A DNA stretch of 64,000 nucleotides, from NCBI RefSeq assembly GCF_004134825.1, contig NZ_SDPN01000001.1, positions 1 through 64,000 on the forward strand, written 5' to 3'. Positions 1-64,000 of this stretch are shown here, piece by piece. The notes under the pieces are model-generated. The model was not told the origin of the DNA. It searched no databases and was given only the letters and a program-made list of their open reading frames with translations. Numbering within the stretch: position 1 is the first letter of the stretch; each line of letters begins with the position of its first letter. Origin of the DNA: Agromyces albus. Lineage in GTDB: Bacteria; Actinomycetota; Actinomycetes; Actinomycetales; Microbacteriaceae. A program made the translations under genes and the position numbers.

Positions 1-503
1 CGGGCGGGCGCGGCGGCGCTCCTGTCGCTGCGGCACCCGAGCCCGCACCCGAGCCTGCGCCCGAGCCTGCCGCCGCAGCAGCACCGGCCCGTCGCCGGCG
101 AGCTTCGACGAAGAAGGCCGCGGATGCGGCATCCGCTGATGTCGTGGTCGACGGAGGCGCGACGAGTCCTCCCGACGAGCCCACGGCGCCCTCCACGGCG
201 ATGAAGTTCGTGGCTCCCGTGGAGCAGTCAGCGGCGGGCGACGACGACGAGGCGCCATCAGGCAGTCCGCGCAATCCCGGTCGCCTCCTGCTGAAGGCAC
301 TCGAGCTCATGCGCGCGAAGAACGACGAGGAGTGGCAGACGATGCGCGCGGTGAAGAACCAGATGCTGCGCATGGACCCCACGTTCCAGGAGCGCCGGCT
401 GGGCTTCGCCTCGTTCACCGACTTCCTGAAGTCACGCGGCGGGGTGGTCGAGCTCGACGAGGCCGGCGGCAACCGAGTGCGGATCCGGCCGAAGAAGGTC
501 TGA
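1..503 (+). CDS. OST-HTH/LOTUS-domain protein, 3' part only (probably a NYN-domain protein)
   Basis: The reading frame is open from base 3 to the TGA at 501-503, so this is the C-terminal 166 residues of a gene that starts upstream. It begins with a low-complexity Ala/Pro/Glu linker (PEPAPEP repeats) and an RRRR basic patch, and ends with a compact domain of about 75 residues (NPGRLLLKALEL...FTDFLKSRGGVVEL...VRIRPKK). That domain fits the OST-HTH/LOTUS winged-helix fold, which in bacteria usually follows a NYN (PIN-like) nuclease domain and binds RNA. The nuclease domain would lie outside the window, so the overall function is inferred. Confidence 0.7.
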   Translation, partial: GGRGGAPVAAAPEPAPEPAPEPAAAAAPARRRRASTKKAADAASADVVVDGGATSPPDEPTAPSTAMKFVAPVEQSAAGDDDEAPSGSPRNPGRLLLKALELMRAKNDEEWQTMRAVKNQMLRMDPTFQERRLGFASFTDFLKSRGGVVELDEAGGNRVRIRPKKV

Positions 504-523
504 GCCGGGCGATCCCACCGCGC

Positions 524-2197
524 TCAGCCTGACACGCTGCTGTCTCTCCTCGGCGGCACGATGATCGACGCCACTTCCTCGAGCCGGGGGTGCAGATCGT
601 CTCCGTGATCGACCACACCGGTGCGCCACGTCATCGTCAGCCCATCCGGGCCGTCGTGCAGCACCGCCAGGTTGTTGTCGAACCATGGGCCCTTCACGGT
701 CTTCCAGCGAAACGGCGGATCGGGAACCTTCACCGAACGGGCGGCCGCCGCCCCCAGGGGCGTCGCCGCGCCGTACGACATGACGACCGCGAACCAGCGC
801 AGGAACCGCGGCAGGGGGTTCCGCACGGGTGAGCAGACCGCCTGCAGGATGCGGCCTCCCTCCCCGCGCTCCACCTCTGCCAGGTAGGAATAATGCACGT
901 CACCGGAGAGGAAGGTGACGGTCAGCGGCGAGGGGCCGCGTTCGCCGTCCGCCACTTCCGCCGCGATCCGCGCCACCGCTTGGAAGCTGTCCTGGAACGC
1001 TGCCCAGTGCTCCAAGTCGACCGCTTGCCGCAGCTTCTCCCCCACCCACGCGGCCGGCTTGCCCCAGGCGCCTTGGGCGATCGCCTCATCCCATGCCTCC
1101 ACGTGGTGCAGGCCCAGCGGCAGGAGGAACGGGAGCGAGCTGGCGACCAGAACGTGTCGGAATCCGCCACGCATCCGCTCGCTGAACCACGCCAGCTCCT
1201 GCGCATCCAGCAGCCCGCGAGCGGACGGCGTCAGCTCTCGCCCCACCCGCGAGTCGACGACGATCAGGCGCACCTCGGCGATATCCCGTGCGTAGCTCCA
1301 ACGGTAGCTGTCGGGGTCCTTGTCGCACCGGTCGGCGAACGCGTCGAGTGCATCGCTGAGGTCGAGCGCTTCGGTGCCGTCGTGCCCACTGATCCGTCGC
1401 CACAACTCGTCGGCTGCGCGGTCTCGGGGGGACAGATTCCCGACGTGCTGATACACCCAATACGACGCCAAGCCCGCGACGATACGACCCTGCCACCATG
1501 AGGTGGCTTCCATCTTCTTCTTCCAGTCGAGCGACGCGTTCCAGTCATCCCGGATGTCGTGGTCGTCGAAGATCATGGCGGTCGGCACGCACGAGAGCAG
1601 CCACCGATTGGCCTTGTCCGACCACGCGAGCTGATAGAGGTGTGCGTACTCTTCGAAGTCCTTGAGCTCCTCGCCGGGCTCCTCACGGATGTCTCGCCGG
1701 CTGCGGATGAACTTCTGCATCTCCTCTGTGGTCGAGTCGGCGTACACCTGGTCACCGAGAAACAGCAGCAGATCCGGTCGGATGTCGCGGCCCTCGGCCA
1801 CCGCGAGCGCGAACGCGCGCAGCGAGTCGACACCATGCGTGCGGTTCCCCGACCTGTCGTGGGCGACGCTCGTGCGGCACGAGCCGTAGGCCATCCGCAG
1901 TGGGCGTCCGGGCGTGAGCGTGGCGATCGTCGACGCCGGGTACTCGGACTCCGGCTCCGGCCATACCGGCATACCGTCGATCTCCACCTCGTACGGCCGC
2001 TCCGTGCCCGGCTCGAGCCCATCGACCTCGACGAGGGCGTAGTGATGGCCGTGCACGGCGAAGCTGCGTGCGTGCCACGATCGCCCTTCGGCATGGACGC
2101 TCACACGGCAACTGACTCGCGTCTCCACCCAGATGCTGGCCGAGGTCTCGTCGACGTATCGCAGCATCGGACCCAACAGCAGCGGTGATCTTGCCAT
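524..2197 (-). CDS. PhoD-like metallophosphatase (alkaline phosphatase D family)
   Basis: 557 residues from the ATG at 2197, which has GAGGA about 10 nt upstream. A longer in-frame extension to 2410 is rejected because its composition is not protein-like. Metallophosphatase motifs are visible: YGSCRTS, LFLGDQVYAD, FDDHDIRDDWN and FLSGDVHYSYLAEV, which supply the Asp, Asn and His ligands of a PhoD-type metal centre. An N-terminal beta-rich domain (GPMLRYVDETSASIWVET) precedes the catalytic domain, as in the family. No signal peptide or Tat motif is seen at this start, so a cytoplasmic phosphodiesterase or phosphatase is likely. It ends 20 bp from the converging upstream gene. Confidence 0.85.
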   Translation of the reverse strand: MARSPLLLGPMLRYVDETSASIWVETRVSCRVSVHAEGRSWHARSFAVHGHHYALVEVDGLEPGTERPYEVEIDGMPVWPEPESEYPASTIATLTPGRPLRMAYGSCRTSVAHDRSGNRTHGVDSLRAFALAVAEGRDIRPDLLLFLGDQVYADSTTEEMQKFIRSRRDIREEPGEELKDFEEYAHLYQLAWSDKANRWLLSCVPTAMIFDDHDIRDDWNASLDWKKKMEATSWWQGRIVAGLASYWVYQHVGNLSPRDRAADELWRRISGHDGTEALDLSDALDAFADRCDKDPDSYRWSYARDIAEVRLIVVDSRVGRELTPSARGLLDAQELAWFSERMRGGFRHVLVASSLPFLLPLGLHHVEAWDEAIAQGAWGKPAAWVGEKLRQAVDLEHWAAFQDSFQAVARIAAEVADGERGPSPLTVTFLSGDVHYSYLAEVERGEGGRILQAVCSPVRNPLPRFLRWFAVVMSYGAATPLGAAAARSVKVPDPPFRWKTVKGPWFDNNLAVLHDGPDGLTMTWRTGVVDHGDDLHPRLEEVASIIVPPRRDSSVSG

Positions 2198-2379
2198 GGA
2201 CGCGCTGTCCTCAGACCCCGACACCTTCGGTGTGCGGCTCGGCGTGCTCACGCGGGTTCGGCGTGTCGATGTGGGACATCCGTATGCTCCCCTCTCGACG
2301 CCGGCAGCGTCGTCTCGGCAAGTATCCGCCGATGCACACGACCTTCGCAGGGGGTTGCGGACCCAGCTGCACGCGCCTA

Positions 2380-2417
2380 GAGGCGGGCGGGTGCCGGATG
2401 CAGCACCCACCCGCCTC
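2380..2417 (-). terminator. Strong hairpin after the lyase-like gene
   Basis: Inverted repeat of 15 bp arms (2380-2394 and 2403-2417, one G-U pair) with an 8-nt loop. It lies immediately downstream of the minus-strand stop at 2426. There is no long U-tract, as is usual in high-GC actinobacteria. It probably ends the transcript of the large secreted protein before the PhoD-like gene. Confidence 0.75.
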
Positions 2418-2425
2418 GACGCGGT

Positions 2426-5400
2426 TCAGCGGTCGTCGTGGAGCAACTGCACCTCGGCGATGTTGACCCGCCCGCCGTGCTCGTCGAGCACTCGGAGCCG
2501 TTCGACCTGCGCCTCGGCCGGCAGCGGGAAGCTGTACCACTGATCTGCCGAGACACCGGTGAAGGTGACGAGGTTCTGCCACGTCGCACCGTCATCGTTC
2601 GAGCCCTGGAGCACGGTCCCGTTCGCCCGCGGGAGCTGCGTCGACCGCGGCCGCATCCGCACGAGGTCGAACGTGAACGTCGTCTCATCGGCGGGAACCA
2701 CGGTCACCCAGCCGTTCGGTGTGGTGGTGTCGGGGAAGGTCGCCAGATTGCCGTCGAACAGGCGCCATCCGTTGTCCTGCGTCGTTCCCGAGGGGCCCGG
2801 CCACGGTACCGTGGAGGCGTCGACCCATTCCCGTTTGACCTCGAGGGCGCTCACGTGGGTGTTCCAGAGGGCGAGTGACGATCCGTCGGTGGTCTCGATG
2901 ACCGTCGCGCCCTGGCCGCCGACCACAGTGCGGTAGTCGGCCGCGAACACGAGGTTCCTCCCGTAGTCGACGTCGTCGGGCAGCACGAGCTCCGCGGTCC
3001 ACGTGAGCCCATCGCTCGACGACGCCGTCGCCGGGCGTCCTTCGATCGTCACGTCGACACCGGCGAGCGGCTGCTCGGCGACCAAGGTCAGCGTGACCGT
3101 GTCGCCGTTCACCGCCTTCCCCGCCTCGGCATTCGTCGACGTGAGCGCGGCCGAAGCGATCGCGTCGACCATCTCGTGGCGTTCGCCGTGGACGCGGATC
3201 TCGCTGAACGAGGAGATCCCGGGATACACCGGGTCGGTCGGCACACCGGGGTGGTCGACCTGCACCTTGAGATACCGCCACGTCGAGTCCTGCAGCTCGG
3301 CGATGACCGGGATCGTCTCGATCGCGAAGTTCTGCGCGATCGTGTTCGTGGTCTCCCGCGACGTCAGCAGGGTCCACGTGCGCCCGTCGTTCGAGCCGTA
3401 GACGTTGGCGCCCTGCGAGCGGTTGGCGAAGTTGTAACGCGCCTGGAGCCCGATCGCGTCGGCCGAGACCCGGAACCCGGCGCCGAAGTCGAACGTGAAG
3501 GGTGCACGCAGGTCGCCGGTCGTCGTGTTGAAGTCGCCGTCGACGAGGTTCGAGACGTTGGCCGCCGACAGCGTCGAGCTGACGAGCCCGCGGTAGTCGA
3601 ACGACCCATCGTCGGCAAGGCGCGGGGTGAGCAGTTGCAGCGCGGCCACGGCCTCCTGCAGCGCTGCGAGTCCGGTGAGGAAGGTCGCGTCGTCGGCACT
3701 GTCGACGGATGCCTCGGCGCTCGCGCGCACCGACTCGAACTCGGCGAGCGAATCCGACACGTATCGCTCCTCGGGGTCGTAGCCGGCGAGCGCCGCCTCG
3801 ATCGCCGCCTGCCGGGTGGCGGCGACGTCGATCTCGACCTCGAGCGTCGTGGTGACCTCGCCGTTCGACGCCGCGAGCGTGAACCGGTGGTCGCCGACCT
3901 GCTTCGCTGAGGGTGTCCAGGTCAGGCGACCGGATGCGGCATCCACACTCGCTCCGTCAGGAAGCCCGAATGCCTCATACTCGAGGGTCGCGCCCTTGGG
4001 ATCGGTCGCGGCGAGGTCGCGCGCGGATTCGGCGCCCGCAACGCCGACGAGCCTCGTCGCGGAGCCCTGCGGGAACGCGGGGATGTCGAGCTTCGTCTTC
4101 GCCTCGAGCTCGACGTGGTCGAGGTCGACGTTGACGTTGCCTGAGCCCTTCGCCGTGTAGTAGGCGAGGTTGTCGCCCAAGGTGCTGCCGGGCAGCACCT
4201 TCGTGTCGACGTCGTACGTGACGTAGCGCCACTCGCCATGCGTGTCGGGCAGCCGCAGCACATGGTACGGGGCGAGATCGGGATTCTTGCGGATCTCGAG
4301 CGTCGCGGGCCCGTCGGTGCGGATCCGCACGCCGACCGGGCTGTAGCCGGCGCGGCTCACGTACATGAGCGTGCGCACGGCGACCGTGCTGCCGCCCTTC
4401 GAGGCCTTCAATCGCGCGAACGTGGTGTCGCCCTCGGTTTCGACGTTCGTGGTGCCGTCGATGTGCACGCCGCGCTGCTCGAGCTGCACCTTCGCGTCGG
4501 TCGGAGCCGGAGGCGTCACGCCCGCGACCTCCTCAGGCAGGGAGAGCCAGTAGTCGGGCGCGTAGTCGGGGTTCGGATCCCAGAAGTTGTACAGGTTCGC
4601 GCCCCAGTGGAAGATCGGGCCGTCGGCCTGGTCGTGCCACTGCTCGAGGTGCGGTGCCTCCTTCTCGAGGTCGCGCCCGAGGTCATAGCGATAGACGTGG
4701 TACATCTCATCGATCGGGTTGAACAGCCGCCCGCGATACGCCTCCGAGAGCACACCCGCGCCTCCCGTCGTGTCGATCCACGGGATCTCGTGGCCGAGCA
4801 TGTAGCCGACGAACTGGTTCGCGCCGTCGAGGAGCCGGTCGTCGAGGAAGGCATACGGCGACACCGCGTCATCCGCGGTGGAGCGGGTTCCGGTGACCGG
4901 ATCGACCTCGGTGCCCTGCACCGTGAGGATGCGCGCCATGACGCCGAGCGTGTTGACGTCGTCCCAGCCGTGCGCCTGGTCGCGCCCCATCTCCTGGTGT
5001 TGCACGAAGCTGTACCCGTAGGGATTCAGCGGATCGTTCTTGTCGATCAGCGGATAGATCGCGGCGATCGCGCCGTTCTGCTCGGGCCTCGACGTCGTCG
5101 AGTTGACCGTGAACCATTCGACGCCCTCGTCGTAGCGTTCGCGGTTGTCGGTGAAGATGTAGCCCGACATGGCTCCGATGAGCGGGTAGATGTGCTGGTT
5201 GAGGTACCGCCAGTTCGTGTGCAGGAAGGTCTCGGTCATCGGCACGATGAGGTTGTCGGTCAGCTTCGCGGTGTCCGAATCGTGCCAGGCGAGGTCGTAT
5301 GCCGTGTAGCCGTCGGCCACCGACGAGTAGCGGAAGATCTCGGCGGCCATGAGGAGCCGCTGCAGCGGCACACCCGAGTGGATGTGGGCGTCGGGGTAGT

Positions 5401-5896
5401 ACGCGTAGGCGGCAGGATCCATGTTCGACCAGATCCGGATGATCCGCATGCCGTTGTCGCGATGCACGGGATCGCCCGTGATCACGTAGAGCACGGCCTG
5501 CGTGTATGCGCCCCAGGCATCCTGGATCAGCCTGGACTGGACCGCCTGCGAGTTGAACGCCGTCACCGCGGGCTGGTCGAGCACCGCGGACTGGTTCGCC
5601 GAACGCAGCGTCGTCGACGCGTACTTCGTCGCGACCATCGCGTCGTAATAGGTCGCCCACGGCTCGGCGCCCTCCTGCACGTGCTCGCGTGCTCGCAGGA
5701 GGTTGTCGGCGCTCACGCCGATGCCGGGGTGCGTGAAGCCAGCGTCGCTCGTGCTCTCCTGGAACGACACCTCCACGTGCTGCGCCTCTTCATCGGCGGC
5801 CCAGGCGGGCGCCGGGGTCGCCACCAGCGTGAATGCGGCCACGATCGCCGCGAGGCTCAGCCACCTCCGCCGGATCCGCTCGAACGGACGTTGCAT
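2426..5896 (-). CDS. Very large secreted, multidomain alginate-lyase-like protein
   Basis: 1,156 residues. The ATG at 5896 is preferred over an adjacent GTG because AAGGAG lies 7 nt before it. Domains in order: Sec signal peptide (about 1-34, ending APAWAAD); an all-helical alginate-lyase/heparinase-like catalytic region to about residue 440 (NQHIYPLIGAMSGYIF, FVQHQEMGRDQAHG); a beta-sandwich region; a putative Ig (PIG) domain; a FIVAR repeat with ERYVSDSL; an F5/8-type-C domain (ARYNFANRSQ, VYGSNDGRTW); an Ig-like segment; and a second F5/8-type-C domain at the C-terminus. The role is probably breakdown of an acidic or plant polysaccharide outside the cell. The polysaccharide is not identifiable from sequence, and a glycosidase is possible. 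No LPXTG anchor is seen. Confidence 0.72.
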   Translation of the reverse strand: MQRPFERIRRRWLSLAAIVAAFTLVATPAPAWAADEEAQHVEVSFQESTSDAGFTHPGIGVSADNLLRAREHVQEGAEPWATYYDAMVATKYASTTLRSANQSAVLDQPAVTAFNSQAVQSRLIQDAWGAYTQAVLYVITGDPVHRDNGMRIIRIWSNMDPAAYAYYPDAHIHSGVPLQRLLMAAEIFRYSSVADGYTAYDLAWHDSDTAKLTDNLIVPMTETFLHTNWRYLNQHIYPLIGAMSGYIFTDNRERYDEGVEWFTVNSTTSRPEQNGAIAAIYPLIDKNDPLNPYGYSFVQHQEMGRDQAHGWDDVNTLGVMARILTVQGTEVDPVTGTRSTADDAVSPYAFLDDRLLDGANQFVGYMLGHEIPWIDTTGGAGVLSEAYRGRLFNPIDEMYHVYRYDLGRDLEKEAPHLEQWHDQADGPIFHWGANLYNFWDPNPDYAPDYWLSLPEEVAGVTPPAPTDAKVQLEQRGVHIDGTTNVETEGDTTFARLKASKGGSTVAVRTLMYVSRAGYSPVGVRIRTDGPATLEIRKNPDLAPYHVLRLPDTHGEWRYVTYDVDTKVLPGSTLGDNLAYYTAKGSGNVNVDLDHVELEAKTKLDIPAFPQGSATRLVGVAGAESARDLAATDPKGATLEYEAFGLPDGASVDAASGRLTWTPSAKQVGDHRFTLAASNGEVTTTLEVEIDVAATRQAAIEAALAGYDPEERYVSDSLAEFESVRASAEASVDSADDATFLTGLAALQEAVAALQLLTPRLADDGSFDYRGLVSSTLSAANVSNLVDGDFNTTTGDLRAPFTFDFGAGFRVSADAIGLQARYNFANRSQGANVYGSNDGRTWTLLTSRETTNTIAQNFAIETIPVIAELQDSTWRYLKVQVDHPGVPTDPVYPGISSFSEIRVHGERHEMVDAIASAALTSTNAEAGKAVNGDTVTLTLVAEQPLAGVDVTIEGRPATASSSDGLTWTAELVLPDDVDYGRNLVFAADYRTVVGGQGATVIETTDGSSLALWNTHVSALEVKREWVDASTVPWPGPSGTTQDNGWRLFDGNLATFPDTTTPNGWVTVVPADETTFTFDLVRMRPRSTQLPRANGTVLQGSNDDGATWQNLVTFTGVSADQWYSFPLPAEAQVERLRVLDEHGGRVNIAEVQLLHDDR

Positions 5897-5965
5897 CACA
5901 GGACTCCTTCGTCGTCGGATGGGGCACGACTCGCCGCCTGGGCGAGTTCGATTGGATAGCGTTGT

Positions 5966-5997
5966 CCACTATGGTGGCTGGCCAGTCGGACTGTCAA
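5966..5997 (-). promoter_or_regulatory. Promoter of the lyase-like gene with inverted repeat on the -10
   Basis: Read on the minus strand, TTGACA (5997-5992) is followed after 18 nt by CATAGT (5973-5968). The inverted repeat CCAC-TATG-GTGG (5966-5977) covers the -10, and the palindrome CTGGCCAG (5979-5986) sits in the spacer. This suggests a repressor site. Its sequence differs from the GntR sites next to it, so the regulator is unknown. Confidence 0.55.
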
Positions 5998-6035
5998 GCA
6001 ACACGAGCCGTGAGTTGGTAATCGCTGTCCGTCTC

Positions 6036-6073
6036 TGTGGTCTGACCACACGTGCTACCGTGGTCTGACCACA
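6036..6073 (+). promoter_or_regulatory. Two operators matching the LldR consensus
   Basis: Two copies of a perfect inverted repeat: TGTGGTCTGACCACA at 6036-6050 and GTGGTCTGACCAC at 6060-6072, with centres 23 bp apart. Both contain TGGTCTGACCA, an exact match to TNGTNNNACNA, the site reported for the lactate regulator LldR in Corynebacterium. They lie 26-63 bp before the GntR gene and its lactate dehydrogenase, and upstream of the divergent lyase promoter. Autoregulation by the GntR protein is the simplest reading. Confidence 0.8.
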
Positions 6074-6098
6074 CCGGAGCGGCGAGAGGACGAGCAGC

Positions 6099-6833
6099 AT
6101 GGCAGCTGACGCATCCGACGCTCCCCGTGCCTGGCAGAGCGTGCTCGAGCACATCGAGGCGCAGCTCCTCGAGGGCCGGCTGCGTCCGGGCGATCGACTC
6201 CCCGGCGAGCGCGCCCTCTCCACCGAGCTCGGCGTCGGCCGCTCGAGCGTGCGCGAGGCGATCCGCGTGCTCGAGGTGCTCGGACTCATCCGCACCCAGT
6301 CGGGCTCGGGGCCGAGCGCCGGCGCGATCATCATCTCGACGCCGGGCGGCGGCATGAGCGCCCTCATGCGCCTGCAGGTCGCGGCGAGCGGATTCCCCGT
6401 CGCCGACATCGTGCGCACCCGCCTCATCCTCGAGTCCTCCGTCGCGGGCGACCTCGCCGACGCGACGCCCGCACCCGACCTCACCGCGGCCGACCGGCTG
6501 CTCGACGCCATGGACTCCCCCACGCTCGCGCCCCAGGAATTCCTCGCGCTCGACGCGGCCTTCCACCTCGCGCTCGCCGAGGCATCCGGCAACCAGGTGA
6601 TCACCGCGACGATGGCGGGCCTCCGCAGCGGCATCGAGGGCTACGCGCTGCAGGGGCTCGCCGCCCTCACCGATTGGCACGCGACATCCGCTCGCCTCCG
6701 AATCGAGCACCGCGGCATCGTCGAGGCGATCAGGGCCACGGATGCTGCATCCGCCCGCACTCGTATCCACGACCACATCTCGGGCTACTACGCCGAGACC
6801 TTCATCGATCCCGCCCGCACCCCGACGACGTAA
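6099..6833 (+). CDS. lldR: FadR-subfamily GntR regulator, probable LldR
   Basis: 244 residues with GCGAGAGG before the ATG. It has an N-terminal winged helix of the GntR type (about 10-70; [34 protein letters not shown]) and a C-terminal helical FCD ligand domain (about 100-240). The FCD domain carries the family's metal and ligand residues ([27 protein letters not shown]). It lies 28 bp upstream of the L-lactate dehydrogenase gene and just downstream of two LldR-type operators. The likely role is a repressor released by lactate or a related alpha-hydroxy acid. The effector is inferred from neighbours and operator sequence. Confidence 0.85.
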
Positions 6834-6861
6834 CCGTCCAGACGACAGAGAGAACCCCACC

Positions 6862-8241
6862 ATGGTGAAGCGCCAGTTCCCGAATCCCCGCGAGCTCACC
6901 GAGCTCATGCAGTTCAAGAAGGCGACCCTCAACCCCACCGACCGTCGGCTCGAGCGGGCGCTCACGATCGACGACCTGCGCACGATCGCCAAGCGCCGCA
7001 CGCCGCGGGCGCCGTTCGACTACACCGAGGGCGCGGCCGAGGGTGAGCTGTCGCTCGCTCGCGCGCGGCAGGCGTTCCAGGACATCGAGTTCCACCCGTC
7101 GATCCTGCGCAACGTGCCGATCGTCGACACGAGCCGTGAGGTGCTCGGCGGACCGAGCGCCCTGCCGTTCGGCATCGCGCCCACGGGCTTCACGCGCATG
7201 ATGCAGACCGAGGGAGAGGTCGCGGGCGCCGGCGCCGCGGGCGCTGCCGGCATCCCGTTCACCCTCTCGACCCTCGGCACGACGTCGATCGAAGACGTGA
7301 AGGCCGCGAACCCCGACGGGCGCAACTGGTTCCAGCTCTACGTCATGCGCGAGCGCGAGATCTCCTACGAGCTCGCACGCCGAGCTGCCGCGGCGGGCTT
7401 CGACACGCTCTTCTTCACCGTCGACACCCCGGTCGCCGGTGCCCGTTTGCGCGACAAGCGCAACGGGTTCTCGATCCCGCCGCAGCTCACGCCCGGCACG
7501 GTGCTCAACACGCTGCCCCGCCCCGCGTGGTGGATCAACTTCCTCACGACCCCGAAGCTCGAGTTCGCCTCGCTCTCGTCGACGGGCGGCACGGTCGCAG
7601 ACCTGCTCAACTCGGCGATGGACCCGACGATCTCGTTCGACGACCTCGACATCATCCGCGAGATCTGGCCCGGCAAGATCGTGGTCAAGGGCGTGCAGAC
7701 GGTGGAGGACGCGAAGCTCCTCGCCGACCGCGGCGTCGACGGCATCGTGCTCTCGAACCACGGCGGACGCCAGCTCGACCGGGCGCCGATCCCCTTCCAC
7801 CTGCTGCCGCACGTCGCGCGCGAGGTCGGCTCCGACCTCGAGGTGCACCTCGACACGGGCATCATGTCGGGTGCCGACATCGTCGCCTCGATCGCGCTCG
7901 GCGCCCGGTTCACGCTCATCGGCCGCGCCTACCTGTACGGCCTCATGGCCGGCGGGCGCCGCGGCGTCGACAAGACGATCGAGATCCTCCGCAGTGAGAT
8001 CGTGCGCACGATGACGCTGCTCGAAGTGGCGACGCTCGACGAGCTCGGCCCGCAACACGTGACGCAGCTCGCGCGGCTCGTGCCGATTGCGAGGCCGGTG
8101 ACGGATGCCGCAGAAGCGGCCGTCTCCTCGAAGCCGAAGACGGTGCGCAGTCCGCGTGCTGCCTCGGCGGCATCTGCGAAGCCTGCGACTGCTAAGCCAG
8201 CGTCAGCGAAGCCCGCGTCGCGGAGCTCCGTCACGAAGTAG
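6862..8241 (+). CDS. lldD: FMN-dependent L-lactate dehydrogenase with basic Ala/Lys/Pro tail
   Basis: 459 residues from the ATG at 6862 (AGAGAGA upstream). The whole alpha-hydroxy-acid oxidase fold is present: [28 protein letters not shown], the FMN-phosphate-binding C-terminal part GLMAGGRRG, the Lys of IVVKGVQT, and the catalytic His/Arg segment SNHGGRQLD. It oxidises L-lactate to pyruvate and feeds electrons to the respiratory chain. About the last 45 residues are an unusual tail of [10 protein letters not shown] repeats with several lysines, beyond the normal end of the family. The stop overlaps the converging methyltransferase gene by 11 bp. Control by the upstream GntR protein is expected. 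Confidence 0.92.
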
Positions 8242-8767
8242 GCCGCGCCACCACCGTCGTCCCCGCCGCCGTCCGGGTCCCCGCCGCCGCCGAACGTCGC
8301 CACCCAGCCACGTACCGAGGAACGCGCTCGCGATAGCGTGCGAACTCGTCGCCGAATTCGCGATCGAGCATTCGTTCCTCGTCGACCACGCCAGGGTGTT
8401 CGACGAGCGCGGCGGTGGGCACGGTCGCCGCCACCCAGGCCGAGCTGCGCAGCAAGCCGAGCCCGAGATGGATGAACCACCATCCGACGTACATCGGATG
8501 GCGGCTCCGCGCGTACGGGCCGGTCGTCACGAGCGATTGCGGCTGCTCGAGCTCGAACGTCCCGGTCGTCCGACGACGCCGTTCCGCCAGCGCCCACGCA
8601 TTGAGCGCACCACCCGACACGAGCAGGAGAGCACCCACTGCCCGGTGTGCAGCACGCGGGCCTGGGAGCCGCGCCGGGAACATCCGATCCAGCGTGACTC
8701 CGACGATGATGCCGACGACCTGGCCCGGTGGCAGGGGCAGGTTGCGATACACGCCGACGAGATCCAT
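8231..8767 (-). CDS. ICMT-like membrane methyltransferase
   Basis: 178 residues. The ATG at 8767 overlaps the stop of the upstream oxidoreductase by one base (TGATG), so translation is probably coupled. It has several hydrophobic segments and the isoprenylcysteine carboxyl methyltransferase/PEMT signature: [15 protein letters not shown] followed by [25 protein letters not shown]. These proteins methylate carboxylates or phospholipid head groups with S-adenosylmethionine. Bacterial substrates are mostly unknown. The C-terminus is Thr/Ala rich. Confidence 0.8.
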
Positions 8768-9921
8768 CACGAACTCCCTCCGGCCGCGGCTTCCAGGTGG
8801 GCCGAGCGGCCGCTGCGGGCCACCCGCCCGGCCTTCGCGGGATGCGTGGCCGGCGAAGCCGGAGGCATCCGCCGAGCGAGGTATCGGGCGTCGCGCCCGA
8901 CGCCGGGGATCGTCGCCGAGGTGAACGCGTAGAGGAACTCGAGACCGAGGAAGTACAGACCCGGAACGGATTCCACCACGCCGCGGTTGTGGCGGGGTTC
9001 GCCGTGTTCGTCGAACGCCGGCAGGTCGATCCAGCCGAGGTCGTCGTGGTATCCCGTGCACCAGATCACGCTCGACACCTCAGGGCTGGTGCCGTCGGCG
9101 AGGACCGGCTGGCCGGCACGCACTCCAGTGACGCGCGGAACGCGTTCGACACCGGCATCCACGAGATCCGCGACCTTGGTGCGGACGAGCGGGGCTCCAC
9201 GGAAGGCCGCCGCGGCGGCACGACCCAGCCGATTCCCCCGGGTCAGCACGTGCGTGCCCGCGAACCGGATCAGCGGGAGCACGAAGCGCGCGGTCGCACG
9301 GGTCGGTCGCACGGGCAGCTCACCACTCGGCGTTCCCGCGATCGACGTGGGGTGGGTGGCCGCGACATCCCGAGCGATCTCGGCACCGGAGTTGCCCATG
9401 CCGACGACGAGCACGAGGCCCGGGGGCAACTGCGACGGGTTCCGATACTCGTTCGAGTGCAGCTGCACGACGTGGTCGGCGAGCTGATCGGCGAAGCCCG
9501 GCACCTTCGGCGCCTGGCATCCGCCCGTGGCCACGACGACGTTCTGGGACACCCACCGCAGATTGCCGGCGGATGCCACGAAGCGCTCGCCCTCGCGTCG
9601 CACCCGATCCACGCGCACCTCGGTGCGCACCGGGAGATCGAAACGCGACGCGTAGTCCTCGAGGTAGGACGCGACCTCGTCCTTACCGGGAAACGCGAGC
9701 GGATCGCCGGGGAACGGCATCCCCGGAAGGCCATTGAATTTGGCGGGCGTGAAGAGCTGAAGCGAGTCCCAGCGGAGCCGCCAGGCGTCGCCCACCCGAC
9801 GCCCAGCGTCGAGGATGACGAATTCGCGACCCTGTCGCGCCAGTTCGCGACCCAGTGCGAGACCTGCCTGGCCGCCGCCGATGACGACGGTGTCGACGGT
9901 CTCCGTGCTGTCGAGCATCAT
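8767..9921 (-). CDS. FAD/NAD(P)-dependent oxidoreductase of the CzcO/flavin-monooxygenase type
   Basis: 384 residues. Start at the first of two ATGs (9921) with GGGAGG 6 nt upstream. Two Rossmann motifs are seen: VVIGGGQAGLALGRELA near the N-terminus for FAD, and VVGMGNSGAEIARDVA mid-protein for NAD(P). The late ATG-type motif VIWCTGYHDDLGWIDLP is also present. This is the group of single-component flavin monooxygenases and related putative oxidoreductases. The substrate cannot be told. It lies between a SemiSWEET-like gene and a methyltransferase gene, all read the same way, so the three may form an operon. Confidence 0.85.
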   Translation of the reverse strand: MMLDSTETVDTVVIGGGQAGLALGRELARQGREFVILDAGRRVGDAWRLRWDSLQLFTPAKFNGLPGMPFPGDPLAFPGKDEVASYLEDYASRFDLPVRTEVRVDRVRREGERFVASAGNLRWVSQNVVVATGGCQAPKVPGFADQLADHVVQLHSNEYRNPSQLPPGLVLVVGMGNSGAEIARDVAATHPTSIAGTPSGELPVRPTRATARFVLPLIRFAGTHVLTRGNRLGRAAAAAFRGAPLVRTKVADLVDAGVERVPRVTGVRAGQPVLADGTSPEVSSVIWCTGYHDDLGWIDLPAFDEHGEPRHNRGVVESVPGLYFLGLEFLYAFTSATIPGVGRDARYLARRMPPASPATHPAKAGRVARSGRSAHLEAAAGGSS

Positions 9922-9987
9922 GTCGTGCCTCCCTGATCGAACGTGTGAACGAGGTTCATACCGACCGACGCGCTGGAGTCAGACCAT

Positions 9988-10314
9988 CTACGACGTGCTG
10001 GCGACCCGTATCCGCGGCTCGGATTGGGCCGCGATCGGCGCGCGTCCCCGCTCCCACGCCCTGCGGTACCGCAGGAACCAGATGAGCATGAGCGCGGATG
10101 CCACGAGGTAGAACGTGTGCAGGAACCAGATCGGCCCGAGGGGCAGGCTGAACACGTACAGCGAGTGCACGGCGTTGCCCACGTTGGTGATCGCGATGTT
10201 CCCGAGGCTGTACGAGGAGAGGTCCTTCGTGCGCGCGGCCTTCACCAGCATGGGCAGGTAGCTCATGGCGAAGAGGCCGGTTGACAGGATGCCGGCGAGC
10301 ACGGCGAGATCCAT
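9988..10314 (-). CDS. SemiSWEET/PQ-loop-like small membrane protein
   Basis: 108 residues with three predicted membrane helices, the arrangement of bacterial SemiSWEETs. The first helix ends in YLPMLVKAARTKDLSSYSLG, resembling the PQ-loop motif with Met in place of Gln. The second carries NIAITNVGNAVHSLYV, with the polar Asn and Trp/Tyr lining seen in sugar-passing members. It may move a small sugar or metabolite as a dimer. The substrate is unknown. Confidence 0.6.
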   Translation of the reverse strand: MDLAVLAGILSTGLFAMSYLPMLVKAARTKDLSSYSLGNIAITNVGNAVHSLYVFSLPLGPIWFLHTFYLVASALMLIWFLRYRRAWERGRAPIAAQSEPRIRVASTS

Positions 10315-10360
10315 GATTCAAAGCTACGAACGGCGTCGAGTCGCGACATCGGGGGAATCA

Positions 10361-10384
10361 CCCATATGCGGATACCCATATGGA
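10361..10384. repeat. Direct repeat CCCATATG, 14 bp apart
   Basis: CCCATATG occurs at 10361-10368 and 10375-10382, the second copy extending into the palindrome CCATATGG. The pair lies 47-70 bp before the SemiSWEET-like start (10314) and downstream of the LuxR gene stop. AT-rich repeats like this stand out in the local GC-rich sequence and could bind a regulator. Confidence 0.4.
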
Positions 10385-10432
10385 TGGCGTTCACCGACGG
10401 TTCCCCTTACGCCTCCACGCCGGGCCGCTGCG

Positions 10433-12064
10433 CTACACAAGCGCGTGCTCGTAGGCGTACGCCGTCGCCGCGGCCCGCGACGAGATCCCGAGCTTCGAGA
10501 AGATGTTGCTGAGGTGCCGGTCCACGGTCTTCTCGCTGAGGTAGAGCTCACCGGCGATGGCCCGGTTGGTCTTCCCGGATGCCACGAGCCGCAGCACCTC
10601 GACCTCTCGAGGTGTGAGCGGTCCGAACGCGGCCGACGGGCCACGTCGCGACAGTGCGTCGACGGCGGCCACGTCTGGCGCAGCTCCGAGTTCGAGGAAC
10701 GTCGCCCTCGCGGCATCCAATTCCATCGAAGCGGATGCCTCATCGCCGAGCGCCCGCCAGGCACGCGCCGTGAGCACGCGGCACCGTGCCGCCTCGTACG
10801 GCGCCTCGAGTTCCTGCCAGCATGCCCATGCGGTGCGGAGCGAGCTCAGCGCTCCACGCGGATTGCCCTCATCGAGTCGCACCGCGCCGTCGCAGCGCGC
10901 GGCGACGGCCCGCAGGAGCGGCTTCGCGTCGCGGGGCATTCCCTCGGCCAACTCGTCTGCCGCCCGCCGAGCCGCCTCGACATCGCCCGCGGCGAGTTCG
11001 ATCTCGACGACGGCGGGAAGCAACTGGTTGTGGGTCGGCAGGTCGGCCTCCTCGGACACCTGACGGATCATGGATCGCGCGAGCCGCACGTTGCCCTGCG
11101 CGAGTCGAAGGAGCGCCAAGCCCGGCTGCGGCGGGTATCCCGATTCCGCGGCGCGCAGGTACGACTTGTCCGCCGCGTCGAACTCGCCTCGCAAGCGATG
11201 CACCTCAGCCTGCTGGTACCAGGCCCGCCATGCGCCGTGCCAGTCTCCGCGCCGAACCCGCTCGACGGCCGCTCGGGCCGCTTCGAGCGCATCGGCCCAT
11301 GCGCCGTGCAGGCGGTACAGCTCGGCACGGAACGCCTGGCACTGGCCGCTGTACATCACCATGTCGGGTCGCGCCCCGCACCAGCGGTCGAGCGCGATGG
11401 TCCATTCCTGGGCTCGGCGCACGTCGAACGCGAGGTAGCAGCTTCCGATGACCGAGCAGTACACGATTCCGGACGTCACGGGCGAGACCTCGCCGGCCAT
11501 GATGGCGACCATCACCTCATCGAGGAGCGCGAGACCGTCGTCGGTGTGACCGAGCATGATCCAGGCCTGACCCAACCCGAGGTGCGCCAATGCCATCGCG
11601 TCGCGATCGTGGAGTCGATCGCCGATCGTGAACGCCTCGGCGAACGCGAGGGCAGCACCGTCCGGGTCCCCGGTGTACAGCGCTCCGAGACCGGCAGGGA
11701 TCCGCAAGAGGCCCTCGACTGACTCCGCGCCGCCGCCGCTCTCCGCGATGCGATTCGCTCGAGCGAGCCAGCCGCCGCTTTGCGCCATGTCGCCGTGGCC
11801 CATGAGGTACATGCCGATCCATGCGGCGGACCGAGCCGCTCCCTCCTGGTCGCCGACCTCGAGGAATGCCTCATGCGCCCTCGTCGCGAATTCCACCCCG
11901 AGCTCCTCGCGACCGAGCAGGAGCGCCGTGGTGGAGAGTCGCTCGAGGTCGGCTCCCTCGAGCGCACCCTCTCCGTCGGCCTCGCTCAATGCGGTGAAGG
12001 CCTCAGTCCATCGATGCTCGGCGAAGGCCGAGCGACCACGATCGAGAACGACGGACGAGGCCAT
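10433..12064 (-). CDS. LuxR-family regulator with TPR-like helical N-terminal region
   Basis: 543 residues from the ATG at 12064 (GAAAGG 6 nt upstream). The longer frame running to 13381 is a shadow of the debranching gene. Most of the protein is alpha-solenoid with Ala/Leu-rich TPR-like helical pairs (AARSAAWIGMYLMGHG, LGLGQAWIMLGHTDDGLALLDEV). The last about 65 residues are a GerE-type HTH (LTPREVEVLRLVASGKTNRAIAGEL, SEKTVDRHLSNIFSKLGI). No receiver domain or ATPase motif is present, so activity is probably set by protein contacts or ligand binding in the solenoid. It is the gene after the debranching enzyme on the same strand. Confidence 0.85.
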   Translation of the reverse strand: MASSVVLDRGRSAFAEHRWTEAFTALSEADGEGALEGADLERLSTTALLLGREELGVEFATRAHEAFLEVGDQEGAARSAAWIGMYLMGHGDMAQSGGWLARANRIAESGGGAESVEGLLRIPAGLGALYTGDPDGAALAFAEAFTIGDRLHDRDAMALAHLGLGQAWIMLGHTDDGLALLDEVMVAIMAGEVSPVTSGIVYCSVIGSCYLAFDVRRAQEWTIALDRWCGARPDMVMYSGQCQAFRAELYRLHGAWADALEAARAAVERVRRGDWHGAWRAWYQQAEVHRLRGEFDAADKSYLRAAESGYPPQPGLALLRLAQGNVRLARSMIRQVSEEADLPTHNQLLPAVVEIELAAGDVEAARRAADELAEGMPRDAKPLLRAVAARCDGAVRLDEGNPRGALSSLRTAWACWQELEAPYEAARCRVLTARAWRALGDEASASMELDAARATFLELGAAPDVAAVDALSRRGPSAAFGPLTPREVEVLRLVASGKTNRAIAGELYLSEKTVDRHLSNIFSKLGISSRAAATAYAYEHALV

Positions 12065-12082
12065 GGCGTGCCTTTCGGCGGT

Positions 12083-12119
12083 GGGCGCCCAGCGCCCCCG
12101 GGCAGCGCGCCGGGCGCCC
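12083..12119 (-). terminator. Hairpin between debranching enzyme and LuxR genes
   Basis: GGGCGCCC at 12083-12090 and 12112-12119 form the outer stem, with further GC pairing inside. It lies in the 130-bp gap after the debranching gene stop and just before the LuxR gene. It may end or weaken transcription between the two genes. Confidence 0.45.
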
Positions 12120-12194
12120 GTCGGATATTCGTCACGGTACCCCTGCTCGATGCGCCCGGCAAGGGCTGGCATTGGGGCCGACAGGGCTCCCCGA

Positions 12195-14186
12195 TTACGC
12201 GACGGCCAGGTCCGCCTCGACTGAATCGAGAGCGAGACCCGTGATCGTGCTGTCCTTGAATGCGGTGATCGGGTTGATCCGTACGCGGTCGCCCTCCGGG
12301 GAAAGACCCAGCGCGGCGGTGAGTACCGCGATGGATGCGGCGGCCGACCAGGCCTGGGGGCGACAGGCTGCCGGGTACGGCACGGGCAGGGCGACTTCCG
12401 CCGACGGGTCGCCGGAGTGAAGTTCCGGGACGCGATAGTCGAATGCGGCGGCGGTGCGCAGCAGCCCTTCGATGAGTCCTGCCGCGTCTTCGCCGCGACC
12501 TTCGCTGGCCAGACCGAGCACCGCGATCGCGGTGTCGTGGGCCCAGACGGAGCCGCCGTGGTAGCTGAGGGGCCAGTAGCCATCGGACTCCGTCGACAGC
12601 GTTCGCAAGCCATACCCCGAGTCGAGGGCGGGGTCGGTGATGCGGTCGACGACGAGCTCAACCTGTGCGGCATCGAGGATGCCCGTTCCGAGCAGATGCC
12701 CGACATTCGAGGTCGACGTGTCGATGGGGTTCTTGGCGGCATCGAGCGCCACCGCAAGATAGGGGCCTGTGGAGTCCTCGACCCAGAACTTCTCGTGGAA
12801 CCGGCTGCGCAGCCGCGCTGCCCACCTGTGCCACTCCTCGGCGCCGGGCACGCCGAAGGCATTGAGGAGTTCCGCTCCGCGAAGCGCAGCCTGGTAGGCG
12901 TACCCCTGCACCTCCACGAGGGCGATCGGGCCTTCGGCCAGCGAGCCGTCTCGCCATTGCACCGAGTCGTCGGAATCCTTCCACCCTTGGTTCGCCAGAC
13001 CTCGGCCGGAGGCGTCGATGTACTCGAGAAGCCCATCCCCGTCGGCGTCACCGTGATCCCGCATCCATGCAAGTGCGGATTGCAGGTTGGGAAGCAACGC
13101 TCGCACTTCCGCGTCGGGCAGGCCCCAGTCCCAGGCCTCGGCGAGCAGCGTGATCCAGAGCGCGGTCGCGTCGACGGTTCCGTAGTAGAGCGGTGGGATC
13201 CGGCCACCGTCTTCGTTGAGCGCGACGGTGGCCCGGCGCAGTTCATGCATGATCTTGCCCGGTTCCTCGGCGGTGCTCTCGTCGACCTCGACGCCCTGCA
13301 GCCCCGCGAGGACACGCAAGGTGTCGCCCGCGAGCTTGGTGCCGAGCGGGAGCATGAATCGCGCCGTCCAGATCGAGTCACGACCGAACAACGTGAAGAA
13401 CCACGGTGCGCCCGCGGCGATGAACTCCGCCTCGGGTTGGCGCACGGTGGTCATGCGGAGCCCGTCGAGGTCTGCGAGCGCTCGGTCGATCCACAGGGCG
13501 AGTCGTGAATCGACGCCTTCGATCGAAGGCGCGCTCCAAGGGGCCGGGCCGTCGACACCCTGAACGACGGCCTGCGCGTCGTGCGCTTCGAGCCGCCAGG
13601 AGACCTGTGCGTGCCCGTTGGGTGGCACCTCGAGCTCTGCGGAGAGACGGATGACTCCGTCGCCGAACTCCAGGTCGAGGCCGGTGGCACGGAGAGTGGC
13701 GTGGACATGTTCGAGGCTCCAGGCGGCAACGCCCTCTACGACCGCGACAGCGGGGGCATCCGCCCGGTCGCCGATGCCGAGTTTGACGTGGTCCACCGGC
13801 GTCGCGTCGGGATGGAGTTCGATCACGATGGCGGCGGTGACGGTGACAGCTCGTCGGTTGCGGAGAGTGAGGGTGTCGGTGGCCCCCCAGCTTTCGACGG
13901 TTCGATCGACGATGAGCCGAACGGCGGGGTCTGGCGACGGGTCGTCGAGCATTCGCAGCAACGAGGAGATCCGCACGGTGTTGCTGCGCTCGCCCCCACC
14001 CGAGAGGTACTCGGGCACCTGGCCGTTCACGGTCAGGCCGATCCCGCGCAGAAGTCGCGTGTCGGAGTGATAGACGCCGTGGACGGCGGCCGGATCGACA
14101 CTCCCGTCGGGGGCGGACCAGAACTGCGTCGGTGCGCGCAGGACCATGATCGCTTCGTGAAGCAACGGCTGGAGAGGTGCGGTCAC
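12195..14186 (-). CDS. Glycogen-debranching-type glycoside hydrolase (amylo-alpha-1,6-glucosidase-like)
   Basis: 663 residues with a GTG start at 14186 and GGGAG 6 nt upstream. The N-terminal about 210 residues form the GDE_N_bis beta-sandwich (FWSAPDGSVDPAAVHGVYHSDTRLL). The rest is an (alpha/alpha)6 barrel with WFFTLFGRDSIWTARFMLPLG, LNEDGGRIPPLYYGTVDATALWI and NQGWKDSDDSVQWRDGSLAEGPIALVE, the usual catalytic-groove motifs. It likely trims alpha-glucans or a related glucoside inside the cell. It is divergent from a LacI regulator and a sugar ABC importer, with a shared operator between them. Confidence 0.87.
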   Translation of the reverse strand: MTAPLQPLLHEAIMVLRAPTQFWSAPDGSVDPAAVHGVYHSDTRLLRGIGLTVNGQVPEYLSGGGERSNTVRISSLLRMLDDPSPDPAVRLIVDRTVESWGATDTLTLRNRRAVTVTAAIVIELHPDATPVDHVKLGIGDRADAPAVAVVEGVAAWSLEHVHATLRATGLDLEFGDGVIRLSAELEVPPNGHAQVSWRLEAHDAQAVVQGVDGPAPWSAPSIEGVDSRLALWIDRALADLDGLRMTTVRQPEAEFIAAGAPWFFTLFGRDSIWTARFMLPLGTKLAGDTLRVLAGLQGVEVDESTAEEPGKIMHELRRATVALNEDGGRIPPLYYGTVDATALWITLLAEAWDWGLPDAEVRALLPNLQSALAWMRDHGDADGDGLLEYIDASGRGLANQGWKDSDDSVQWRDGSLAEGPIALVEVQGYAYQAALRGAELLNAFGVPGAEEWHRWAARLRSRFHEKFWVEDSTGPYLAVALDAAKNPIDTSTSNVGHLLGTGILDAAQVELVVDRITDPALDSGYGLRTLSTESDGYWPLSYHGGSVWAHDTAIAVLGLASEGRGEDAAGLIEGLLRTAAAFDYRVPELHSGDPSAEVALPVPYPAACRPQAWSAAASIAVLTAALGLSPEGDRVRINPITAFKDSTITGLALDSVEADLAVA

Positions 14187-14229
14187 AAGGTGCTCCCGGA
14201 GCTATTGGAGGGTGTTGGCGGTAACGGAC

Positions 14230-14285
14230 TTGACATTGAGGTCGAACTCGGCGCAACATTAGCAAGATTTGATAGATCGATCAAA
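14230..14285. promoter_or_regulatory. Divergent promoters with LacI-type operator
   Basis: An 18-bp near-palindrome, TTTGATAGATCGATCAAA (14268-14285, 16 of 18 positions symmetric), lies in an AT-rich island between the debranching and LacI genes. Plus-strand TTGACA (14230-14235) with a weak CAACAT 18 nt on would place the operator at the transcription start. On the minus strand TTGATC (14284-14279) and TAATGT (14262-14257) are 16 nt apart, so the operator would cover the -35. The LacI protein of 14341 is the obvious ligand. Confidence 0.7.
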
Positions 14286-14340
14286 AAATTGCGGTCGTGG
14301 CTGTCCCAGGCCCTGACGCTCAAGCCAAAGGAGGCGGGAG

Positions 14341-14682
14341 ATGACGCGGATGCCGACCGTCGAAGACGTCGCTCGCGTCGCGCAGGTGTCGCGACAGACC
14401 GTCTCGAACGTGATCAACAGCCCGTCGATCGTGCGAGAGGCCACCCGTTCCCGGGTCCTCGCCGCCATCGACGAGCTGGGGTACCGACCCAACGCCGCCG
14501 CGGATCAGGAGATCACGCGGATGCCGACCATCCAGGACGTCGCTGGTCTCGCACACGTGTCGAAACAGACCGTCTCGAACGTGATCAACAGTCCCTCGAC
14601 CGTGAGGGAGGCCACGCGTTCCCGGGTCCTCGCTGCGATCGACGAACTGGGCTATCGACCCCACGCGTCCGCGCGTCGGCTG
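14341..14682 (+). repeat. 171-bp tandem duplication encoding the LacI HTH
   Basis: 14341-14511 is repeated as 14512-14682. The frame is kept because 171 is a multiple of 3. The copies have diverged, mostly at third positions and at a few recognition-domain codons, so this is not a recent assembly artefact. Similarity falls off after the GYRP codons. Confidence 0.9.
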
Positions 14683-15564
14683 CGAACGAGGAAGTCCTCG
14701 ACGATCGGCGTGCGGCTCGCCCCCCTCCCGCCCGATGGCATCTCCAGCGCGATACTCGACCGGTTCGTGCGCAAACTCACCGAGCAGGCCGACGCGCGAG
14801 ACCTGCGTGTGATGCTCTTCACTGCCGGCGATCCCGTCGAGGAGATCGATCGCATCCGCCGCCTGCATGAGGGGTCGGATGCTGACGCATTCGTGCTCTC
14901 GGCGACTGAATACGGCGACCCTCGCATCGCGTGGCTGGTCGAGCAGGACATACCGTTCGTGTCATTCGGACGACCTTGGGATGCGAAGACCCCTCACCAT
15001 CGCTGGGTGGATGTCGACGGCCGCGCCGGAGTCGGCGAAGCCGTGCGCCATCTGCGAGCCCATGGCGCGCAACGCGTCGGGTGGATCGGATGGACCGAGA
15101 CTTCGGGCAACGGAAACGAACGCCGGTCGGGCTGGGAGGCCGAATCCGGCCTGAGCGCGACGGATCAGCGGACGTACTCGCGAAGGGCCCCCGACGACGT
15201 GACCGAGGGCACTCGGTGCGCCATGGAGCTCCTCTCCCTGCCCGAGCCACCGGATGCGTTGGTCTGCGCGAGTGATTCGCTCGCGCTCGGCGCGATGACC
15301 GCTGCCCGCATGTCCGGCCGGCCTGCACTGCCCGTCATCGGTTTCGACGACACACCGATCGCTGCCGCCGTCGGCCTCTCGAGTGTCGAGCAGCCCTTGG
15401 ACGAGGTCGCAGCGACAGCACTCGCACTCCTGTTCGGGCCGGAAGGCGATGACGTGCTTCCGAACCCGGGCGACGACGAGGAGCCGACGAATCGGCTCCT
15501 CGCGCCCCGACTCGTCGAGCGCAGGCCTAGCCACCTGCAACTCGACGCGACAACCGGCGACTGA
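14341..15564 (+). CDS. LacI-family repressor with two tandem helix-turn-helix domains
   Basis: 407 residues, about 60 longer than a normal LacI repressor. The start is firm: AAAGGAGG ends 6 nt before the ATG. Residues 1-57 are a complete LacI HTH ([20 protein letters not shown]), and residues 58 onward repeat it (IQDVAGLAHVSKQTVSNVIN). About 42 of the first 50 residues are identical and the recognition helices differ only by Arg/Lys. Only the second copy runs into a hinge (HASARRLRTRKSSTIGV) and the periplasmic-binding-protein-like sugar domain (about 120-400). The DNA repeat unit is 171 bp. It sits before a sugar ABC importer and is divergent from the debranching enzyme, so it should control alpha-glucoside use. 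An internal AGGAG and ATG at 14521 could give a one-HTH form. Confidence 0.93.
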   Translation: MTRMPTVEDVARVAQVSRQTVSNVINSPSIVREATRSRVLAAIDELGYRPNAAADQEITRMPTIQDVAGLAHVSKQTVSNVINSPSTVREATRSRVLAAIDELGYRPHASARRLRTRKSSTIGVRLAPLPPDGISSAILDRFVRKLTEQADARDLRVMLFTAGDPVEEIDRIRRLHEGSDADAFVLSATEYGDPRIAWLVEQDIPFVSFGRPWDAKTPHHRWVDVDGRAGVGEAVRHLRAHGAQRVGWIGWTETSGNGNERRSGWEAESGLSATDQRTYSRRAPDDVTEGTRCAMELLSLPEPPDALVCASDSLALGAMTAARMSGRPALPVIGFDDTPIAAAVGLSSVEQPLDEVAATALALLFGPEGDDVLPNPGDDEEPTNRLLAPRLVERRPSHLQLDATTGD

Positions 15565-15593
15565 GGCCGGCAATCACATCGAAGGGATACATC

Positions 15594-16820
15594 GTGAGGA
15601 CATCACAATGGAGTGCCGCCGTTGCCGCGGCGGGACTCATCACCACCCTAGCCGCGTGCTCTCCCGGCGGGGGAGGCGGCGGGGAGGCGAGCGGGCAGGA
15701 GCTCACCATGCTCATCGCCGCGTCCGGCGACGCCGAGAGCACCGCAGTACAGGAGGCGCTCGACGCATGGGGCGCGGAGACCGGCAACACTGTCGAGCTC
15801 ATTCTCGCGAACGACCTCGTGCAGCAGCTCGGCCAGGGCTTCGCGGGCAACGAGCCGCCCGACCTCTTCTACATGCCGTGGGACCAGTTCCAGACATACG
15901 CCGGGCAGGGCTTCCTCGAGCCCTACGCCGAGGACCTCGCGAACGCCGACGAGTTCCTCCCGGCTCTGCGGGAGCAGTTCACCTACGACGACCAGTTCTA
16001 CTGCGCGCCGAAGGACTTCTCGACTCTCGGCCTCCAGATCGACACCGACGCATGGGCGGCCGCAGGGCTCACGGATGCGGACATCCCAACCGATTGGGAC
16101 GGACTCACGGCCGCTGCGCAGAAGCTCACCACGCCGGAGACGGTCGGCCTTTCGTTCGGCCGCGAGTACGCACGCCTCGGCGTGTTCATGAACCAGGCCG
16201 GCGGCGAGCTCGTCGATGATGACACCGTCACCGCAGACTCCCCCGAGAACGTCGCGGGCCTCGAGTACGCCCAGTCGCTCATCGACGCCGGCGCGCTGAA
16301 GTTCCCGCAGGATCTCGAGGCGGGCTGGGCCGGCGAGGCGTTCGGCCTCGGCAAGGCCGCGATGGTCATCGAGGGACCCTGGATCAACGGTGCCCTGCGA
16401 AACGACTTCCCCGACCGCAAGTACATCAGCGTGGAGCTCCCCGCGGGTGCGGGAGGCCAGTCGACCTTCGCATTCAGCAACTGCTGGGGCATCCCGGCCG
16501 GATCGCCCACGCTCGACGTCACGACCGACCTCGTCGAGTACCTCACGAGCGACGAGCAGCAGCTCGCGTTCGCCGAGGGGTTCGGCGTGATCCCGTCGAC
16601 CGAGTCGGGTTCCGCGGCGTACGCGGAGCAGTTCCCCGAGAACGCGGCGTTCGTCGCGGGCGTCGACTACGCGGCGAGCCCGGTCGCCTTCGCCGGGGCG
16701 GCCGCCGCGATCACCGACTTCAACTCGCAGCTGGAGGCGGACGGACTCACCGACCCCGCCGGCGTGCTCGGCGGCCTGCAGACCAACCTACAGGCCGCGC
16801 TCGACGAGGCGAACGGCTGA
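15594..16820 (+). CDS. Sugar ABC transporter substrate-binding lipoprotein
   Basis: 408 residues with a GTG start at 15594 and AAGGG 7 nt upstream. It has a lipoprotein signal peptide with lipobox LAAC (Cys22), then a Gly-rich linker and a family-1 extracellular binding protein fold (LTMLIAASGDAESTAVQEALDAW, IPTDWDGLTAAAQKLT, AAMVIEGPWINGAL). It captures a mono- or oligosaccharide, probably an alpha-glucoside given the debranching enzyme nearby. It is followed 2 bp later by its permeases. Confidence 0.9.
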   Translation: MRTSQWSAAVAAAGLITTLAACSPGGGGGGEASGQELTMLIAASGDAESTAVQEALDAWGAETGNTVELILANDLVQQLGQGFAGNEPPDLFYMPWDQFQTYAGQGFLEPYAEDLANADEFLPALREQFTYDDQFYCAPKDFSTLGLQIDTDAWAAAGLTDADIPTDWDGLTAAAQKLTTPETVGLSFGREYARLGVFMNQAGGELVDDDTVTADSPENVAGLEYAQSLIDAGALKFPQDLEAGWAGEAFGLGKAAMVIEGPWINGALRNDFPDRKYISVELPAGAGGQSTFAFSNCWGIPAGSPTLDVTTDLVEYLTSDEQQLAFAEGFGVIPSTESGSAAYAEQFPENAAFVAGVDYAASPVAFAGAAAAITDFNSQLEADGLTDPAGVLGGLQTNLQAALDEANG

Positions 16821-16822
16821 TC

Positions 16823-17980
16823 ATGAGCGCTTCTGCGCAAGGGCCTCGTCGCGGCGGTGGCATCCGCCGCGGCGAGGCCCGCGCGGGCTGGCTCTTCGTC
16901 ACGCCCGCCGTCGGCCTCGTCGTGGTGTTCCTCGTCATCCCGATCGTGCTCGCCTTCTGGGTGAGCTTCAGCGACTGGAACGGCTTCCAGTCACCGCTGA
17001 ACCCCCGGGTCAACTTCGTCGGGCTCGAGAACTACGCCGCGATCACCGTCGATCCCGGCCTCGACCAGCAGAACTTCGGCACCTCGGTGCGCAACAACCT
17101 CTGGTACGTGGTCTTCGTGGTGCCGCTGCAGACGATCATCGCGCTGCTGCTCGCCGTGCAGGTCAACCGCGCGGTGCTGCGCGGCCGCGGCTTCTTCCGC
17201 ACCGCGTTCTATTTCCCGTCGGTCACTTCGACCGTCGCGATCGTGATCGTCTTCCAGTTCCTGTTCACGGCTTCCGGCGCGGTGAACGCGGTGCTCGCGT
17301 TCTTCGGCATCAGCGGCCCCAACTGGTTGAACGACCCGAACGGGATCTTCCACAACATCGCCGCGGGCGTCGGGATCACCAGCCCACCGCCCGCGCTCGA
17401 GGCGGCCGGTCCGCTCGGCGTCACCTGGTGGGACTGGCTCGCCGGCCCCTCGGTCGCGATGAGCTCGCTCATCGTGCTCGCGATCTTCACGACGTCGGGC
17501 ACCTTCATGCTGCTCTTCCTCGCGGCCCTGCAGAGCATCGGCGCCGAGATCGACGAGGCGGCGCTCATGGACGGCTCCGGGCCGATTCGGAAGTTCTTCT
17601 CCATCACACTGCCGATGCTGCGGCCCACGCTCTTCACGGTGCTGACCCTCGGCCTGATCGGCTCCTGGCAGGTGTTCGACCAGATCTACGTGCTCGGCGG
17701 CGCCACCGCGGGCGGCACGATCTCGACCCCGGCCTTCCTCGCGTACAACACCTCGTTCGACGAGCTGAAATGGGGCCAGGGCGCCGCGATCGCGTTCATC
17801 CTGTTCGTGTTCATCATCCTGCTGACCCTCCTGCAGCGCTGGATCCTGAAGGAACGCGAACCCGGCAGGCGGCGCAGGATCTCCAGGGAACCGGATGCCG
17901 CGGCCGGCTCCGTCGGCGCCGACCCCGCCGATCGCGCGCTCCCCTCGGGCGCCGGCACCCACGAAGGGAGCCGGTCGTGA
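16823..17980 (+). CDS. Sugar ABC transporter permease (MalF type)
   Basis: 385 residues starting 2 bp after the binding protein stop. About six membrane helices are visible (LFVTPAVGLVVVFLVIPIVLAFWVSF is the first), with a larger-than-usual insert between helices 3 and 4. The EAA loop EIDEAALMDGSGPIRKFFSITLPMLRP contacts the ATPase. The C-terminus is a basic, charged cytoplasmic tail. The ATPase is not encoded here, so a shared MsiK-like ATPase elsewhere is likely, as is common in actinobacteria. Confidence 0.9.
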   Translation: MSASAQGPRRGGGIRRGEARAGWLFVTPAVGLVVVFLVIPIVLAFWVSFSDWNGFQSPLNPRVNFVGLENYAAITVDPGLDQQNFGTSVRNNLWYVVFVVPLQTIIALLLAVQVNRAVLRGRGFFRTAFYFPSVTSTVAIVIVFQFLFTASGAVNAVLAFFGISGPNWLNDPNGIFHNIAAGVGITSPPPALEAAGPLGVTWWDWLAGPSVAMSSLIVLAIFTTSGTFMLLFLAALQSIGAEIDEAALMDGSGPIRKFFSITLPMLRPTLFTVLTLGLIGSWQVFDQIYVLGGATAGGTISTPAFLAYNTSFDELKWGQGAAIAFILFVFIILLTLLQRWILKEREPGRRRRISREPDAAAGSVGADPADRALPSGAGTHEGSRS

Positions 17981-18933
17981 CCACGAAGACACCCGTCGAC
18001 GCGCCGAGCGAGCCGCGAGATGCGGCACCCGTCGCGACGCGAGCCGATGCGGCATCCGCGATCCCGAAGCCCACGAAGACCGCCAAGCGCCGCCGCAGCA
18101 TCCCGCTGCGCGTGCGTTCGGGGATGTGGCTCAGCTACCTGATCCTCGTCGGGCTCGCGCTGGTCTACATCTACCCGTTCATCGTGTCGGTGTCGGCGTC
18201 GTTCAAGACCGATGCCGAAGCCACGCAGAACCCGCTCGCGATCGTGCCCGAGACGATCACGTTCGCGGCCTACGAGCGCCTGTTCGGCGACGTGCCGTTC
18301 GGACTGTGGGCGGGCAACACGATCCTGATCTCGGTGATCGTGACGCTCGGACGTGTGTTCTTCGACTCGCTCGCGGGCTATGCGCTCTCGCGGCTGAAGT
18401 TCCGCGGTCGCACGATCGTGTTCGTGGGCTTCATCGCAGTGCTGTCGGTGCCAGGCGTGGTGCTGCTCATCCCGCGGTTCCTGATCCTCCAGCAGCTCGG
18501 GCTCTACGACACGTACGCGGGCATGATCATCCCGCTGCTCTCCACGGCGGCGGGCGTGTTCATCATGAAGCAGTTCTTCGACTCGATCCCCGACAGCGTC
18601 GAGGAAGCGGCCCGCATCGACGGCGCCGGATCCTTCCGTACGTTCTGGACGATCGTGCTGCCCATGGCGCGGCCCGCGCTCGTGACGCTCTTCATCCTGA
18701 GCTTCCAGGGGTCGTGGAACGAGCTCGGTCACTTCATCGTGTCGCGGCAGAGCCCCGAGCTGAACACCCTCACGACCGGTGTCGCGTCGCTCGTGTCGGG
18801 GCAGCTCGGTCAGGGCAACCAGTTCCCGTTGCAGCTCGCGGCGGCGGTGCTCATGACGATCCCGGTGGCGATCCTGTTCTTCGTGTTCCAGCGCCGCATC
18901 ATGAACACCACGGCGGGCGCCGAGAAGGGCTAG
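17977..18933 (+). CDS. Sugar ABC transporter permease (MalG type)
   Basis: 318 residues. The GTG at 17977 overlaps the previous stop by 4 nt (GTGA), with GGGAG 6 nt upstream. After a hydrophilic about 45-residue N-terminus it has six membrane helices and an EAA loop (SVEEAARIDGAGSFRTFWTIVLPMARP). It pairs with the MalF-like subunit. It is the last gene of the importer operon and is followed by a strong hairpin. Confidence 0.92.
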   Translation: MTTKTPVDAPSEPRDAAPVATRADAASAIPKPTKTAKRRRSIPLRVRSGMWLSYLILVGLALVYIYPFIVSVSASFKTDAEATQNPLAIVPETITFAAYERLFGDVPFGLWAGNTILISVIVTLGRVFFDSLAGYALSRLKFRGRTIVFVGFIAVLSVPGVVLLIPRFLILQQLGLYDTYAGMIIPLLSTAAGVFIMKQFFDSIPDSVEEAARIDGAGSFRTFWTIVLPMARPALVTLFILSFQGSWNELGHFIVSRQSPELNTLTTGVASLVSGQLGQGNQFPLQLAAAVLMTIPVAILFFVFQRRIMNTTAGAEKG

Positions 18934-18942
18934 GGGCGGTAC

Positions 18943-18986
18943 GAGGTGACGGATGTCGCGGCGCGCGCCGCGGCATCCGTCATCTC
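18943..18986 (+). terminator. Long hairpin after the sugar importer operon
   Basis: Arms 18943-18955 and 18974-18986 pair over 13 bp with one mismatch. The interval between them is itself self-complementary (GCGGC...GCCGC), giving a stem of about 20 bp. It lies 9 bp after the MalG-type stop. No T-run follows. Confidence 0.75.
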
Positions 18987-19046
18987 ACGTCATGGTCGCC
19001 GCGCAACCCGGTTGCCCACGGGCCTCGACCGGCGTAATCGTTGACT

Positions 19047-19724
19047 ATGACCGCTCGCGTCATCGTCGCAGCCGGGATCGCTGCAGCCGTCCTCCTCGTG
19101 CTCGCCGAGCCCGTCGCGGCCAGCGCCCACGTGACCGTGACGCCGAGCAGCACCGCCGCCGGCAGCGACAGCGTGCTGACCTTCGCGTTCGGTCATGGCT
19201 GTGACGGATCGCCCACAACGGCACTCACGATCGACCTCCCCGAGTCGATCATGGCCGCCGCGCCGACACTCCACCCGAACTGGACCGTCGAGAGGGTGGA
19301 AGACGACGACCGCATCGCGCGGGTCGTGTACACCGCGATCACGCCGGTCGAAGAAGGCATCCGCGCCACGGTCGAGCTCGCCGTCGTGCTGCCCCTGGAT
19401 GCCGCCGGCGAGACCCTCGTGTTCCCGGTGCTCCAGACCTGCGCCGAGGGCGAGCTGAACTGGGACCAGCTCGCCGAGGAGGGCGCCGCGGAGCCCGAGC
19501 ATCCGGCACCGACCATCCTCGTAACCGCGGCGACTGCGGAGACCCAGGGCCCCGCCACGACGACCGAGGCCGCAACCGCGACTCCGGATGCCGCCGCACC
19601 GGGCTCCGACCCGGTGGCACGCGTGCTCGGCATCGGTGGGCTCGTCGCCGGCATCGTGGGTATCGTGCTCGCGCTCGCCGCGCGCCGCCCCCGGCCGAAC
19701 ACACGCCCTCAGCGGCCTGAATAG
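19047..19724 (+). CDS. YcnI/DUF1775-family copper-associated membrane-anchored protein
   Basis: 225 residues from the ATG at 19047; a TTG two codons earlier is possible. It has an N-terminal signal peptide ending ...VAASAHVTVTPSST, so the mature protein would begin near His, the copper ligand of the YcnI mono-histidine brace. The beta-sandwich core carries FAFGHGCDGSPTTALTIDLPE and LHPNWTVERVED. A Thr/Ala-rich linker and one C-terminal membrane helix (GIGGLVAGIVGIVLAL) anchor it outside the membrane. YcnI proteins take part in copper acquisition or handling, often beside CopC/D or Sco genes, which are absent here. No clear Shine-Dalgarno is seen. Confidence 0.85.
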   Translation: MTARVIVAAGIAAAVLLVLAEPVAASAHVTVTPSSTAAGSDSVLTFAFGHGCDGSPTTALTIDLPESIMAAAPTLHPNWTVERVEDDDRIARVVYTAITPVEEGIRATVELAVVLPLDAAGETLVFPVLQTCAEGELNWDQLAEEGAAEPEHPAPTILVTAATAETQGPATTTEAATATPDAAAPGSDPVARVLGIGGLVAGIVGIVLALAARRPRPNTRPQRPE

Positions 19725-19734
19725 GCTGCCGGCA

Positions 19735-20655
19735 TCACCTTGTGCGCAACGAGACCCGCCGCGACGATCCGTCGAGCGGCCACACGCGAGTCACGACCTC
19801 GGGCACGCGGAACCGGGCGTCGTCGGCGAGCTCGTGCAGCTCGGGCGGGGTGACGGCCGGGTCGGCGATGCGTGCCGCGATGCGGTCGAGGTCGGCGGCG
19901 ACCGCGGCATCCGGTCCGTCGGCGCCGATCTCGTCGTCGACGCCCCACGTCTCCCAGAGGAGGGTCTCGTGGCCGTCGAGCGCCGTGAGGTCGAGCACGA
20001 GATTGTGGGTGAGATACCGCCACGATCGCAGCTCGGGAGCCTCGAGTTCGGGCAACACGGCGACCTGTTCGGGATCGAGCCGGCCGGCGCGCGCGGCGAT
20101 CCACGCGTCGGCTCCCGTGAGGAAGCGGTCGCGTGGCACGTCGAGGAGATCGAGCGGCGCTCCGGTCGAGGCGTCAACATAGCCCTCGTGCATCTGGGCC
20201 TCGATGAGGCGCCAGCGCGCGGCATCCGCGTCCCACACCTCGGCGACGACATGGTCGAGCCACCAGCCGTCGACGAAGTACCCGCCGAAGCCCACGCGCG
20301 AACGCGCCGGGATGCCGATGCGGCGCGCGAGCGAGACGAAGAGCAGGGTGAAGTCGCGGCAGCAGCCGAGGATGCGCTCGGTGGACTCGCGAGCTGCACC
20401 GAGGGGCCCGGGCTTCAGCTCGGCGAGGCGGGCGAACTGCTCCTCGGCGTATCGCAGGTCGATCTCGGCGAGCCGATCAGGGGTGAAGCCGTGGTCGGCC
20501 ACGTCTCCGTTCGCCCGGTAGTGGAAGACGAGGCCCGAGACGAGCCGTCGCAGTTCGCCGAGATCGCGCGGCACCTCGCCGATCCACTCGGCCATGCGAC
20601 CAGGGTCGCTGCAGAGGCTCTGTGCGCGGTACGGATCGAGGAGCGTGTCGGTCAT
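19735..20655 (-). CDS. Transglutaminase-like (cysteine protease fold) protein
   Basis: 306 residues. The core motif ERILGCCRDFTLLFVSLARRIGIPARSRVGFGGYF holds the Cys of a transglutaminase-like site, and WWLDHVVAEVWDADAARWRLIEAQ supplies the His and Asp. This fold includes peptidases, transglutaminases and amidases. The specific reaction is unknown. It lies 9 bp after the Lys/Ala-rich gene on the same strand and converges on the YcnI-like gene with a 10-bp gap. Confidence 0.8.
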   Translation of the reverse strand: MTDTLLDPYRAQSLCSDPGRMAEWIGEVPRDLGELRRLVSGLVFHYRANGDVADHGFTPDRLAEIDLRYAEEQFARLAELKPGPLGAARESTERILGCCRDFTLLFVSLARRIGIPARSRVGFGGYFVDGWWLDHVVAEVWDADAARWRLIEAQMHEGYVDASTGAPLDLLDVPRDRFLTGADAWIAARAGRLDPEQVAVLPELEAPELRSWRYLTHNLVLDLTALDGHETLLWETWGVDDEIGADGPDAAVAADLDRIAARIADPAVTPPELHELADDARFRVPEVVTRVWPLDGSSRRVSLRTR

Positions 20656-20664
20656 CCCTCTGGT

Positions 20665-21183
20665 CTAGCGTGATTTGGCCCGCTTCTGCGAGACCGGCAG
20701 CACGCCCCGGGCATCCATCTCGGCGCCCGACGGCCGGCGCCGCCGTTTCTCATCGGCCTTGCGCTGCTGCTCTTCGGTCGGGGTGACGACGGATGCCACG
20801 ATCGCGTGCAGCGCGACGAACTTCGCCATCTTCTGCACTTGCTTCGCTTGCTCACGATGCCGCTTGATCGTCTTGGCGCGTCGCTTCGCGTCGGCCGCGG
20901 CATCGGCGGCGTACGGGGTCATCCGCATCGACGCGCCCTCGAGGCGAGCCGACACCTTCTTGGCCATGCGCTCGGCGCGACGGGGTCGATCGCCGACTTC
21001 ACGCTTCGCCTCGCGGATCTCGGCGCGCGCCGATGCCTCGATTGCGGCGAGGCTCGCACCGGCATCACGCGAGAGCGCCTTCGCGAGCTTGCGCGTCTCT
21101 TTGGCGGAATGCTTCGCCTCGGCCACGGCCTTGCCCGCGGCGCGGCGGTCGGCGCGCTCAGTGTCGGTCTTCGGTCTCGTCAT
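20665..21183 (-). CDS. Hypothetical Lys/Arg/Ala-rich coiled-coil-like protein
   Basis: 172 residues from the ATG at 21183 (GGAGGGG just upstream); an upstream in-frame ATG at 21237 is unlikely. It is rich in Ala, Lys, Arg and Glu with heptad-like helices (EAKHSAKETRKLAKALSRDAG, DAKRRAKTIKRHREQAKQVQKMAKFVALHA). There is no signal peptide and no recognised domain. Its basic character suggests nucleic-acid or membrane contact, but that is only inference. Confidence 0.7.
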   Translation of the reverse strand: MTRPKTDTERADRRAAGKAVAEAKHSAKETRKLAKALSRDAGASLAAIEASARAEIREAKREVGDRPRRAERMAKKVSARLEGASMRMTPYAADAAADAKRRAKTIKRHREQAKQVQKMAKFVALHAIVASVVTPTEEQQRKADEKRRRRPSGAEMDARGVLPVSQKRAKSR

Positions 21184-21242
21184 GTCCCCTCCGTTCCGAT
21201 GCCCCCGCCAGTCTTCCACCGGCCCATGCGAGTGCACAGCGC

Positions 21243-21283
21243 TTGACGACCGGCGCCCGGTCGACTACACCCCGATCGGGGTG
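21243..21283 (+). promoter_or_regulatory. Promoter overlapped by a perfect 16-bp palindrome
   Basis: TTGACG (21243-21248) and TACACC (21266-21271) are 17 bp apart. The spacer holds the inverted repeat ACCGG-CGC-CCGGT (21249-21261), and the perfect palindrome CACCCCGATCGGGGTG (21268-21283) covers the -10 end and the start point. Transcription would run into the secreted protein gene at 21454 with a leader of about 170 nt. Confidence 0.55.
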
Positions 21284-21453
21284 CGAACTTAGCCGAGCAT
21301 TCCTCAATATGGCATGGACGCCGGATATGGATCGGCGCAATACTGGGCCTATCAGCGGACGGAGCGCTGCGGCGTCGGCGAGTGCAGACATCGGGCCGAA
21401 TCCGACGCCATCAACCAGTCGCCTCGCTGCTACCGGTCAAAGGAGACGGAGCG

Positions 21454-21906
21454 ATGACAAGACGAAGCGCAACGCATGGTGTCGGTTGGCTCAAGGGAAC
21501 CGCAGGCGCACTCGGCGTCTCCGCCCTCATGGTGATGATGCTGGCTTCCCCGGCAGCGGCCGACCCTCCGACGATCGATGACTTCTCGGAGACGTTCCCC
21601 GACGTCAACCCGTGCACCGGTCTGATCCACACGGTCACCATCGATCACACCTTCTTCCAGCATCATCACGGTGATCGCTTCATCGAGCACGGCGTATCGT
21701 CGGTCACCACCAGCTCTGGGTTCGAGGGTGGCGGTACGAGCACGTTCGTGGAGACCGACGGAGCCTTCGTGTTCAGGCTCCTCGACGTCCTGTCCGACGA
21801 AGCCGGCAGCCGCATCATGGCGCGGGCGATTTTCATCGCCGACCCGGTGACCGGCGCGGTGCGTGTCGATCGCTTCGACCTCAAGTGCGTCCACGACGCA
21901 AGTTGA
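21454..21906 (+). CDS. Small secreted protein of unknown function
   Basis: 150 residues from the ATG at 21454, 8 nt after AAAGGAG; a longer in-frame start at 21382 is less likely. It has a signal peptide (GALGVSALMVMMLASPAAAD) then a mature domain of about 110 residues. Two cysteines (VNPCTG near the mature N-terminus and DLKCVHD at the end) could pair. A FFQHHHGDRF segment could bind metal. Alternating hydrophobic residues suggest a beta-barrel or lipocalin-like fold. I do not recognise the family. Confidence 0.72.
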   Translation: MTRRSATHGVGWLKGTAGALGVSALMVMMLASPAAADPPTIDDFSETFPDVNPCTGLIHTVTIDHTFFQHHHGDRFIEHGVSSVTTSSGFEGGGTSTFVETDGAFVFRLLDVLSDEAGSRIMARAIFIADPVTGAVRVDRFDLKCVHDAS

Positions 21907-21941
21907 CCTGATACAGCAGTGACCGGCCGGGCGGCATCCGC

Positions 21942-22289
21942 TCAGTCCTCGTCGATGAGTTCCAGCAGCTTCTTCGACTCGTCGCGGATGTCGTCGTGGT
22001 CGAACTGGCCGGCGCGGCTCTCGAGCGAGATCACCCCGCAGCGGTGCACCTTGCGGAAGTCGCCGTACGGGAAGCTGTAGTGGCCCTTCGTCTCGCGGTC
22101 CTCGTCGTCGTCGACGCCGAGGTGCCATTTGCCGTACTCGGTCCAGCCGTGCTTGTCGATGAAGTCGTTCTCGTCGTCGGCGCTCGGGGCGTGCTCGCTC
22201 CAGTCGTCGCGTTCGTCGCGCACGACCTTGCCGTCGCGAACGAGCGACCTCGCGTGCCGGAGTCCGGTCTGGTTGAGCTTCACGGTCAT
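21942..22289 (-). CDS. Conserved small acidic protein (DUF6582-like)
   Basis: 115 residues from the ATG at 22289, with GGAAG upstream. An ORF reaching further upstream does not look coding. It is very rich in Asp, Glu and His with no membrane segment. The C-terminal half (KGHYSFPYGDFRKVHRCGVISLESRAGQFDHDDIRDESKKLLELI) resembles a short conserved domain found in many actinobacteria and near phage-type proteases. The function is unknown. One Cys sits in the conserved KVHRCGV. Confidence 0.7.
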   Translation of the reverse strand: MTVKLNQTGLRHARSLVRDGKVVRDERDDWSEHAPSADDENDFIDKHGWTEYGKWHLGVDDDEDRETKGHYSFPYGDFRKVHRCGVISLESRAGQFDHDDIRDESKKLLELIDED

Positions 22290-22465
22290 CTCGGTTCTTC
22301 CCCTTCCCGGCGGGGCGCTGTGCGCTTCGGCGGCGCACTGGATCCCACGCACCTCTTCGGGTTTACCCGCGCCGCAACCGAGCGTCAACGGGGTTGCCAA
22401 TCGTCGGAACACATCCATCACGTTCGGAGAAGCGGCCGCGAAGCCCGCTGCCTAGAGTCACGATC

Positions 22466-22731
22466 ATGACCCTCCTGCTCAGGACCTCCATTCGATCCGT
22501 CACCCTCGACGTGCCCGGACCCACCGCCGCGGGTGCCTTCACCTCCGCGGCCTTCGGAGTGCACGATCACGTGCGCTTTCGAGCTGCGGATGCCCAATCG
22601 ACCAACTCATGCTGCTGCTCGGGGCCGAGAACGTGGACGCGAGCATGCAGTTCTACCTCAGGCGCGGCTTCGGCAGTGCCGGCGCATTCACCGACCCCGA
22701 CGGATTCGCCTGGGAGCCGGCAGCCGCCTGA
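22466..22731 (+). pseudogene. Eroded glyoxalase-family gene
   Basis: An ATG at 22466 opens MTLLLRTSIRSVTLDVPGPTAAGAF..., the typical N-terminus of a two-lobed glyoxalase/bleomycin-resistance-like protein. The frame is then lost. A second frame, open from 22609, gives MLLLGAENVDASMQFYLRRGF and ends AFTDPDGFAWEPAAA, the hallmark C-terminus of the same family. A normal member is about 200 residues, so about two thirds of the middle is missing, with at least two internal deletions and one frame change. Confidence 0.82.
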
Positions 22732-22777
22732 ATCAGGCGGAGAAGTTCGCGGCGCGCGAGGCGCGGCGCCTCTGGAG

Positions 22778-23656
22778 TCAGGCCGACGGGAACGGCGTTG
22801 CGTGAGCTTCCGCGGCCCAGGACGCCAGCAGGCGCAGCCGATCCGCCGACGCCGAGCCGGGTTCCGCGGTGTAGATCAGGAGGACCTGCCCCGGTTCGGC
22901 GGTGATCGCGAGCTCCTCGTACACGAGCGTCAGCTCGCCGACGACCGGGTGCTGGAACCGCTTCGTGCCGGCGCCGTGGGTTCGGACGTTGTGCGCGGCC
23001 CAGAGGGTCCGGAACCGTTCGCTGCGGGTGCACAGTTCGCCGACGAGGTCTTGGATGCCTTTGTCGTGGGGGTCGCGTCCGGCTTCGGCGCGGATGACGG
23101 CGACGCACATGTCGGCGAACAGGTCCCAGTCGGGGTAGAAGTCGTGTGAAGCCGGGTCGAGGAACTGGAAGCGCGCGAAGTTCGGGGTCCGCCCGCCATC
23201 TCCGATCAACGGCGAGTAGAACGCTCGTCCGAGCTCGTTCGTCGCCAAGAGGTTCTGGCGCTGGTCCCGGACCACGGCGACCCCGTCCGTGATGGACTCC
23301 AGCGCCCACTCGAGGCTGCGCCGCGGCGGACCGGACTTGGTGGCGCGCCGGCGGGAACGACCGGAGGAGGGGATGCCGTCGGCTGCGCGAGCCAGATCGA
23401 GCAGGTGCGCGTGTTCGGCGTCGCTCAGCTGCAGCGCCCGAGACACGGCGTCGAGGACGGCGGCGGACGCGCCGGCGATGGCGCCGCGCTCCAGCTTGGC
23501 GTAGTACTCCACGCTCACGCCCGCGAGAGCCGCGACCTCGCTGCGCCGCAACCCCAAGACGCGCCGGTTCGATCCCGACGGGATCCCGGCCGCCTCGGGC
23601 GAGACACGCGCACGGCGAGTCATGAGGAACTCGCGTACATCCGCTCGATTGTCCAT
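22778..23656 (-). CDS. XRE/MmyB-like transcriptional regulator with MLTR ligand domain
   Basis: 292 residues from the ATG at 23656. An N-terminal XRE-type HTH (about 1-80: REFLMTRRARVSPE, RRSEVAALAGVSVEYYAKLERG) is followed by the MmyB-like ligand-binding domain (about 100-280: WALESITDGVAVVRDQRQNLLATNELGRAFYSP, FARFQFLDPASHDFYPDWD, HNVRTHGAGTKRFQHPVVGELTL). Proteins of this group usually repress adjacent oxidoreductase genes and themselves. A shared motif lies in its own promoter and in two other promoters in this window. The ligand is probably a small hydrophobic or redox-active compound (inference). Confidence 0.9.
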   Translation of the reverse strand: MDNRADVREFLMTRRARVSPEAAGIPSGSNRRVLGLRRSEVAALAGVSVEYYAKLERGAIAGASAAVLDAVSRALQLSDAEHAHLLDLARAADGIPSSGRSRRRATKSGPPRRSLEWALESITDGVAVVRDQRQNLLATNELGRAFYSPLIGDGGRTPNFARFQFLDPASHDFYPDWDLFADMCVAVIRAEAGRDPHDKGIQDLVGELCTRSERFRTLWAAHNVRTHGAGTKRFQHPVVGELTLVYEELAITAEPGQVLLIYTAEPGSASADRLRLLASWAAEAHATPFPSA

Positions 23657-23687
23657 ACCGTCAGGGTAAGTCCGACACCCCCTGAAA

Positions 23688-23712
23688 AGGGATCCCCTCT
23701 CAGAGCACCCCT
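23688..23712 (-). promoter_or_regulatory. MmyB-regulon motif, site A (regulator promoter)
   Basis: Read on the minus strand the 25-bp element begins AGGGGTG, then CTG and AGGG, and ends CCCT. CCCTTT is then followed, 17 nt on, by TACCCT (a -10 candidate) before the regulator gene at 23656. It overlaps the 3' end of the cyclophilin-fold gene. It matches site C at 19 of 25 positions. Confidence 0.65.
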
Positions 23713-24065
23713 CCCGAACGAGCGAGTTGCGCGGTGAAGCCGTCGGGCAAGCGACGCAGCACGTCGAGATCGAAGTCGAACCGGCCGATACGCACGAGCC
23801 CCGGCCAGGTGCCGACGTCGCCGTAGTACAGGACCACGCCCTGGGTGGGGGCGTAGTAGCCGATCTCCGCCGGTGCAGGACCGTCACGGTCTGGAACGCC
23901 GCGCACACGAAGCGGGCTGTCGAGACGGGCGACCTTCTCGACCCCGTTGAAGTCCGTGAAGCTCAGATCGAGTGGGAGCCGTGCGGCGAGGTCGGCGGCG
24001 ACCGGGTTCGAGTACAACGTCGCGTCGAACTCGTCGCCAGAGCTCAGGGTGACGTGAATGCGCAC
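23700..24065 (-). CDS. Cyclophilin-like-fold protein
   Basis: 121 residues with a GTG start at 24065 and GGAGG 7 nt upstream. The sequence VTLSSGDEFDATLYSNPVAADLAARLPLDLSFTDFNGVEKVARL and AEIGYYAPTQGVVLYYGDVG...LVRIGRFD matches the Cyclophil_like family, which has the cyclophilin barrel without known prolyl-isomerase activity. Members often sit with MmyB-type regulators and oxidoreductases. It is upstream of the regulator gene and has a copy of the shared motif in its promoter. Confidence 0.82.
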   Translation of the reverse strand: MRIHVTLSSGDEFDATLYSNPVAADLAARLPLDLSFTDFNGVEKVARLDSPLRVRGVPDRDGPAPAEIGYYAPTQGVVLYYGDVGTWPGLVRIGRFDFDLDVLRRLPDGFTAQLARSGGVL

Positions 24066-24142
24066 AGGTGGGCCTCCGTTCCGACGTGGACGGGACCAGC
24101 GTCGCGCCCTCCGGCCTACCGTAGGCCTCCCGCCGGTCAGGA

Positions 24143-24166
24143 AGGGTTCCCTCCCAGTACATCCCT
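24143..24166 (-). promoter_or_regulatory. MmyB-regulon motif, site B (cyclophilin-fold gene / exporter promoter)
   Basis: A 24-bp version of the same motif lies between the divergent cyclophilin-fold and MFS genes. On the minus strand it ends CCCT. CCCTTC is followed 17 nt later by TACGGT, the same geometry as site A. It is therefore best placed to control the 24065 gene, and it could also affect the exporter 46 bp away. Confidence 0.62.
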
Positions 24167-24211
24167 CGTCAGTGACTCCCGCCGTTCCGAACGGGCACGA
24201 AGACTTGGATC

Positions 24212-25462
24212 ATGCCAAATACCTCCGCGCCCCGGCGGGCCATTGTGCAGCGATCGCTGCCGACCCTGTTGCTGTTGCTCACGGTGTTCGGCCCGATCTC
24301 GATGGACCTGTACCTGCCGGCGTTGCCCGCGCTGACCATCGAGCTCGGTGCGGCTGCATCCGTCGCGCAGCTCACGGTCACGGCGTGCCTGATCGGCCTC
24401 GCCGCTGGACAGCTGATCGCAGGGCCGCTCTCTGACCGGTTCGGTCGACGCGGGATCCTCCTGGTCGGCATCATCGCCTACATCGTGATCTCCGCGCTGT
24501 GCGCCCTCAGCCCCACCGTCGAGGTCCTGATCTTCGCCCGGCTGGTGCAGGGCCTGGCCGGCGGGGTCGGGATCGTGATCGCGCAGGCCGCGGGCCGCGA
24601 CATCTATTCCGGCGGCGCACTGATCCGGTTCTACGGCCGGCTCACCGTGGTCGGCGGGTTCGCCGCGATCGTCGGACCGCTTCTCGGCGGACTGCTGAAC
24701 ACCTTCACCGACTGGCGTGGCCTGTTCGTGTTCCTCGCCGTCATCGGCGCCGCCATCCTCCTGACCGCCCTGCTGATCTTCCCGGAGACTCTCCCGGTCG
24801 AACACCGCAGCCGCGGCGGGTTTGCACAGACGCTGAGCGACTTCCGTACCCTGCTCGCCGACCGCGTACTCCTGGGGGCGGTGCTCAACCAGGGCTTCCT
24901 CTACGCCGCACTGTTCGCCTACCTCGCCGGCGCCACCTACGTGCTGCAGGACATCTACGGTCTGACGCCGCTCGCGTACGCGGCGGCGTTCGGGCTCAAC
25001 TCCGCCGGATTCATGGTCTTCGGATACCTCGCCGGGCGCAGCTCCGAACGGTGGAGCATCTCCGGCACCCTCACCGTCGGTGTCCTCGTCACCGGGCTGG
25101 GCGCGGCCGGCCTGCTGCTCGCGGGGATCGCACCGATGCCGCTGCCGGTCGTCATCGTGTCCCTGTTCACCCTCGCCAGCGGCGTCGCCATCTCGTCCCC
25201 ACCGGCCACCACCCTCGCCCTTGCGGAGTACCCGCAGATGGCCGGCACCGCATCCTCCTTGCTCGGCATGGTGCGGTTCGGGTTCGGCGGATTCGCGGCC
25301 CCGCTCGTCGGCGTCGCCGGCACCACCAGCATCCTGCCGCTGGGCCTGGTCACCGTGACCTCGGTCACCCTGGCCGGTGCCGCGTTCCTCGTCCTGGGCA
25401 GGCGGAGGGCGACCACCATCGAGCCCGTCGGCGAACCCGCGACCGAGCCGGCGCTCCGATAG
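24212..25462 (+). CDS. Bcr/CflA-type multidrug efflux MFS transporter
   Basis: 416 residues and about 12 membrane helices. The family N-terminus is clear: FGPISMDLYLPALPALTIELG, then motif A GPLSDRFGRRGILL and motif C-like GFAAIVGPLLGGLL. It is a proton-driven exporter of small drugs or metabolites. It is followed 34 bp later by an alcohol dehydrogenase, and its promoter region carries the MmyB-type motif. The ribosome-binding site is weak. Confidence 0.9.
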   Translation: MPNTSAPRRAIVQRSLPTLLLLLTVFGPISMDLYLPALPALTIELGAAASVAQLTVTACLIGLAAGQLIAGPLSDRFGRRGILLVGIIAYIVISALCALSPTVEVLIFARLVQGLAGGVGIVIAQAAGRDIYSGGALIRFYGRLTVVGGFAAIVGPLLGGLLNTFTDWRGLFVFLAVIGAAILLTALLIFPETLPVEHRSRGGFAQTLSDFRTLLADRVLLGAVLNQGFLYAALFAYLAGATYVLQDIYGLTPLAYAAAFGLNSAGFMVFGYLAGRSSERWSISGTLTVGVLVTGLGAAGLLLAGIAPMPLPVVIVSLFTLASGVAISSPPATTLALAEYPQMAGTASSLLGMVRFGFGGFAAPLVGVAGTTSILPLGLVTVTSVTLAGAAFLVLGRRRATTIEPVGEPATEPALR

Positions 25463-25496
25463 ACCTCCGAGAGACCTCGACAGAAAGAGAGCAACC

Positions 25497-26519
25497 ATGC
25501 GCGGAGTCATCATGCACGCACCCGGCGATGTCCGGGTCGAGGAGCGTGAGAACCCGACCATCGTCGAACCCACCGATGCGATCGTCCGTCTCGCCGCTTC
25601 GTCCATCTGCGGATCGGACCTGTGGCCCTACCGCGGCGCCGAGCCCGTCGACCACACGCCCATGGGACACGAGTACGCCGGCGTGGTCACCGAGATCGGA
25701 GCCGAGGTGAAGAAGATCAAGGTCGGCGACTTCATCGTCGGATCGTTCTTCGCCTCCGACAACACGTGCGAGATCTGCCACGCCGGGTACCAGACCTTCT
25801 GCATCCACCGGCAGCCCGGTGCCGCCACCGGCGCCCAGTCGGAGTTCCTCCGGGTTCCGCTCGCGGACGGCACCCTGGTCGCCACCCCCGGCCAGCCCGA
25901 CCCCGAGCTCATCCCGTCGTTGCTGGCCGCATCCGACGTGCTCGGCACCGGATGGTTCGGCGCCGTCGCGGCCGAGGTCGGGCCGGGCAAGACGGTCGCG
26001 GTCGTGGGTGACGGCGCGGTGGGCCTGCTCGGCATCCTCGCCGCCAGGCAGCTCGGCGCTGAGCGGATCATCGCGATGAGCCGCCACACCGACCGGCAGG
26101 CACTCGCCCGCGAGTACGGCGCGACCGACATCGTCGAGGAACGCGGCGACGAGGGCGTCGCGAAGATCAAGGAACTCACCGACGGGCTCGGTGCACACAG
26201 CGTCATCGAGGCGGTCGGTACCCAGGAGTCGATGATGCAGGCGATCCGCGCCACCCGGGCCGGCGGGCACGTCGGGTACGTCGGCGTCTCCCACGACGTC
26301 TCCCTCGACGGGCTCGGGCTGTTCTTCTCCGGCGTCCACCTGCACGGCGGCCCCGCCCCGGTGCGCCGGTTCCTGCCCGACCTGATCCAGCTGATCTGGG
26401 ACCGCAAGATCGACCCCGGCAAGGTCTTCGACCTCACCCTCCCGCTGGTGCAGGCAGCCGAGGGGTACCAGGCCATGGACGAGCGACGCGCCATCAAGGT
26501 GCTCCTCACCATCGACTGA
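25497..26519 (+). CDS. Zinc-dependent alcohol dehydrogenase-like (MDR) oxidoreductase
   Basis: 340 residues from the ATG at 25497 (AAGAGAG upstream). The MDR fold is complete: catalytic zinc Cys38 in SSICGSDLW, His and Glu in GHEYAG, a structural-zinc loop with CEIC and a further Cys (three cysteines only, not the usual four), and a Rossmann motif VVGDGAVGLLGILAARQLGAERII. It probably oxidises an alcohol or reduces an aldehyde or quinone with NAD(P)H. Co-transcription with the exporter suggests a detoxification pair. Confidence 0.88.
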   Translation: MRGVIMHAPGDVRVEERENPTIVEPTDAIVRLAASSICGSDLWPYRGAEPVDHTPMGHEYAGVVTEIGAEVKKIKVGDFIVGSFFASDNTCEICHAGYQTFCIHRQPGAATGAQSEFLRVPLADGTLVATPGQPDPELIPSLLAASDVLGTGWFGAVAAEVGPGKTVAVVGDGAVGLLGILAARQLGAERIIAMSRHTDRQALAREYGATDIVEERGDEGVAKIKELTDGLGAHSVIEAVGTQESMMQAIRATRAGGHVGYVGVSHDVSLDGLGLFFSGVHLHGGPAPVRRFLPDLIQLIWDRKIDPGKVFDLTLPLVQAAEGYQAMDERRAIKVLLTID

Positions 26520-26798
26520 CCGGACGCGGCAAGGAACGACTCCGATGAACTTCGCCCAAAGCCGCCCACTGCTCCGCGTCATGCCACGTGGAGCCCGCCG
26601 CCCCGCGCTCTCGACACTCATCCGGCGGCCGAGGTTCCTCCGCGGCCCCTCCATGGAGAAGCCATTCGACGCCCCCGTACTGCGAACTCGGCACCACGTC
26701 GTTCATGACCCTGACGAAGAGCCGTTTCCTCGAGGCTCTCGCGCACGACGACAGACTTCGCGAAGCCACCGAGCATCCGACGTGAGTCCCGTGCTGCC
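26520..26798. other. 279-bp interval without a convincing gene
   Basis: Located between two converging genes. Several open frames cross it on both strands, but none has a ribosome-binding site, recognisable domain or sensible composition. I see no hairpin strong enough to call a terminator. It may hold degraded sequence. Confidence 0.5.
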
Positions 26799-28547
26799 CT
26801 ACTCCACGCGCCGCGCCCGCACCGCCATGAACTGCCGCGCCGGCAACGCGACACGTACGGTGCCGCGGTGCACTCCCGGCATCCGCTCGACCGTCATGTT
26901 CCAGGTGTCGATCACGTCGAGCTCGAAGTCGCCCTCGGGCAGCACGACGTTGCGGAAGCTGGGCCGGTTGAAGCCGAAGTACGCGATGAGGTAGTCGCCC
27001 GCGACGCCGCCCCACGGCACATCCCAATCGGAGGGCAGCGGATCGAGCGCACCCCCGGGCGCCTCGCCGACGATGCCGTCGAGGAATCCCAGCCGCGCCG
27101 GGCTCGCCCCTACGAGCTCGCCGCCCTTCGACCACCACAGCTCCTCACGCTCGTTGAGGTAGGTCTCGCCGTGGCCGACGTAGCCGCCGCGCACCGCGCC
27201 CTCCCACGCGCGCCGCACGAGCTCCTCGCCGGTGAGGTTGCCCCAGCCCTGGTCGATGTCGCCCTCGTAGCCGATCTCGTCGATGACAACGGGCTTGCCC
27301 CACGTGTCGCGCCACTCGTTCGTGTTCTCGGCCGTGCGATAGACGTCTACGCGCTGGGCGCTCACGTGCGTGATCCACGGCCGCGATTGGTCGTAGAACG
27401 CGTGGCAGTTGTGGATCGAGCGGAGGTGGTCGTGCGGGTCCTCGGCCTCGATGGTCGCGGCGATCCGCTCCCAGTCGTCGGTGCTCTTCGCCCAGAGGAG
27501 GTCGTACTCGTTGGCGAGGGCCCACCATACGTTCGCGGATGCCGCGAGCCGGCGCACGACGTACCGCATGAGCCGCTCGTCGACGGCGGGCCCGAGGTCG
27601 GCGAATCCCCACCGGTCGTACGCGTGGAAGAGGATGAGGTCGGCCTCGATGCCGAGCGCCGCGAGGTCGGCGATGCGCCGTTCGAGCGCCCGGAAGTACT
27701 CGACGTCGAACCGCTCGAGGTCGAATCCGTCGGCGAGCGATCCGGGGAACGGGAACCGCTCGGGCTCGTTCGCGTTGTAGAGATACGACTTCGGGAAGAG
27801 GCACATGCGCATCTTGTTGAACGGGGCGTCCGCGAGCGCCGAGAGGGTGCGCTCCTGCAGCTCGTCGGACTGGTGCGTCCACGCATACGCCGTCGTGCCG
27901 ACAGGCCGGTGCCGCGTGCCGTCGGCGTAGACGAAGTGCAGGCCGTCGACCCGCACCGGGCCGTGGGTTCCGGATGCCGCGGGCCCCACCTGCACGGCGC
28001 CCGAGATGCCGTCGAGCGATCTTGCCGTCGAGGCGGTCTCGAACCGCCACTCCCCCTCAGCCTCGGCGAGGAACCGGATCAGGTACACGCCGTCGCCGTC
28101 GTAGAACCCGCCGATCTCGAACGAGCGCTCGCCGTTCGTCACGATCGCGCCGAGCTCGACGTCGACGAACGGGTTGCCGTGCGACGGCCCGTCGAAGCGC
28201 AGCTCGACGACACCCCAGCGCGGCACCGCGTCGGCCGGCACCGTGACGGCCGCGGAGGCGCGCGGAACCTCATCGCCCTCGTAGGCCGGGTCGGGCTCGA
28301 TCGCGGGAGCGTACTCCCGCTGCGCGGTGTCGCCCCCGGCGACGTCGGCGAGCGACGCCCAGAACCGCTCCTGCTCCGCGGCATCCTCGCGAAGCGCGGG
28401 CGAGATCGCGACGAGCTGGCCGAGGCGGGCGTCGCGGAACTGGCTCGCCATGGGCGAGGCGGCCACGCCGGGCAGGAACGTCTCGAGCACGGCGCGGGCG
28501 CCCGCGTCGTCGATTGCGTCGCCGAAGGTGGAGGAACGGTCGAACAT
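26799..28547 (-). CDS. DUF5060/DUF5605-type glycoside hydrolase
   Basis: 582 residues from the ATG at 28547 (GAGAGG 6 nt upstream). A DUF5060-like beta domain (WGVVELRFDGPSHGNPFVDVELGAIV, RFETASTARSLDG) precedes a TIM barrel (TTAYAWTHQSDELQERTLSALADAPFNKMRMCLFPKSY) and a DUF5605 C-terminal domain (YFGFNRPSFRNVVLPEGDFELDVIDTWN). The clan-A catalytic pair is visible as WALANEYD (acid/base) and VVIDEIGYEGD (nucleophile). No signal peptide, so it acts inside the cell on imported oligosaccharides. It is the last gene of the glycan operon. Confidence 0.85.
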   Translation of the reverse strand: MFDRSSTFGDAIDDAGARAVLETFLPGVAASPMASQFRDARLGQLVAISPALREDAAEQERFWASLADVAGGDTAQREYAPAIEPDPAYEGDEVPRASAAVTVPADAVPRWGVVELRFDGPSHGNPFVDVELGAIVTNGERSFEIGGFYDGDGVYLIRFLAEAEGEWRFETASTARSLDGISGAVQVGPAASGTHGPVRVDGLHFVYADGTRHRPVGTTAYAWTHQSDELQERTLSALADAPFNKMRMCLFPKSYLYNANEPERFPFPGSLADGFDLERFDVEYFRALERRIADLAALGIEADLILFHAYDRWGFADLGPAVDERLMRYVVRRLAASANVWWALANEYDLLWAKSTDDWERIAATIEAEDPHDHLRSIHNCHAFYDQSRPWITHVSAQRVDVYRTAENTNEWRDTWGKPVVIDEIGYEGDIDQGWGNLTGEELVRRAWEGAVRGGYVGHGETYLNEREELWWSKGGELVGASPARLGFLDGIVGEAPGGALDPLPSDWDVPWGGVAGDYLIAYFGFNRPSFRNVVLPEGDFELDVIDTWNMTVERMPGVHRGTVRVALPARQFMAVRARRVE

Positions 28548-28557
28548 CGGATGCCTC

Positions 28558-28581
28558 TCAGTCGAGTTCTCAGTCGAGTTC
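28558..28581. repeat. 12-bp tandem duplication over the rhamnosidase stop codon
   Basis: TCAGTCGAGTTC occurs twice head to tail (28558-28569, 28570-28581). On the minus strand each copy carries an in-frame TGA, so the rhamnosidase gene has a second stop 12 nt after the first. This looks like a small slippage duplication. Confidence 0.85.
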
Positions 28582-31419
28582 CGCGAGGGCGCGCTCGATG
28601 TCATCGAGCACGACGGGCGGGGTGAACATGAGCGCTTGCCGCAGCGTGCGCCCCTCGGACCACACGGTATCGATGCGAACCGCGTCGGCGCGGGCCTCGT
28701 CGTGCGTGGCGAGGGTGTCGAGCAGGGTGCGGTAAGCCTCGTGGTCGTCGATGATCGCCGCGGTCGGCGAGTCGAGCGAGAGCGGGCGGCTGCTCGCGGC
28801 ATCCGGGGCCTCGGTGAACCGCCACTCGTGGCGACCCGAGCCGACGACGACCGGCTCGAGCCCGGGCAGGTCGACGACCGCGTCGGAGTTCGGCGGCACC
28901 TCAGCGACGACCACGACGGCGTCGCCTTCGCGGCGCCAGGCCACCGATGCGGCGCCATAGGGCGTGCGATGCGAGGCCCGGGCGTGCTCGAGCGCGGCGA
29001 GCGGCCGCGGCGCGATGCGGAGGCGGCGGTAACCGGGCGCTTCGGGAGCGAGGCCCGCGACCGTGCGGTGCAGCCAGTCGGCGACGGCGCCGAGCGCGTA
29101 GTGGTTGAACGAGGTCATCTCGCCCGGGTTCACCGAACCGTCGGGCAGGAGGCTGTCCCAGCGCTCCCACACCGTCGTGGCCCCCATCGTCACGGAGTAG
29201 AGCCACGAGGGGCACTCGGTCTGCAGCAGCAGGCGCTCGGCCGTCGCGCGGTGGCCGGCGTCGACGAGGGCGTCGGCGACGAGCGGCGTGCCCACGAAGC
29301 CGGTGGCGATGCGGTAGCCGCGTTCGCGCACGAGATCGGCGAGGCGCGCTGCGAGCGCGGTGCGCTGTGCGGCATCCGTCACGAGGTCGAAGCCGAGGGC
29401 GAGTGCGTAGGCCGTCGGGGCGTCGTTCATCATGCGGCCGGCCGGCGTGACGTACTCGTCGACGAACGCGGCGCGGGTGTGTTCGGCGAGCGCCGCGTAC
29501 CGCGACTGATCGCCGGGCTCGCCGAGCAGCTGGGCGGCGTCGGCCACGATGCGCAGCGATCGCGCGAGGTACGCGGAGGCGACAAGGTCTCCGTCGACCT
29601 TCGCCTTGCCGGGCTTGTCGGGCGGGGCGTCGGGATCGAGCCAATCGCCGAGCTGCATCGCGCCGGTCCAGAGCCCCTTGGCATCGGTCACAGCGAGCAC
29701 CGTGTCGACCCAGTCGCGCATGCTCGGGTAGGCGTCGCGCAGCACGCCGAGATCGCCGAACCGCTCGTAGAGCACCCACGGCACGATCGTCGCGGCGTCG
29801 CCCCACGCGGCCACGCCATCCCCGATGCCGAGCGACGGCAGCGCGGCGGGAACGACGAGCGGGACGACGCCGCCGGCGCGGCGCTGCTCGAGCGCGAGGT
29901 CGCGAAGCCACGACGTGAGGAACGCGTCGCAATCGGCGAGGAACGACGCGGTCGGCGCGAAGACCTGGATGTCGCCGGTCCACCCGAATCGCTCGTCGCG
30001 TTGCGGGCAATCGGTCGGGATCGCGAGGAAGTTGCCACGCATGCCCCAGACGACGTTCTCGTGCAACCGGTCGAGCAGCTCGTGCGACGAGTCGAACCAG
30101 CCCGTGCGCGGCAGGTCGCTCGCGATCACGACTGCGGTCACGTCGGCGGGGTCGAATGCGCCCGGCCAGCCCTCGATCGAGGCGTATCGGAAGCCGTGGA
30201 AGGTGAACCGCGGCTCCCACACCTCGACGCCGTCGCCGGCGAGCTCGAGCTCGTCGGTCGCCGCGGCGTTGCGCAACGGTCGGAGCGAGAGCTCGCCGTG
30301 CTCGAGCACCTCGGCGTGCCGCAGGGTGAGGCGGGTGCCCGCCGGCCCGCTCACGCGGAGGCGCAGCCGGCCGACGAGATTCTGGCCGAAGTCGAGGATG
30401 GTCGCGCCCGAGGGCGACTCGAGCACCTCGGCGACCGGAAGCTCGGCGATGCGGCGCACCGGCGGCGCGATCCTCGCCTCGGGCACCGGCACGTGCTCAT
30501 ACCCCGCGCGAGCGGATGCCCCGCGGCGGGCCTCAGGCCACGCGGAGGCGTCGAAGCCCGGGGCCGACCAGCCCTCGACGGCGACCGCCCGGCGGAGCTC
30601 GGCGTGCTCGCCCGCGTAGATGCCGCTGTCGACGACCGTGCCGTCGCCCAAGGCGCGCCAGCCTTCGCCGTCGCCGTCGCCCGTCGCCACGACCTGCGAT
30701 CGACCGTCGGCGTACTCGACCTGCAGCTGCGCGAGCAGGCTCGGCTGGTCGCCGTAGACGCGATCGGCGAACTGGAAGAAGCCGTACTGCTCGGTATACC
30801 AGCCGCCCGCGAGGGTCGCGCCGAGCACGTTCTCGCCGTCGCGCACGAGCGCGGTGACGTCGACGGTCTCGTGCACGAGGCGGTCGCGATAGCTCGTCCA
30901 GCCGGGAGCGAGCACGTCGTCGTCGACCCGGATGCCGTTGAGCTCGGGCTCGGCCACGCCGAGCACCGTGTAGTACAGGGTGGCGCGCCGCACGGCGCCG
31001 TCGACGGTGAACGACGTGCGCACGAGCGCCGGCTGCGCGGGTCGCGACGGGTCGGCGAGGCCGATGGGCTCGGCCACCCAGGCGCCGTCGTCGAGGAAGC
31101 CCGCGACGATCGTGATCGGTGCGCTCCAGTCGGTCTCGGTTCCGGATGCCGCGGCCACCCGCACTCGAACCTCGCGGGTCTCCCCGGCGGTGAGCGGTGC
31201 GAACGGCCAGTCGACGAGCACCGACTCGTCGGCCTCGAGGTGCACGGACTCGTCGCCGCTGCGGAGCTCGGCCGAGGCCTGCCGCCAGCCGGGCTCGTCG
31301 GTCTCGACGGTCCAGCTCAGGCGCGGGGTGGGCGTCGCGACGAACGTGCTGTCGTCGCGCAATTCGGCGCGGAGGGTCGCGATGCGCGCGATCACACCCT
31401 CAGCTGCGGCATCCGTCAT
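28570..31419 (-). CDS. Alpha-L-rhamnosidase, GH78
   Basis: 949 residues. The ATG overlaps the upstream stop as ATGA. The full GH78 layout is seen: N-terminal Bac_rhamnosid_N beta domains (RLSWTVETDEPGWRQ, YYTVLGVAEPELNG), a concanavalin-like region (ILDFGQNLVGRLRLRVSG), the (alpha/alpha)6 barrel with the signature IPTDCPQRDERFGWTGD, VWERWDSLLPDGSVNPG and FNHYALGAVADWLHRTVAG, and a C-terminal beta domain. It removes terminal alpha-L-rhamnose from oligosaccharides or glycosides. It lacks a signal peptide. Confidence 0.95.
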   Translation of the reverse strand: MTDAAAEGVIARIATLRAELRDDSTFVATPTPRLSWTVETDEPGWRQASAELRSGDESVHLEADESVLVDWPFAPLTAGETREVRVRVAAASGTETDWSAPITIVAGFLDDGAWVAEPIGLADPSRPAQPALVRTSFTVDGAVRRATLYYTVLGVAEPELNGIRVDDDVLAPGWTSYRDRLVHETVDVTALVRDGENVLGATLAGGWYTEQYGFFQFADRVYGDQPSLLAQLQVEYADGRSQVVATGDGDGEGWRALGDGTVVDSGIYAGEHAELRRAVAVEGWSAPGFDASAWPEARRGASARAGYEHVPVPEARIAPPVRRIAELPVAEVLESPSGATILDFGQNLVGRLRLRVSGPAGTRLTLRHAEVLEHGELSLRPLRNAAATDELELAGDGVEVWEPRFTFHGFRYASIEGWPGAFDPADVTAVVIASDLPRTGWFDSSHELLDRLHENVVWGMRGNFLAIPTDCPQRDERFGWTGDIQVFAPTASFLADCDAFLTSWLRDLALEQRRAGGVVPLVVPAALPSLGIGDGVAAWGDAATIVPWVLYERFGDLGVLRDAYPSMRDWVDTVLAVTDAKGLWTGAMQLGDWLDPDAPPDKPGKAKVDGDLVASAYLARSLRIVADAAQLLGEPGDQSRYAALAEHTRAAFVDEYVTPAGRMMNDAPTAYALALGFDLVTDAAQRTALAARLADLVRERGYRIATGFVGTPLVADALVDAGHRATAERLLLQTECPSWLYSVTMGATTVWERWDSLLPDGSVNPGEMTSFNHYALGAVADWLHRTVAGLAPEAPGYRRLRIAPRPLAALEHARASHRTPYGAASVAWRREGDAVVVVAEVPPNSDAVVDLPGLEPVVVGSGRHEWRFTEAPDAASSRPLSLDSPTAAIIDDHEAYRTLLDTLATHDEARADAVRIDTVWSEGRTLRQALMFTPPVVLDDIERALAELD

Positions 31420-32927
31420 TCGTCATCGCCCTCGTATGCGAACCAGTCGACGGCCACGGTACCCCGCCGTGCCGAGAGGCCGGTAACGCGACCGGTGAAT
31501 GACTCGGTGACCTCGGAGGAGAGGAAGCGGCCGTCGATCTCGGCGAGCACGCGCTCCTCGCCGCCGACCACGGCGCCGAGCTCGATCACGTCGGACGTGC
31601 GCGGGAGCCCTCCGTTGCCGTTCGGCCGCCGGGTGCGGAGCACGAGCTCCACCTCGGTGCCGTCGAAGGGCTCCGACCACTCCTGCCAGAGCCCGCCGAG
31701 CTGCGCGTGGGCGCGAAGCCGACCGTCGCCGGCCTCGATGCCGACATGGAACCGCTCGTCGTAGCGCACGGCGAGGCCGCCGACCCCGGCGGAGACATCG
31801 ACGAGTGCTCGCGAGGTGGAGCGAAGATGCTCCTGCCTGCGCCCGACGAACACGGGTCGTGCGTCGTCGAGCGTCGAGCCGTCGGCGTGCAGCACGAGCG
31901 AGCCCGGGCGCTCCGTCAGCGAGCCGGCCTCGTGCGGCAGGCGGCGCACGGCGACCCAGTCCGACGCGAACTCGGCGTCGTCGAAGTCATCGTGTGCGGC
32001 GCTGCCGGGCCGCGGCGCGAGCTCGACGGGGTCGATCTCGGGCCAGCCGTCGTCGCGCCACCGCACGCGGGTGACGAAGGTCTCGCGGCCGAGCGCCGAG
32101 AACGCCCGCGTCATGCTGCGCGGCCGCACGCCGAGGAGCACGACGAGCCACTCGCCGTCGGGACCCACGACGAGGTCACCGTGGCCGGTGTTCTGGATCG
32201 GCCGGTCGGTCGAGCGGGCCGACACGAGCGGGTTCGACGGTGCGCCCTCGAAGGGGCCCTCGGGCGAGTCGCCGCGCGCGATGCTGATGCCGTGGCCGCG
32301 CTCGGTGCCGCCCTCGGCGATCAGGAGGTACCAGCGTCCGTCGTGCCGGTAGAGGTGCGGGGCCTCGGGGAACATGAGGCCCGAGCCCGACCACAGCGAT
32401 CGCGGCTCCTCGAGCGCACGGTGGCCTTTGAGGTCGACGCGAACCTGCTGGATGCCATGATGCGAGCCGATGTCGTCGCCGCCGAGGATGAGGGCCGAGT
32501 ACGTGATGTAGGCCGTGCCGTCGTCGTCCCACGCGAGGTCGGGGTCGATGCCGTCGACGCTCGCGGAGCCGTCGGCCTTGAGGATGAGGTCGCCGTCGCT
32601 CCACGGGCCTGCGGCATCCGTCGCCGTGAAATGCAGCATGCCGCGGCCCATCGCGTCGGTGATGACGAGGTGGAAGACGCCGTCGCGGTGCCGGATCGTG
32701 GGCGCCCACGCGCCGCCCGCCGTGGGCACGTCGTCGACGCCGAGCTGGCCAGGGCGCGTGGCGACGTGGCCGATGCGCTCCCAGTTCACGAAGTCGCGCG
32801 AGCGGTAGATCGGGATGCCCGGCAGGTACTCGAACGTCGACGTCGCGATGTAGTAGTCGTCGCCGACGCGCACGACGCTCGGATCGGGGTTGAACCCCGA
32901 GATGAGCGGGTTCGGGTAGGTGGTCAT
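31416..32927 (-). CDS. GH43-family beta-xylosidase/alpha-L-arabinofuranosidase
   Basis: 503 residues with ATGA overlaps at both ends. The five-bladed propeller begins NPLISGFNPDPSVVRVGDDYYIATSTFEYLPGIPIYRSRDFVNW, with the catalytic base Asp in FNPDPS. DPDLAWDDDGTAYI and MFPEAPHLYRHDGRWYLLIAEGGTERGH hold the further Asp and the acid Glu. A C-terminal concanavalin-like domain (about 320-500) is typical of the XynB/GH43_11 group. It likely removes xylose or arabinose from imported oligosaccharides. Confidence 0.93.
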   Translation of the reverse strand: MTTYPNPLISGFNPDPSVVRVGDDYYIATSTFEYLPGIPIYRSRDFVNWERIGHVATRPGQLGVDDVPTAGGAWAPTIRHRDGVFHLVITDAMGRGMLHFTATDAAGPWSDGDLILKADGSASVDGIDPDLAWDDDGTAYITYSALILGGDDIGSHHGIQQVRVDLKGHRALEEPRSLWSGSGLMFPEAPHLYRHDGRWYLLIAEGGTERGHGISIARGDSPEGPFEGAPSNPLVSARSTDRPIQNTGHGDLVVGPDGEWLVVLLGVRPRSMTRAFSALGRETFVTRVRWRDDGWPEIDPVELAPRPGSAAHDDFDDAEFASDWVAVRRLPHEAGSLTERPGSLVLHADGSTLDDARPVFVGRRQEHLRSTSRALVDVSAGVGGLAVRYDERFHVGIEAGDGRLRAHAQLGGLWQEWSEPFDGTEVELVLRTRRPNGNGGLPRTSDVIELGAVVGGEERVLAEIDGRFLSSEVTESFTGRVTGLSARRGTVAVDWFAYEGDDE

Positions 32928-35377
32928 GCCACGAACACCTCGGCCGTCGAGTACGTCGCGGTGAGCGGCAGGTCATCGACTGAGGCCCCGGCGCTGAGCA
33001 TGTAGGCGCCCGGTTCGACCTTCCAGCCGCCGTCCCAGTGCGCGAGCCGGCGCGCGGCCACCGGCACGGACGCGACGACGGTCTCTCCCGCCTCAGCGCG
33101 CACGACTGCGAACCCGACGAGCCAGCGCACGGGCCGGTCGACGGCGGAGTCCTCGCGCTCGGCGTAGACCTGCACGACGTGCTTGCCGGCGCGGTCGCCC
33201 GTGTTCGTGAGGGTCACGTGCACGAGGGCGTCGGATGCCTCGGCGTCGCCGCCTGCGGCATCCGTCACCTCGATCGCCTCGAACGACCACGTCGTGTAGC
33301 CGAGCCCGAACCCGAAGGGGTAGGCGGGCGTGTGGCCGGCGCGCAGCCACGCACGGTAGCCGATGTGGATGCCCTCGGAGTACTCGAGGCGGTCGTTCTT
33401 CGGCGTCACGTCGAGCACGGGCACGTCGTCGAGCGTGGCGGGCCACGAGGTCGTGAGACGCCCGCCCGGCTCGGCCGCACCGAGCAGCACGTCGGCGATG
33501 GCCTGCCCGAACTCCTGTCCGCCGAACCAGCCGAGCAGCACCGCCGCGACGTCGTCGCGCCACGGGAGCAGCACCGGCGAACCCGCGTTCACGACGACGA
33601 CCGTGCGCGGGTTGACCGCGGCGACGGCACGCACGAGCTCGTCCTGGCGGCCGGGGAGGTCGAGGTTCGTGCGGTCGTAGCCCTCTGACTCGACCTTCGA
33701 GTTCGTGCCGACCACGACAACCGCCACCTCGGCGTTGCGAGCCGCCTCGACAGCCTCGGCGATCAGGCTTTCGGGGTCGGTGTCGTCGGGCGCGATGCCG
33801 AACGTGACGCTGAGCGCGCCGGCGAGCGGGCCGTCGGCCGAGCCGAGGTCGAACTCGGCGCGCACGTCGAGCGACACACCCGCCTCGACGCGGATCGCAC
33901 CGGTCGCCGAGGGCGGAGAGAGGAATGCGGCACCGAGGTCGGTTCCGACGATCTCGGGCTGCTCGTCGACGAGGAGCACGCCGTCGACGTAGACGCGGCC
34001 GTGCTTCGCGGTCGCGAAGCCGAGGAGGATCTCGCCCGACTCCGCGGGGGTGAACGTCGTGTGCAGCTCGACCGTCGACGACGCCGCGATGGGCGCGCCG
34101 CCGCCGAACCACACGAGCGCCGTCGAGCGTCGGTGCTCGCTGAAGAGCTCGGTGCCGTCGGCGTCGCGGAACGAGACGACGAGTCCGGGCTCGCCGGTGC
34201 GGGGGTTCGTGATGCGGTCGAGCGGGATCTCGGCGACCCCATCCTGCACGACTGCGCCGAGCGTGTACGTCACGTCGGCGTGCGGGAGGGCAGCCCGGAT
34301 GCCGTCGATCGGGGTGACGATGTGCTCGGGCAGCACCGTCGCGCTGCCGCCGCCCTGGGTGCGCGCCTCGCGGGCGTTGTGCCCGATCACGGCGACCTTC
34401 GTCAGCGACGACGGATGCCACGGCAGCTCGCCCTCGTTCTTCACGAGCACCGCGCCCTCGACGGCGGCCTCGCGCGCGAACGCCCGGCCGTCGACCTCCG
34501 GCGGCGTGACCGCGGACGCGCCCTCGAGTGCGCCGACGCGCTCGGCGAGGAGGAGGAGTCGCAGCACCTTGCGGTCGAGGTCGGACTCGTCGATGCGCCC
34601 GTCGCGCACTGCATCGGCGAGGTCGGCCCACGCCGGCGCCGGGCCGGGCATCGCGAGGTCCTGCGCCGCGGGCACCGCGTCGAGGCTGCGCACGGCGGTC
34701 CAGTCCGAGACGACGACGCCGTCGAAGCCCCACTCCGAGTTGAGCGGCGTCTCGAGCAGGTCGTTCTCGGTCATCGTGACGCCGTCGACCGAGTTGTAGG
34801 CGCTCATGACCGCCCACGCGCCGGCCTCGACCGCGCGCTCGAACGGCAGGAGGTAGACCTCGCGCAAGGCGCGCTCGTCGACGCGCACGTCGGCCGTGAA
34901 GCGCTCCGTCTCGGAGTCGTTTGCGACGTAGTGCTTCGGCGTCGCGGCGACGCCGTTCTCCTGCAGGCCCTCGACGTACGAGGCGCCGAGCTCGCCCGAG
35001 AGCCACGGGTCCTCGCTGAAGCACTCGAAGTGGCGGCCGCCGAGCGGCGAGCGGTGCAGGTTGATGGTCGGGCCGAGCACGACGTCGACGCCCTTGCGAC
35101 GGGCCTCGGATGCCGCGGCGGCGCCGTAGCGGTGCGCGAGCGCCGTGTCCCACGAGGCCGCGAGCGCGGTGCCCGACGGGAGGTTGAGCGACGGGTCGCG
35201 CTCGTCCCACGCGGGTCCGCGCACTCCCGCGGGACCGTCGGAGAGCGTCATCGCGCGCAAGCCGATCTGCGGCAGCGGCACGGTCGTCCAGAAGTCCGCG
35301 CCCTGCACGAGCGCGACCTTGTCCTCGAGCGAGAGGCGCTCGAGCAGTGGTCGCAGGTGGTCGGTTGACGCGGTCAT
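32924..35377 (-). CDS. GH3 beta-glucosidase with PA14 insert
   Basis: 817 residues from the ATG at 35377 (AAGGA 8 nt upstream). GH3 N-domain with LGPTINLHRSPLGGRHFECFSEDPWLSG and KHYVANDSE; nucleophile Asp225 in GVVVSDWTAV. A PA14 domain (about 400-540) is inserted in the second GH3 domain, and a fibronectin-III-like domain ends the protein (VTLTNTGDRAGKHVVQVYAER). This is the Kluyveromyces BglI-type layout. It releases terminal beta-linked sugars inside the cell. It overlaps the GH43 gene by 4 nt. Confidence 0.95.
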   Translation of the reverse strand: MTASTDHLRPLLERLSLEDKVALVQGADFWTTVPLPQIGLRAMTLSDGPAGVRGPAWDERDPSLNLPSGTALAASWDTALAHRYGAAAASEARRKGVDVVLGPTINLHRSPLGGRHFECFSEDPWLSGELGASYVEGLQENGVAATPKHYVANDSETERFTADVRVDERALREVYLLPFERAVEAGAWAVMSAYNSVDGVTMTENDLLETPLNSEWGFDGVVVSDWTAVRSLDAVPAAQDLAMPGPAPAWADLADAVRDGRIDESDLDRKVLRLLLLAERVGALEGASAVTPPEVDGRAFAREAAVEGAVLVKNEGELPWHPSSLTKVAVIGHNAREARTQGGGSATVLPEHIVTPIDGIRAALPHADVTYTLGAVVQDGVAEIPLDRITNPRTGEPGLVVSFRDADGTELFSEHRRSTALVWFGGGAPIAASSTVELHTTFTPAESGEILLGFATAKHGRVYVDGVLLVDEQPEIVGTDLGAAFLSPPSATGAIRVEAGVSLDVRAEFDLGSADGPLAGALSVTFGIAPDDTDPESLIAEAVEAARNAEVAVVVVGTNSKVESEGYDRTNLDLPGRQDELVRAVAAVNPRTVVVVNAGSPVLLPWRDDVAAVLLGWFGGQEFGQAIADVLLGAAEPGGRLTTSWPATLDDVPVLDVTPKNDRLEYSEGIHIGYRAWLRAGHTPAYPFGFGLGYTTWSFEAIEVTDAAGGDAEASDALVHVTLTNTGDRAGKHVVQVYAEREDSAVDRPVRWLVGFAVVRAEAGETVVASVPVAARRLAHWDGGWKVEPGAYMLSAGASVDDLPLTATYSTAEVFVA

Positions 35378-35444
35378 ACGGTGGTTCCTTCGTTCAGTGC
35401 GGTGGTGGCGTTCAATGCGGTGATGATCGATGATCGGATGCGGC

Positions 35445-36872
35445 TCATGCGACGGCGGCCGCGGCATCCGTGACCCTGGCTTTGTCAGCTTCGGCCGTCT
35501 GGGCCGCGATGAAGTCGCGGTACCAGTAGGCGCTGTCCTTCGGTATGCGGGCCAGGCTGGGGTAGTCGACGTAGACGAGGCCGAACCGCATCGAGTAGCC
35601 CCACGACCACTCGAAGTTGTCGAGGAACGACCACGCGAAGTAGCCGCGCACGTCGGCACCCGCCGCGACGGCATCGGCGCACGCGCGCGTGTAGCCGGCG
35701 AGGTAGTGCACCCGCTCGGGGTCGTGCACGCGGCCGTCGTGCGTCGGGTAGTCGGCGAACGTCGCCCCGTTCTCGGTCACGTAGAGCGGGAGCGGCGTGA
35801 ACTCGCGGCTCACGCGCAGCAGCACGTCGCGGAGCGCGTCGGGGGTGTCCGACCAGTCGAACGTCGTCGGGGTCGGCTCGACTTGCGTCATGCGTGTGCC
35901 GGTGGGTGACTCGGGGTCGGCCGCGATGAGCGTGTTCGTGTAGTGGTTGACGCCCGCGAAGTCGGTCGGCGCCGAGATGACCGCGAGGTCGCCGCGACGA
36001 ACGAGGCCGTCGTCGGTCTCATCGACCGTGATGCCGTGCATGCCGAACACCCTTGCGACGTCCTCGCCGTACGAGCCGTGGTACACCGGCTCGAGGAAGA
36101 TGCGGTTGAACCGGATGTCGGCGATGCGCGTCGCCGCGGCATCCGCTTCGCTGTCGCTCGCCGGGTTGAGGTTCGAGATCAGGTTCGTGATCCCGAGCTT
36201 CACGGCTGGCCGGCGCTCGCGGAACGCCGCGAGCGCAAGCCCATGTGCGAGCAGCAGGTGGTGCGCGGCGCGGGTCGCCTCGGTGTCATCCGTGTGGCCC
36301 GGCGCCTGCATGCCCCACGAGTAGCTGAGGAACGACGCGCACACCGGTTCGTTGATCGTGATCCAGTGCTCGGCGAGGTCGCCGAGGGCGTCGGCGACGA
36401 GCGCGGCGTACTCGCCGAAGCGGTACGCCGTCTCGCGAGCGGGCCAGCCGCCCTCGTCCTGCAGTGCCTGCGGCAGGTCCCAGTGGTAGAGCGTCACGTA
36501 CGGCTGGATGCCGCGGGCGTGACATCCCTCGAGCAGCGCACGGTAGAACGCCACGCCCTCGGGGTTGAGCGCGCCACGGCCCGTCGGCTGCAGTCGCGCC
36601 CACGACAGCGAGAGCCGATAGGCGGGAATGCCGAGCTCGGCCATCAGGTCGAGGTCGTCGGCCCAGCGGTGGTAGTGATCGACGGTCACATCGGCGGTCT
36701 CGCCGTGGAAGATCCGGCCCGGCTCGCGCACGAACGTGTCCCAGATACTCGGGCCGCGGCCCCCCTCGGCGACGGCTCCCTCGATCTGGTACGCGGCCGT
36801 TGCGACGCCCCACGCGAAGTCGGCGGGGAGATCGAGGCGGTCCGGGGTGAGGTCACGGGTGGTCTCGGTCAT
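35445..36872 (-). CDS. GH1 beta-glucosidase
   Basis: 475 residues. The ATG at 36872 is chosen because AGAAGG lies 6 nt upstream; an ATG at 36878 overlaps the previous stop but would abut that ribosome site. GH1 motifs: FAWGVATAAYQIEGA, acid/base Glu175 in ITINEPVC, nucleophile Glu367 in YVTENGA, and WSFLDNFEWSWGY. Cleaves beta-glucosides or related oligosaccharides in the cytoplasm. It links the ABC importer genes to the other hydrolases in one transcript; the 67-bp gap to GH3 is the largest within the hydrolase part. Confidence 0.95.
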   Translation of the reverse strand: MTETTRDLTPDRLDLPADFAWGVATAAYQIEGAVAEGGRGPSIWDTFVREPGRIFHGETADVTVDHYHRWADDLDLMAELGIPAYRLSLSWARLQPTGRGALNPEGVAFYRALLEGCHARGIQPYVTLYHWDLPQALQDEGGWPARETAYRFGEYAALVADALGDLAEHWITINEPVCASFLSYSWGMQAPGHTDDTEATRAAHHLLLAHGLALAAFRERRPAVKLGITNLISNLNPASDSEADAAATRIADIRFNRIFLEPVYHGSYGEDVARVFGMHGITVDETDDGLVRRGDLAVISAPTDFAGVNHYTNTLIAADPESPTGTRMTQVEPTPTTFDWSDTPDALRDVLLRVSREFTPLPLYVTENGATFADYPTHDGRVHDPERVHYLAGYTRACADAVAAGADVRGYFAWSFLDNFEWSWGYSMRFGLVYVDYPSLARIPKDSAYWYRDFIAAQTAEADKARVTDAAAAVA

Positions 36873-36874
36873 CG

Positions 36875-37714
36875 TCATCCTTCTGCTGCGATCGCCATGA
36901 GGCGCCGGCGCGCGACGCGCCGCTCCTCCTGCTGGTCGGGGTCGGGCACGGGTGCGGCCATGAAGAGCTTCTGTGTGTACGGATGCTCCGGCCGGGCCGT
37001 CACCTGGTCGCCGTCGCCCGACTCGACGATCTCGCCGCGGTACATCACCGCGACGCGGTGGCTGACGTGCCGAACGACTGCGAGGTCGTGCGAGATGAAG
37101 AGGTAGGCGACGCCCGTGCGCTCCTGGATCTCGATGAAGAGGTCGAGCACTCGCGCCTGTGTCGACAGGTCGAGCGCCGACACGGGCTCGTCGCACACGA
37201 TGAGCTTCGGGTCGAGGGCGAGCGCACGGGCGATCGCGACGCGCTGCCGCTGCCCGCCCGAGAACTCGCGCGGCAGGCGCGAGCGCGCGTCGACCGGGAG
37301 GCCGACCTGCTCGAGCAGCGTCGCGACGCGCTGCTTCGCGGCGGCGGTGGAGACGCCGCGCACGGTGAGCGGCTCGATGAGGATCTGCTCGATCGTGAGC
37401 GCCGGGTTGAGCGAGGAGTAGGGGTCTTGGAAGACGACCTGGATCTCGGAGCTCAGCTCACGCCGTTCGCGGCGGTGCAGTTGGCCGATCTCACGACCGG
37501 CGTAGCGGATCGACCCGCCCGTGACCGGTGCGAGGCCGAGCACGGCGCGGCCGAGCGTGGTCTTGCCCGAGCCCGATTCGCCGACGAGTCCCACGGTCTC
37601 GCCCGGAAGGATGTCGAGCGAGACGCCCTTCAGCGCCCGGAAAGGCTTGGCACGGAACCCCTTGCCGGGGTACTCGACTTCGAGGTTCTCGACCTCGAGC
37701 AGCGGCGCGCTCAT
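36875..37714 (-). CDS. Oligopeptide-type ABC transporter ATP-binding protein (DppF/OppF-like)
   Basis: 279 residues with ATGA overlap to the upstream fused gene. Walker A GESGSGKTT at 45-53, signature FSGGQRQRVAIARAL, Walker B KLIVCDEPVSALD, and the H-loop FISHDLAVV. The C-terminal oligopeptide-transporter extension HPYTQKLFMAAP is present. In this locus it should power import of oligosaccharides, since five glycoside hydrolase genes follow. Confidence 0.93.
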   Translation of the reverse strand: MSAPLLEVENLEVEYPGKGFRAKPFRALKGVSLDILPGETVGLVGESGSGKTTLGRAVLGLAPVTGGSIRYAGREIGQLHRRERRELSSEIQVVFQDPYSSLNPALTIEQILIEPLTVRGVSTAAAKQRVATLLEQVGLPVDARSRLPREFSGGQRQRVAIARALALDPKLIVCDEPVSALDLSTQARVLDLFIEIQERTGVAYLFISHDLAVVRHVSHRVAVMYRGEIVESGDGDQVTARPEHPYTQKLFMAAPVPDPDQQEERRVARRRLMAIAAEG

Positions 37715-39630
37715 CGCGCACCTCCCTTCACGGCGTCGGCCTTGGCGACGTCGGCGTCTTGGATCTCGGCCTTCTCGATGGCGGCGCCGCCGAGCGGAGC
37801 ACGCGCCGGGCCCTCGTCGAGGATCGCGCCGAGGAGCGAGCGGGTGTACGGATGCTCCGCCCGCCCGAAGATGGCGCGAACCGGACCGTGCTCGACGATG
37901 AGGCCGTGCTGCATCACCGACACCCGGTCGCAGAGGTCGGCGACGACGCCGAAGTTGTGCGTGACGAGGAGCAGCGCCATCTGGCGCTCCGCCTGCAGGT
38001 CGCGCAGCAGGTCGAGCACCTCGGCCTGCACGGTCACGTCGAGCGCCGTGGTGGGCTCGTCGGCGATGATGAGGTCGGGATCGGTCGAGACGGCGCCGGC
38101 GATCAGCACGCGCTGCGCCATGCCGCCCGAGACCTCGTGCGGGTAGGCGGCGAACGTGCGCTTGGGATCGGGGATTCCGACCCGCTCGAGCAGTGCGAGC
38201 GTCTTCTCGGTCGCGTCCTTCTTACTGAGGCCGAGTCCCACGCGCAGGGGCTCGACGAGCTGGCTGCCGATCGTGAACGACGGATCGAGGTTCGACATCG
38301 GCTCCTGCGGGATGTACCCGATGCGCCGCCCGCGGATCGCGGTGTACTCCCGCTCCCCCAAGGTGTCGAGACGCACGCCCTCATAGTCGATCGAACCGCC
38401 CGTGATCCGGCCGCCGCGTGGCAGCAGGCCGAGCACCGCGAATGCGGTCTGGGTCTTGCCCGAGCCCGATTCGCCGATGAGGCCGTGCACCTCGCCGCGA
38501 CGGATGTCGAGGGAGACGCCGTGCACCACTTCGAGCGTGCCGCCGTCGTCCTGCCCGTAGCCGATGCGGAGGTCGCGCACGTCGAGGATCGTCTCGCCGG
38601 CGCGGGCGGCGGCTCGTTCGTCGTCGGCGTGACGGATGGTCGGCTCTGCCTCGGCGTCGATCCCGATCCCGATCCCGCCGGTGACGGTGCCGATCGAGGT
38701 GGTCACCGCGGCGATCGACCCGGTCGCGGTGGCGACGGCGCGACGCCGGCGGCGGCGAACCTGCACGGTGCGCTCGAGCGCGTCGCGCATGACGTTCGCG
38801 AGCAGGGTGAGGGCGATGGAGGTGAGGGCGATCGCGAGCGACGGCCACATCATGAGCAGCGGCGCCTTGTAGATGTTGATGAAGCCGTCGTTCAGCATCG
38901 ACCCCCATGTCGGCACCGACATGTCGCCGAGGCCCAGGAACTCGAGTCCCGACTGGATCGCGATCGCGATGCCGGCGACGATCGCCGACTGGATGATGAT
39001 CGGCGCGCGGACGACCGAGAGGATGTGGCGCGAGATGATCCGCAGGTCGCTGAGGCCCGACACCCTGGCCGCATCGACATAGAGCTCGGAGCGCACCGCT
39101 GAGACGGCGGCGTAGACGAGCCGGAAGTACGCCGGCGCGAGCAGGATGCCGAAGATGAGCATCGCCGCCCACACCGACGGGCCCACGACCGCTCGCGCGG
39201 CCAGCAGCACGACGATGCCGGGCAGTGCCATGACGAGCGCGGTGAACCACGACGCGACGTTGTCGAACCAGCCACGGTAGTACCCCGCGATGAGGCCCGC
39301 GATCACGCCGATCAGGAGGGCGGTGACGAGGGCGACGAGCGCCGCGGCGATGCTGATCTGCGTCGCGGCGAGCAAGCGGGAGAGCACGTCGCGGCCGCCG
39401 CTGTCGGCGCCGAGCGGATGCTCCGCACTCGGCGGCGCGAGCACGAGCTGCAGCGAGGCCAGGTTCGGGTCGTATGGCGCGATCAGCGGGCCGATCACGG
39501 CGATGACCGCGACGACGAGGAGGAACGCGAGCGAGATCGTGCCGAGCGGGCGGCGGATCACCCGGCGCAGGAGCGACGTGCGACCCGTCGGCGTGGGGAT
39601 CGTGTTGGGAGGCGTGATGGCGGTGGTCAT
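37711..39630 (-). CDS. Fused permease (DppC-like) and ATP-binding (DppD-like) protein
   Basis: 639 residues from the ATG at 39630, overlapping the DppB stop by 4 nt. Residues about 1-290 are a DppC permease with six helices and the EAA-type loop SELYVDAARVSGLSDLRIISRHIL. A basic linker RRRRRR joins it to a DppD-type ATPase (about 335-600) with GESGSGKTQTA, VSGGMAQRVLIAGA, LIIADEPTTALD and HPYTRSLLGA. Such fusions are known in actinobacteria. The C-terminus is short and Lys/Ala rich. Confidence 0.92.
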   Translation of the reverse strand: MTTAITPPNTIPTPTGRTSLLRRVIRRPLGTISLAFLLVVAVIAVIGPLIAPYDPNLASLQLVLAPPSAEHPLGADSGGRDVLSRLLAATQISIAAALVALVTALLIGVIAGLIAGYYRGWFDNVASWFTALVMALPGIVVLLAARAVVGPSVWAAMLIFGILLAPAYFRLVYAAVSAVRSELYVDAARVSGLSDLRIISRHILSVVRAPIIIQSAIVAGIAIAIQSGLEFLGLGDMSVPTWGSMLNDGFINIYKAPLLMMWPSLAIALTSIALTLLANVMRDALERTVQVRRRRRRAVATATGSIAAVTTSIGTVTGGIGIGIDAEAEPTIRHADDERAAARAGETILDVRDLRIGYGQDDGGTLEVVHGVSLDIRRGEVHGLIGESGSGKTQTAFAVLGLLPRGGRITGGSIDYEGVRLDTLGEREYTAIRGRRIGYIPQEPMSNLDPSFTIGSQLVEPLRVGLGLSKKDATEKTLALLERVGIPDPKRTFAAYPHEVSGGMAQRVLIAGAVSTDPDLIIADEPTTALDVTVQAEVLDLLRDLQAERQMALLLVTHNFGVVADLCDRVSVMQHGLIVEHGPVRAIFGRAEHPYTRSLLGAILDEGPARAPLGGAAIEKAEIQDADVAKADAVKGGAR

Positions 39631-40568
39631 GACAGTCTCACCTTCGGGTTGAGGGCCGCCTGCGCGAGGTCGATGAGCAGGTTCACGATGACGACGATGA
39701 TCGCCGTCGCGATCACGACGCCCATGACGACGGGGATGTCGCCGGCGCCCGTGGCCTGCACGGCGAGCTGCCCGATGCCCGGGAGCGCGAAGATCTGCTC
39801 GACGATGACGGCGCCGCCGAGCAGGCCGACGAACTGCACCGCGAGCACGGCGAGCGCAGGCCCGCCGGCATTCCGCAGCACGTGCTTGTAGACGACGCGG
39901 TTGGTGCTGAGCCCGCGACTGCGGAGGGTGCGAACATAGTCGCGCGAGAGCGCGTCGAGCACCGACCCGCGCACCTGCTGGGCGACGGTCGCGGTGGCAC
40001 CGAGCGAGAGCGCGATGATCGGAAGCGTCACCGATGCGATCCATCCGCTCGGCGACGAGGCGAATGGCACGTACCCGGTCGCCTTGAACAACCCGAGGTT
40101 GATCGCGAAGACGAGCACGAGCACGAGGGCGATGAGGAAGCCGGGGATCGCGAAGCCGATGATCGAGACGAACTGCACGACGTTGTCGATCCAGCCGCCG
40201 CGGCGGGCCGCGAGCACGCCGAGCACCACCGCGACGATCGCGGCGATGAGCGTCGCGCCGATCACGAGAGACAGGCTGACGGCGAGCCGGCTCGAGACGC
40301 TGACCGCCACGAGCTGGCCCGTGAACCAGGAGCGGCCGAGGTCGCCGCCGAATGCCGACGTGAGCCAGTCGAAGTACTGGGTGAACAGCGGCTGGTCGAG
40401 GCCGAGTGCTGAGGCCTTCTCGGCGACGACCTCCTCGGTGGCGTTCTGGCCGAGGATGCGGCGGGCGATGTCACCGCCGCCGAGGTAGAGGAGCGCGTAG
40501 GCGATCACCGAGATCACGAACACGAGCACGACGCCCGATGCGAGGCGGCGCAACACGAATGGCAACAT
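39627..40568 (-). CDS. Oligopeptide-type ABC transporter permease (DppB-like)
   Basis: 313 residues with six membrane helices. It shows the DppB N-terminus (MLPFVLRRLASGVVLVFVISVIAYALLYL) and the loop SRDYVRTLRSRGLSTNRVVYKHVLRNA facing the ATPase. It pairs with the DppC half of the downstream fusion. The gap to the binding-protein gene holds a hairpin. Confidence 0.92.
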   Translation of the reverse strand: MLPFVLRRLASGVVLVFVISVIAYALLYLGGGDIARRILGQNATEEVVAEKASALGLDQPLFTQYFDWLTSAFGGDLGRSWFTGQLVAVSVSSRLAVSLSLVIGATLIAAIVAVVLGVLAARRGGWIDNVVQFVSIIGFAIPGFLIALVLVLVFAINLGLFKATGYVPFASSPSGWIASVTLPIIALSLGATATVAQQVRGSVLDALSRDYVRTLRSRGLSTNRVVYKHVLRNAGGPALAVLAVQFVGLLGGAVIVEQIFALPGIGQLAVQATGAGDIPVVMGVVIATAIIVVIVNLLIDLAQAALNPKVRLS

Positions 40569-40619
40569 TGGTTCTCCGTGGTTGTCGGAACAGGCTCGGG
40601 CCGCTGGCCCGCGGTGGGA

Positions 40620-40653
40620 CCCGGCCCGCCCCGGTGATCCAGGACGGGCCGGG
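40620..40653 (-). terminator. Intra-operon hairpin between binding protein and permease genes
   Basis: CCCGGCCCG (40620-40628) pairs with CGGGCCGGG (40645-40653), a 9-bp all-GC stem. Such elements commonly lower downstream expression or protect the upstream message, so that binding protein exceeds permease. Confidence 0.55.
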
Positions 40654-40660
40654 AGACTTG

Positions 40661-42184
40661 TCAGCCCTTGGGCTGGAAGTCGTAGACGGCCGGGTAGACG
40701 TTCGTCGGCATCATCTCGACGCTCGTGTTCGCGTCGGTCGCGATGCTGTTCTGCACGCGGTAGAACGGGGCGAACCAGGCCTGCTCGACGATGTACTCGT
40801 TGAGCTGCTTGGCCACCTCGGCTTGCGTCGCCTCGTCACCCGCCTGGATCTGTGCGAGGTACTCGTCGACCTGCGGATCCGCGTACTTGAACGGGTTGAA
40901 CACGGCATTCGGCGCGATCATGAACTGGATGAGCTGCCAGTCGGGGTTCTGCTCGAGCGCCATGAACGACGCGGGGAACTTCGGCGCGAGCAGGTCGGCG
41001 ATGAAGTTGTTGCCCGGGTCGGTGTACTCCGCCGTGATGCCGATGTCGGCGAGCTGCTGGGCGAGGAGCGTGTAGGTGGTCGATCCGAGCACCGTGGAAC
41101 TCGGCATGGCGAGTGAGAACCCGTCGGCGTAGCCGGCCTCGGCGAGCAGGTCCTTGGCCTTCTCGGGGTCGTAGGGGTAGCGCTCGTCGAGCGCCGGGTC
41201 GAACGCGGGGCTCGACTCGGGGAACACCTGGCCGGTGACCGTGCCGTTGTCGCTCTGCAGCGCCGTGAGGAGCGCCTCGCGGTCGAAGGCGTGGTTGATG
41301 GCCTGGCGCACGCGCACGTCGGAGAGCGGCTCGCCCATTGTGCCGGCCCGGTCGAGCAGGAGGAGGCCCTGGAAGTCGAGCTCGTTGGCATTGACGGTCC
41401 AGCCGGCGCTCTCGACCTCGGTGAGGTTGTCGTTGCTCGCGAGCTTGATGCCGTTGACCTCCCCCGCCTTGATCGCATTGACGGCTGCCGTCGCGTCGGC
41501 GAGCACGTTGATCGTGAGGGTGTCGTAGTGCTGGAGGTCGGGGTTCCAGTAGTCGGGGTTCTTCGTGTACGTGTAGCTCGTGCCGGTGACGGTCGCCGCC
41601 GTGTCGAGCACGTAGGGGCCGGAGCCGACCGGGTCGGTGGCGAGCGAGTCGGGGTCGGCAAGTGCCTCGGCGCTTGCGATGAGACCCGGGTCGCGGGTGA
41701 GGTAGTTCAGCATCGCGGGGTCGGGTGCCGCGAGGGTGATGACGACGGTCGTGGCGTCGGGCGCCTCGATCGAGGTGATGCCTGAGAGGTAGCCCGCGTC
41801 GGGAGACGTGCCGGTCTGGAACCGCTCGAGGTTCTGCTTCACGACGTCGGAGGTGAGCTCCGACCCGTCGGTGAAGGTGACGTCGTCGCGGAGGGTGAGG
41901 GTGAGCACGGTGTTGTCTTCGTTGTACTCGAACGACTCGGCCAGGAAGGGCTCGATCTCGCCCTCCGACGTGGCGAGCAGGAGGGTGTCGTACACCGCTT
42001 GGTAGAAGGGGGCGCGGTTGCCCCATTCCGACCCGGCCGGGTCGAACGTGGTCGGCGCGACGATCGCACCGAGGGTGAGCGTGCCTCCTCCCCCTTCGGT
42101 CGATCCCGTATCAGCGGCGCAGCTCGACAGTGCGAGTGCGGCGGTGATGGCGACAGCTGCTGTGGCGGTTCTCCATCGGAGCAT
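40661..42184 (-). CDS. ABC transporter substrate-binding lipoprotein, SBP family 5
   Basis: 507 residues with a lipoprotein signal and lipobox LSSC (Cys22), then the SBP_bac_5 fold (TTFDPAGSEWGNRAPFYQAVYDTLL, LRDDVTFTDGSELTSDVVKQNLERF, VGSGPYVLD, DVRVRQAINHAFDREALL). The family binds peptides, nickel or oligosaccharides. Here the operon holds only glycoside hydrolases and no peptidase, so an oligosaccharide ligand with rhamnose, pentose and glucose units is likely. Confidence 0.9.
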   Translation of the reverse strand: MLRWRTATAAVAITAALALSSCAADTGSTEGGGGTLTLGAIVAPTTFDPAGSEWGNRAPFYQAVYDTLLLATSEGEIEPFLAESFEYNEDNTVLTLTLRDDVTFTDGSELTSDVVKQNLERFQTGTSPDAGYLSGITSIEAPDATTVVITLAAPDPAMLNYLTRDPGLIASAEALADPDSLATDPVGSGPYVLDTAATVTGTSYTYTKNPDYWNPDLQHYDTLTINVLADATAAVNAIKAGEVNGIKLASNDNLTEVESAGWTVNANELDFQGLLLLDRAGTMGEPLSDVRVRQAINHAFDREALLTALQSDNGTVTGQVFPESSPAFDPALDERYPYDPEKAKDLLAEAGYADGFSLAMPSSTVLGSTTYTLLAQQLADIGITAEYTDPGNNFIADLLAPKFPASFMALEQNPDWQLIQFMIAPNAVFNPFKYADPQVDEYLAQIQAGDEATQAEVAKQLNEYIVEQAWFAPFYRVQNSIATDANTSVEMMPTNVYPAVYDFQPKG

Positions 42185-42249
42185 CTTCGGTCCTCTTGGT
42201 CGGCGGCGATACCACTGCGGATCGCCTCGTGAGACGAGAAGCTACCATG

Positions 42250-42272
42250 AAACCCGAGTGACCACTAGGTTT
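42250..42272. promoter_or_regulatory. Inverted repeat between TetR gene and glycan operon
   Basis: AAACC (42250-42254) and GGTTT (42268-42272) flank AGTG-AC-CACT (42257-42266), in an AT-rich patch of the 180-bp divergent region. A second repeat TCGT-GAG-ACGA lies near 42230. Placement fits an operator for the TetR protein controlling both transcripts. Confidence 0.5.
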
Positions 42273-42364
42273 TTATTTCAGAATGTGCCACGATGCTCTT
42301 GACGGGCCGACGGATGCCCCGCCCTACGCGGCAGCTAGGCTCGTCAGATGAGCTGGAGGGCGTT

Positions 42365-42982
42365 GTGAACGAGACCACGACCGGGCGTAACAAGCCACGA
42401 GGCTCGTATGCCAAGACCGGCATGAAGCGCGCCGCGATTCTCGAGGCAGCGCTCGCGGTGTTCGCCAAGGGCGGCTACCGGGCCGGTTCACTGCGCGAGA
42501 TGGCGAGCCACGTCGGTATGAGCGAGGCCGGGCTGCTGCATCACTTCCCGAACAAGAGCGCGCTCCTCGCGGCGGTGCTCGAGCTCCGCGACGACCACGC
42601 CAGGGAGATGGTCCCGTTCGATTCCGAGGATCCGCTCGAGGCGCTACGCGGCCTCATCACCCTCGCCCGCTACAACGCCTCCGTGCCGGGAGTCGTGGAG
42701 CTCTACTGCACGCTCTCGGCCGAGGCGACCTCGCCCCAACATCCGGCTCACGACTACTTCGTCCGCCGCTACGACCTCACGGTCGACAGCGTCAGGCAAA
42801 CTTTCGAATGCTGCCGCGAACGCGGCATCCTGCGACCGGGCCTGCGCCCCGAGAGCGCCGCCCGCGCCACGGTCGCGCTCATGGACGGCCTGCAGGTGCA
42901 GTGGCTGCTCGACCGCGACGGCGTCGACATGGCCGACGAGCTCGAGGTCTACCTGCGCGGCATCGTCGACCTCGACGCCTGA
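42365..42982 (+). CDS. TetR-family regulator of the glycan operon
   Basis: 205 residues from the GTG at 42365, 5 nt after GGAGG; an in-frame ATG at 42293 is less well placed. The N-terminal HTH is AILEAALAVFAKGGYRAGSLREMASHVGMSEAGLLHHFPNKSALLAAVLE. The C-terminal ligand and dimer domain (about 90-200) has no strong signature. Its position divergent from the importer and hydrolase operon makes local control by an oligosaccharide-derived inducer likely. Confidence 0.9.
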   Translation: MNETTTGRNKPRGSYAKTGMKRAAILEAALAVFAKGGYRAGSLREMASHVGMSEAGLLHHFPNKSALLAAVLELRDDHAREMVPFDSEDPLEALRGLITLARYNASVPGVVELYCTLSAEATSPQHPAHDYFVRRYDLTVDSVRQTFECCRERGILRPGLRPESAARATVALMDGLQVQWLLDRDGVDMADELEVYLRGIVDLDA

Positions 42983-43084
42983 CCGGGCAGCGCAGCTACA
43001 GCCGCGCAGACGCAGGTCTTACGGAACGCGAACGATTCACCGATCCGAGGCGCCGCGCCGGCGGGGCGGTCGTAGTCTGTGAAC

Positions 43085-43828
43085 GTGCCTCACCTTCCGC
43101 CGTCGTCGATCGGCAATGAAGACCTGGTGGGCCGTCGAGTGCTCCTCGTCGACGACGACCCCACGGTCGCCGAGGTCGCCTCGAGCTACCTGCGGGCGAC
43201 CGGCTTCGTGGTCGAGGAGGCGAGCGACGGTTTCGCGGCACTCGAGGCCGCCGAGCGTGTTGCGCCCGACCTCATCGTGCTCGATCGGATGCTACCCGGC
43301 ATCGACGGACTCGAGGTGTTCCGGCGGCTTCGCGAGCGCTCGTCGACCCCGGTCATCCTGCTCACCGCGCTCGGTTCGGAAGACGATCGCATCGCCGGCC
43401 TCGAGGCGGGCGCCGACGACTACCTCTCCAAGCCGTTCTCGACGCGCGAGCTCGTCTTGCGCGTGCAGTCGGTGCTCCGCCGGTCGATCGGTGAGTTCAC
43501 GCCCGAGTCCGTGCTCGAGTACGGCGAGTTCCGCCTCGACCCGTCGGCTCACGTCGCGACGCGGGCCGGTGTGGAGCTGGCTCTGACGGCTCGCGAGTTC
43601 GACCTGTTCGAGTTCCTGCTGAAGCATCCGAACCAGGTCTTCAGCCGTGAGGAACTGCTGCGAACCGTGTGGGGCTGGACCTACGGCGACCTCTCGACGG
43701 TGACGGTGCACGTGCGTCGCTTGCGGGAGAAGATCGAACGCGACCCGCGCTCGCCCGTCTTGCTGACGACCGTCTGGGGCGTCGGCTATCGATTCACGAT
43801 GGGCGGTGCATCCGATGCCGTGGTCTGA
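43085..43828 (+). CDS. OmpR-family response regulator
   Basis: 247 residues from the GTG at 43085; a GTG at 43079 is the alternative. Receiver domain with acidic pocket LLVDDDP, phospho-acceptor Asp67 in LIVLDRMLPGIDG, and Lys in DDYLSKPFS. Winged-helix output domain with LTAREFDLFEFLLKHPNQVFSREELLRTVWG and VTVHVRRLREKIE. No Shine-Dalgarno is seen, but TAGTCT (43073-43078) lies 7 nt before GTG 43085, so a leaderless message is plausible. Overlaps the kinase gene. Confidence 0.9.
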   Translation: MPHLPPSSIGNEDLVGRRVLLVDDDPTVAEVASSYLRATGFVVEEASDGFAALEAAERVAPDLIVLDRMLPGIDGLEVFRRLRERSSTPVILLTALGSEDDRIAGLEAGADDYLSKPFSTRELVLRVQSVLRRSIGEFTPESVLEYGEFRLDPSAHVATRAGVELALTAREFDLFEFLLKHPNQVFSREELLRTVWGWTYGDLSTVTVHVRRLREKIERDPRSPVLLTTVWGVGYRFTMGGASDAVV

Positions 43829-44963
43829 CCTCCTCGCCGTCGCACTCGTCGCGCTCACGACGACCGCCGTCGTCGGCGGGCTTGCCCTTCTTGCGCTCCT
43901 GATGCTGCGGCGAACGTCCGTCGTCGTGCAGGTGTGCGTGCTCGTGCTCGCCGCGATCGTGTCGGTCGTCGCGAGCATGGTCGGGGCTGCGAACGCCATG
44001 TACCTCTCGGAGCACGACCTCACGGTCGCGATCGCCGTCTCGGCGATCTCGGGCGTCGTGTCGCTCGTGCTCGTCGGCGTGCTGGGGTGGCTCGTCGCCC
44101 GCAACTCGCGGTCGCTCTCGCTCGCCGCGCGTCGCATCGGCGCGGGCGAGCGCCTGGAATCGGCGGGCCGGTACTCGAACAGCGAGCTCAACGCACTCGC
44201 CGACGAGCTTGTCGCGACGAGCGCGAAGCTCGCCGAATCCCGCGAGCGCGAGCGGCGCATCGAGGCATCCCGCCGGGAGCTCGTCGCGTGGATCTCGCAC
44301 GACCTGCGCACGCCGCTCTCCGGCATCCGTGCAATGGCCGAGGCCCTCGAAGACGGCATCGCGGCCGACCCCGCCCGCTATCACCGCCAGATGCGCATGC
44401 AGGTCGACCAGCTCTCGAGCATGGTCGACGACCTCTTCGAGCTCTCGAAGATCGACTCCGACGCGCTGCGCCTCTCACTCAAGGAGGTGTCGCTCTACGA
44501 CATCGTGAGCGACACGGTCGCCGACCTGCGGCCCGCGTCGCAGGGGCGCGAGATCCGCGTCGAGGCGCCGCTCGCGCAAGAGCTCGTCGTGATGGCCGAC
44601 CCGCGACAGCTCTCGCGGGCGATCGGCAACCTGCTCATGAACGCGATCCAGCACACCCCGCAGGGCTCGCCCATCACCGTCGCCGTCGATCTCGTCGACG
44701 ACCGGGCCATGGTCTCGGTCATCGATGCGGGCGGCGGCATCGACGAGGCCGACCTCGACCGCGTGTTCGAACCCGCCTGGCGCGGGTCGAAGGCGCGCAC
44801 CCCCTCACTCGACGACAATCGATCGACCGGCGGCGCCGGCCTCGGCCTCGCGATCGTCAAGGGCATCATGAGCGCGCACCGCGGCGAGGTCTCGGTGCGC
44901 AATGTGCCCGGCGGATGCCGCTTCGACCTGCTGCTCCCCCGCGACGCGTCGATCGAGGCGTGA
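43815..44963 (+). CDS. Sensor histidine kinase (HisKA type)
   Basis: 382 residues from the ATG at 43815, or 385 from a GTG at 43806; both overlap the regulator stop. Three N-terminal membrane helices (to about residue 95) have only short outside loops, so it may sense membrane or internal signals. A HAMP-like linker leads to the H-box ELVAWISHDLRTPLSGIRAMAEAL, then N (AIGNLLMNAIQHT), D (VIDAGGGIDE) and G (GGAGLGLAIVKGIMSAHRG) boxes. It phosphorylates the OmpR-type partner. Stimulus unknown. Confidence 0.88.
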   Translation: MPWSDLLAVALVALTTTAVVGGLALLALLMLRRTSVVVQVCVLVLAAIVSVVASMVGAANAMYLSEHDLTVAIAVSAISGVVSLVLVGVLGWLVARNSRSLSLAARRIGAGERLESAGRYSNSELNALADELVATSAKLAESRERERRIEASRRELVAWISHDLRTPLSGIRAMAEALEDGIAADPARYHRQMRMQVDQLSSMVDDLFELSKIDSDALRLSLKEVSLYDIVSDTVADLRPASQGREIRVEAPLAQELVVMADPRQLSRAIGNLLMNAIQHTPQGSPITVAVDLVDDRAMVSVIDAGGGIDEADLDRVFEPAWRGSKARTPSLDDNRSTGGAGLGLAIVKGIMSAHRGEVSVRNVPGGCRFDLLLPRDASIEA

Positions 44964-44999
44964 GGCCCCGAATTCGGTTCCCACCGGCGGCCATCCAGC

Positions 45000-46196
45000 T
45001 CACTCGTGTTCGGGCAGCAGCGGCGGCGACCAGCCTGGATCGCGACCGAGTTGCGCAGCTCGCGTGACGGACGCCGCGCCGAAGCGATCGCGTACCGCGT
45101 CAAGCACCGTGTCGAGGCGCACCCCGTCGTCCCAGTCGATCGGCAGCTCCGGCTGGAGGCTGTCGGCGCGCGCCAGCTGCGACAGCGAGACGCCGATCAG
45201 GGTGATGCCGCGCTCAGCGATCTCGGGCTGTGCGCCGGCGAGCAGCCCTCGCGAGACGGCGAGCAGCACTGCGGTGCGGTCGGACGCGGAGCGGAGGGTG
45301 CGCGATCGGGTGGCCTTCGCGAAGTCGCCGTAGCGAAGACGCAGCACGACCGTGCGGCACACCCGGTCCCCATCGCGGAGGCGGCGGGCGAGCCGATCGA
45401 CGATCTGGGTGAGGATGAGGTCCAGTTCGTCGGCCGGTCGCGGGCGGCTGCCGAGCGCGCGCTGAGAGCCGATGGCGCCGCGGCGGTGCGTGGTGTCTAC
45501 CGGGCGCGGGTCCCGCAGCCGGGCCAGCGCGTGCAGATGCGCGCCGGTCGCCTTTCCCAGCAGCTTCTCCGCGGTCGCGGCTTCGAGCTCTGCCAGTTGC
45601 CCGACCGTGCGGATGCCGAGCCGATGCAGCTTCTCGGCGGTCACTGCACCGACTCCCCACAACCGCTCGACCGGCAGCGGGAGCAGGAACGCCTGCTCTC
45701 GCTCGGGCTCGACCACCAGCAGCCCGTCGGGCTTGCTGACCGCGCTCGCGACCTTCGCGAGGAACTTGGTCCGCGCGATCCCGACCGAGATCGCCAACCC
45801 GACCTCCGCACGCACCCGCTCACGCAATCGCACCGCGATCTGCTCGGGCGTGCCCGCGATGCGTCGGAGACCCCCGACTTCCAGAAACGCCTCGTCGATG
45901 GAAAGCCCCTCCACGAGCGGCGTCGTATCGCGAAAGATCGCGAACACGGCCCGACTGGCCGCCGAATATGCGTCCATCCGTGGCGCGACGACCACGGCAT
46001 CCGGGCACAGATCGCGCGCCTGCCGGCCGCCCATCGCGGTCCGCACCCCACGGGCCTTCGCCTCGTAACTCGCCGCCAGCACGACACCGCCGCCGACGAT
46101 GACCGGCCGGCCGCGCAACTCGGGCGCGTCGCGCTGCTCGACTGAGGCGTAGAACGCGTCGAGATCGGCGTGCAACACGGTCGACTCGCCCCGCAT
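45000..46196 (-). CDS. dinB: DNA polymerase IV (Y family)
   Basis: 398 residues from the ATG at 46196 (GGGAGG 5 nt upstream); longer frame reaching 47534 is a shadow. Catalytic motifs: HADLDAFYASVEQRD, ASYEAKARGVRTAMGGRQARDLCPDAVVVAPRMDAYSAAS and LSIDEAFLEVGG. Thumb and little-finger domains follow (VGIARTKFLAKVASAVSKPDGL, LWGVGAVTAEKLHRLGIRTVGQLAELE). Translesion polymerase for damage tolerance. The C-terminus does not end in a clear QL[S/D]LF beta-clamp motif; QPELPID is the nearest similar segment. Converges on the kinase gene with a 36-bp gap. Confidence 0.93.
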   Translation of the reverse strand: MRGESTVLHADLDAFYASVEQRDAPELRGRPVIVGGGVVLAASYEAKARGVRTAMGGRQARDLCPDAVVVAPRMDAYSAASRAVFAIFRDTTPLVEGLSIDEAFLEVGGLRRIAGTPEQIAVRLRERVRAEVGLAISVGIARTKFLAKVASAVSKPDGLLVVEPEREQAFLLPLPVERLWGVGAVTAEKLHRLGIRTVGQLAELEAATAEKLLGKATGAHLHALARLRDPRPVDTTHRRGAIGSQRALGSRPRPADELDLILTQIVDRLARRLRDGDRVCRTVVLRLRYGDFAKATRSRTLRSASDRTAVLLAVSRGLLAGAQPEIAERGITLIGVSLSQLARADSLQPELPIDWDDGVRLDTVLDAVRDRFGAASVTRAAQLGRDPGWSPPLLPEHE

Positions 46197-46391
46197 CCCG
46201 TCCTCCCACCGATCGTCCGTCCTGCGGATCGTCGCACGCACCGGCGACACGGATGCTCCGTTTCCCTGGCGCCTCGGACGTTGAGCGAGCTCAACCCCAC
46301 CGCGTCCGCCCTGAGTTCCGGGGATGAGCACACAGCAAGCCGCGCGATCGACGTGGTTGACCCCGCTCACCCAGTCCCCCACAGTTGAACG

Positions 46392-47486
46392 GTGCAATGG
46401 GCCCTGGCCATCCTCACCGTCGTCGCGTACGCGACGCTGCCGCTCGGCTCCGCGAGCTTCGAGCAGCAGCCGGTGCCGACCCTGCTCGTCGGGCTCACCT
46501 ATTCCGTGCTCGCGATCTTCGGATTCCGCTTCGTTCAGGGGCGCTCGGTCTGGTGGGCGGTGGCGTTCGTCGCTGTGCAGCTTCCGCTGGGGTTCGCGGT
46601 GTTCACACTGTCGGGCGCGGCCGTCGGCGCCCAGCTGCTTCTCGTTGTGCTCGTCTCGCAGAGCGTCCTGCTCCCGCCACTCCCGATCGCGGCCGTGGTG
46701 GCCGCCGCCATCCCCCTCGTGCACCTCGGCATGGAGTGGCAGGACGGGTTGCGCGAGGGCCTCGGCACCCTCGCGGTCACGACCTTCACGCTCGTCGTGA
46801 CCGAGCTCCTCGTGCGGGAACGGAAGGCGAGGGCCGAGCTCGCCGAGGCCAACGAGCGGTTGCGCGGTTACGCCGCCCAGGCCGAGCAGCTGGCCACCAT
46901 CCAGGAGCGCAACCGGCTCGCACGCGACATCCACGACGGCGTCGGTCACCACCTCACCGTCGTGCAGATGATGCTCGAGGCGGCCCGAGCCGTCATTCGC
47001 TCGGCCGACCCCGAGCGCCTCGACAGCATGCTCGCCAAGGCGCAGGAGCAGTCGGGCCAGGCTCTCGCTGAGGTGCGGCGATCGGTCGGCTCGCTGCGCG
47101 AGCAACGGCCCGCACTCGCGGAGGCGTTGCAGACGCTCGCCGCCGAGTCGACGGATGCCGGCGTCCCGACCGCGCTCGACGTCCACGGCCTCGCCCGCCC
47201 GCTGCGCGCCGAGGTGGAGGAATCGCTCTTCCGGGCGGCGCAGGAGGGGCTCACCAACATCCGCAAGCATGCCGGCGCGAGCACCGCGGCCGTCGTGCTC
47301 GACTACCGGGAGGCCGACCAAGTGCGGCTCGAGGTGCGCGACGACGGCCGGGGCCTTCCCGAGACGCCGGCCACGGGCTTCGGGCTCACCGGGTTGCGCG
47401 AGCGAACGGCGAGCCTGGGCGGTCGGATGTCGCTTGCCCCGGCCGGCGACACCGGACTCACGCTCACCGTGGAGGTGCCGGGATGA
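46392..47486 (+). CDS. NarL-type sensor histidine kinase (HisKA_3)
   Basis: 364 residues with a GTG start at 46392 and no clear ribosome site. Four to five membrane helices in the first about 140 residues, a coiled segment, then the dimerisation and phospho-acceptor motif ERNRLARDIHDGVGHHLTVVQMML and an HATPase with EESLFRAAQEGLTNIRKHAGAS, VRDDGRGLP and GFGLTGLRERTASLGG. It is translationally coupled to the LuxR-type regulator. Confidence 0.9.
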   Translation: MQWALAILTVVAYATLPLGSASFEQQPVPTLLVGLTYSVLAIFGFRFVQGRSVWWAVAFVAVQLPLGFAVFTLSGAAVGAQLLLVVLVSQSVLLPPLPIAAVVAAAIPLVHLGMEWQDGLREGLGTLAVTTFTLVVTELLVRERKARAELAEANERLRGYAAQAEQLATIQERNRLARDIHDGVGHHLTVVQMMLEAARAVIRSADPERLDSMLAKAQEQSGQALAEVRRSVGSLREQRPALAEALQTLAAESTDAGVPTALDVHGLARPLRAEVEESLFRAAQEGLTNIRKHAGASTAAVVLDYREADQVRLEVRDDGRGLPETPATGFGLTGLRERTASLGGRMSLAPAGDTGLTLTVEVPG

Positions 47487-48121
47487 CGGTCCGCGTGCTC
47501 GTCGCCGACGACCAGGCGCTCTTCCGCGAGGCACTCACGACCCTGCTCGAGGTGCAGCCGGGGATCGAGGTCGTCGGTGAAGCGGCCAACGGCGAAGAGG
47601 CCGTGCGCTCGAGCGCCGAATTGCGTCCCGACGTGGTGCTGATGGACCTGCGGATGCCGGTGCTCGACGGCATCGCCGCCACGGCACGCCTCCGCGCCGA
47701 GCAGCCGGCGGTCCGCGTACTCGCGCTGACGACGTTCGACGACGACGAGGACGTCTTCGCGGCCTTGCGCGCCGGAGCCGTCGGTTACCTCCTCAAAGAC
47801 GTGACCTCGGCGAAGCTCGTCGAGGCACTCGTCGCGGCCGGGCACGGCGAGACCGTGCTCCAGCCGTCGGTGGCCGCGAAGCTCGTGGCTCGAGTGGCGC
47901 GATTGCCGCAGGATGCGCCGCCGGCGGAGCATCCGCTCTCCGACCGAGAGGTCGACGTCGTGCGACTGCTCGCCGAGGGGCGCAGCAACCGCGAGATCGC
48001 GGGCGCCCTCTTCCTCGCCGAGGGCACGATCAAGAACCTCGTCACGAGCGTGCTCTCGAAGCTCGACGTGCGCGACCGCACGCAGGCGGCCCTGCGAGCG
48101 CGCGACCTCGGCATCCTCTGA
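47483..48121 (+). CDS. NarL/LuxR-family response regulator
   Basis: 212 residues starting within the kinase stop (ATGA). Receiver domain with VADDQALFREAL, phospho-acceptor Asp in VVLMDLRMPVLDG and Lys in GYLLKDVT. GerE output HTH with LSDREVDVVRLLAEGRSNREIAGALFLAEGTIKNLVTSVLSKL. It probably controls the membrane-protein genes that follow, and a short hairpin follows its stop. Confidence 0.92.
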   Translation: MTVRVLVADDQALFREALTTLLEVQPGIEVVGEAANGEEAVRSSAELRPDVVLMDLRMPVLDGIAATARLRAEQPAVRVLALTTFDDDEDVFAALRAGAVGYLLKDVTSAKLVEALVAAGHGETVLQPSVAAKLVARVARLPQDAPPAEHPLSDREVDVVRLLAEGRSNREIAGALFLAEGTIKNLVTSVLSKLDVRDRTQAALRARDLGIL

Positions 48122-48126
48122 GCGCG

Positions 48127-48141
48127 GGCACCGGCGGTGCC
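48127..48141 (+). terminator. Short hairpin after the NarL-type regulator
   Basis: GGCACC-GGC-GGTGCC, a perfect 6-bp stem with 3-nt loop, 6 bp after the stop. No T-run. Could separate the two-component genes from the membrane-protein pair. Confidence 0.4.
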
Positions 48142-48265
48142 ACGGCGTCACCGTGTCACCTGCCACCCGGAACATGACCCGAGGCATGACCTTCGGCACC
48201 TGACGGCGCCCCTGCGCTCCGCCGAGGATTTCGTGTGTCCGAACGTGATCCGACGAGGAGTCGAG

Positions 48266-48661
48266 ATGAACCACGAAGAGGCGACCGTCCGCCGGTACCC
48301 GGCGCTGCGGTTCGCGCAACACGCACTGGAGATGGTGATCGCCATGGTGGTGGGCATGGTCGTGCTCGAGCCGATCTGGTCATTCGCGTGGCCGGGGCTC
48401 AGCGAGAACGTCACCGCGCACGTGCTGGTGATGGCGACGAACATGTCGATCGGCATGGCCGCGTGGATGCGCATCCGCGGCCACGGGTTCGCCGCCATCG
48501 CTGAGATGTCCGCCGCGATGTACCTGCCGTTCCTGGTGCTGCTGCCGTTCCACTGGGTGGGGGCGATGCCTGCCATGGCGCTCATGACGGCCGGCCACGT
48601 GCTGATGGTCCCGGCGATGCTCGTCGCGATGCTGCGCCGCCGCCGCGAGTACGGGTGGTGA
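48266..48661 (+). CDS. Small four-helix membrane protein of unknown function
   Basis: 131 residues from the ATG at 48266 (GAGGAG 5 nt upstream). About four hydrophobic helices rich in Met and Ala with a conserved-looking HALEMVIAMVVGMVVLEPIW and MATNMSIGMAAWMRIRGHGFAAIAEMSAAMYLPF. Similar proteins occur widely in actinobacteria without known role. It overlaps the next gene by 4 nt (GTGA) and follows a two-component pair that may control it. The high Met content could bear on metal or redox, but that is a guess. Confidence 0.7.
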   Translation: MNHEEATVRRYPALRFAQHALEMVIAMVVGMVVLEPIWSFAWPGLSENVTAHVLVMATNMSIGMAAWMRIRGHGFAAIAEMSAAMYLPFLVLLPFHWVGAMPAMALMTAGHVLMVPAMLVAMLRRRREYGW

Positions 48662-50019
48662 CCGTGCGCGCCATCCTCAAGATCGTCGCGCTCGTAATCA
48701 CCGCACTGGCGCTTCCCGCCGCCCTCGGGGCGCCCACCGTCATCGGTGCGCTGGCCCTCAACGTGCCCCGCACCGACGGCGCATCCGCCAGGCCCGCACC
48801 GGTGGCGCACGATCCCGCCAAGCCGACCGCGATCGTCGTGGTGGGCGACCGCGGCGCCGTCGTGTCCGATGCGCTCGCGCCCTACGAGATCCTCGCCACG
48901 ACGGGCGCGTTCAACGTCTACACCGTGGCATCCGAGTCGCACCCGGTTCCGCTGACCGGCGGGCTCGATCTCGTGCCCGACCTCACTTTCGCCGAGCTCG
49001 AGCACGTGCTCGACGGGCCGGCCGACGTCGTCGTGGTACCCGCCATGCCCGACGTCGGCCAGCCGACGACGAAGCCCGTCACCGATTGGCTCGTCACCCA
49101 GGCGAGCCGCGGGGCATTGCTCCTCAGCGTCTGCAACGGGGCGGGGGTGCTCGCCTCGGCGGGCCTCCTCGACGGGCACCGGGCCACCGCGCACTGGTTG
49201 CGGATCGACGAGTTCGAAGGCCGATACGCGGCCGTCGAGTGGGTGCGCGGCACGAGATACGTCGACGACGGCGCGGTCATCAGCACGGCGGGCGTGCTCT
49301 CGGGCATCGACGGTACCCTGCACGTGGTCGAACGACTCATCGGAGCGGATGCCGCGGCCGACGCCGCCGAGGCGATCGGATGGCGGCACCACCACCCGGG
49401 CGGCCCGGCTCCGATGGAACAGGCGGGGCTCGGGGCATCCGACGCCGTCGTGGCCTTCAACACGGCGTTCGGCTGGGACCGGCCCACCGTCGGCGTGCTC
49501 CTCACCGGCGGCGTCGGCGAGATCGAGCTGGCCTCGGTGTTCGACACCTACGGCGAGTCGCTCGCGGTCGGCACCGTCGCCGTAGGCGCTGGGCCGGTGC
49601 GGTCACGCCACGGCCTCACGTTCATTCCGAGGTCCGAGACGGCGGCCGGTCTCGACCGTCTTGTCGTGCCGGGCACGACGGAGCACGACGCCGTCGCCGG
49701 CCCCGAGCCGGAGTACCTGCATCACGGACGGGGATTCCCGTACGACGGCGTCTTGCAGAACCTCGCTCGCATCACGGATGTCTCGACGGCGCACTGGGCG
49801 GCGAAGGTGCTTGAGTACCCCATCGACGACCTGGCCCTCAGCGGCCCGACCTGGCCATGGACGGAGACGCTTCGGTTCGTCGGCCTCGCCGCAGGCGGAA
49901 TGCTCGCGGCGCTCGCGGTGTTCGCGCTGGTGCGGCGCACCCGCGACGGCGGTTCAGCCGCCGCTCGCCGCGAGCGCGATCAGCTGCTCGTCAGCTCACC
50001 AAACGTACGCAACGGCTGA
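48658..50019 (+). CDS. Membrane-anchored DJ-1/PfpI-domain protein
   Basis: 453 residues from the GTG at 48658, overlapping the upstream stop. An N-terminal hydrophobic segment, then a DJ-1/PfpI-like (GATase1) domain (about 57-235) with the nucleophile elbow LLLSVCNGAGVLASAG (Cys159) and HW. A second, shorter DJ-1-like half follows (about 275-335: VGVLLTGGVGEIELASVFDTYGE). One C-terminal membrane helix (LRFVGLAAGGMLAALAVFALV) ends the protein. Resembles the amidase-like part of GlxA-type proteins without the DNA-binding part. Role unknown; possibly stress or glyoxal handling at the membrane. Confidence 0.78.
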   Translation: MTVRAILKIVALVITALALPAALGAPTVIGALALNVPRTDGASARPAPVAHDPAKPTAIVVVGDRGAVVSDALAPYEILATTGAFNVYTVASESHPVPLTGGLDLVPDLTFAELEHVLDGPADVVVVPAMPDVGQPTTKPVTDWLVTQASRGALLLSVCNGAGVLASAGLLDGHRATAHWLRIDEFEGRYAAVEWVRGTRYVDDGAVISTAGVLSGIDGTLHVVERLIGADAAADAAEAIGWRHHHPGGPAPMEQAGLGASDAVVAFNTAFGWDRPTVGVLLTGGVGEIELASVFDTYGESLAVGTVAVGAGPVRSRHGLTFIPRSETAAGLDRLVVPGTTEHDAVAGPEPEYLHHGRGFPYDGVLQNLARITDVSTAHWAAKVLEYPIDDLALSGPTWPWTETLRFVGLAAGGMLAALAVFALVRRTRDGGSAAARRERDQLLVSSPNVRNG

Positions 50020-50062
50020 TCGCTCGTTGTGGCGGCAGGAGATGGTCGCCCTGGAGCGATTG

Positions 50063-50464
50063 TCAGGCAGCGCCCCAGAAGCGGTCCTCGGCAGGCCCGT
50101 CTTCAGAGAACAGGTGCACGGCGGTGATCGTGCCGTCAGTAATGGTCAGCAGGTCGATGCCGGTCATATCCATCGCGACGCTCTCACGTTGACCGGTGAA
50201 ACGCACCGGGACGGCAACGAGGTTGCCGTTGACCATCGCCGGGCCTGTCACGGCGAGTTGGAAGGTTCCCTCGCTCACCTCCATCATCTGACCGAGGAGC
50301 GCACTCACCCCTTCCTGTCCGCGGTGATCACCCGAGAAGCGGTTCGCGCCGGGCTGATGCCAGACGATATCGGGGCTCAAGAGCGCCATCGCTGCGGGAA
50401 CGTCACCGTTGGCAAGCGCATCGAAATAGCGGTTTGCGACGGCTGCGGGATTCGCGTCGGTCAT
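50063..50464 (-). CDS. SnoaL-like/NTF2-fold protein
   Basis: 133 residues. Pattern ANRYFDALANGDVPAAMALLSPDIVWHQPGANRFSGDHRGQEGVSALLGQMM and final LFSEDGPAEDRFWG fit the NTF2-like cone fold used by polyketide cyclases, dehydratases and scavengers of small molecules. It is divergent from an HxlR regulator with a clear palindrome between them, so it is probably its target. Confidence 0.82.
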   Translation of the reverse strand: MTDANPAAVANRYFDALANGDVPAAMALLSPDIVWHQPGANRFSGDHRGQEGVSALLGQMMEVSEGTFQLAVTGPAMVNGNLVAVPVRFTGQRESVAMDMTGIDLLTITDGTITAVHLFSEDGPAEDRFWGAA

Positions 50465-50510
50465 CTGGATTCTCCTTCGAGTGGGACGATGTAGCCCAAT
50501 AGTTTCAGTC

Positions 50511-50524
50511 GGTAACCTGTTACC
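50511..50524. promoter_or_regulatory. Palindromic operator between SnoaL-like and HxlR genes
   Basis: GGTAAC-CT-GTTACC is a perfect 6-bp inverted repeat in the 83-bp divergent gap; a further GTAAC lies 6 bp on. Position and symmetry suit binding by the HxlR dimer. Confidence 0.65.
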
Positions 50525-50547
50525 TCAACGTAACTAAAGGGGAAGAT

Positions 50548-50919
50548 GTGGCTGCACCGGTGTGGGATGTGATGTTGGCCACGTGCCCGTCGCGGACGTC
50601 GCTGGCGAGAATCGCGAACAAGTGGACCGCGATGATCGTGATCGCCCTCAGCGAGCGGCGGATGCGGTTCGGTGAGCTGCGCACCAGGGTCGCCGGCATC
50701 AGCGGGAAGGTGCTCACGGACACGCTGCGCGATCTCGAGCGGGACGGCATCGTCACCCGGATCGCATTTGCGGAGATGCCTCCACGGGTGGAGTACGAGC
50801 TGACCGCGCTCGGGCGAACCCTCTCCGAGCCATTGGGGGCGCTCGGCCTTTGGGCAGAGCAATACTTCGATCAGGTTCAGGAAGCCCGCGACGCCTTCGA
50901 CGCACGGCCGACCACGTAG
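50548..50919 (+). CDS. HxlR-family winged-helix regulator
   Basis: 123 residues with a GTG start at 50548 and AAGGGGAAG upstream. The family core is plain: CPSRTSLARIANKWTAMIVIALSERRMRFGELRTRVAGISGKVLTDTLRDLERDGIVTR...PPRVEYELTALGRTL. A Cys near the N-terminus (ATCPSR) is the redox-sensing position in several HxlR/DUF24 proteins. It probably represses the divergent SnoaL-like gene. Its 3' end overlaps the converging acetyltransferase gene by 43 bp. Confidence 0.92.
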   Translation: MAAPVWDVMLATCPSRTSLARIANKWTAMIVIALSERRMRFGELRTRVAGISGKVLTDTLRDLERDGIVTRIAFAEMPPRVEYELTALGRTLSEPLGALGLWAEQYFDQVQEARDAFDARPTT

Positions 50920-51434
50920 TTCGTCTGCTGCCTGAGAGCTGCCGTCATCTGAACACGTCGGCCGTACCGAGCGAGCCCGAGTCGCTCCTCGACCACGACG
51001 AGGTATTTGTGGAAGTCGGCTGCGGGCTCGGTCTCGACGAAGCCGAGGTGCGCGTAGAAGGGCGCGTTCCAGGGCACGTCGGCGTAGGTCCGCAGACTCA
51101 ACTGTCCATAGCCGCGACGGCGGCTCTCATCCATCGCGGCTTCCACGAGACTCCGTCCGTAGCCGCGTCGGCCAGCCTGAGGAAGCACCGAAATCTGCTC
51201 CAAGTGAGCGATCCCGTCAATCTCAAGAACGTGCACGAATCCGACGATGCTGCCTGCCTCTGCCTCCTCCGCGACCAAGACGAATCCGGGCTCCGACGCT
51301 CTCGACAAGCCAGACGGAGCGGGCTCCCACCTCTCAGGGCTCAGCCGGTCGATGAGCAACTGATCGGCGGCGTTCTCAATCGATTCGACCGCCAGGTAGT
51401 CGTCACGCGCAATGAGACGGATGGAAACGGTCAC
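50877..51434 (-). CDS. GNAT-family N-acetyltransferase
   Basis: 185 residues from the GTG at 51434, 7 nt after AGGA. A TTG two codons earlier is the alternative. Motif A is LEQISVLPQAGRRGYGRSLVEAAMDESRRRGYGQLSLRTYADVPWNAPFYAHLGF, holding the acetyl-CoA pyrophosphate loop. Substrate unknown; many relatives act on small amines or protein N-termini. Confidence 0.88.
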   Translation of the reverse strand: MTVSIRLIARDDYLAVESIENAADQLLIDRLSPERWEPAPSGLSRASEPGFVLVAEEAEAGSIVGFVHVLEIDGIAHLEQISVLPQAGRRGYGRSLVEAAMDESRRRGYGQLSLRTYADVPWNAPFYAHLGFVETEPAADFHKYLVVVEERLGLARYGRRVQMTAALRQQTNYVVGRASKASRAS

Positions 51435-51547
51435 CGGCAAATCCTATGGGTGCACCCCAGAGGCGTGGCTGACGACGACTCGACGAGGAGCGCAGCCGCG
51501 ATCGCGATCTTCCGATCGTTCCGAGACCGCCCCGCCCGGCAGCCGCG

Positions 51548-51889
51548 TCAGTGCATCACGGCACGGACCTCCACTTGCGAGAACGTCGTCTCCTCGAGTT
51601 TTCCCGCGATCTCGATCGCCCGGTCGAGGTTGGCAACGTCGACGAGGTAGAACCCGCCGATCATCTCCTTCGACTCGGTGAACGGCCCGTCGGTGACGAG
51701 CAGACGATCGTCGGTGCGTCGCACGACCTTCGCGTCGGCTGGGCTGAGCTCGTTGGAGAGGACGAGCTCGCCAGCAGCGGTGAGCTCTGCGAAGACCTCG
51801 CGGTGGGCGGCATCCAGCGCGTCTTTGCCGTTCGTCTCCAGGTCGTTCCACGCTTCTTCGTTGCCGTAGATCAACAGCATGTACTGCAT
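51548..51889 (-). CDS. YCII-family protein
   Basis: 113 residues from the ATG at 51889 (AGGAG 7 nt upstream). MQYMLLIYGNEEAW, LSPADAKVVRRTDDRLLVTDGPFTESKEMIGGFYLVDVANLDRAIEIAGK match the YCII/DGPF domain, a ferredoxin-like fold often coded near ECF sigma factors or used in dehalogenase-type reactions. No sigma factor gene is adjacent here. Function unknown. Confidence 0.9.
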   Translation of the reverse strand: MQYMLLIYGNEEAWNDLETNGKDALDAAHREVFAELTAAGELVLSNELSPADAKVVRRTDDRLLVTDGPFTESKEMIGGFYLVDVANLDRAIEIAGKLEETTFSQVEVRAVMH

Positions 51890-52023
51890 GAGTGCTCTCC
51901 TAAATCGATGTGGCGAATCATCCGTCACACACACGACGAACGGCAAGCATCGAATTCGACACCTGTGAGCGTGACTCCGCCCCACACTCGCAGCTCGGTG
52001 CCGGCGCAGTGTGAAGATGAGGG

Positions 52024-52358
52024 GTGCATCCGATCTCGACTCACCCGCTGGTCCGCCGGGCCATCCTCGGCGGCGAAGACTCAGCGGAGGTGGGGCGGCT
52101 CGTCGAGGCCTACTTGCGCCAGACGGAGCGCGAGAAGGCCGCGCACTTGCCTGGCACCCGGGTGCCCGTGGGCGCGGTGTCGGATCCGCCCTCCTCGACG
52201 CCGTGCTGCAGAAGCATCCGGAGCCACTGCGCCTCTCGGCATGGGACTGGCGAAGCGACGCGATGCGGCTATACCTCTCGCGAGGATTCATCCGCGTACC
52301 GTCGTGGGATGAACGGCCTCGCCTGATCTGCATGGAGCGAGCCGTCGCTACGGCCTAG
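52024..52358 (+). pseudogene. Eroded GNAT acetyltransferase gene
   Basis: The frame from 52024 gives a plausible N-terminus (MHPISTHPLVRRAILGGEDSAEVGRLVEAYLRQTEREKAAHL) but then drifts. A second frame, ending at 52358, carries ARGRGVGSALLDAVLQKHPEPLRLSAWDWRSDAMRLYLSRGFI and a normal C-terminus, which are GNAT motifs A and B. The central strand region of about 60 residues is missing and the frame has changed, so the gene is inactive. Confidence 0.75.
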
Positions 52359-52410
52359 CGAGCCGCCTCAGCGGTGAACGACCCGCGTCATCAGCCCAGA
52401 AGCATCCGCG

Positions 52411-53508
<1,098 letters not shown>

Positions 53509-54681
53509 TCAGCGGACCCGAGCGCCTGCCTCCCACACTCCGAACGTCAGGTCCATCCCGGGGCGATACGCGAAGTGCGAGACAGACGGCGCGTCGATCA
53601 CGTGGAGGTCGGCGCGGTAACCGGGCATGATCGCGCCGATCGGCGACACTCCCTCATTGCGACGGAGGGCACGCGCTCCACCGGCGGTCGCCGCCCACAC
53701 GGCCTCCTCGATCGTCAGCCTCATCTGCAGTACGGCGGTCGCGACGCAGAACGCCATCGACGTCGTGTTCGACGTGCCCGGATTGCCATTCGACGCGAGC
53801 GCGATCGTCGCCCCGGCTTCGATCAGCTCGCGCGCAGGCGGGAACGGCTCGCGCGTGCTGAGATCGCACGCCGGCAGCAATGTCGCGACCGTGCTCGACG
53901 ATCCCAGCGCCTCGATGTCGCGCGCGGTCAGGTGGTTGCAATGGTCGACGGATGCCGCGCCCAACTCGACAGCGAGACGCACGCCGTCTCCCTCGCCGAG
54001 CTGATTGCCGTGTACCCGCAGGCCGAGCCCCGCCGCACGACCCGCTTCGAGCACAGCCCGCGAGTGTTCGGGACCGAATGCGCCGCGTTCGCAGAACACG
54101 TCGATCCACCTCGCGTAGGGTCGCACTGCATCGAGCATCTCGCCCGTCACCAGGGCGACGTAGTCGTCGGCATCCGAATCCGGCGGCACCACATGGGCAC
54201 CGAGAAACGTGACGTCGGGAGTCACCTCGGCAGCGAGACGAGCGAGTCGTGCCTCCTGGGTCACGTCGAGACCGTAGCCGGTCTTGACCTCCATCCAGGT
54301 CGTGCCGTTCGAGCGGGCGACGGCACGCCGCTCGGCGAGGCTCGCGCGCAACTGCTCGTCCGATGCATCCGTCGTCGCACGCACCGTCGTGCGGATGCCG
54401 CCGGCCTGGTAGGCATGGCCCGCCATCCGGTACTCGAACTCCTCGGAACGGTCGCCGGCGAAGATGAGGTGCGTGTGCGAATCGACCCAGCCGGGCAGGA
54501 CCGCCCGCCCGCCGAGATCGCTGCGTCGATCCGCGGCGGGCGCATCGACGGCGCGTCCGACCCAGGCGATGGCGTCGTCGTCGATCACGACCGCGGCATC
54601 CGCCAGCCTGCCCAGCAGTCCGCCGTGTTCGGGGTCGTTCGTGGAGAGCTCGCTGATTCCGATCAGGAGCTCGCTCGTCAT
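53509..54681 (-). CDS. hutI: Imidazolonepropionase
   Basis: 390 residues; ATG overlaps the hutF stop by 4 nt. Metal-binding SHTHLIFAGDRSEEFEYRMAG, the ATDASDEQL region, TFLGAHVVPPD, VHGNQLGEGDGVRLAVELGAASVDHCNHL and ALASNGNPGTSNTTSMAF are typical of HutI. It opens the ring of imidazolone-propionate to N-formimino-L-glutamate. Last gene of the hut operon. Confidence 0.95.
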   Translation of the reverse strand: MTSELLIGISELSTNDPEHGGLLGRLADAAVVIDDDAIAWVGRAVDAPAADRRSDLGGRAVLPGWVDSHTHLIFAGDRSEEFEYRMAGHAYQAGGIRTTVRATTDASDEQLRASLAERRAVARSNGTTWMEVKTGYGLDVTQEARLARLAAEVTPDVTFLGAHVVPPDSDADDYVALVTGEMLDAVRPYARWIDVFCERGAFGPEHSRAVLEAGRAAGLGLRVHGNQLGEGDGVRLAVELGAASVDHCNHLTARDIEALGSSSTVATLLPACDLSTREPFPPARELIEAGATIALASNGNPGTSNTTSMAFCVATAVLQMRLTIEEAVWAATAGGARALRRNEGVSPIGAIMPGYRADLHVIDAPSVSHFAYRPGMDLTFGVWEAGARVR

Positions 54682-55985
54682 GGGTTCTCCTCGAAGAGCG
54701 TGGTGATCGCCCGCTGCAGGCGCTCGGCGACCGCGGTGACATCATGCGCGACGACGTGGCCGCCCACGATCGTGCGTCGCACATCGGCGGCGGTCGCGGT
54801 GAGCGGGAGCTGCTCGAGCCGGCTGCCCGCGGTGCGAATGGAGTTCGGGTCGAGCTCGACGAGGTCGAGCGGGCCGCCGACCCGCGCGGGCTGGGCGAGA
54901 CCCAGCGATGCGTATCCCCCGGCAGATCCGATGTGCCACAGCTCCGCGGGCTCGATGCGACCGCGACGAAGGGACCTCAGGCGCTCCCCTGCCTCGAGGG
55001 CGCGCAATTCCAGGAGCGGGTCGACGACGGCGTTCTGGTCGGAACCGATCGCGAGCGTCACTCCCGCCTCCATCAACTCGGTACCCGGGCCGATGCCATC
55101 ACCGAGATCCGCCTCCGTCGTCGGGCAGAACACGGCATGCACGCTCGCATCGCCGAGGAGACGGATGTCGCGCTCGGTCAGATGCGTCGCATGCACGACC
55201 GACAAGCGCGGAGAGAGCACGCCCTCATCGGCGAGGAGTTCGGTCGGCGTTCGCCCGTAGGCACCGACGCAGTCCTCGTTCTCGGCGGGTTGCTCGGACA
55301 GGTGGATGTGCAGGGGAACTTCCGCGGGCAGCTCTCTCGCGACGCGACCGAGCGCATCGCGCGGTACGGCCCGCACCGAATGCAGCGCGGCGCCGAGCGT
55401 CACGAGCGGAGACCTGCCGGCGAGCGTCTCGCGCAGTGCGTGCCAACGATCGATCCACGCCCCGGCATCGGCGTCGCCGAATCGCGCCTGTTCTGCGGCC
55501 AGCGGCCGGCCGATTCCGCCCGCGAGATAGCACGTATCGAGGAGCACGAGACGGATGCCCGCTTCCGCCGCGGCGTCGGCGAGCGCCAGCTCCATCGCAT
55601 GATCGTGATAGGGCGTGCCGTCGGGCTGGTGGTGTACGTAGTGGAATTCGCCGACGCTCGTCCATCCCGTCGCCACCATCTCGGCGAACACTGCCGCCGC
55701 GAGCTCGCGGTAGTGAGCAGGATCGAGGCGGCCGGCGGCGCGGTACATGAGCTCCCGCCACGACCAGAACGAGCCGGACTCGTGGGTTCGTCCACGCAGG
55801 GCACGGTGGAACGCGTGGGAGTGGGCGTTGGCGAACCCGGGAACGGCGAAGTCGAGCGCGATGGCGCTGGCCGGAAGGGCGGTGCCGGATGCCTCGGAGA
55901 CGATCGAGCCCGCGGCATCCGTCTCGAAGAGGACACCACGCTCGAGCGCGCCGTCGCGCAGCAGCCGGTCGACCCAGACCGTCAT
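54678..55985 (-). CDS. hutF: Formimidoylglutamate deiminase
   Basis: 435 residues, overlapping its neighbours by ATGA at both ends. Amidohydrolase motifs: NAHSHAFHRALRGRTHESGSFWSWRELMYR, EFHYVHHQPDG, PLHIHLSEQPAENEDC and AIGSDQNAVVDPLLELR. It converts N-formimino-glutamate to N-formyl-glutamate plus ammonia, which marks this as the five-step hut route rather than the HutG formiminohydrolase route. Confidence 0.95.
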   Translation of the reverse strand: MTVWVDRLLRDGALERGVLFETDAAGSIVSEASGTALPASAIALDFAVPGFANAHSHAFHRALRGRTHESGSFWSWRELMYRAAGRLDPAHYRELAAAVFAEMVATGWTSVGEFHYVHHQPDGTPYHDHAMELALADAAAEAGIRLVLLDTCYLAGGIGRPLAAEQARFGDADAGAWIDRWHALRETLAGRSPLVTLGAALHSVRAVPRDALGRVARELPAEVPLHIHLSEQPAENEDCVGAYGRTPTELLADEGVLSPRLSVVHATHLTERDIRLLGDASVHAVFCPTTEADLGDGIGPGTELMEAGVTLAIGSDQNAVVDPLLELRALEAGERLRSLRRGRIEPAELWHIGSAGGYASLGLAQPARVGGPLDLVELDPNSIRTAGSRLEQLPLTATAADVRRTIVGGHVVAHDVTAVAERLQRAITTLFEENP

Positions 55986-57181
55986 GCCAGGTCCTCGATC
56001 GTGCGCACGAGCGCATCGACGCCCGCCTGTATCGCGGCGTCATCCGCACCCTCTTCCGGCGCGTGCGAGATCCCCGAGGGGTTGCGCACGAAGAGCATGG
56101 CGGTGGGCACGTGCGCGGCCAGCACTCCCGCGTCGTGGCCCGCCCCGGTCGGCAGCACGGGAACGTTGCCGAGCGTCGCTGCGATGCGGTCCCGCAACTG
56201 CGGATCGAACCGCACCTCGCCGCTGTAGGACTCCTCGATGACGGATGCCTCGCACCCTTCGGCGGCCGCGGCCTCGGAGACCGCCTGCTGCACGTCGGCG
56301 ACGATGTCGCGGGTGTCCTGCTCGGAGTCCGCGCGCACGTCCATCCACGCTGAGACCCGCGACGCGATGACGTTCGTGCCTCCGGGCACCGGCTCGATCC
56401 GGCCGATCGTCGCCCGGGATCCGGCGCGGAGTGCTGCTGCGCGGCGCGTGGCGAGCACGGCCTCCGCGGCGGGAAGCATCGGATCGCGCCGGTCGGCGAT
56501 CTCCGTCGTGCCGGCGTGATTGCCCTGCCCACGGACATCGATTCGCCAGCGCCCGTGCTCGAGGATCGAGGACCCGACGGCCACCGGCGCGTCGAGGTCG
56601 ATCAGCCCCTTGCCCTGTTCCACGTGCAGTTCGACGAACAGTCCTATGCGCGCGAGCGATTCGGCATCGTAGCCGGGCTCGGGAAGGGATGCCTCGCGTG
56701 CGACGTCGACGAATCGCCGGCCCGAGGCATCCGTCAGCGATTCGAGGCGGGCGGGGGTGATCGCACCCGAGAGGAGCCTCGACCCGAGGCAGGCCAAGCC
56801 GAAGCGCGAGCCCTCCTCTTCGGCGAACACGACGACGGCGAACGGACGCGTCGGGACGAAGCCGCTCGCCTGCAGTCGCTCGACCGCGGCGAGCGCGCTG
56901 ACGACCCCGAGCGGGCCGTCGTGCGCGCCGCCTCCGGGCACGGAGTCGAGGTGGCTGCCGGTCACGAACGCGTCAGGACCGGGCTCGCCCCACCACGCCC
57001 ACAGATTGCCGTTGCGGTCGGTCGTGACCTTCAGGCCGAGCCGTCGCGCGCGCTCGACGAACCAGTCGCGCAGTTCGCGCTCGGCGTCGTCGAAGACGTG
57101 GCGCGAGTAGCCCCCGCGCCGCGGGTCACGGCCGACGTCTTCGATCTCTCGGAGAAGTCCGAGCGCGTCGAATTCGGTCAT
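55982..57181 (-). CDS. M20-family amidohydrolase (allantoate/N-carbamoyl-amino-acid hydrolase type), hut-linked
   Basis: 399 residues with ATGA overlaps at both ends. Di-zinc M20 motifs: [49 protein letters not shown], and [10 protein letters not shown]...[14 protein letters not shown] near the end. The family normally acts on allantoate or N-carbamoyl amino acids. Placed between hutU and hutF, with no HutG deformylase gene seen in the operon, it is the best candidate for N-formylglutamate hydrolysis. The domain is certain; the substrate is inference. Confidence 0.87.
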
Positions 57182-58830
57182 GCACCCTCCCACATCGGCA
57201 CACGCAGCCCGCGCTCGCGTGCGATGTCGGCCGCGTGCTCGTAGCCGGCGTCGACGTGACGCATCACGCCCGTGCCGGGGTCGTTCGTCAGCACGCGCTC
57301 GAGCTTCTCGGCGGCGAGCGGCGTTCCGTCGGCGACGATGACCTGGCCGGCGTGGATCGAGCGGCCGATGCCGACGCCGCCGCCGTGGTGGATCGAGACC
57401 CACGTCGCACCCGACGCCGTGTTGAGCAGGGCATTCAGCAACGGCCAGTCGGCGATCGCATCGGAACCGTCCTTCATGGACTCGGTCTCGCGATACGGCG
57501 AGGCGACCGAACCGGAGTCGAGGTGATCACGACCGATGACGATCGGGGCCGAGAGCTCACCCGAGGCGACCATCTCGTTGAACTTGACGCCGGCCAGGTG
57601 TCGCTCCTTGTAGCCGAGCCAGCAGATGCGAGCGGGAAGGCCCTCGAAGTGCACCTTCTCGGATGCCTGCGTGATCCATCGCGCGAGCGCTGTGTCTTCG
57701 GGGAAGAGTTCGAGCACGGCGCGGTCGGTCGCCGCGATGTCTGCTGGGTCGCCCGACAGTGCGGCCCAGCGGAACGGGCCGCGTCCTTCCTCGAACTGAC
57801 GGCGGATGTAGGCGGGCACGAAACCGGGGAACGCGAACGCGCGGTCGTAGCCCGCGAGCTCGGCCTCGGCGCGAATCGAATTGCCGTAGTCGAACACCGC
57901 GGCGCCGGCATCCTGGAATCCGACCATCGCCTCCACCTGCTTCGCCATGCTGCGGCGAGACTGCTCGGTGAAGCCGGCCGGGTCCGCCTCGGCGGCCGAC
58001 TTCCAGTCAGCGAAGTCGATGCCCTCTGGCAGATACGCCAGCGGGTCGTGTGCGCTGGTCTGGTCTGTCACGATGTCGATCGCGACCTTGCGGGCGAGCA
58101 GCTCTGAGAACAGCGTAGCCGCGTTTCCGACGATGCCGACCGAGAGCGCCTCGCCCGAATCCTTCGCTGCGAGCACTCGTTCGATGGCCTGATCAAGACT
58201 GGTGGTGTACTCGTCGAGGTAGCCGTGATCGACGCGCCGGGCGAGGCGCGATTCGTCGACGTCGACGACGAGCGCTGCCCCGCCGTTCATCGTGACCGCG
58301 AGGGGCTGGGCTCCGCCCATGCCCCCCGCGCCACCGGTGAGGGTCAGGGTGCCCGCCAGTGACTCGCGGCCGAGTGAGCGGGCCACGGCAGCGAACGTCT
58401 CATACGTGCCCTGAAGGATCCCCTGGGTCCCGATGTAGATCCACGATCCTGCCGTCATCTGCCCGTACATCGTGAGTCCGAGTGCCTCGAGCCGGCGGAA
58501 CTCCGGCCAGTTCGCCCAATCGCCCACGAGGTTCGAGTTGGCGATCAGCACACGCGGAGCCCACTCGTGCGTCCGGAAGACCCCGACGGGCTTTCCCGAC
58601 TGCACGAGCAGCGTCTCGTCCGATTCCAATGTCTCCAGGGTGCGCACGATCGCGTCGTACGCCTCCCAAGAACGGGCCGCGCGGCCTGTGCCCCCGTAGA
58701 CCACGAGGTCGTCGGGATGCTCTGCGACCTCGGGGTCGAGGTTGTTCATCAGCATGCGCATGGCGGCCTCGGTCTGCCAGCTCTTGGCGACCAGGGTGTT
58801 GCCGCGCGCGGCACGGATCTCGCGGGACAT
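57178..58830 (-). CDS. hutU: Urocanate hydratase
   Basis: 550 residues from the ATG at 58830 (AAGGA 5 nt upstream); the frame running to 59268 is not used. Typical HutU sequence: [32 protein letters not shown]-binding [20 protein letters not shown], the [10 protein letters not shown] cysteine, GLPARI and [19 protein letters not shown]. Converts urocanate to imidazolone-propionate. Follows the ABC importer genes in the same operon. Confidence 0.97.
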
Positions 58831-58880
58831 GGGTTTCCTTCGTACTACGGGGTGGATCTCGGTGGGGTGTGCTGACGGCG

Positions 58881-59795
58881 TCAGAGGCCGGCGGAGTCGA
58901 GCCAGTCGCGCGCGATGTCGCTGAGGCTTTCGCCCTCTGCGGCCTTCCCGTTCATCTCGATGAGCGCCTCCGTGGTGAGGGCGGCCGACACGGCGTCGAG
59001 GGTTTCCTCGACGGTGTCGCTCGACTTCGCCGACGAGATGACGGGCACGACGTTCTCGGCGGCGAAGAGCGACTTGTCGTCTTCGAGTGCGACGAGATTG
59101 TTCGCCGTGAGCGCCGGGTCGGTGCTGAAGACGTCGGCGACCTGGATCTGGCCGTTCAGCAGCGCCGTCATCGTGAGGGGACCGCCGGCGTCGAGGCTCA
59201 CGAACTCCTTGAACTCGAGGCCGTAGACGTCGCGGAGGCCGACGACCCCGTTCACCCGCGTCGCCCATTCCGCGGGACCGCCGAGGATGAGCTCGGAGGC
59301 GACCGGCTCGAGGTCGGAGATGGTCGTGAGATCGTACTGTTCGGCGGTCGCCTCGGTCACGGCGAGGATGTCCTTGTCTTGAGCCTCGGAGATCTCGAAC
59401 ATCTCGATGCCCTCGGGGAGCGTTTCTTCGAGCTCGGCGACGACGTCCTCGCTCGTGCTGGCCTTCGACTCGGCGTCGAAGTGCTTGAGCAGCGCACCGG
59501 AGTACTCGGGGATCAGGTCGATCGAGCCATCCTGCAGCGCGGCGATGTATACCTCGCGACTGCCGATGTTGAACTGCTCCTTCACCTCGACTCCCGCGTC
59601 CTGCAGGGCGAGCGAGTAGATGGTCGCGATGAGCTGGCTTTCGGAGAAGTCGGCGGATCCGATGATGATCTGGTCACCGGCTGAGCCGCCGGCGTCGCCG
59701 CCGGAGAGTGCCTGGTCGCCGGTGGCGCAGCCGGTGAGGACGAGCGCTGCGGCGACGGATGCGGCAGTGAGGGCCGCGAGGGGGAGCTTTCGCAT
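58881..59795 (-). CDS. OpuC/ProX-type ABC substrate-binding lipoprotein, hut-linked
   Basis: 304 residues; lipobox LTGC (Cys23) then the OpuAC-type fold: [54 protein letters not shown] and [12 protein letters not shown]. These proteins bind quaternary amines or, in the HutX group of other bacteria, histidine. Being inside the hut operon, histidine or urocanate is the likely ligand. Confidence 0.88.
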
Positions 59796-59869
59796 GGGGG
59801 TTGCCTTTCGGAAGGAAGGAAGTGCGGATCTTGGTGGTGCAGAGAGGGATTACGGGCTGGGTGTGCCCG

Positions 59870-60613
59870 TCATCTCGCAGCGGTCAGGGTGGTGAGCGCT
59901 GCGGTGGCTGTATCGGTGGGTGCAGTACGCCGGCGGCGCGTGGTGCGCCGAAGGCCCGGCGAGACGAGCACCTTGCCGAGGACGCTGAAGAGGAGTTCGA
60001 GGGCGAGGGCGAGCAGAGCCACAAGCAGCGCGCCGCCGGCCATCTGCGCGAAATCGGCCTGGGCGCGGCCGTCGATGATGTAGCGTCCTAGCCCCTGGAG
60101 TCCGAGGTATGCGGCGACGGTGGCGGTCGAGACGACCTGCAGCGTCGACCCGCGCAGGCCCGAGATGAGGAGCGGCAGGGCGCAGGGCATCTGGACGCGC
60201 CAGAGGATCTGGGTGCGGGTGTAGCCCATTCCGCGCGCCGCATCGACGGCGGCTTCATCGGCGGATTGGATGCCGGTGTACGTGCCGGTGAGGATCGGCG
60301 GGATGGCGAGCAGCACCAGCACGATGATGGTCGGCACGACGAAGACGAGTTGGCCCGCGATGACAGGAGCGAGCACGAGGAACAGCAGGATCAGCAGCCC
60401 CAGTGTCGGCAGCGAGCGGAGTGCGTTCGCGGAGCCGGCCACGATCGCCTCGCCCTTTCCCGTGAAGCCGATGAAGATGCCGAGTGGGATGGCGATCGCG
60501 CTCGCGATCGCGAGTGAGATGACCGTGTAGAGCAGGTGGAACCCGACTTGGACCGGGATTCCTCTCGACCCCGTCCAGTTGGCGGGATCGGTAAGCCACT
60601 CGAAGAGCGTCAT
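59870..60613 (-). CDS. OpuC-type ABC permease
   Basis: 247 residues; ATG at 60613 overlaps the upstream permease stop by 4 nt. About five to six helices with TVISLAIASAIAIPLGIFIGFTGKGEAIVAGSANALRSLPTLGLL and the ATPase loop DEAAVDAARGMGYTRTQILWRVQMPCALPLLISGLR. Basic C-terminal tail (RRTTRRRRT). One of two paired permeases, as in osmoprotectant importers. Confidence 0.9.
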   Translation of the reverse strand: MTLFEWLTDPANWTGSRGIPVQVGFHLLYTVISLAIASAIAIPLGIFIGFTGKGEAIVAGSANALRSLPTLGLLILLFLVLAPVIAGQLVFVVPTIIVLVLLAIPPILTGTYTGIQSADEAAVDAARGMGYTRTQILWRVQMPCALPLLISGLRGSTLQVVSTATVAAYLGLQGLGRYIIDGRAQADFAQMAGGALLVALLALALELLFSVLGKVLVSPGLRRTTRRRRTAPTDTATAALTTLTAAR

Positions 60614-61260
60614 GCGGGCACATCCCTTCGTCGCCACGGGCTTGCCACGTGTCCGATACGAATCAGGACCTGGTCGAAGATGACCGCGAGCACAACGCAG
60701 AGCACGATGCCGGTGATCAGGGGAACGATCAGACGGAGCTGGAAGCCCTGTGTGAACAGCGTGCCGAGCTGCGGAATGCCGATCAGCGCCGCCATCGTCA
60801 CGATGCTGACATTCGAGACGATCGCCACCCGCAGCCCGGCGATGATGACGGGCACGGCGACGGGTAGTTCGACGAGGAGCAGACGCTGCCATCCCCGATA
60901 GCCCATGGCCTCGGCGGCAGCGACGGTGTCGTGCGGGACGGAGCCGAGGCCGTCTGAAACGACGCGCACCAGGAGGGCGACCGTGTAGACCGTGAGCGCG
61001 ATCACGATGTTGAGCGGGTCGAGGATCCTCGTGCCGAGAATCGCCGGGAGCAGGATGAAGAGCGCGAGCGACGGGATCGTATAGAGGAGTCCCGCTGCGC
61101 CGATGATCACGACTCCACCTCGACGCGAGCGGTGCGCCCACCATCCGAGGGGAATCGCGATCACCAGTCCGATCACAGTCGGAACGACGGTCAGCCAGAT
61201 GTGGTTGAGGAACAGTGCGCCGATCGGCTGCAGGTTCGCCCAGATCCAGTCGATGTTCAC
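60610..61260 (-). CDS. OpuC-type ABC permease
   Basis: 216 residues with a GTG start overlapping the ATPase stop (GTGA). WLTVVPTVIGLVIAIPLGWWAHRSRR, LYTIPSLALFILLPAILG and the loop VAAAEAMGYRGWQRLLLVELPVAVPVIIAGLR are typical of OpuCB/OpuCD. Pairs with the downstream permease. Confidence 0.9.
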   Translation of the reverse strand: MNIDWIWANLQPIGALFLNHIWLTVVPTVIGLVIAIPLGWWAHRSRRGGVVIIGAAGLLYTIPSLALFILLPAILGTRILDPLNIVIALTVYTVALLVRVVSDGLGSVPHDTVAAAEAMGYRGWQRLLLVELPVAVPVIIAGLRVAIVSNVSIVTMAALIGIPQLGTLFTQGFQLRLIVPLITGIVLCVVLAVIFDQVLIRIGHVASPWRRRDVPA

Positions 61261-62327
61261 GCGGCGGCTCCTTGGACGGCTTCGACCACAGACGAGGCGC
61301 TCAACACACCGACGAAGACGCCGTCGGCGTCCACGATCCCGAGGGTGCCGCCGGGACCGGCGAGTGCCCCGTCGAGGAGTTCGCGGGCCGACGCGGTGAG
61401 GGGAAGGAAACGCGAGGTCGTGTGAAGCGTGGCGGCAGAGGCATCCCGTGCGTTCCCACCATCGACCCAGCCGAGCGGACGACCCTTGTCGTCGACGACG
61501 ACGACCCAGCCACGATCACTCACGCGCTCGTCCAGCTTCACCGGGGTGTGCGGAGTGAGCGCGGTCTCTTCCGACAGCTGTTCGAAGCCCAGTGCACGGT
61601 AGCCCCGAGCGCCACCCACGAAGTCGGCGACGAAGGTGTCGACGGGTCGAGTGAGCAGTTCGAGCGGCGTGCCGAACTGCGCCAGGACACCTCCGGTGCG
61701 CAGAACCGCGACCTGGTCGCCGAGCTTCAGTGCTTCATCGATGTCGTGCGTGACCATCACGATGGTCTTGCCGATCTCGCCCTGAAGCCGCAGGAACTCG
61801 TCTTGCAGCTGGGCGCGCACGATCGGATCGACGGCGCTGAACGGCTCGTCCATCAGCAGGAAGGGCGGGTCGGTCGCGAGCGCGCGAGCCACGCCGACGC
61901 GCTGCTGCTGCCCGCCCGACAGCTGCCAGGGGTAGCGGTGCGCGAAGCGCTCGTCGAGGCCCACGAGCTCCAGCAGCTCCAACGCACGCGCGCGGGTCTT
62001 CTTCCGGTCGCCGCCGAGCAGCCGCGGCAGGGCGGCGACGTTGTCGACGACGGTTCGGTGCGGGAAGAGCCCTGCGTGCTGAATGACGTAGCCGATCTTG
62101 CGACGAAGACCGACTCGGTCGGTGCTCGACACGTCGACGCCGTCGAGCGTGATCGTGCCGCTCGTGGCATCGATCAGCCGGTTGATCATGCGAAGAGAGG
62201 TGGTCTTGCCGCATCCGGAGGGGCCCACGAGAGCCAGCAGACTGCCGGTCGGGACTTCCAGATTGAGGTTGTCGACGGCGGTCGTGCCGTCGTCGTAGAC
62301 CTTGGAGACGCTTTCGAATCGGATCAT
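61257..62327 (-). CDS. OpuC-type ABC ATP-binding protein with CBS region
   Basis: 356 residues from the ATG at 62327 (AGGAG 5 nt upstream). Walker A GPSGCGKTTSLRMINRL, Q-loop YVIQHAGLFPHRTV, signature LSGGQQQRVGVARAL, Walker B LLMDEPFSAVDP, H-loop VTHDIDEA. The last about 110 residues form a CBS-like regulatory pair (RGWVVVVDDKGRPLGWVD, GTLGIVDADGVFVGVLSASSV). Energises the hut-linked importer. Confidence 0.92.
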   Translation of the reverse strand: MIRFESVSKVYDDGTTAVDNLNLEVPTGSLLALVGPSGCGKTTSLRMINRLIDATSGTITLDGVDVSSTDRVGLRRKIGYVIQHAGLFPHRTVVDNVAALPRLLGGDRKKTRARALELLELVGLDERFAHRYPWQLSGGQQQRVGVARALATDPPFLLMDEPFSAVDPIVRAQLQDEFLRLQGEIGKTIVMVTHDIDEALKLGDQVAVLRTGGVLAQFGTPLELLTRPVDTFVADFVGGARGYRALGFEQLSEETALTPHTPVKLDERVSDRGWVVVVDDKGRPLGWVDGGNARDASAATLHTTSRFLPLTASARELLDGALAGPGGTLGIVDADGVFVGVLSASSVVEAVQGAAA

Positions 62328-62335
62328 GGCTGCTC

Positions 62336-62995
62336 CTAGAGGGCGGTTCCGTCGGTGAGACCGGACGAGAGACGGCGGGCGGCGGCTGCCAAGAGCACGC
62401 CGCACTGCTGGGCGGATTGCTCGTCCATGCGGTAGCTCGGCACCAGAATGCTGATCACGGCGACGATGCGCCCTGCCGCAGTCACCGGGGACGCGACCGC
62501 CGTGACGTCCCGTTCGATACCGCGCTCGACGATGACGTAGCCACTGTCGGGTGTCTCGCCCCGCAGGACGAGACCTGCGGCGGATCCGGCGAGCGGGATC
62601 GTGCGGCCGACCCAGTTCGAGTGCCGCACCGAGTGGGAACCCTCGACGATGCTGATGTAGAGGGCGGATGCCGCGTGCCCCTCGACGCTCAGGTACACCG
62701 ACTCCCCGGTGGCCTGTTCGAGCCCGACCATCTCGTCGTGGCAGACGTCGATGAGCGACTCGTGTCCGAGGGCTTGTGCGCCGAGCTGCATGAGACGAGG
62801 GCCGGCGCGATACCGTCCCTCGTCTTCGCGACGGACGAAGCCGCTCGCCTCGAGTGTGCGGAGCAGCCGCAGAGCGGTGCTCGGTGCGAGATCGACGGCC
62901 CGGGAAGCATCCGAGAGCGACGTGCTGCCCTTCTCGCACACGGTGGCGAGCAGGGACAGCGCTCGCTCCACAGTGCGTGTGGACTGTTCGCTCAT
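62336..62995 (-). CDS. IclR-family regulator of the hut region
   Basis: 219 residues from the ATG at 62995, 5 nt after GGGAGG. Winged helix (RTVERALSLLATVCEKGSTSLSDASRAVDLAPSTALRLLRTLEASGFVRRE) and IclR effector domain (ESLIDVCHDEMVGLEQATGESVYLSVEGHAASALYIS, GRTIPLAGSAAGLVLRG, VASPVTAAGRIVAVISILVPSYR). First gene of the minus-strand hut operon, only 8 bp before the ATPase gene. Likely autoregulated and responsive to urocanate or a related acid (inference). Confidence 0.92.
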   Translation of the reverse strand: MSEQSTRTVERALSLLATVCEKGSTSLSDASRAVDLAPSTALRLLRTLEASGFVRREDEGRYRAGPRLMQLGAQALGHESLIDVCHDEMVGLEQATGESVYLSVEGHAASALYISIVEGSHSVRHSNWVGRTIPLAGSAAGLVLRGETPDSGYVIVERGIERDVTAVASPVTAAGRIVAVISILVPSYRMDEQSAQQCGVLLAAAARRLSSGLTDGTAL

Positions 62996-63136
62996 GAGAG
63001 CCTCCCTGAATCGACAACTCTGACGATAGGGACCGGGTGTTTCTTCGCCAGTCACCGAATGTTTCCGCTTAGTAAAATACACTTGCCACCCAGTGAAAAG
63101 CTAGCCGTGGCGCGATTCGTGAGGAAGAGTGACGAT
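62996..63136. promoter_or_regulatory. Divergent control region of the hut locus
   Basis: A 141-bp gap with an AT-rich core. TAAAAT (63073-63078) is a good plus-strand -10 for the lyase-like gene, without a strong -35. TATCGT (63028-63023, minus strand) may serve the IclR operon. CACT (63081-63084) and AGTG (63093-63096) form an inverted repeat just after the plus -10, a possible IclR site. Confidence 0.45.
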
Positions 63137-64000
63137 GTGAGCCGTTCCGCACCCACCCGACGAGACACCATCACCTTCGATGTCGATGTCCCGATCTCAC
63201 TGTCAGATGTCGTCACCATCGCCGACGGCGCGCGCGTGCAGGTCACCGACGCCGTCCTTCACGCGGTCGCCGATGCGGCCTCCGCCGCTGACGCGATCGC
63301 AAGCGCCACACCGGCGTACGGCAGATCGACGGGCGTCGGCGCGAACAGGGAGACGTCGGTCACCGACGCGTCCGATCACGGAATACGGCTCATTCGAAGC
63401 CACGCCACCGACGCCGGCGACGACCTTCCCGCCCGCACGGTGCGCGCACTCATCGCCACCCGGCTCGCCCAACTCGCTCGCGCGGGGTCGGGGATCGACC
63501 CGGCCATCCTGCCGGCGCTCGTCGACGCCCTCGATCGTGATGACGTCGCCGAGATCGGCGCCGTCGGCTCGATCGGCACCGCTGATCTGGCCGCACTCGC
63601 CGCGCTCGGCCTCACCCTCGCCGGCGAGCGCAGCGCCGGGTCGCCGGTTGAACCGGTGCGCTGGGGAGTCGAGAGCGCGCTGCCCTTCCTCAGCAGCAGT
63701 GCCTTGACCATCGGGAGGGCGATCCTCGCTTCCGCGGAGCTGCGACGACTCGATCGCGGGGGCCGGATCGTCTTCGCCCTGACTTCGGCAGCTCTCCGAG
63801 CCAATCCCTCTGCGCTCTCGGATGCCGCAGCCGCCGCCGCTGCGGCACCGCATGTCGAGGAGGTCGGCGCCGAGATCCGGGGACTGCTCGACGGTGCATC
63901 GTGGTCACCCGCACGCATCCAGGATCCGTTCGGATTCCGCGTCTATCCGATCACGCAGGGAGCACTCCTCACCTCACTCGAGCGGCTCGATGCCCAACTC
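63137..64000 (+). CDS. Histidine/aromatic amino-acid lyase-like protein lacking the MIO triad (5' part only)
   Basis: Open from the GTG at 63137 to the window end, 288 residues visible; in-frame GTGs at 63107 and 63119 are alternatives. Lyase-family features: YGRSTGVGANRETSV, IRSHATDAGDDLPARTVRALIATRLAQLARAGSGI and the segment aligned with the MIO loop. Normal lyases read GSVGASGDLAPL there. This one reads GSIGTADLAAL (residues 144-154), one residue shorter and without Ala-Ser-Gly, so it cannot form the usual cofactor. Divergent from the hut operon. May be a lyase of another mechanism or a non-catalytic homologue. A normal family member is about 510 residues. Confidence 0.8.
   Translation, partial: MSRSAPTRRDTITFDVDVPISLSDVVTIADGARVQVTDAVLHAVADAASAADAIASATPAYGRSTGVGANRETSVTDASDHGIRLIRSHATDAGDDLPARTVRALIATRLAQLARAGSGIDPAILPALVDALDRDDVAEIGAVGSIGTADLAALAALGLTLAGERSAGSPVEPVRWGVESALPFLSSSALTIGRAILASAELRRLDRGGRIVFALTSAALRANPSALSDAAAAAAAAPHVEEVGAEIRGLLDGASWSPARIQDPFGFRVYPITQGALLTSLERLDAQL

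Follow-up and report, generated by a model that had tools for sequence, protein, structure and literature searches.

The stretch of Agromyces albus DNA analysed here (the window, 64,000 nucleotides) encodes a 407-residue repressor of the LacI/GalR family, the product of the open reading frame at 14341-15564 on the forward strand, which carries two LacI helix-turn-helix (HTH) domains in tandem. We conclude that it is a real, rare and apparently selected variant of the family. From the domain count a dimer would present four HTHs, and we give about an even chance to the explanation that one of the two heads of each subunit, tethered and without a hinge, extends to a half-site shifted 4 bp outward.

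The first 342 nt of the reading frame are made up of two in-frame copies of a 171-nt unit (14341-14511 and 14512-14682) that are identical at 141 of 171 nucleotides and at 44 of 57 amino acids, and the likeness ends at either edge of the repeat. The Pfam LacI family, PF00356, matches the protein in two distinct segments (122.8 bits overall, against a cut-off of 27), with the recognition helices SRQTVSNVIN in copy A and SKQTVSNVIN in copy B. A preliminary description of this DNA had reported two complete, near-identical HTHs in tandem produced by a 171-bp in-frame duplication, and the repeat comparison and the Pfam matches bear out both its coordinates and its account. It was equally right that only the second copy is joined to a hinge and sugar-binding domain. 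The hinge residues RRL, kept in copy B, are replaced by DQE in copy A, and a normal hinge continues from copy B only; its conserved alanine and leucine are present there as A111 and L114 and are missing from copy A, in which the leucine has become glutamate. Residues A111, R112 and L114 are invariant in alignment A2, which comprises 68 of 315 proteins, 62 of its rows being single-HTH. A single effector core, with both PF13377 and PF00532 above cut-off, makes up the rest of the 407 residues. The Shine-Dalgarno-like AAAGGAGG lies 6 nt 5' of the first ATG (14341), implying that copy A is inside the likely reading frame. The features of the locus are collected in Table 1.

Table 1. The tandem-headed lacI gene and its surroundings, in window coordinates.
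Feature	Positions	Strand	Basis
Glycoside hydrolase-like gene (GDE_N_bis and MGH1-like GH), divergent	12195..14186	-	Domain matches; syntenic in L081-L083
Promoter-like TTGACA (14230) and CAACAT (14254)	14230..14259	+	Corresponding elements align in the two nearest relatives
Candidate operator TTTGATAGATCGATCAAA, half-sites 6 bp apart, sole CG off-centre at 14278-14279	14268..14285	+	Half-site scoring
Shine-Dalgarno-like AAAGGAGG of the long form	14327..14334	+	Sequence
HTH-A (residues 1-50), complete LacI HTH without its own hinge	14341..14490	+	Pfam stretches; model; closeness to single-HTH relatives
Linker between heads (residues 51-61, NAAADQEITRM), degenerate hinge, overlapping the start of the second repeat unit	14491..14523	+	RRL to DQE; pLDDT
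Possible internal start: AGGAG (14507-14511), 9 nt, ATG (14521)	14507..14523	+	Sequence alone
Second 171-bp repeat, comprising HTH-B and the first part of the hinge (residues 58-114)	14512..14682	+	Repeat comparison; Pfam best stretch 63-107
HTH-B hinge (residues 107-116, PHASARRLRT), conserved leucine L114	14659..14688	+	Alignment A2; model
Effector-binding/dimerisation domain (Peripla_BP_3 / Peripla_BP_1)	14689..15561	+	Pfam; PDB fold comparison
ABC transporter substrate-binding protein, probably for a sugar	15594..16820	+	Domain matches; synteny
ABC permease 1	16823..17980	+	Domain matches; synteny
ABC permease 2, start approximate	17977..18933	+	Domain matches; synteny

An AlphaFold model built from a 68-sequence alignment (mean pLDDT 86.8, pTM 0.69) predicts that HTH-A folds as a complete HTH, with three helices at residues 7-14, 18-26 and 33-46 and block mean pLDDT values of 85-94. 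Confidence falls below 50 at residues 55-58 of the linker between the heads, which is no proof of flexibility, and also at residues 109-115, where the hinge of HTH-B is modelled with a helix at 110-115. The nearest solved folds in a comparison with the PDB are those of LacI-family repressors, including CcpA, PurR and RbsR.

The tandem form is rare. A database of about 5.8 billion clustered proteins was searched, the 8000 candidates sharing most words being scored and the best 120 of 5032 matches listed; the best relative among those listed was P0002, a 409-residue protein from a JGI metagenome contig that is 93% identical over its full length and has the same tandem layout. The next five among the matches listed (P0004-P0008) are single-headed, 348-362 residues long and 70-76% identical. 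Three of 60 same-genus genomes gave a match at E<=1e-100, copy A being covered only in that of the window genome, and a query comprising both HTHs, run over 396 genomes of the order, gave matches at E<=1e-18 in four genomes, with both heads covered in two of these, the window genome and G510. Of 396 genomes of the phylum scanned with a profile, 72 had a match; among the matches listed, only the window's spans the whole model, and none but the window's starts before model position 26. For these order and phylum scans, and for a scan of the class described below, the top 11 candidates per genome were scored (the top 4 in another scan), and the genome sets overlap. A scan of genome contigs returned 14 distant relatives (28-51% identity in the best segment) and no orthologue.

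The order of five genes at this locus (hydrolase, lacI, substrate-binding protein and two permeases) is kept in all three relatives checked. The substrate of the transport operon is probably a sugar, and the NCBIfam sugar matches for the substrate-binding protein are all below cut-off. The putative operator is placed between the divergent genes, just 3' of TTGACA-N18-CAACAT, an element that a consensus promoter scan did not report. As part of the best explanation we propose that the protein is a functioning local repressor of this transport operon.

It is in the geometry of the operator that the tandem gene departs from its orthologues. Pairs of TTTGAT/ATCAAA half-sites were scored at spacings of 0-8 in the ∼150 bp upstream of each gene. 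The tandem gene scores no more than 10 at spacing 2, and at spacing 6 it has a perfect TTTGAT-AGATCG-ATCAAA (12/12). This is the only such pair, at spacings of 0-8, in the window, and it forms an even 18-bp near-palindrome with AT at its centre and CG off-centre. For comparison, 25 single-HTH orthologue loci were fetched, of which L053 was dropped, having no HTH motif on its piece. Each of the remaining 24, all with a readable HTH, has one HTH motif in frame, compared with two in the window, and in all 24 the best putative operator is found at spacing 2 and resembles TTTGAT-CG-ATCAAA (the relatives' site being TTTGATCGATCAAA), although for L050 the best score is tied with spacings 7 and 8. The scores at these loci are 12 in twelve loci, 11 in six, 10 in two and 9 in four. 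When the upstream stretch of the window was shuffled as mononucleotides, keeping base content alone, none of 2000 shuffles reached 12, 41 reached at least 10 and 415 at least 9, so that the six weakest single-HTH loci carry less weight.

If a lone odd operator were drawn at random, the chance of its falling on the tandem gene would be 1 in 25. Since spacing is usually constant within a LacI-family orthologous group and flexibility is rare, according to the portion of the family survey by Ravcheev et al. that we draw on (PMC4052901), a change in the sole tandem-headed orthologue is notable. Protein and operator may have changed together, as seen at one site. The extended operator envisaged in the preliminary description is upheld to this extent, that the half-sites lie 4 bp further apart than in the best site of all 24 single-HTH loci (one of them tied); the observation concerns a single locus. 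In an automatic alignment, the upstream DNA of the tandem gene matches that of its two nearest relatives (L009 and L010) as far as TTTGAT, with no clean 4-bp gap placed after it, and TTGAC lies equally far from the gene (-114, compared with -113 and -114 in those relatives), so that GATC-unit slippage would be the simplest way for the spacing to have widened, yet an unsure one.

An exact TTTGAT-N0-12-ATCAAA occurs elsewhere in the genome only as TTTGATCACCATCAAA, at spacing 4 on contig C57, and the bridging of separate sites, also suggested earlier, finds no support in the sequence. Inspection by eye for a symmetrical arrangement of outer half-sites, by which four heads could be accommodated at a single site, turned up CGCAA (14252-14256) and TTGCG (14289-14293), which flank the operator at unequal distances and were taken as chance. 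Some single-HTH relatives have a second operator-like site further on, at 13 bp (L028), 24 bp (L030) or 57-66 bp (L031-L034), and none was seen in the upstream stretch of the window. A 13-bp peak for overlapping LacI sites appears in the part of the survey cited above (PMC4052901).

The explanation that we favour can be set out as follows. As a result of the in-frame duplication, each subunit would carry two reading heads belonging to one specificity class. HTH-B would retain the hinge and the normal link to the effector-sensing core, and HTH-A, lacking a hinge, would be suspended on a presumably flexible linker of 11-13 residues. The half-sites would have moved 4 bp further apart, most simply through slippage, TTT-GATC-GATC-AAA becoming TTT-GATC-GATC-GATC-AAA, followed by one substitution to GATA; either the protein or the operator may have changed first. 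A spacing of 6 would be beyond the distance read by a rigid single-headed dimer. HTH-B with its hinge could hold the CG-side half (CGATCAAA) while the tethered HTH-A reached TTTGAT, 4 bp beyond the placement of the rigid dimer, a displacement of about 14 Å in B-DNA geometry. Through what would presumably be the simultaneous use of A and B, repression would survive or tighten, and the effector would release the repressor, as family knowledge suggests. The E. coli protein CytR has one HTH per subunit, and its tolerance of spacing is reportedly due to a flexible linker, by the title of a cited paper. By analogy, CytR is a LacI-family protein which gives a family precedent for spacing tolerance, its half-site spacing being described as variable in the part of the account used here (PMC3454398). 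CytR differs in acting with CRP; here the extra reach would come from the added HTH.

A second reading, which we consider possible although doubtful, is that the extra head serves avidity only. HTH-B and its hinge would sit on ATAGATCGATCAAA as an ordinary LacI dimer, the outer TTTGAT would be a relic, and HTH-A would add non-specific or flanking DNA contacts that compensate for the weakened left half-site. This CG-centred register is indeed present within the site and agrees with the relatives' consensus at 12 of 14 positions, although matches with up to three mismatches are expected about 0.5 times per window by chance. Copy B keeps its hinge, and a central CG is the family rule, being present in the motifs of 1173 of 1303 LacI-family transcription factors, compared with 49 having another centre and 29 degenerate, in the portion of the survey consulted (PMC4052901). 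Against the avidity reading, the outer half-site pair is a perfect 12/12 match, and the recognition residues of HTH-A are kept under apparent selection beyond the needs of non-specific contact.

The possible internal start within the linker raises another reading, that two isoforms are made: a long one initiated at 14341 and a short, single-headed one initiated at the ATG at 14521, which could form mixed dimers with different operator ranges. The arrangement AGGAG-N9-ATG is in frame, the surrounding DQEITRM is identical in P0002, and a single-HTH relative, P0007, starts with MPT. The AGGAG stems from Gln-Glu codons, however, and may be there by chance. The entry for this repressor in the protein database, P0003 (350 residues), begins at codon 58, a gene call by which copy A is hidden from the database; the codon there is ATC, a poor start. 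We think that two isoforms are unlikely.

Comparison with P0002 gives the duplication a minimum age. Between the window protein and P0002 the two A copies are identical at 52 of 57 positions, as are the two B copies, compared with 44 of 57 between A and B in each species (the effector cores share 275 of 293 residues). The divergence of the copies thus predates the split between the window gene and P0002, and the copies show no recent homogenisation here. An origin of copy A from a paralogue finds no support, the genome's other 38 matches being at most 46% identical to the query, compared with 77% between A and B. Computed from short stretches, dN/dS between the window copies is 0.163 at positions 4-50, the HTH core (dS 0.47), and 0.342 over all 57 codons, the lost hinge included. 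The statement in the preliminary description that the duplication has been kept for some time agrees with both its age and this low ratio.

Of the two heads, it is the first that is closer to single-HTH relatives. Copy A of the window is nearer than copy B to 61 of 62 of these, with one tie (mean matches 36.5/47 for copy A and 32.6/47 for copy B), and in P0002 copy A is the better match to 58, the worse to two and tied for two; in one row counted as single-HTH, that of P0125, the columns of copy A contain 25 residues of an N-terminal extension. Residue R18 is kept in all 62 single-HTH relatives and in copy A, and is Lys in copy B of the window and Arg in copy B of P0002. Both heads look selected. 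A neutral or decaying duplication, with copy A a harmless decoy, might be suggested by the rarity of the architecture and by the loss of the hinge in copy A, and a decoy role had been entertained in the preliminary description. We judge it highly improbable, however, since copy A is more strongly conserved than copy B and dN/dS is low, which argues against a decaying decoy; the architecture is, moreover, retained in P0002, and a similar form occurs in Kineococcus. An assembly or frameshift artefact, conceivable in a draft genome of 111 contigs, is so very unlikely that it can be set aside, since there are 30 differences between the copies over 171 nt, the metagenome protein P0002 shares the layout (which also disposes of a one-off frame error), and the frame is uninterrupted and has its own ribosome site.

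The preliminary description had proposed a search for other LacI proteins with two HTHs, and such proteins exist beyond P0002. The protein from G510, P0195, and three named Kineococcus proteins, P0196-P0198, are also tandem-HTH LacI proteins (best 120 of 1859 matches listed). They share with the window protein the order of a hinge-less HTH-A, a linker (11-12 residues in the Kineococcus type), HTH-B, hinge and core, and a near-equal repeat period (55-56 residues, compared with 57); they differ in the recognition class, VGTVSN, and probably in having a separate origin. A tandem match of the P0195 type occurs in one of 11 genomes of its genus (E<=1e-60) and one of 12 of its family (E<=1e-70). In the reverse direction, with the two heads of P0195 as query over 394 genomes of the class, the window gene was the sole match at E<=1e-16. 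The dN/dS between the copies of P0195, calculated from its DNA, is 0.168 (dS 0.67). Among relatives of the Kineococcus tandem proteins, the gene calls for P0199 and P0202 begin right at the HTH and inside it, respectively, and may hide a copy A.

Over a 41-residue HTH core the two window copies share 34 residues with one another and 21-23 with the Kineococcus copies, and the paired copies inside one Kineococcus protein share 31-35. The copies of the two lineages are therefore less alike than the copies within each, which is most simply read as separate duplication, so that the tandem arrangement would have had two origins, as seems probable. A possible alternative is a single old duplication homogenised in each lineage, from which identical numbers would result. 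The Kineococcus copies show no clean sorting by copy, and HTH-A is without hinge sequence in both lineages. The operator of a Kineococcus-like tandem gene could not be identified, the locus L080 having nine CG-centred near-palindromes in 16 kb. One CG-centred near-palindrome, GATCCCACC|GGGGGGATC at L080:8000-8018, lies across the start of the tandem gene and is a possible operator. Tentatively, and as an idea that we do not yet find probable, head duplication may be a recurrent route by which LacI proteins escape from fixed spacing, giving a four-headed repressor with a new operator geometry.

Compared with the LacI/GalR family at large, the window protein shares HTH-B, the hinge, the core fold, a local site at the promoter of a transport operon and a near-palindromic operator; it differs in the extra hinge-less HTH in front and in a spacing of 6 without central CG, compared with 2 with central CG. 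The cre-var sites of clostridial CcpA are likewise inverted repeats whose spacers are unusual and which are read by a LacI-family protein, and a domain duplication is not described in the part of that report considered here (PMC5263246). LacI-LacI fusions also have two LacI HTHs per chain, but in these a separate hinge and effector domain accompany each HTH, and the two recognition helices are unlike, in contrast to the single core found here. Four such chains, P0122, P0124, P0126 and P0128, of 684-713 residues, comprise two complete LacI repressors with helices VSRQTVSN and VGVGTVSR among the matches listed (8000 candidates scored, best 120 of 5921 matches listed); P0124 is named as Streptosporangiaceae, and such chains could act as single-chain heterodimers. 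The same search gave P0158 (312 residues), in which a LacI HTH and hinge run into a glycoside hydrolase domain (PF04685), either a gene fusion or a chimeric contig. In the literature searched, mostly outside subscription journals, we found no published description of a tandem LacI HTH.

LacI is a textbook repressor, and the reading geometry of LacI proteins has been treated as nearly fixed, with one head per subunit, a hinge on the central CG and a usually constant spacing. Here a natural two-headed form, which probably arose twice, stands beside single-headed orthologues on the same operon and has a changed operator, and the co-evolution of protein and operator thereby becomes testable as a matter of one domain and 4 bp. 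At least one gene call in the databases begins only at copy B and so conceals the form. The tandem form also suggests a design idea, that of repressors with longer recognition sites.
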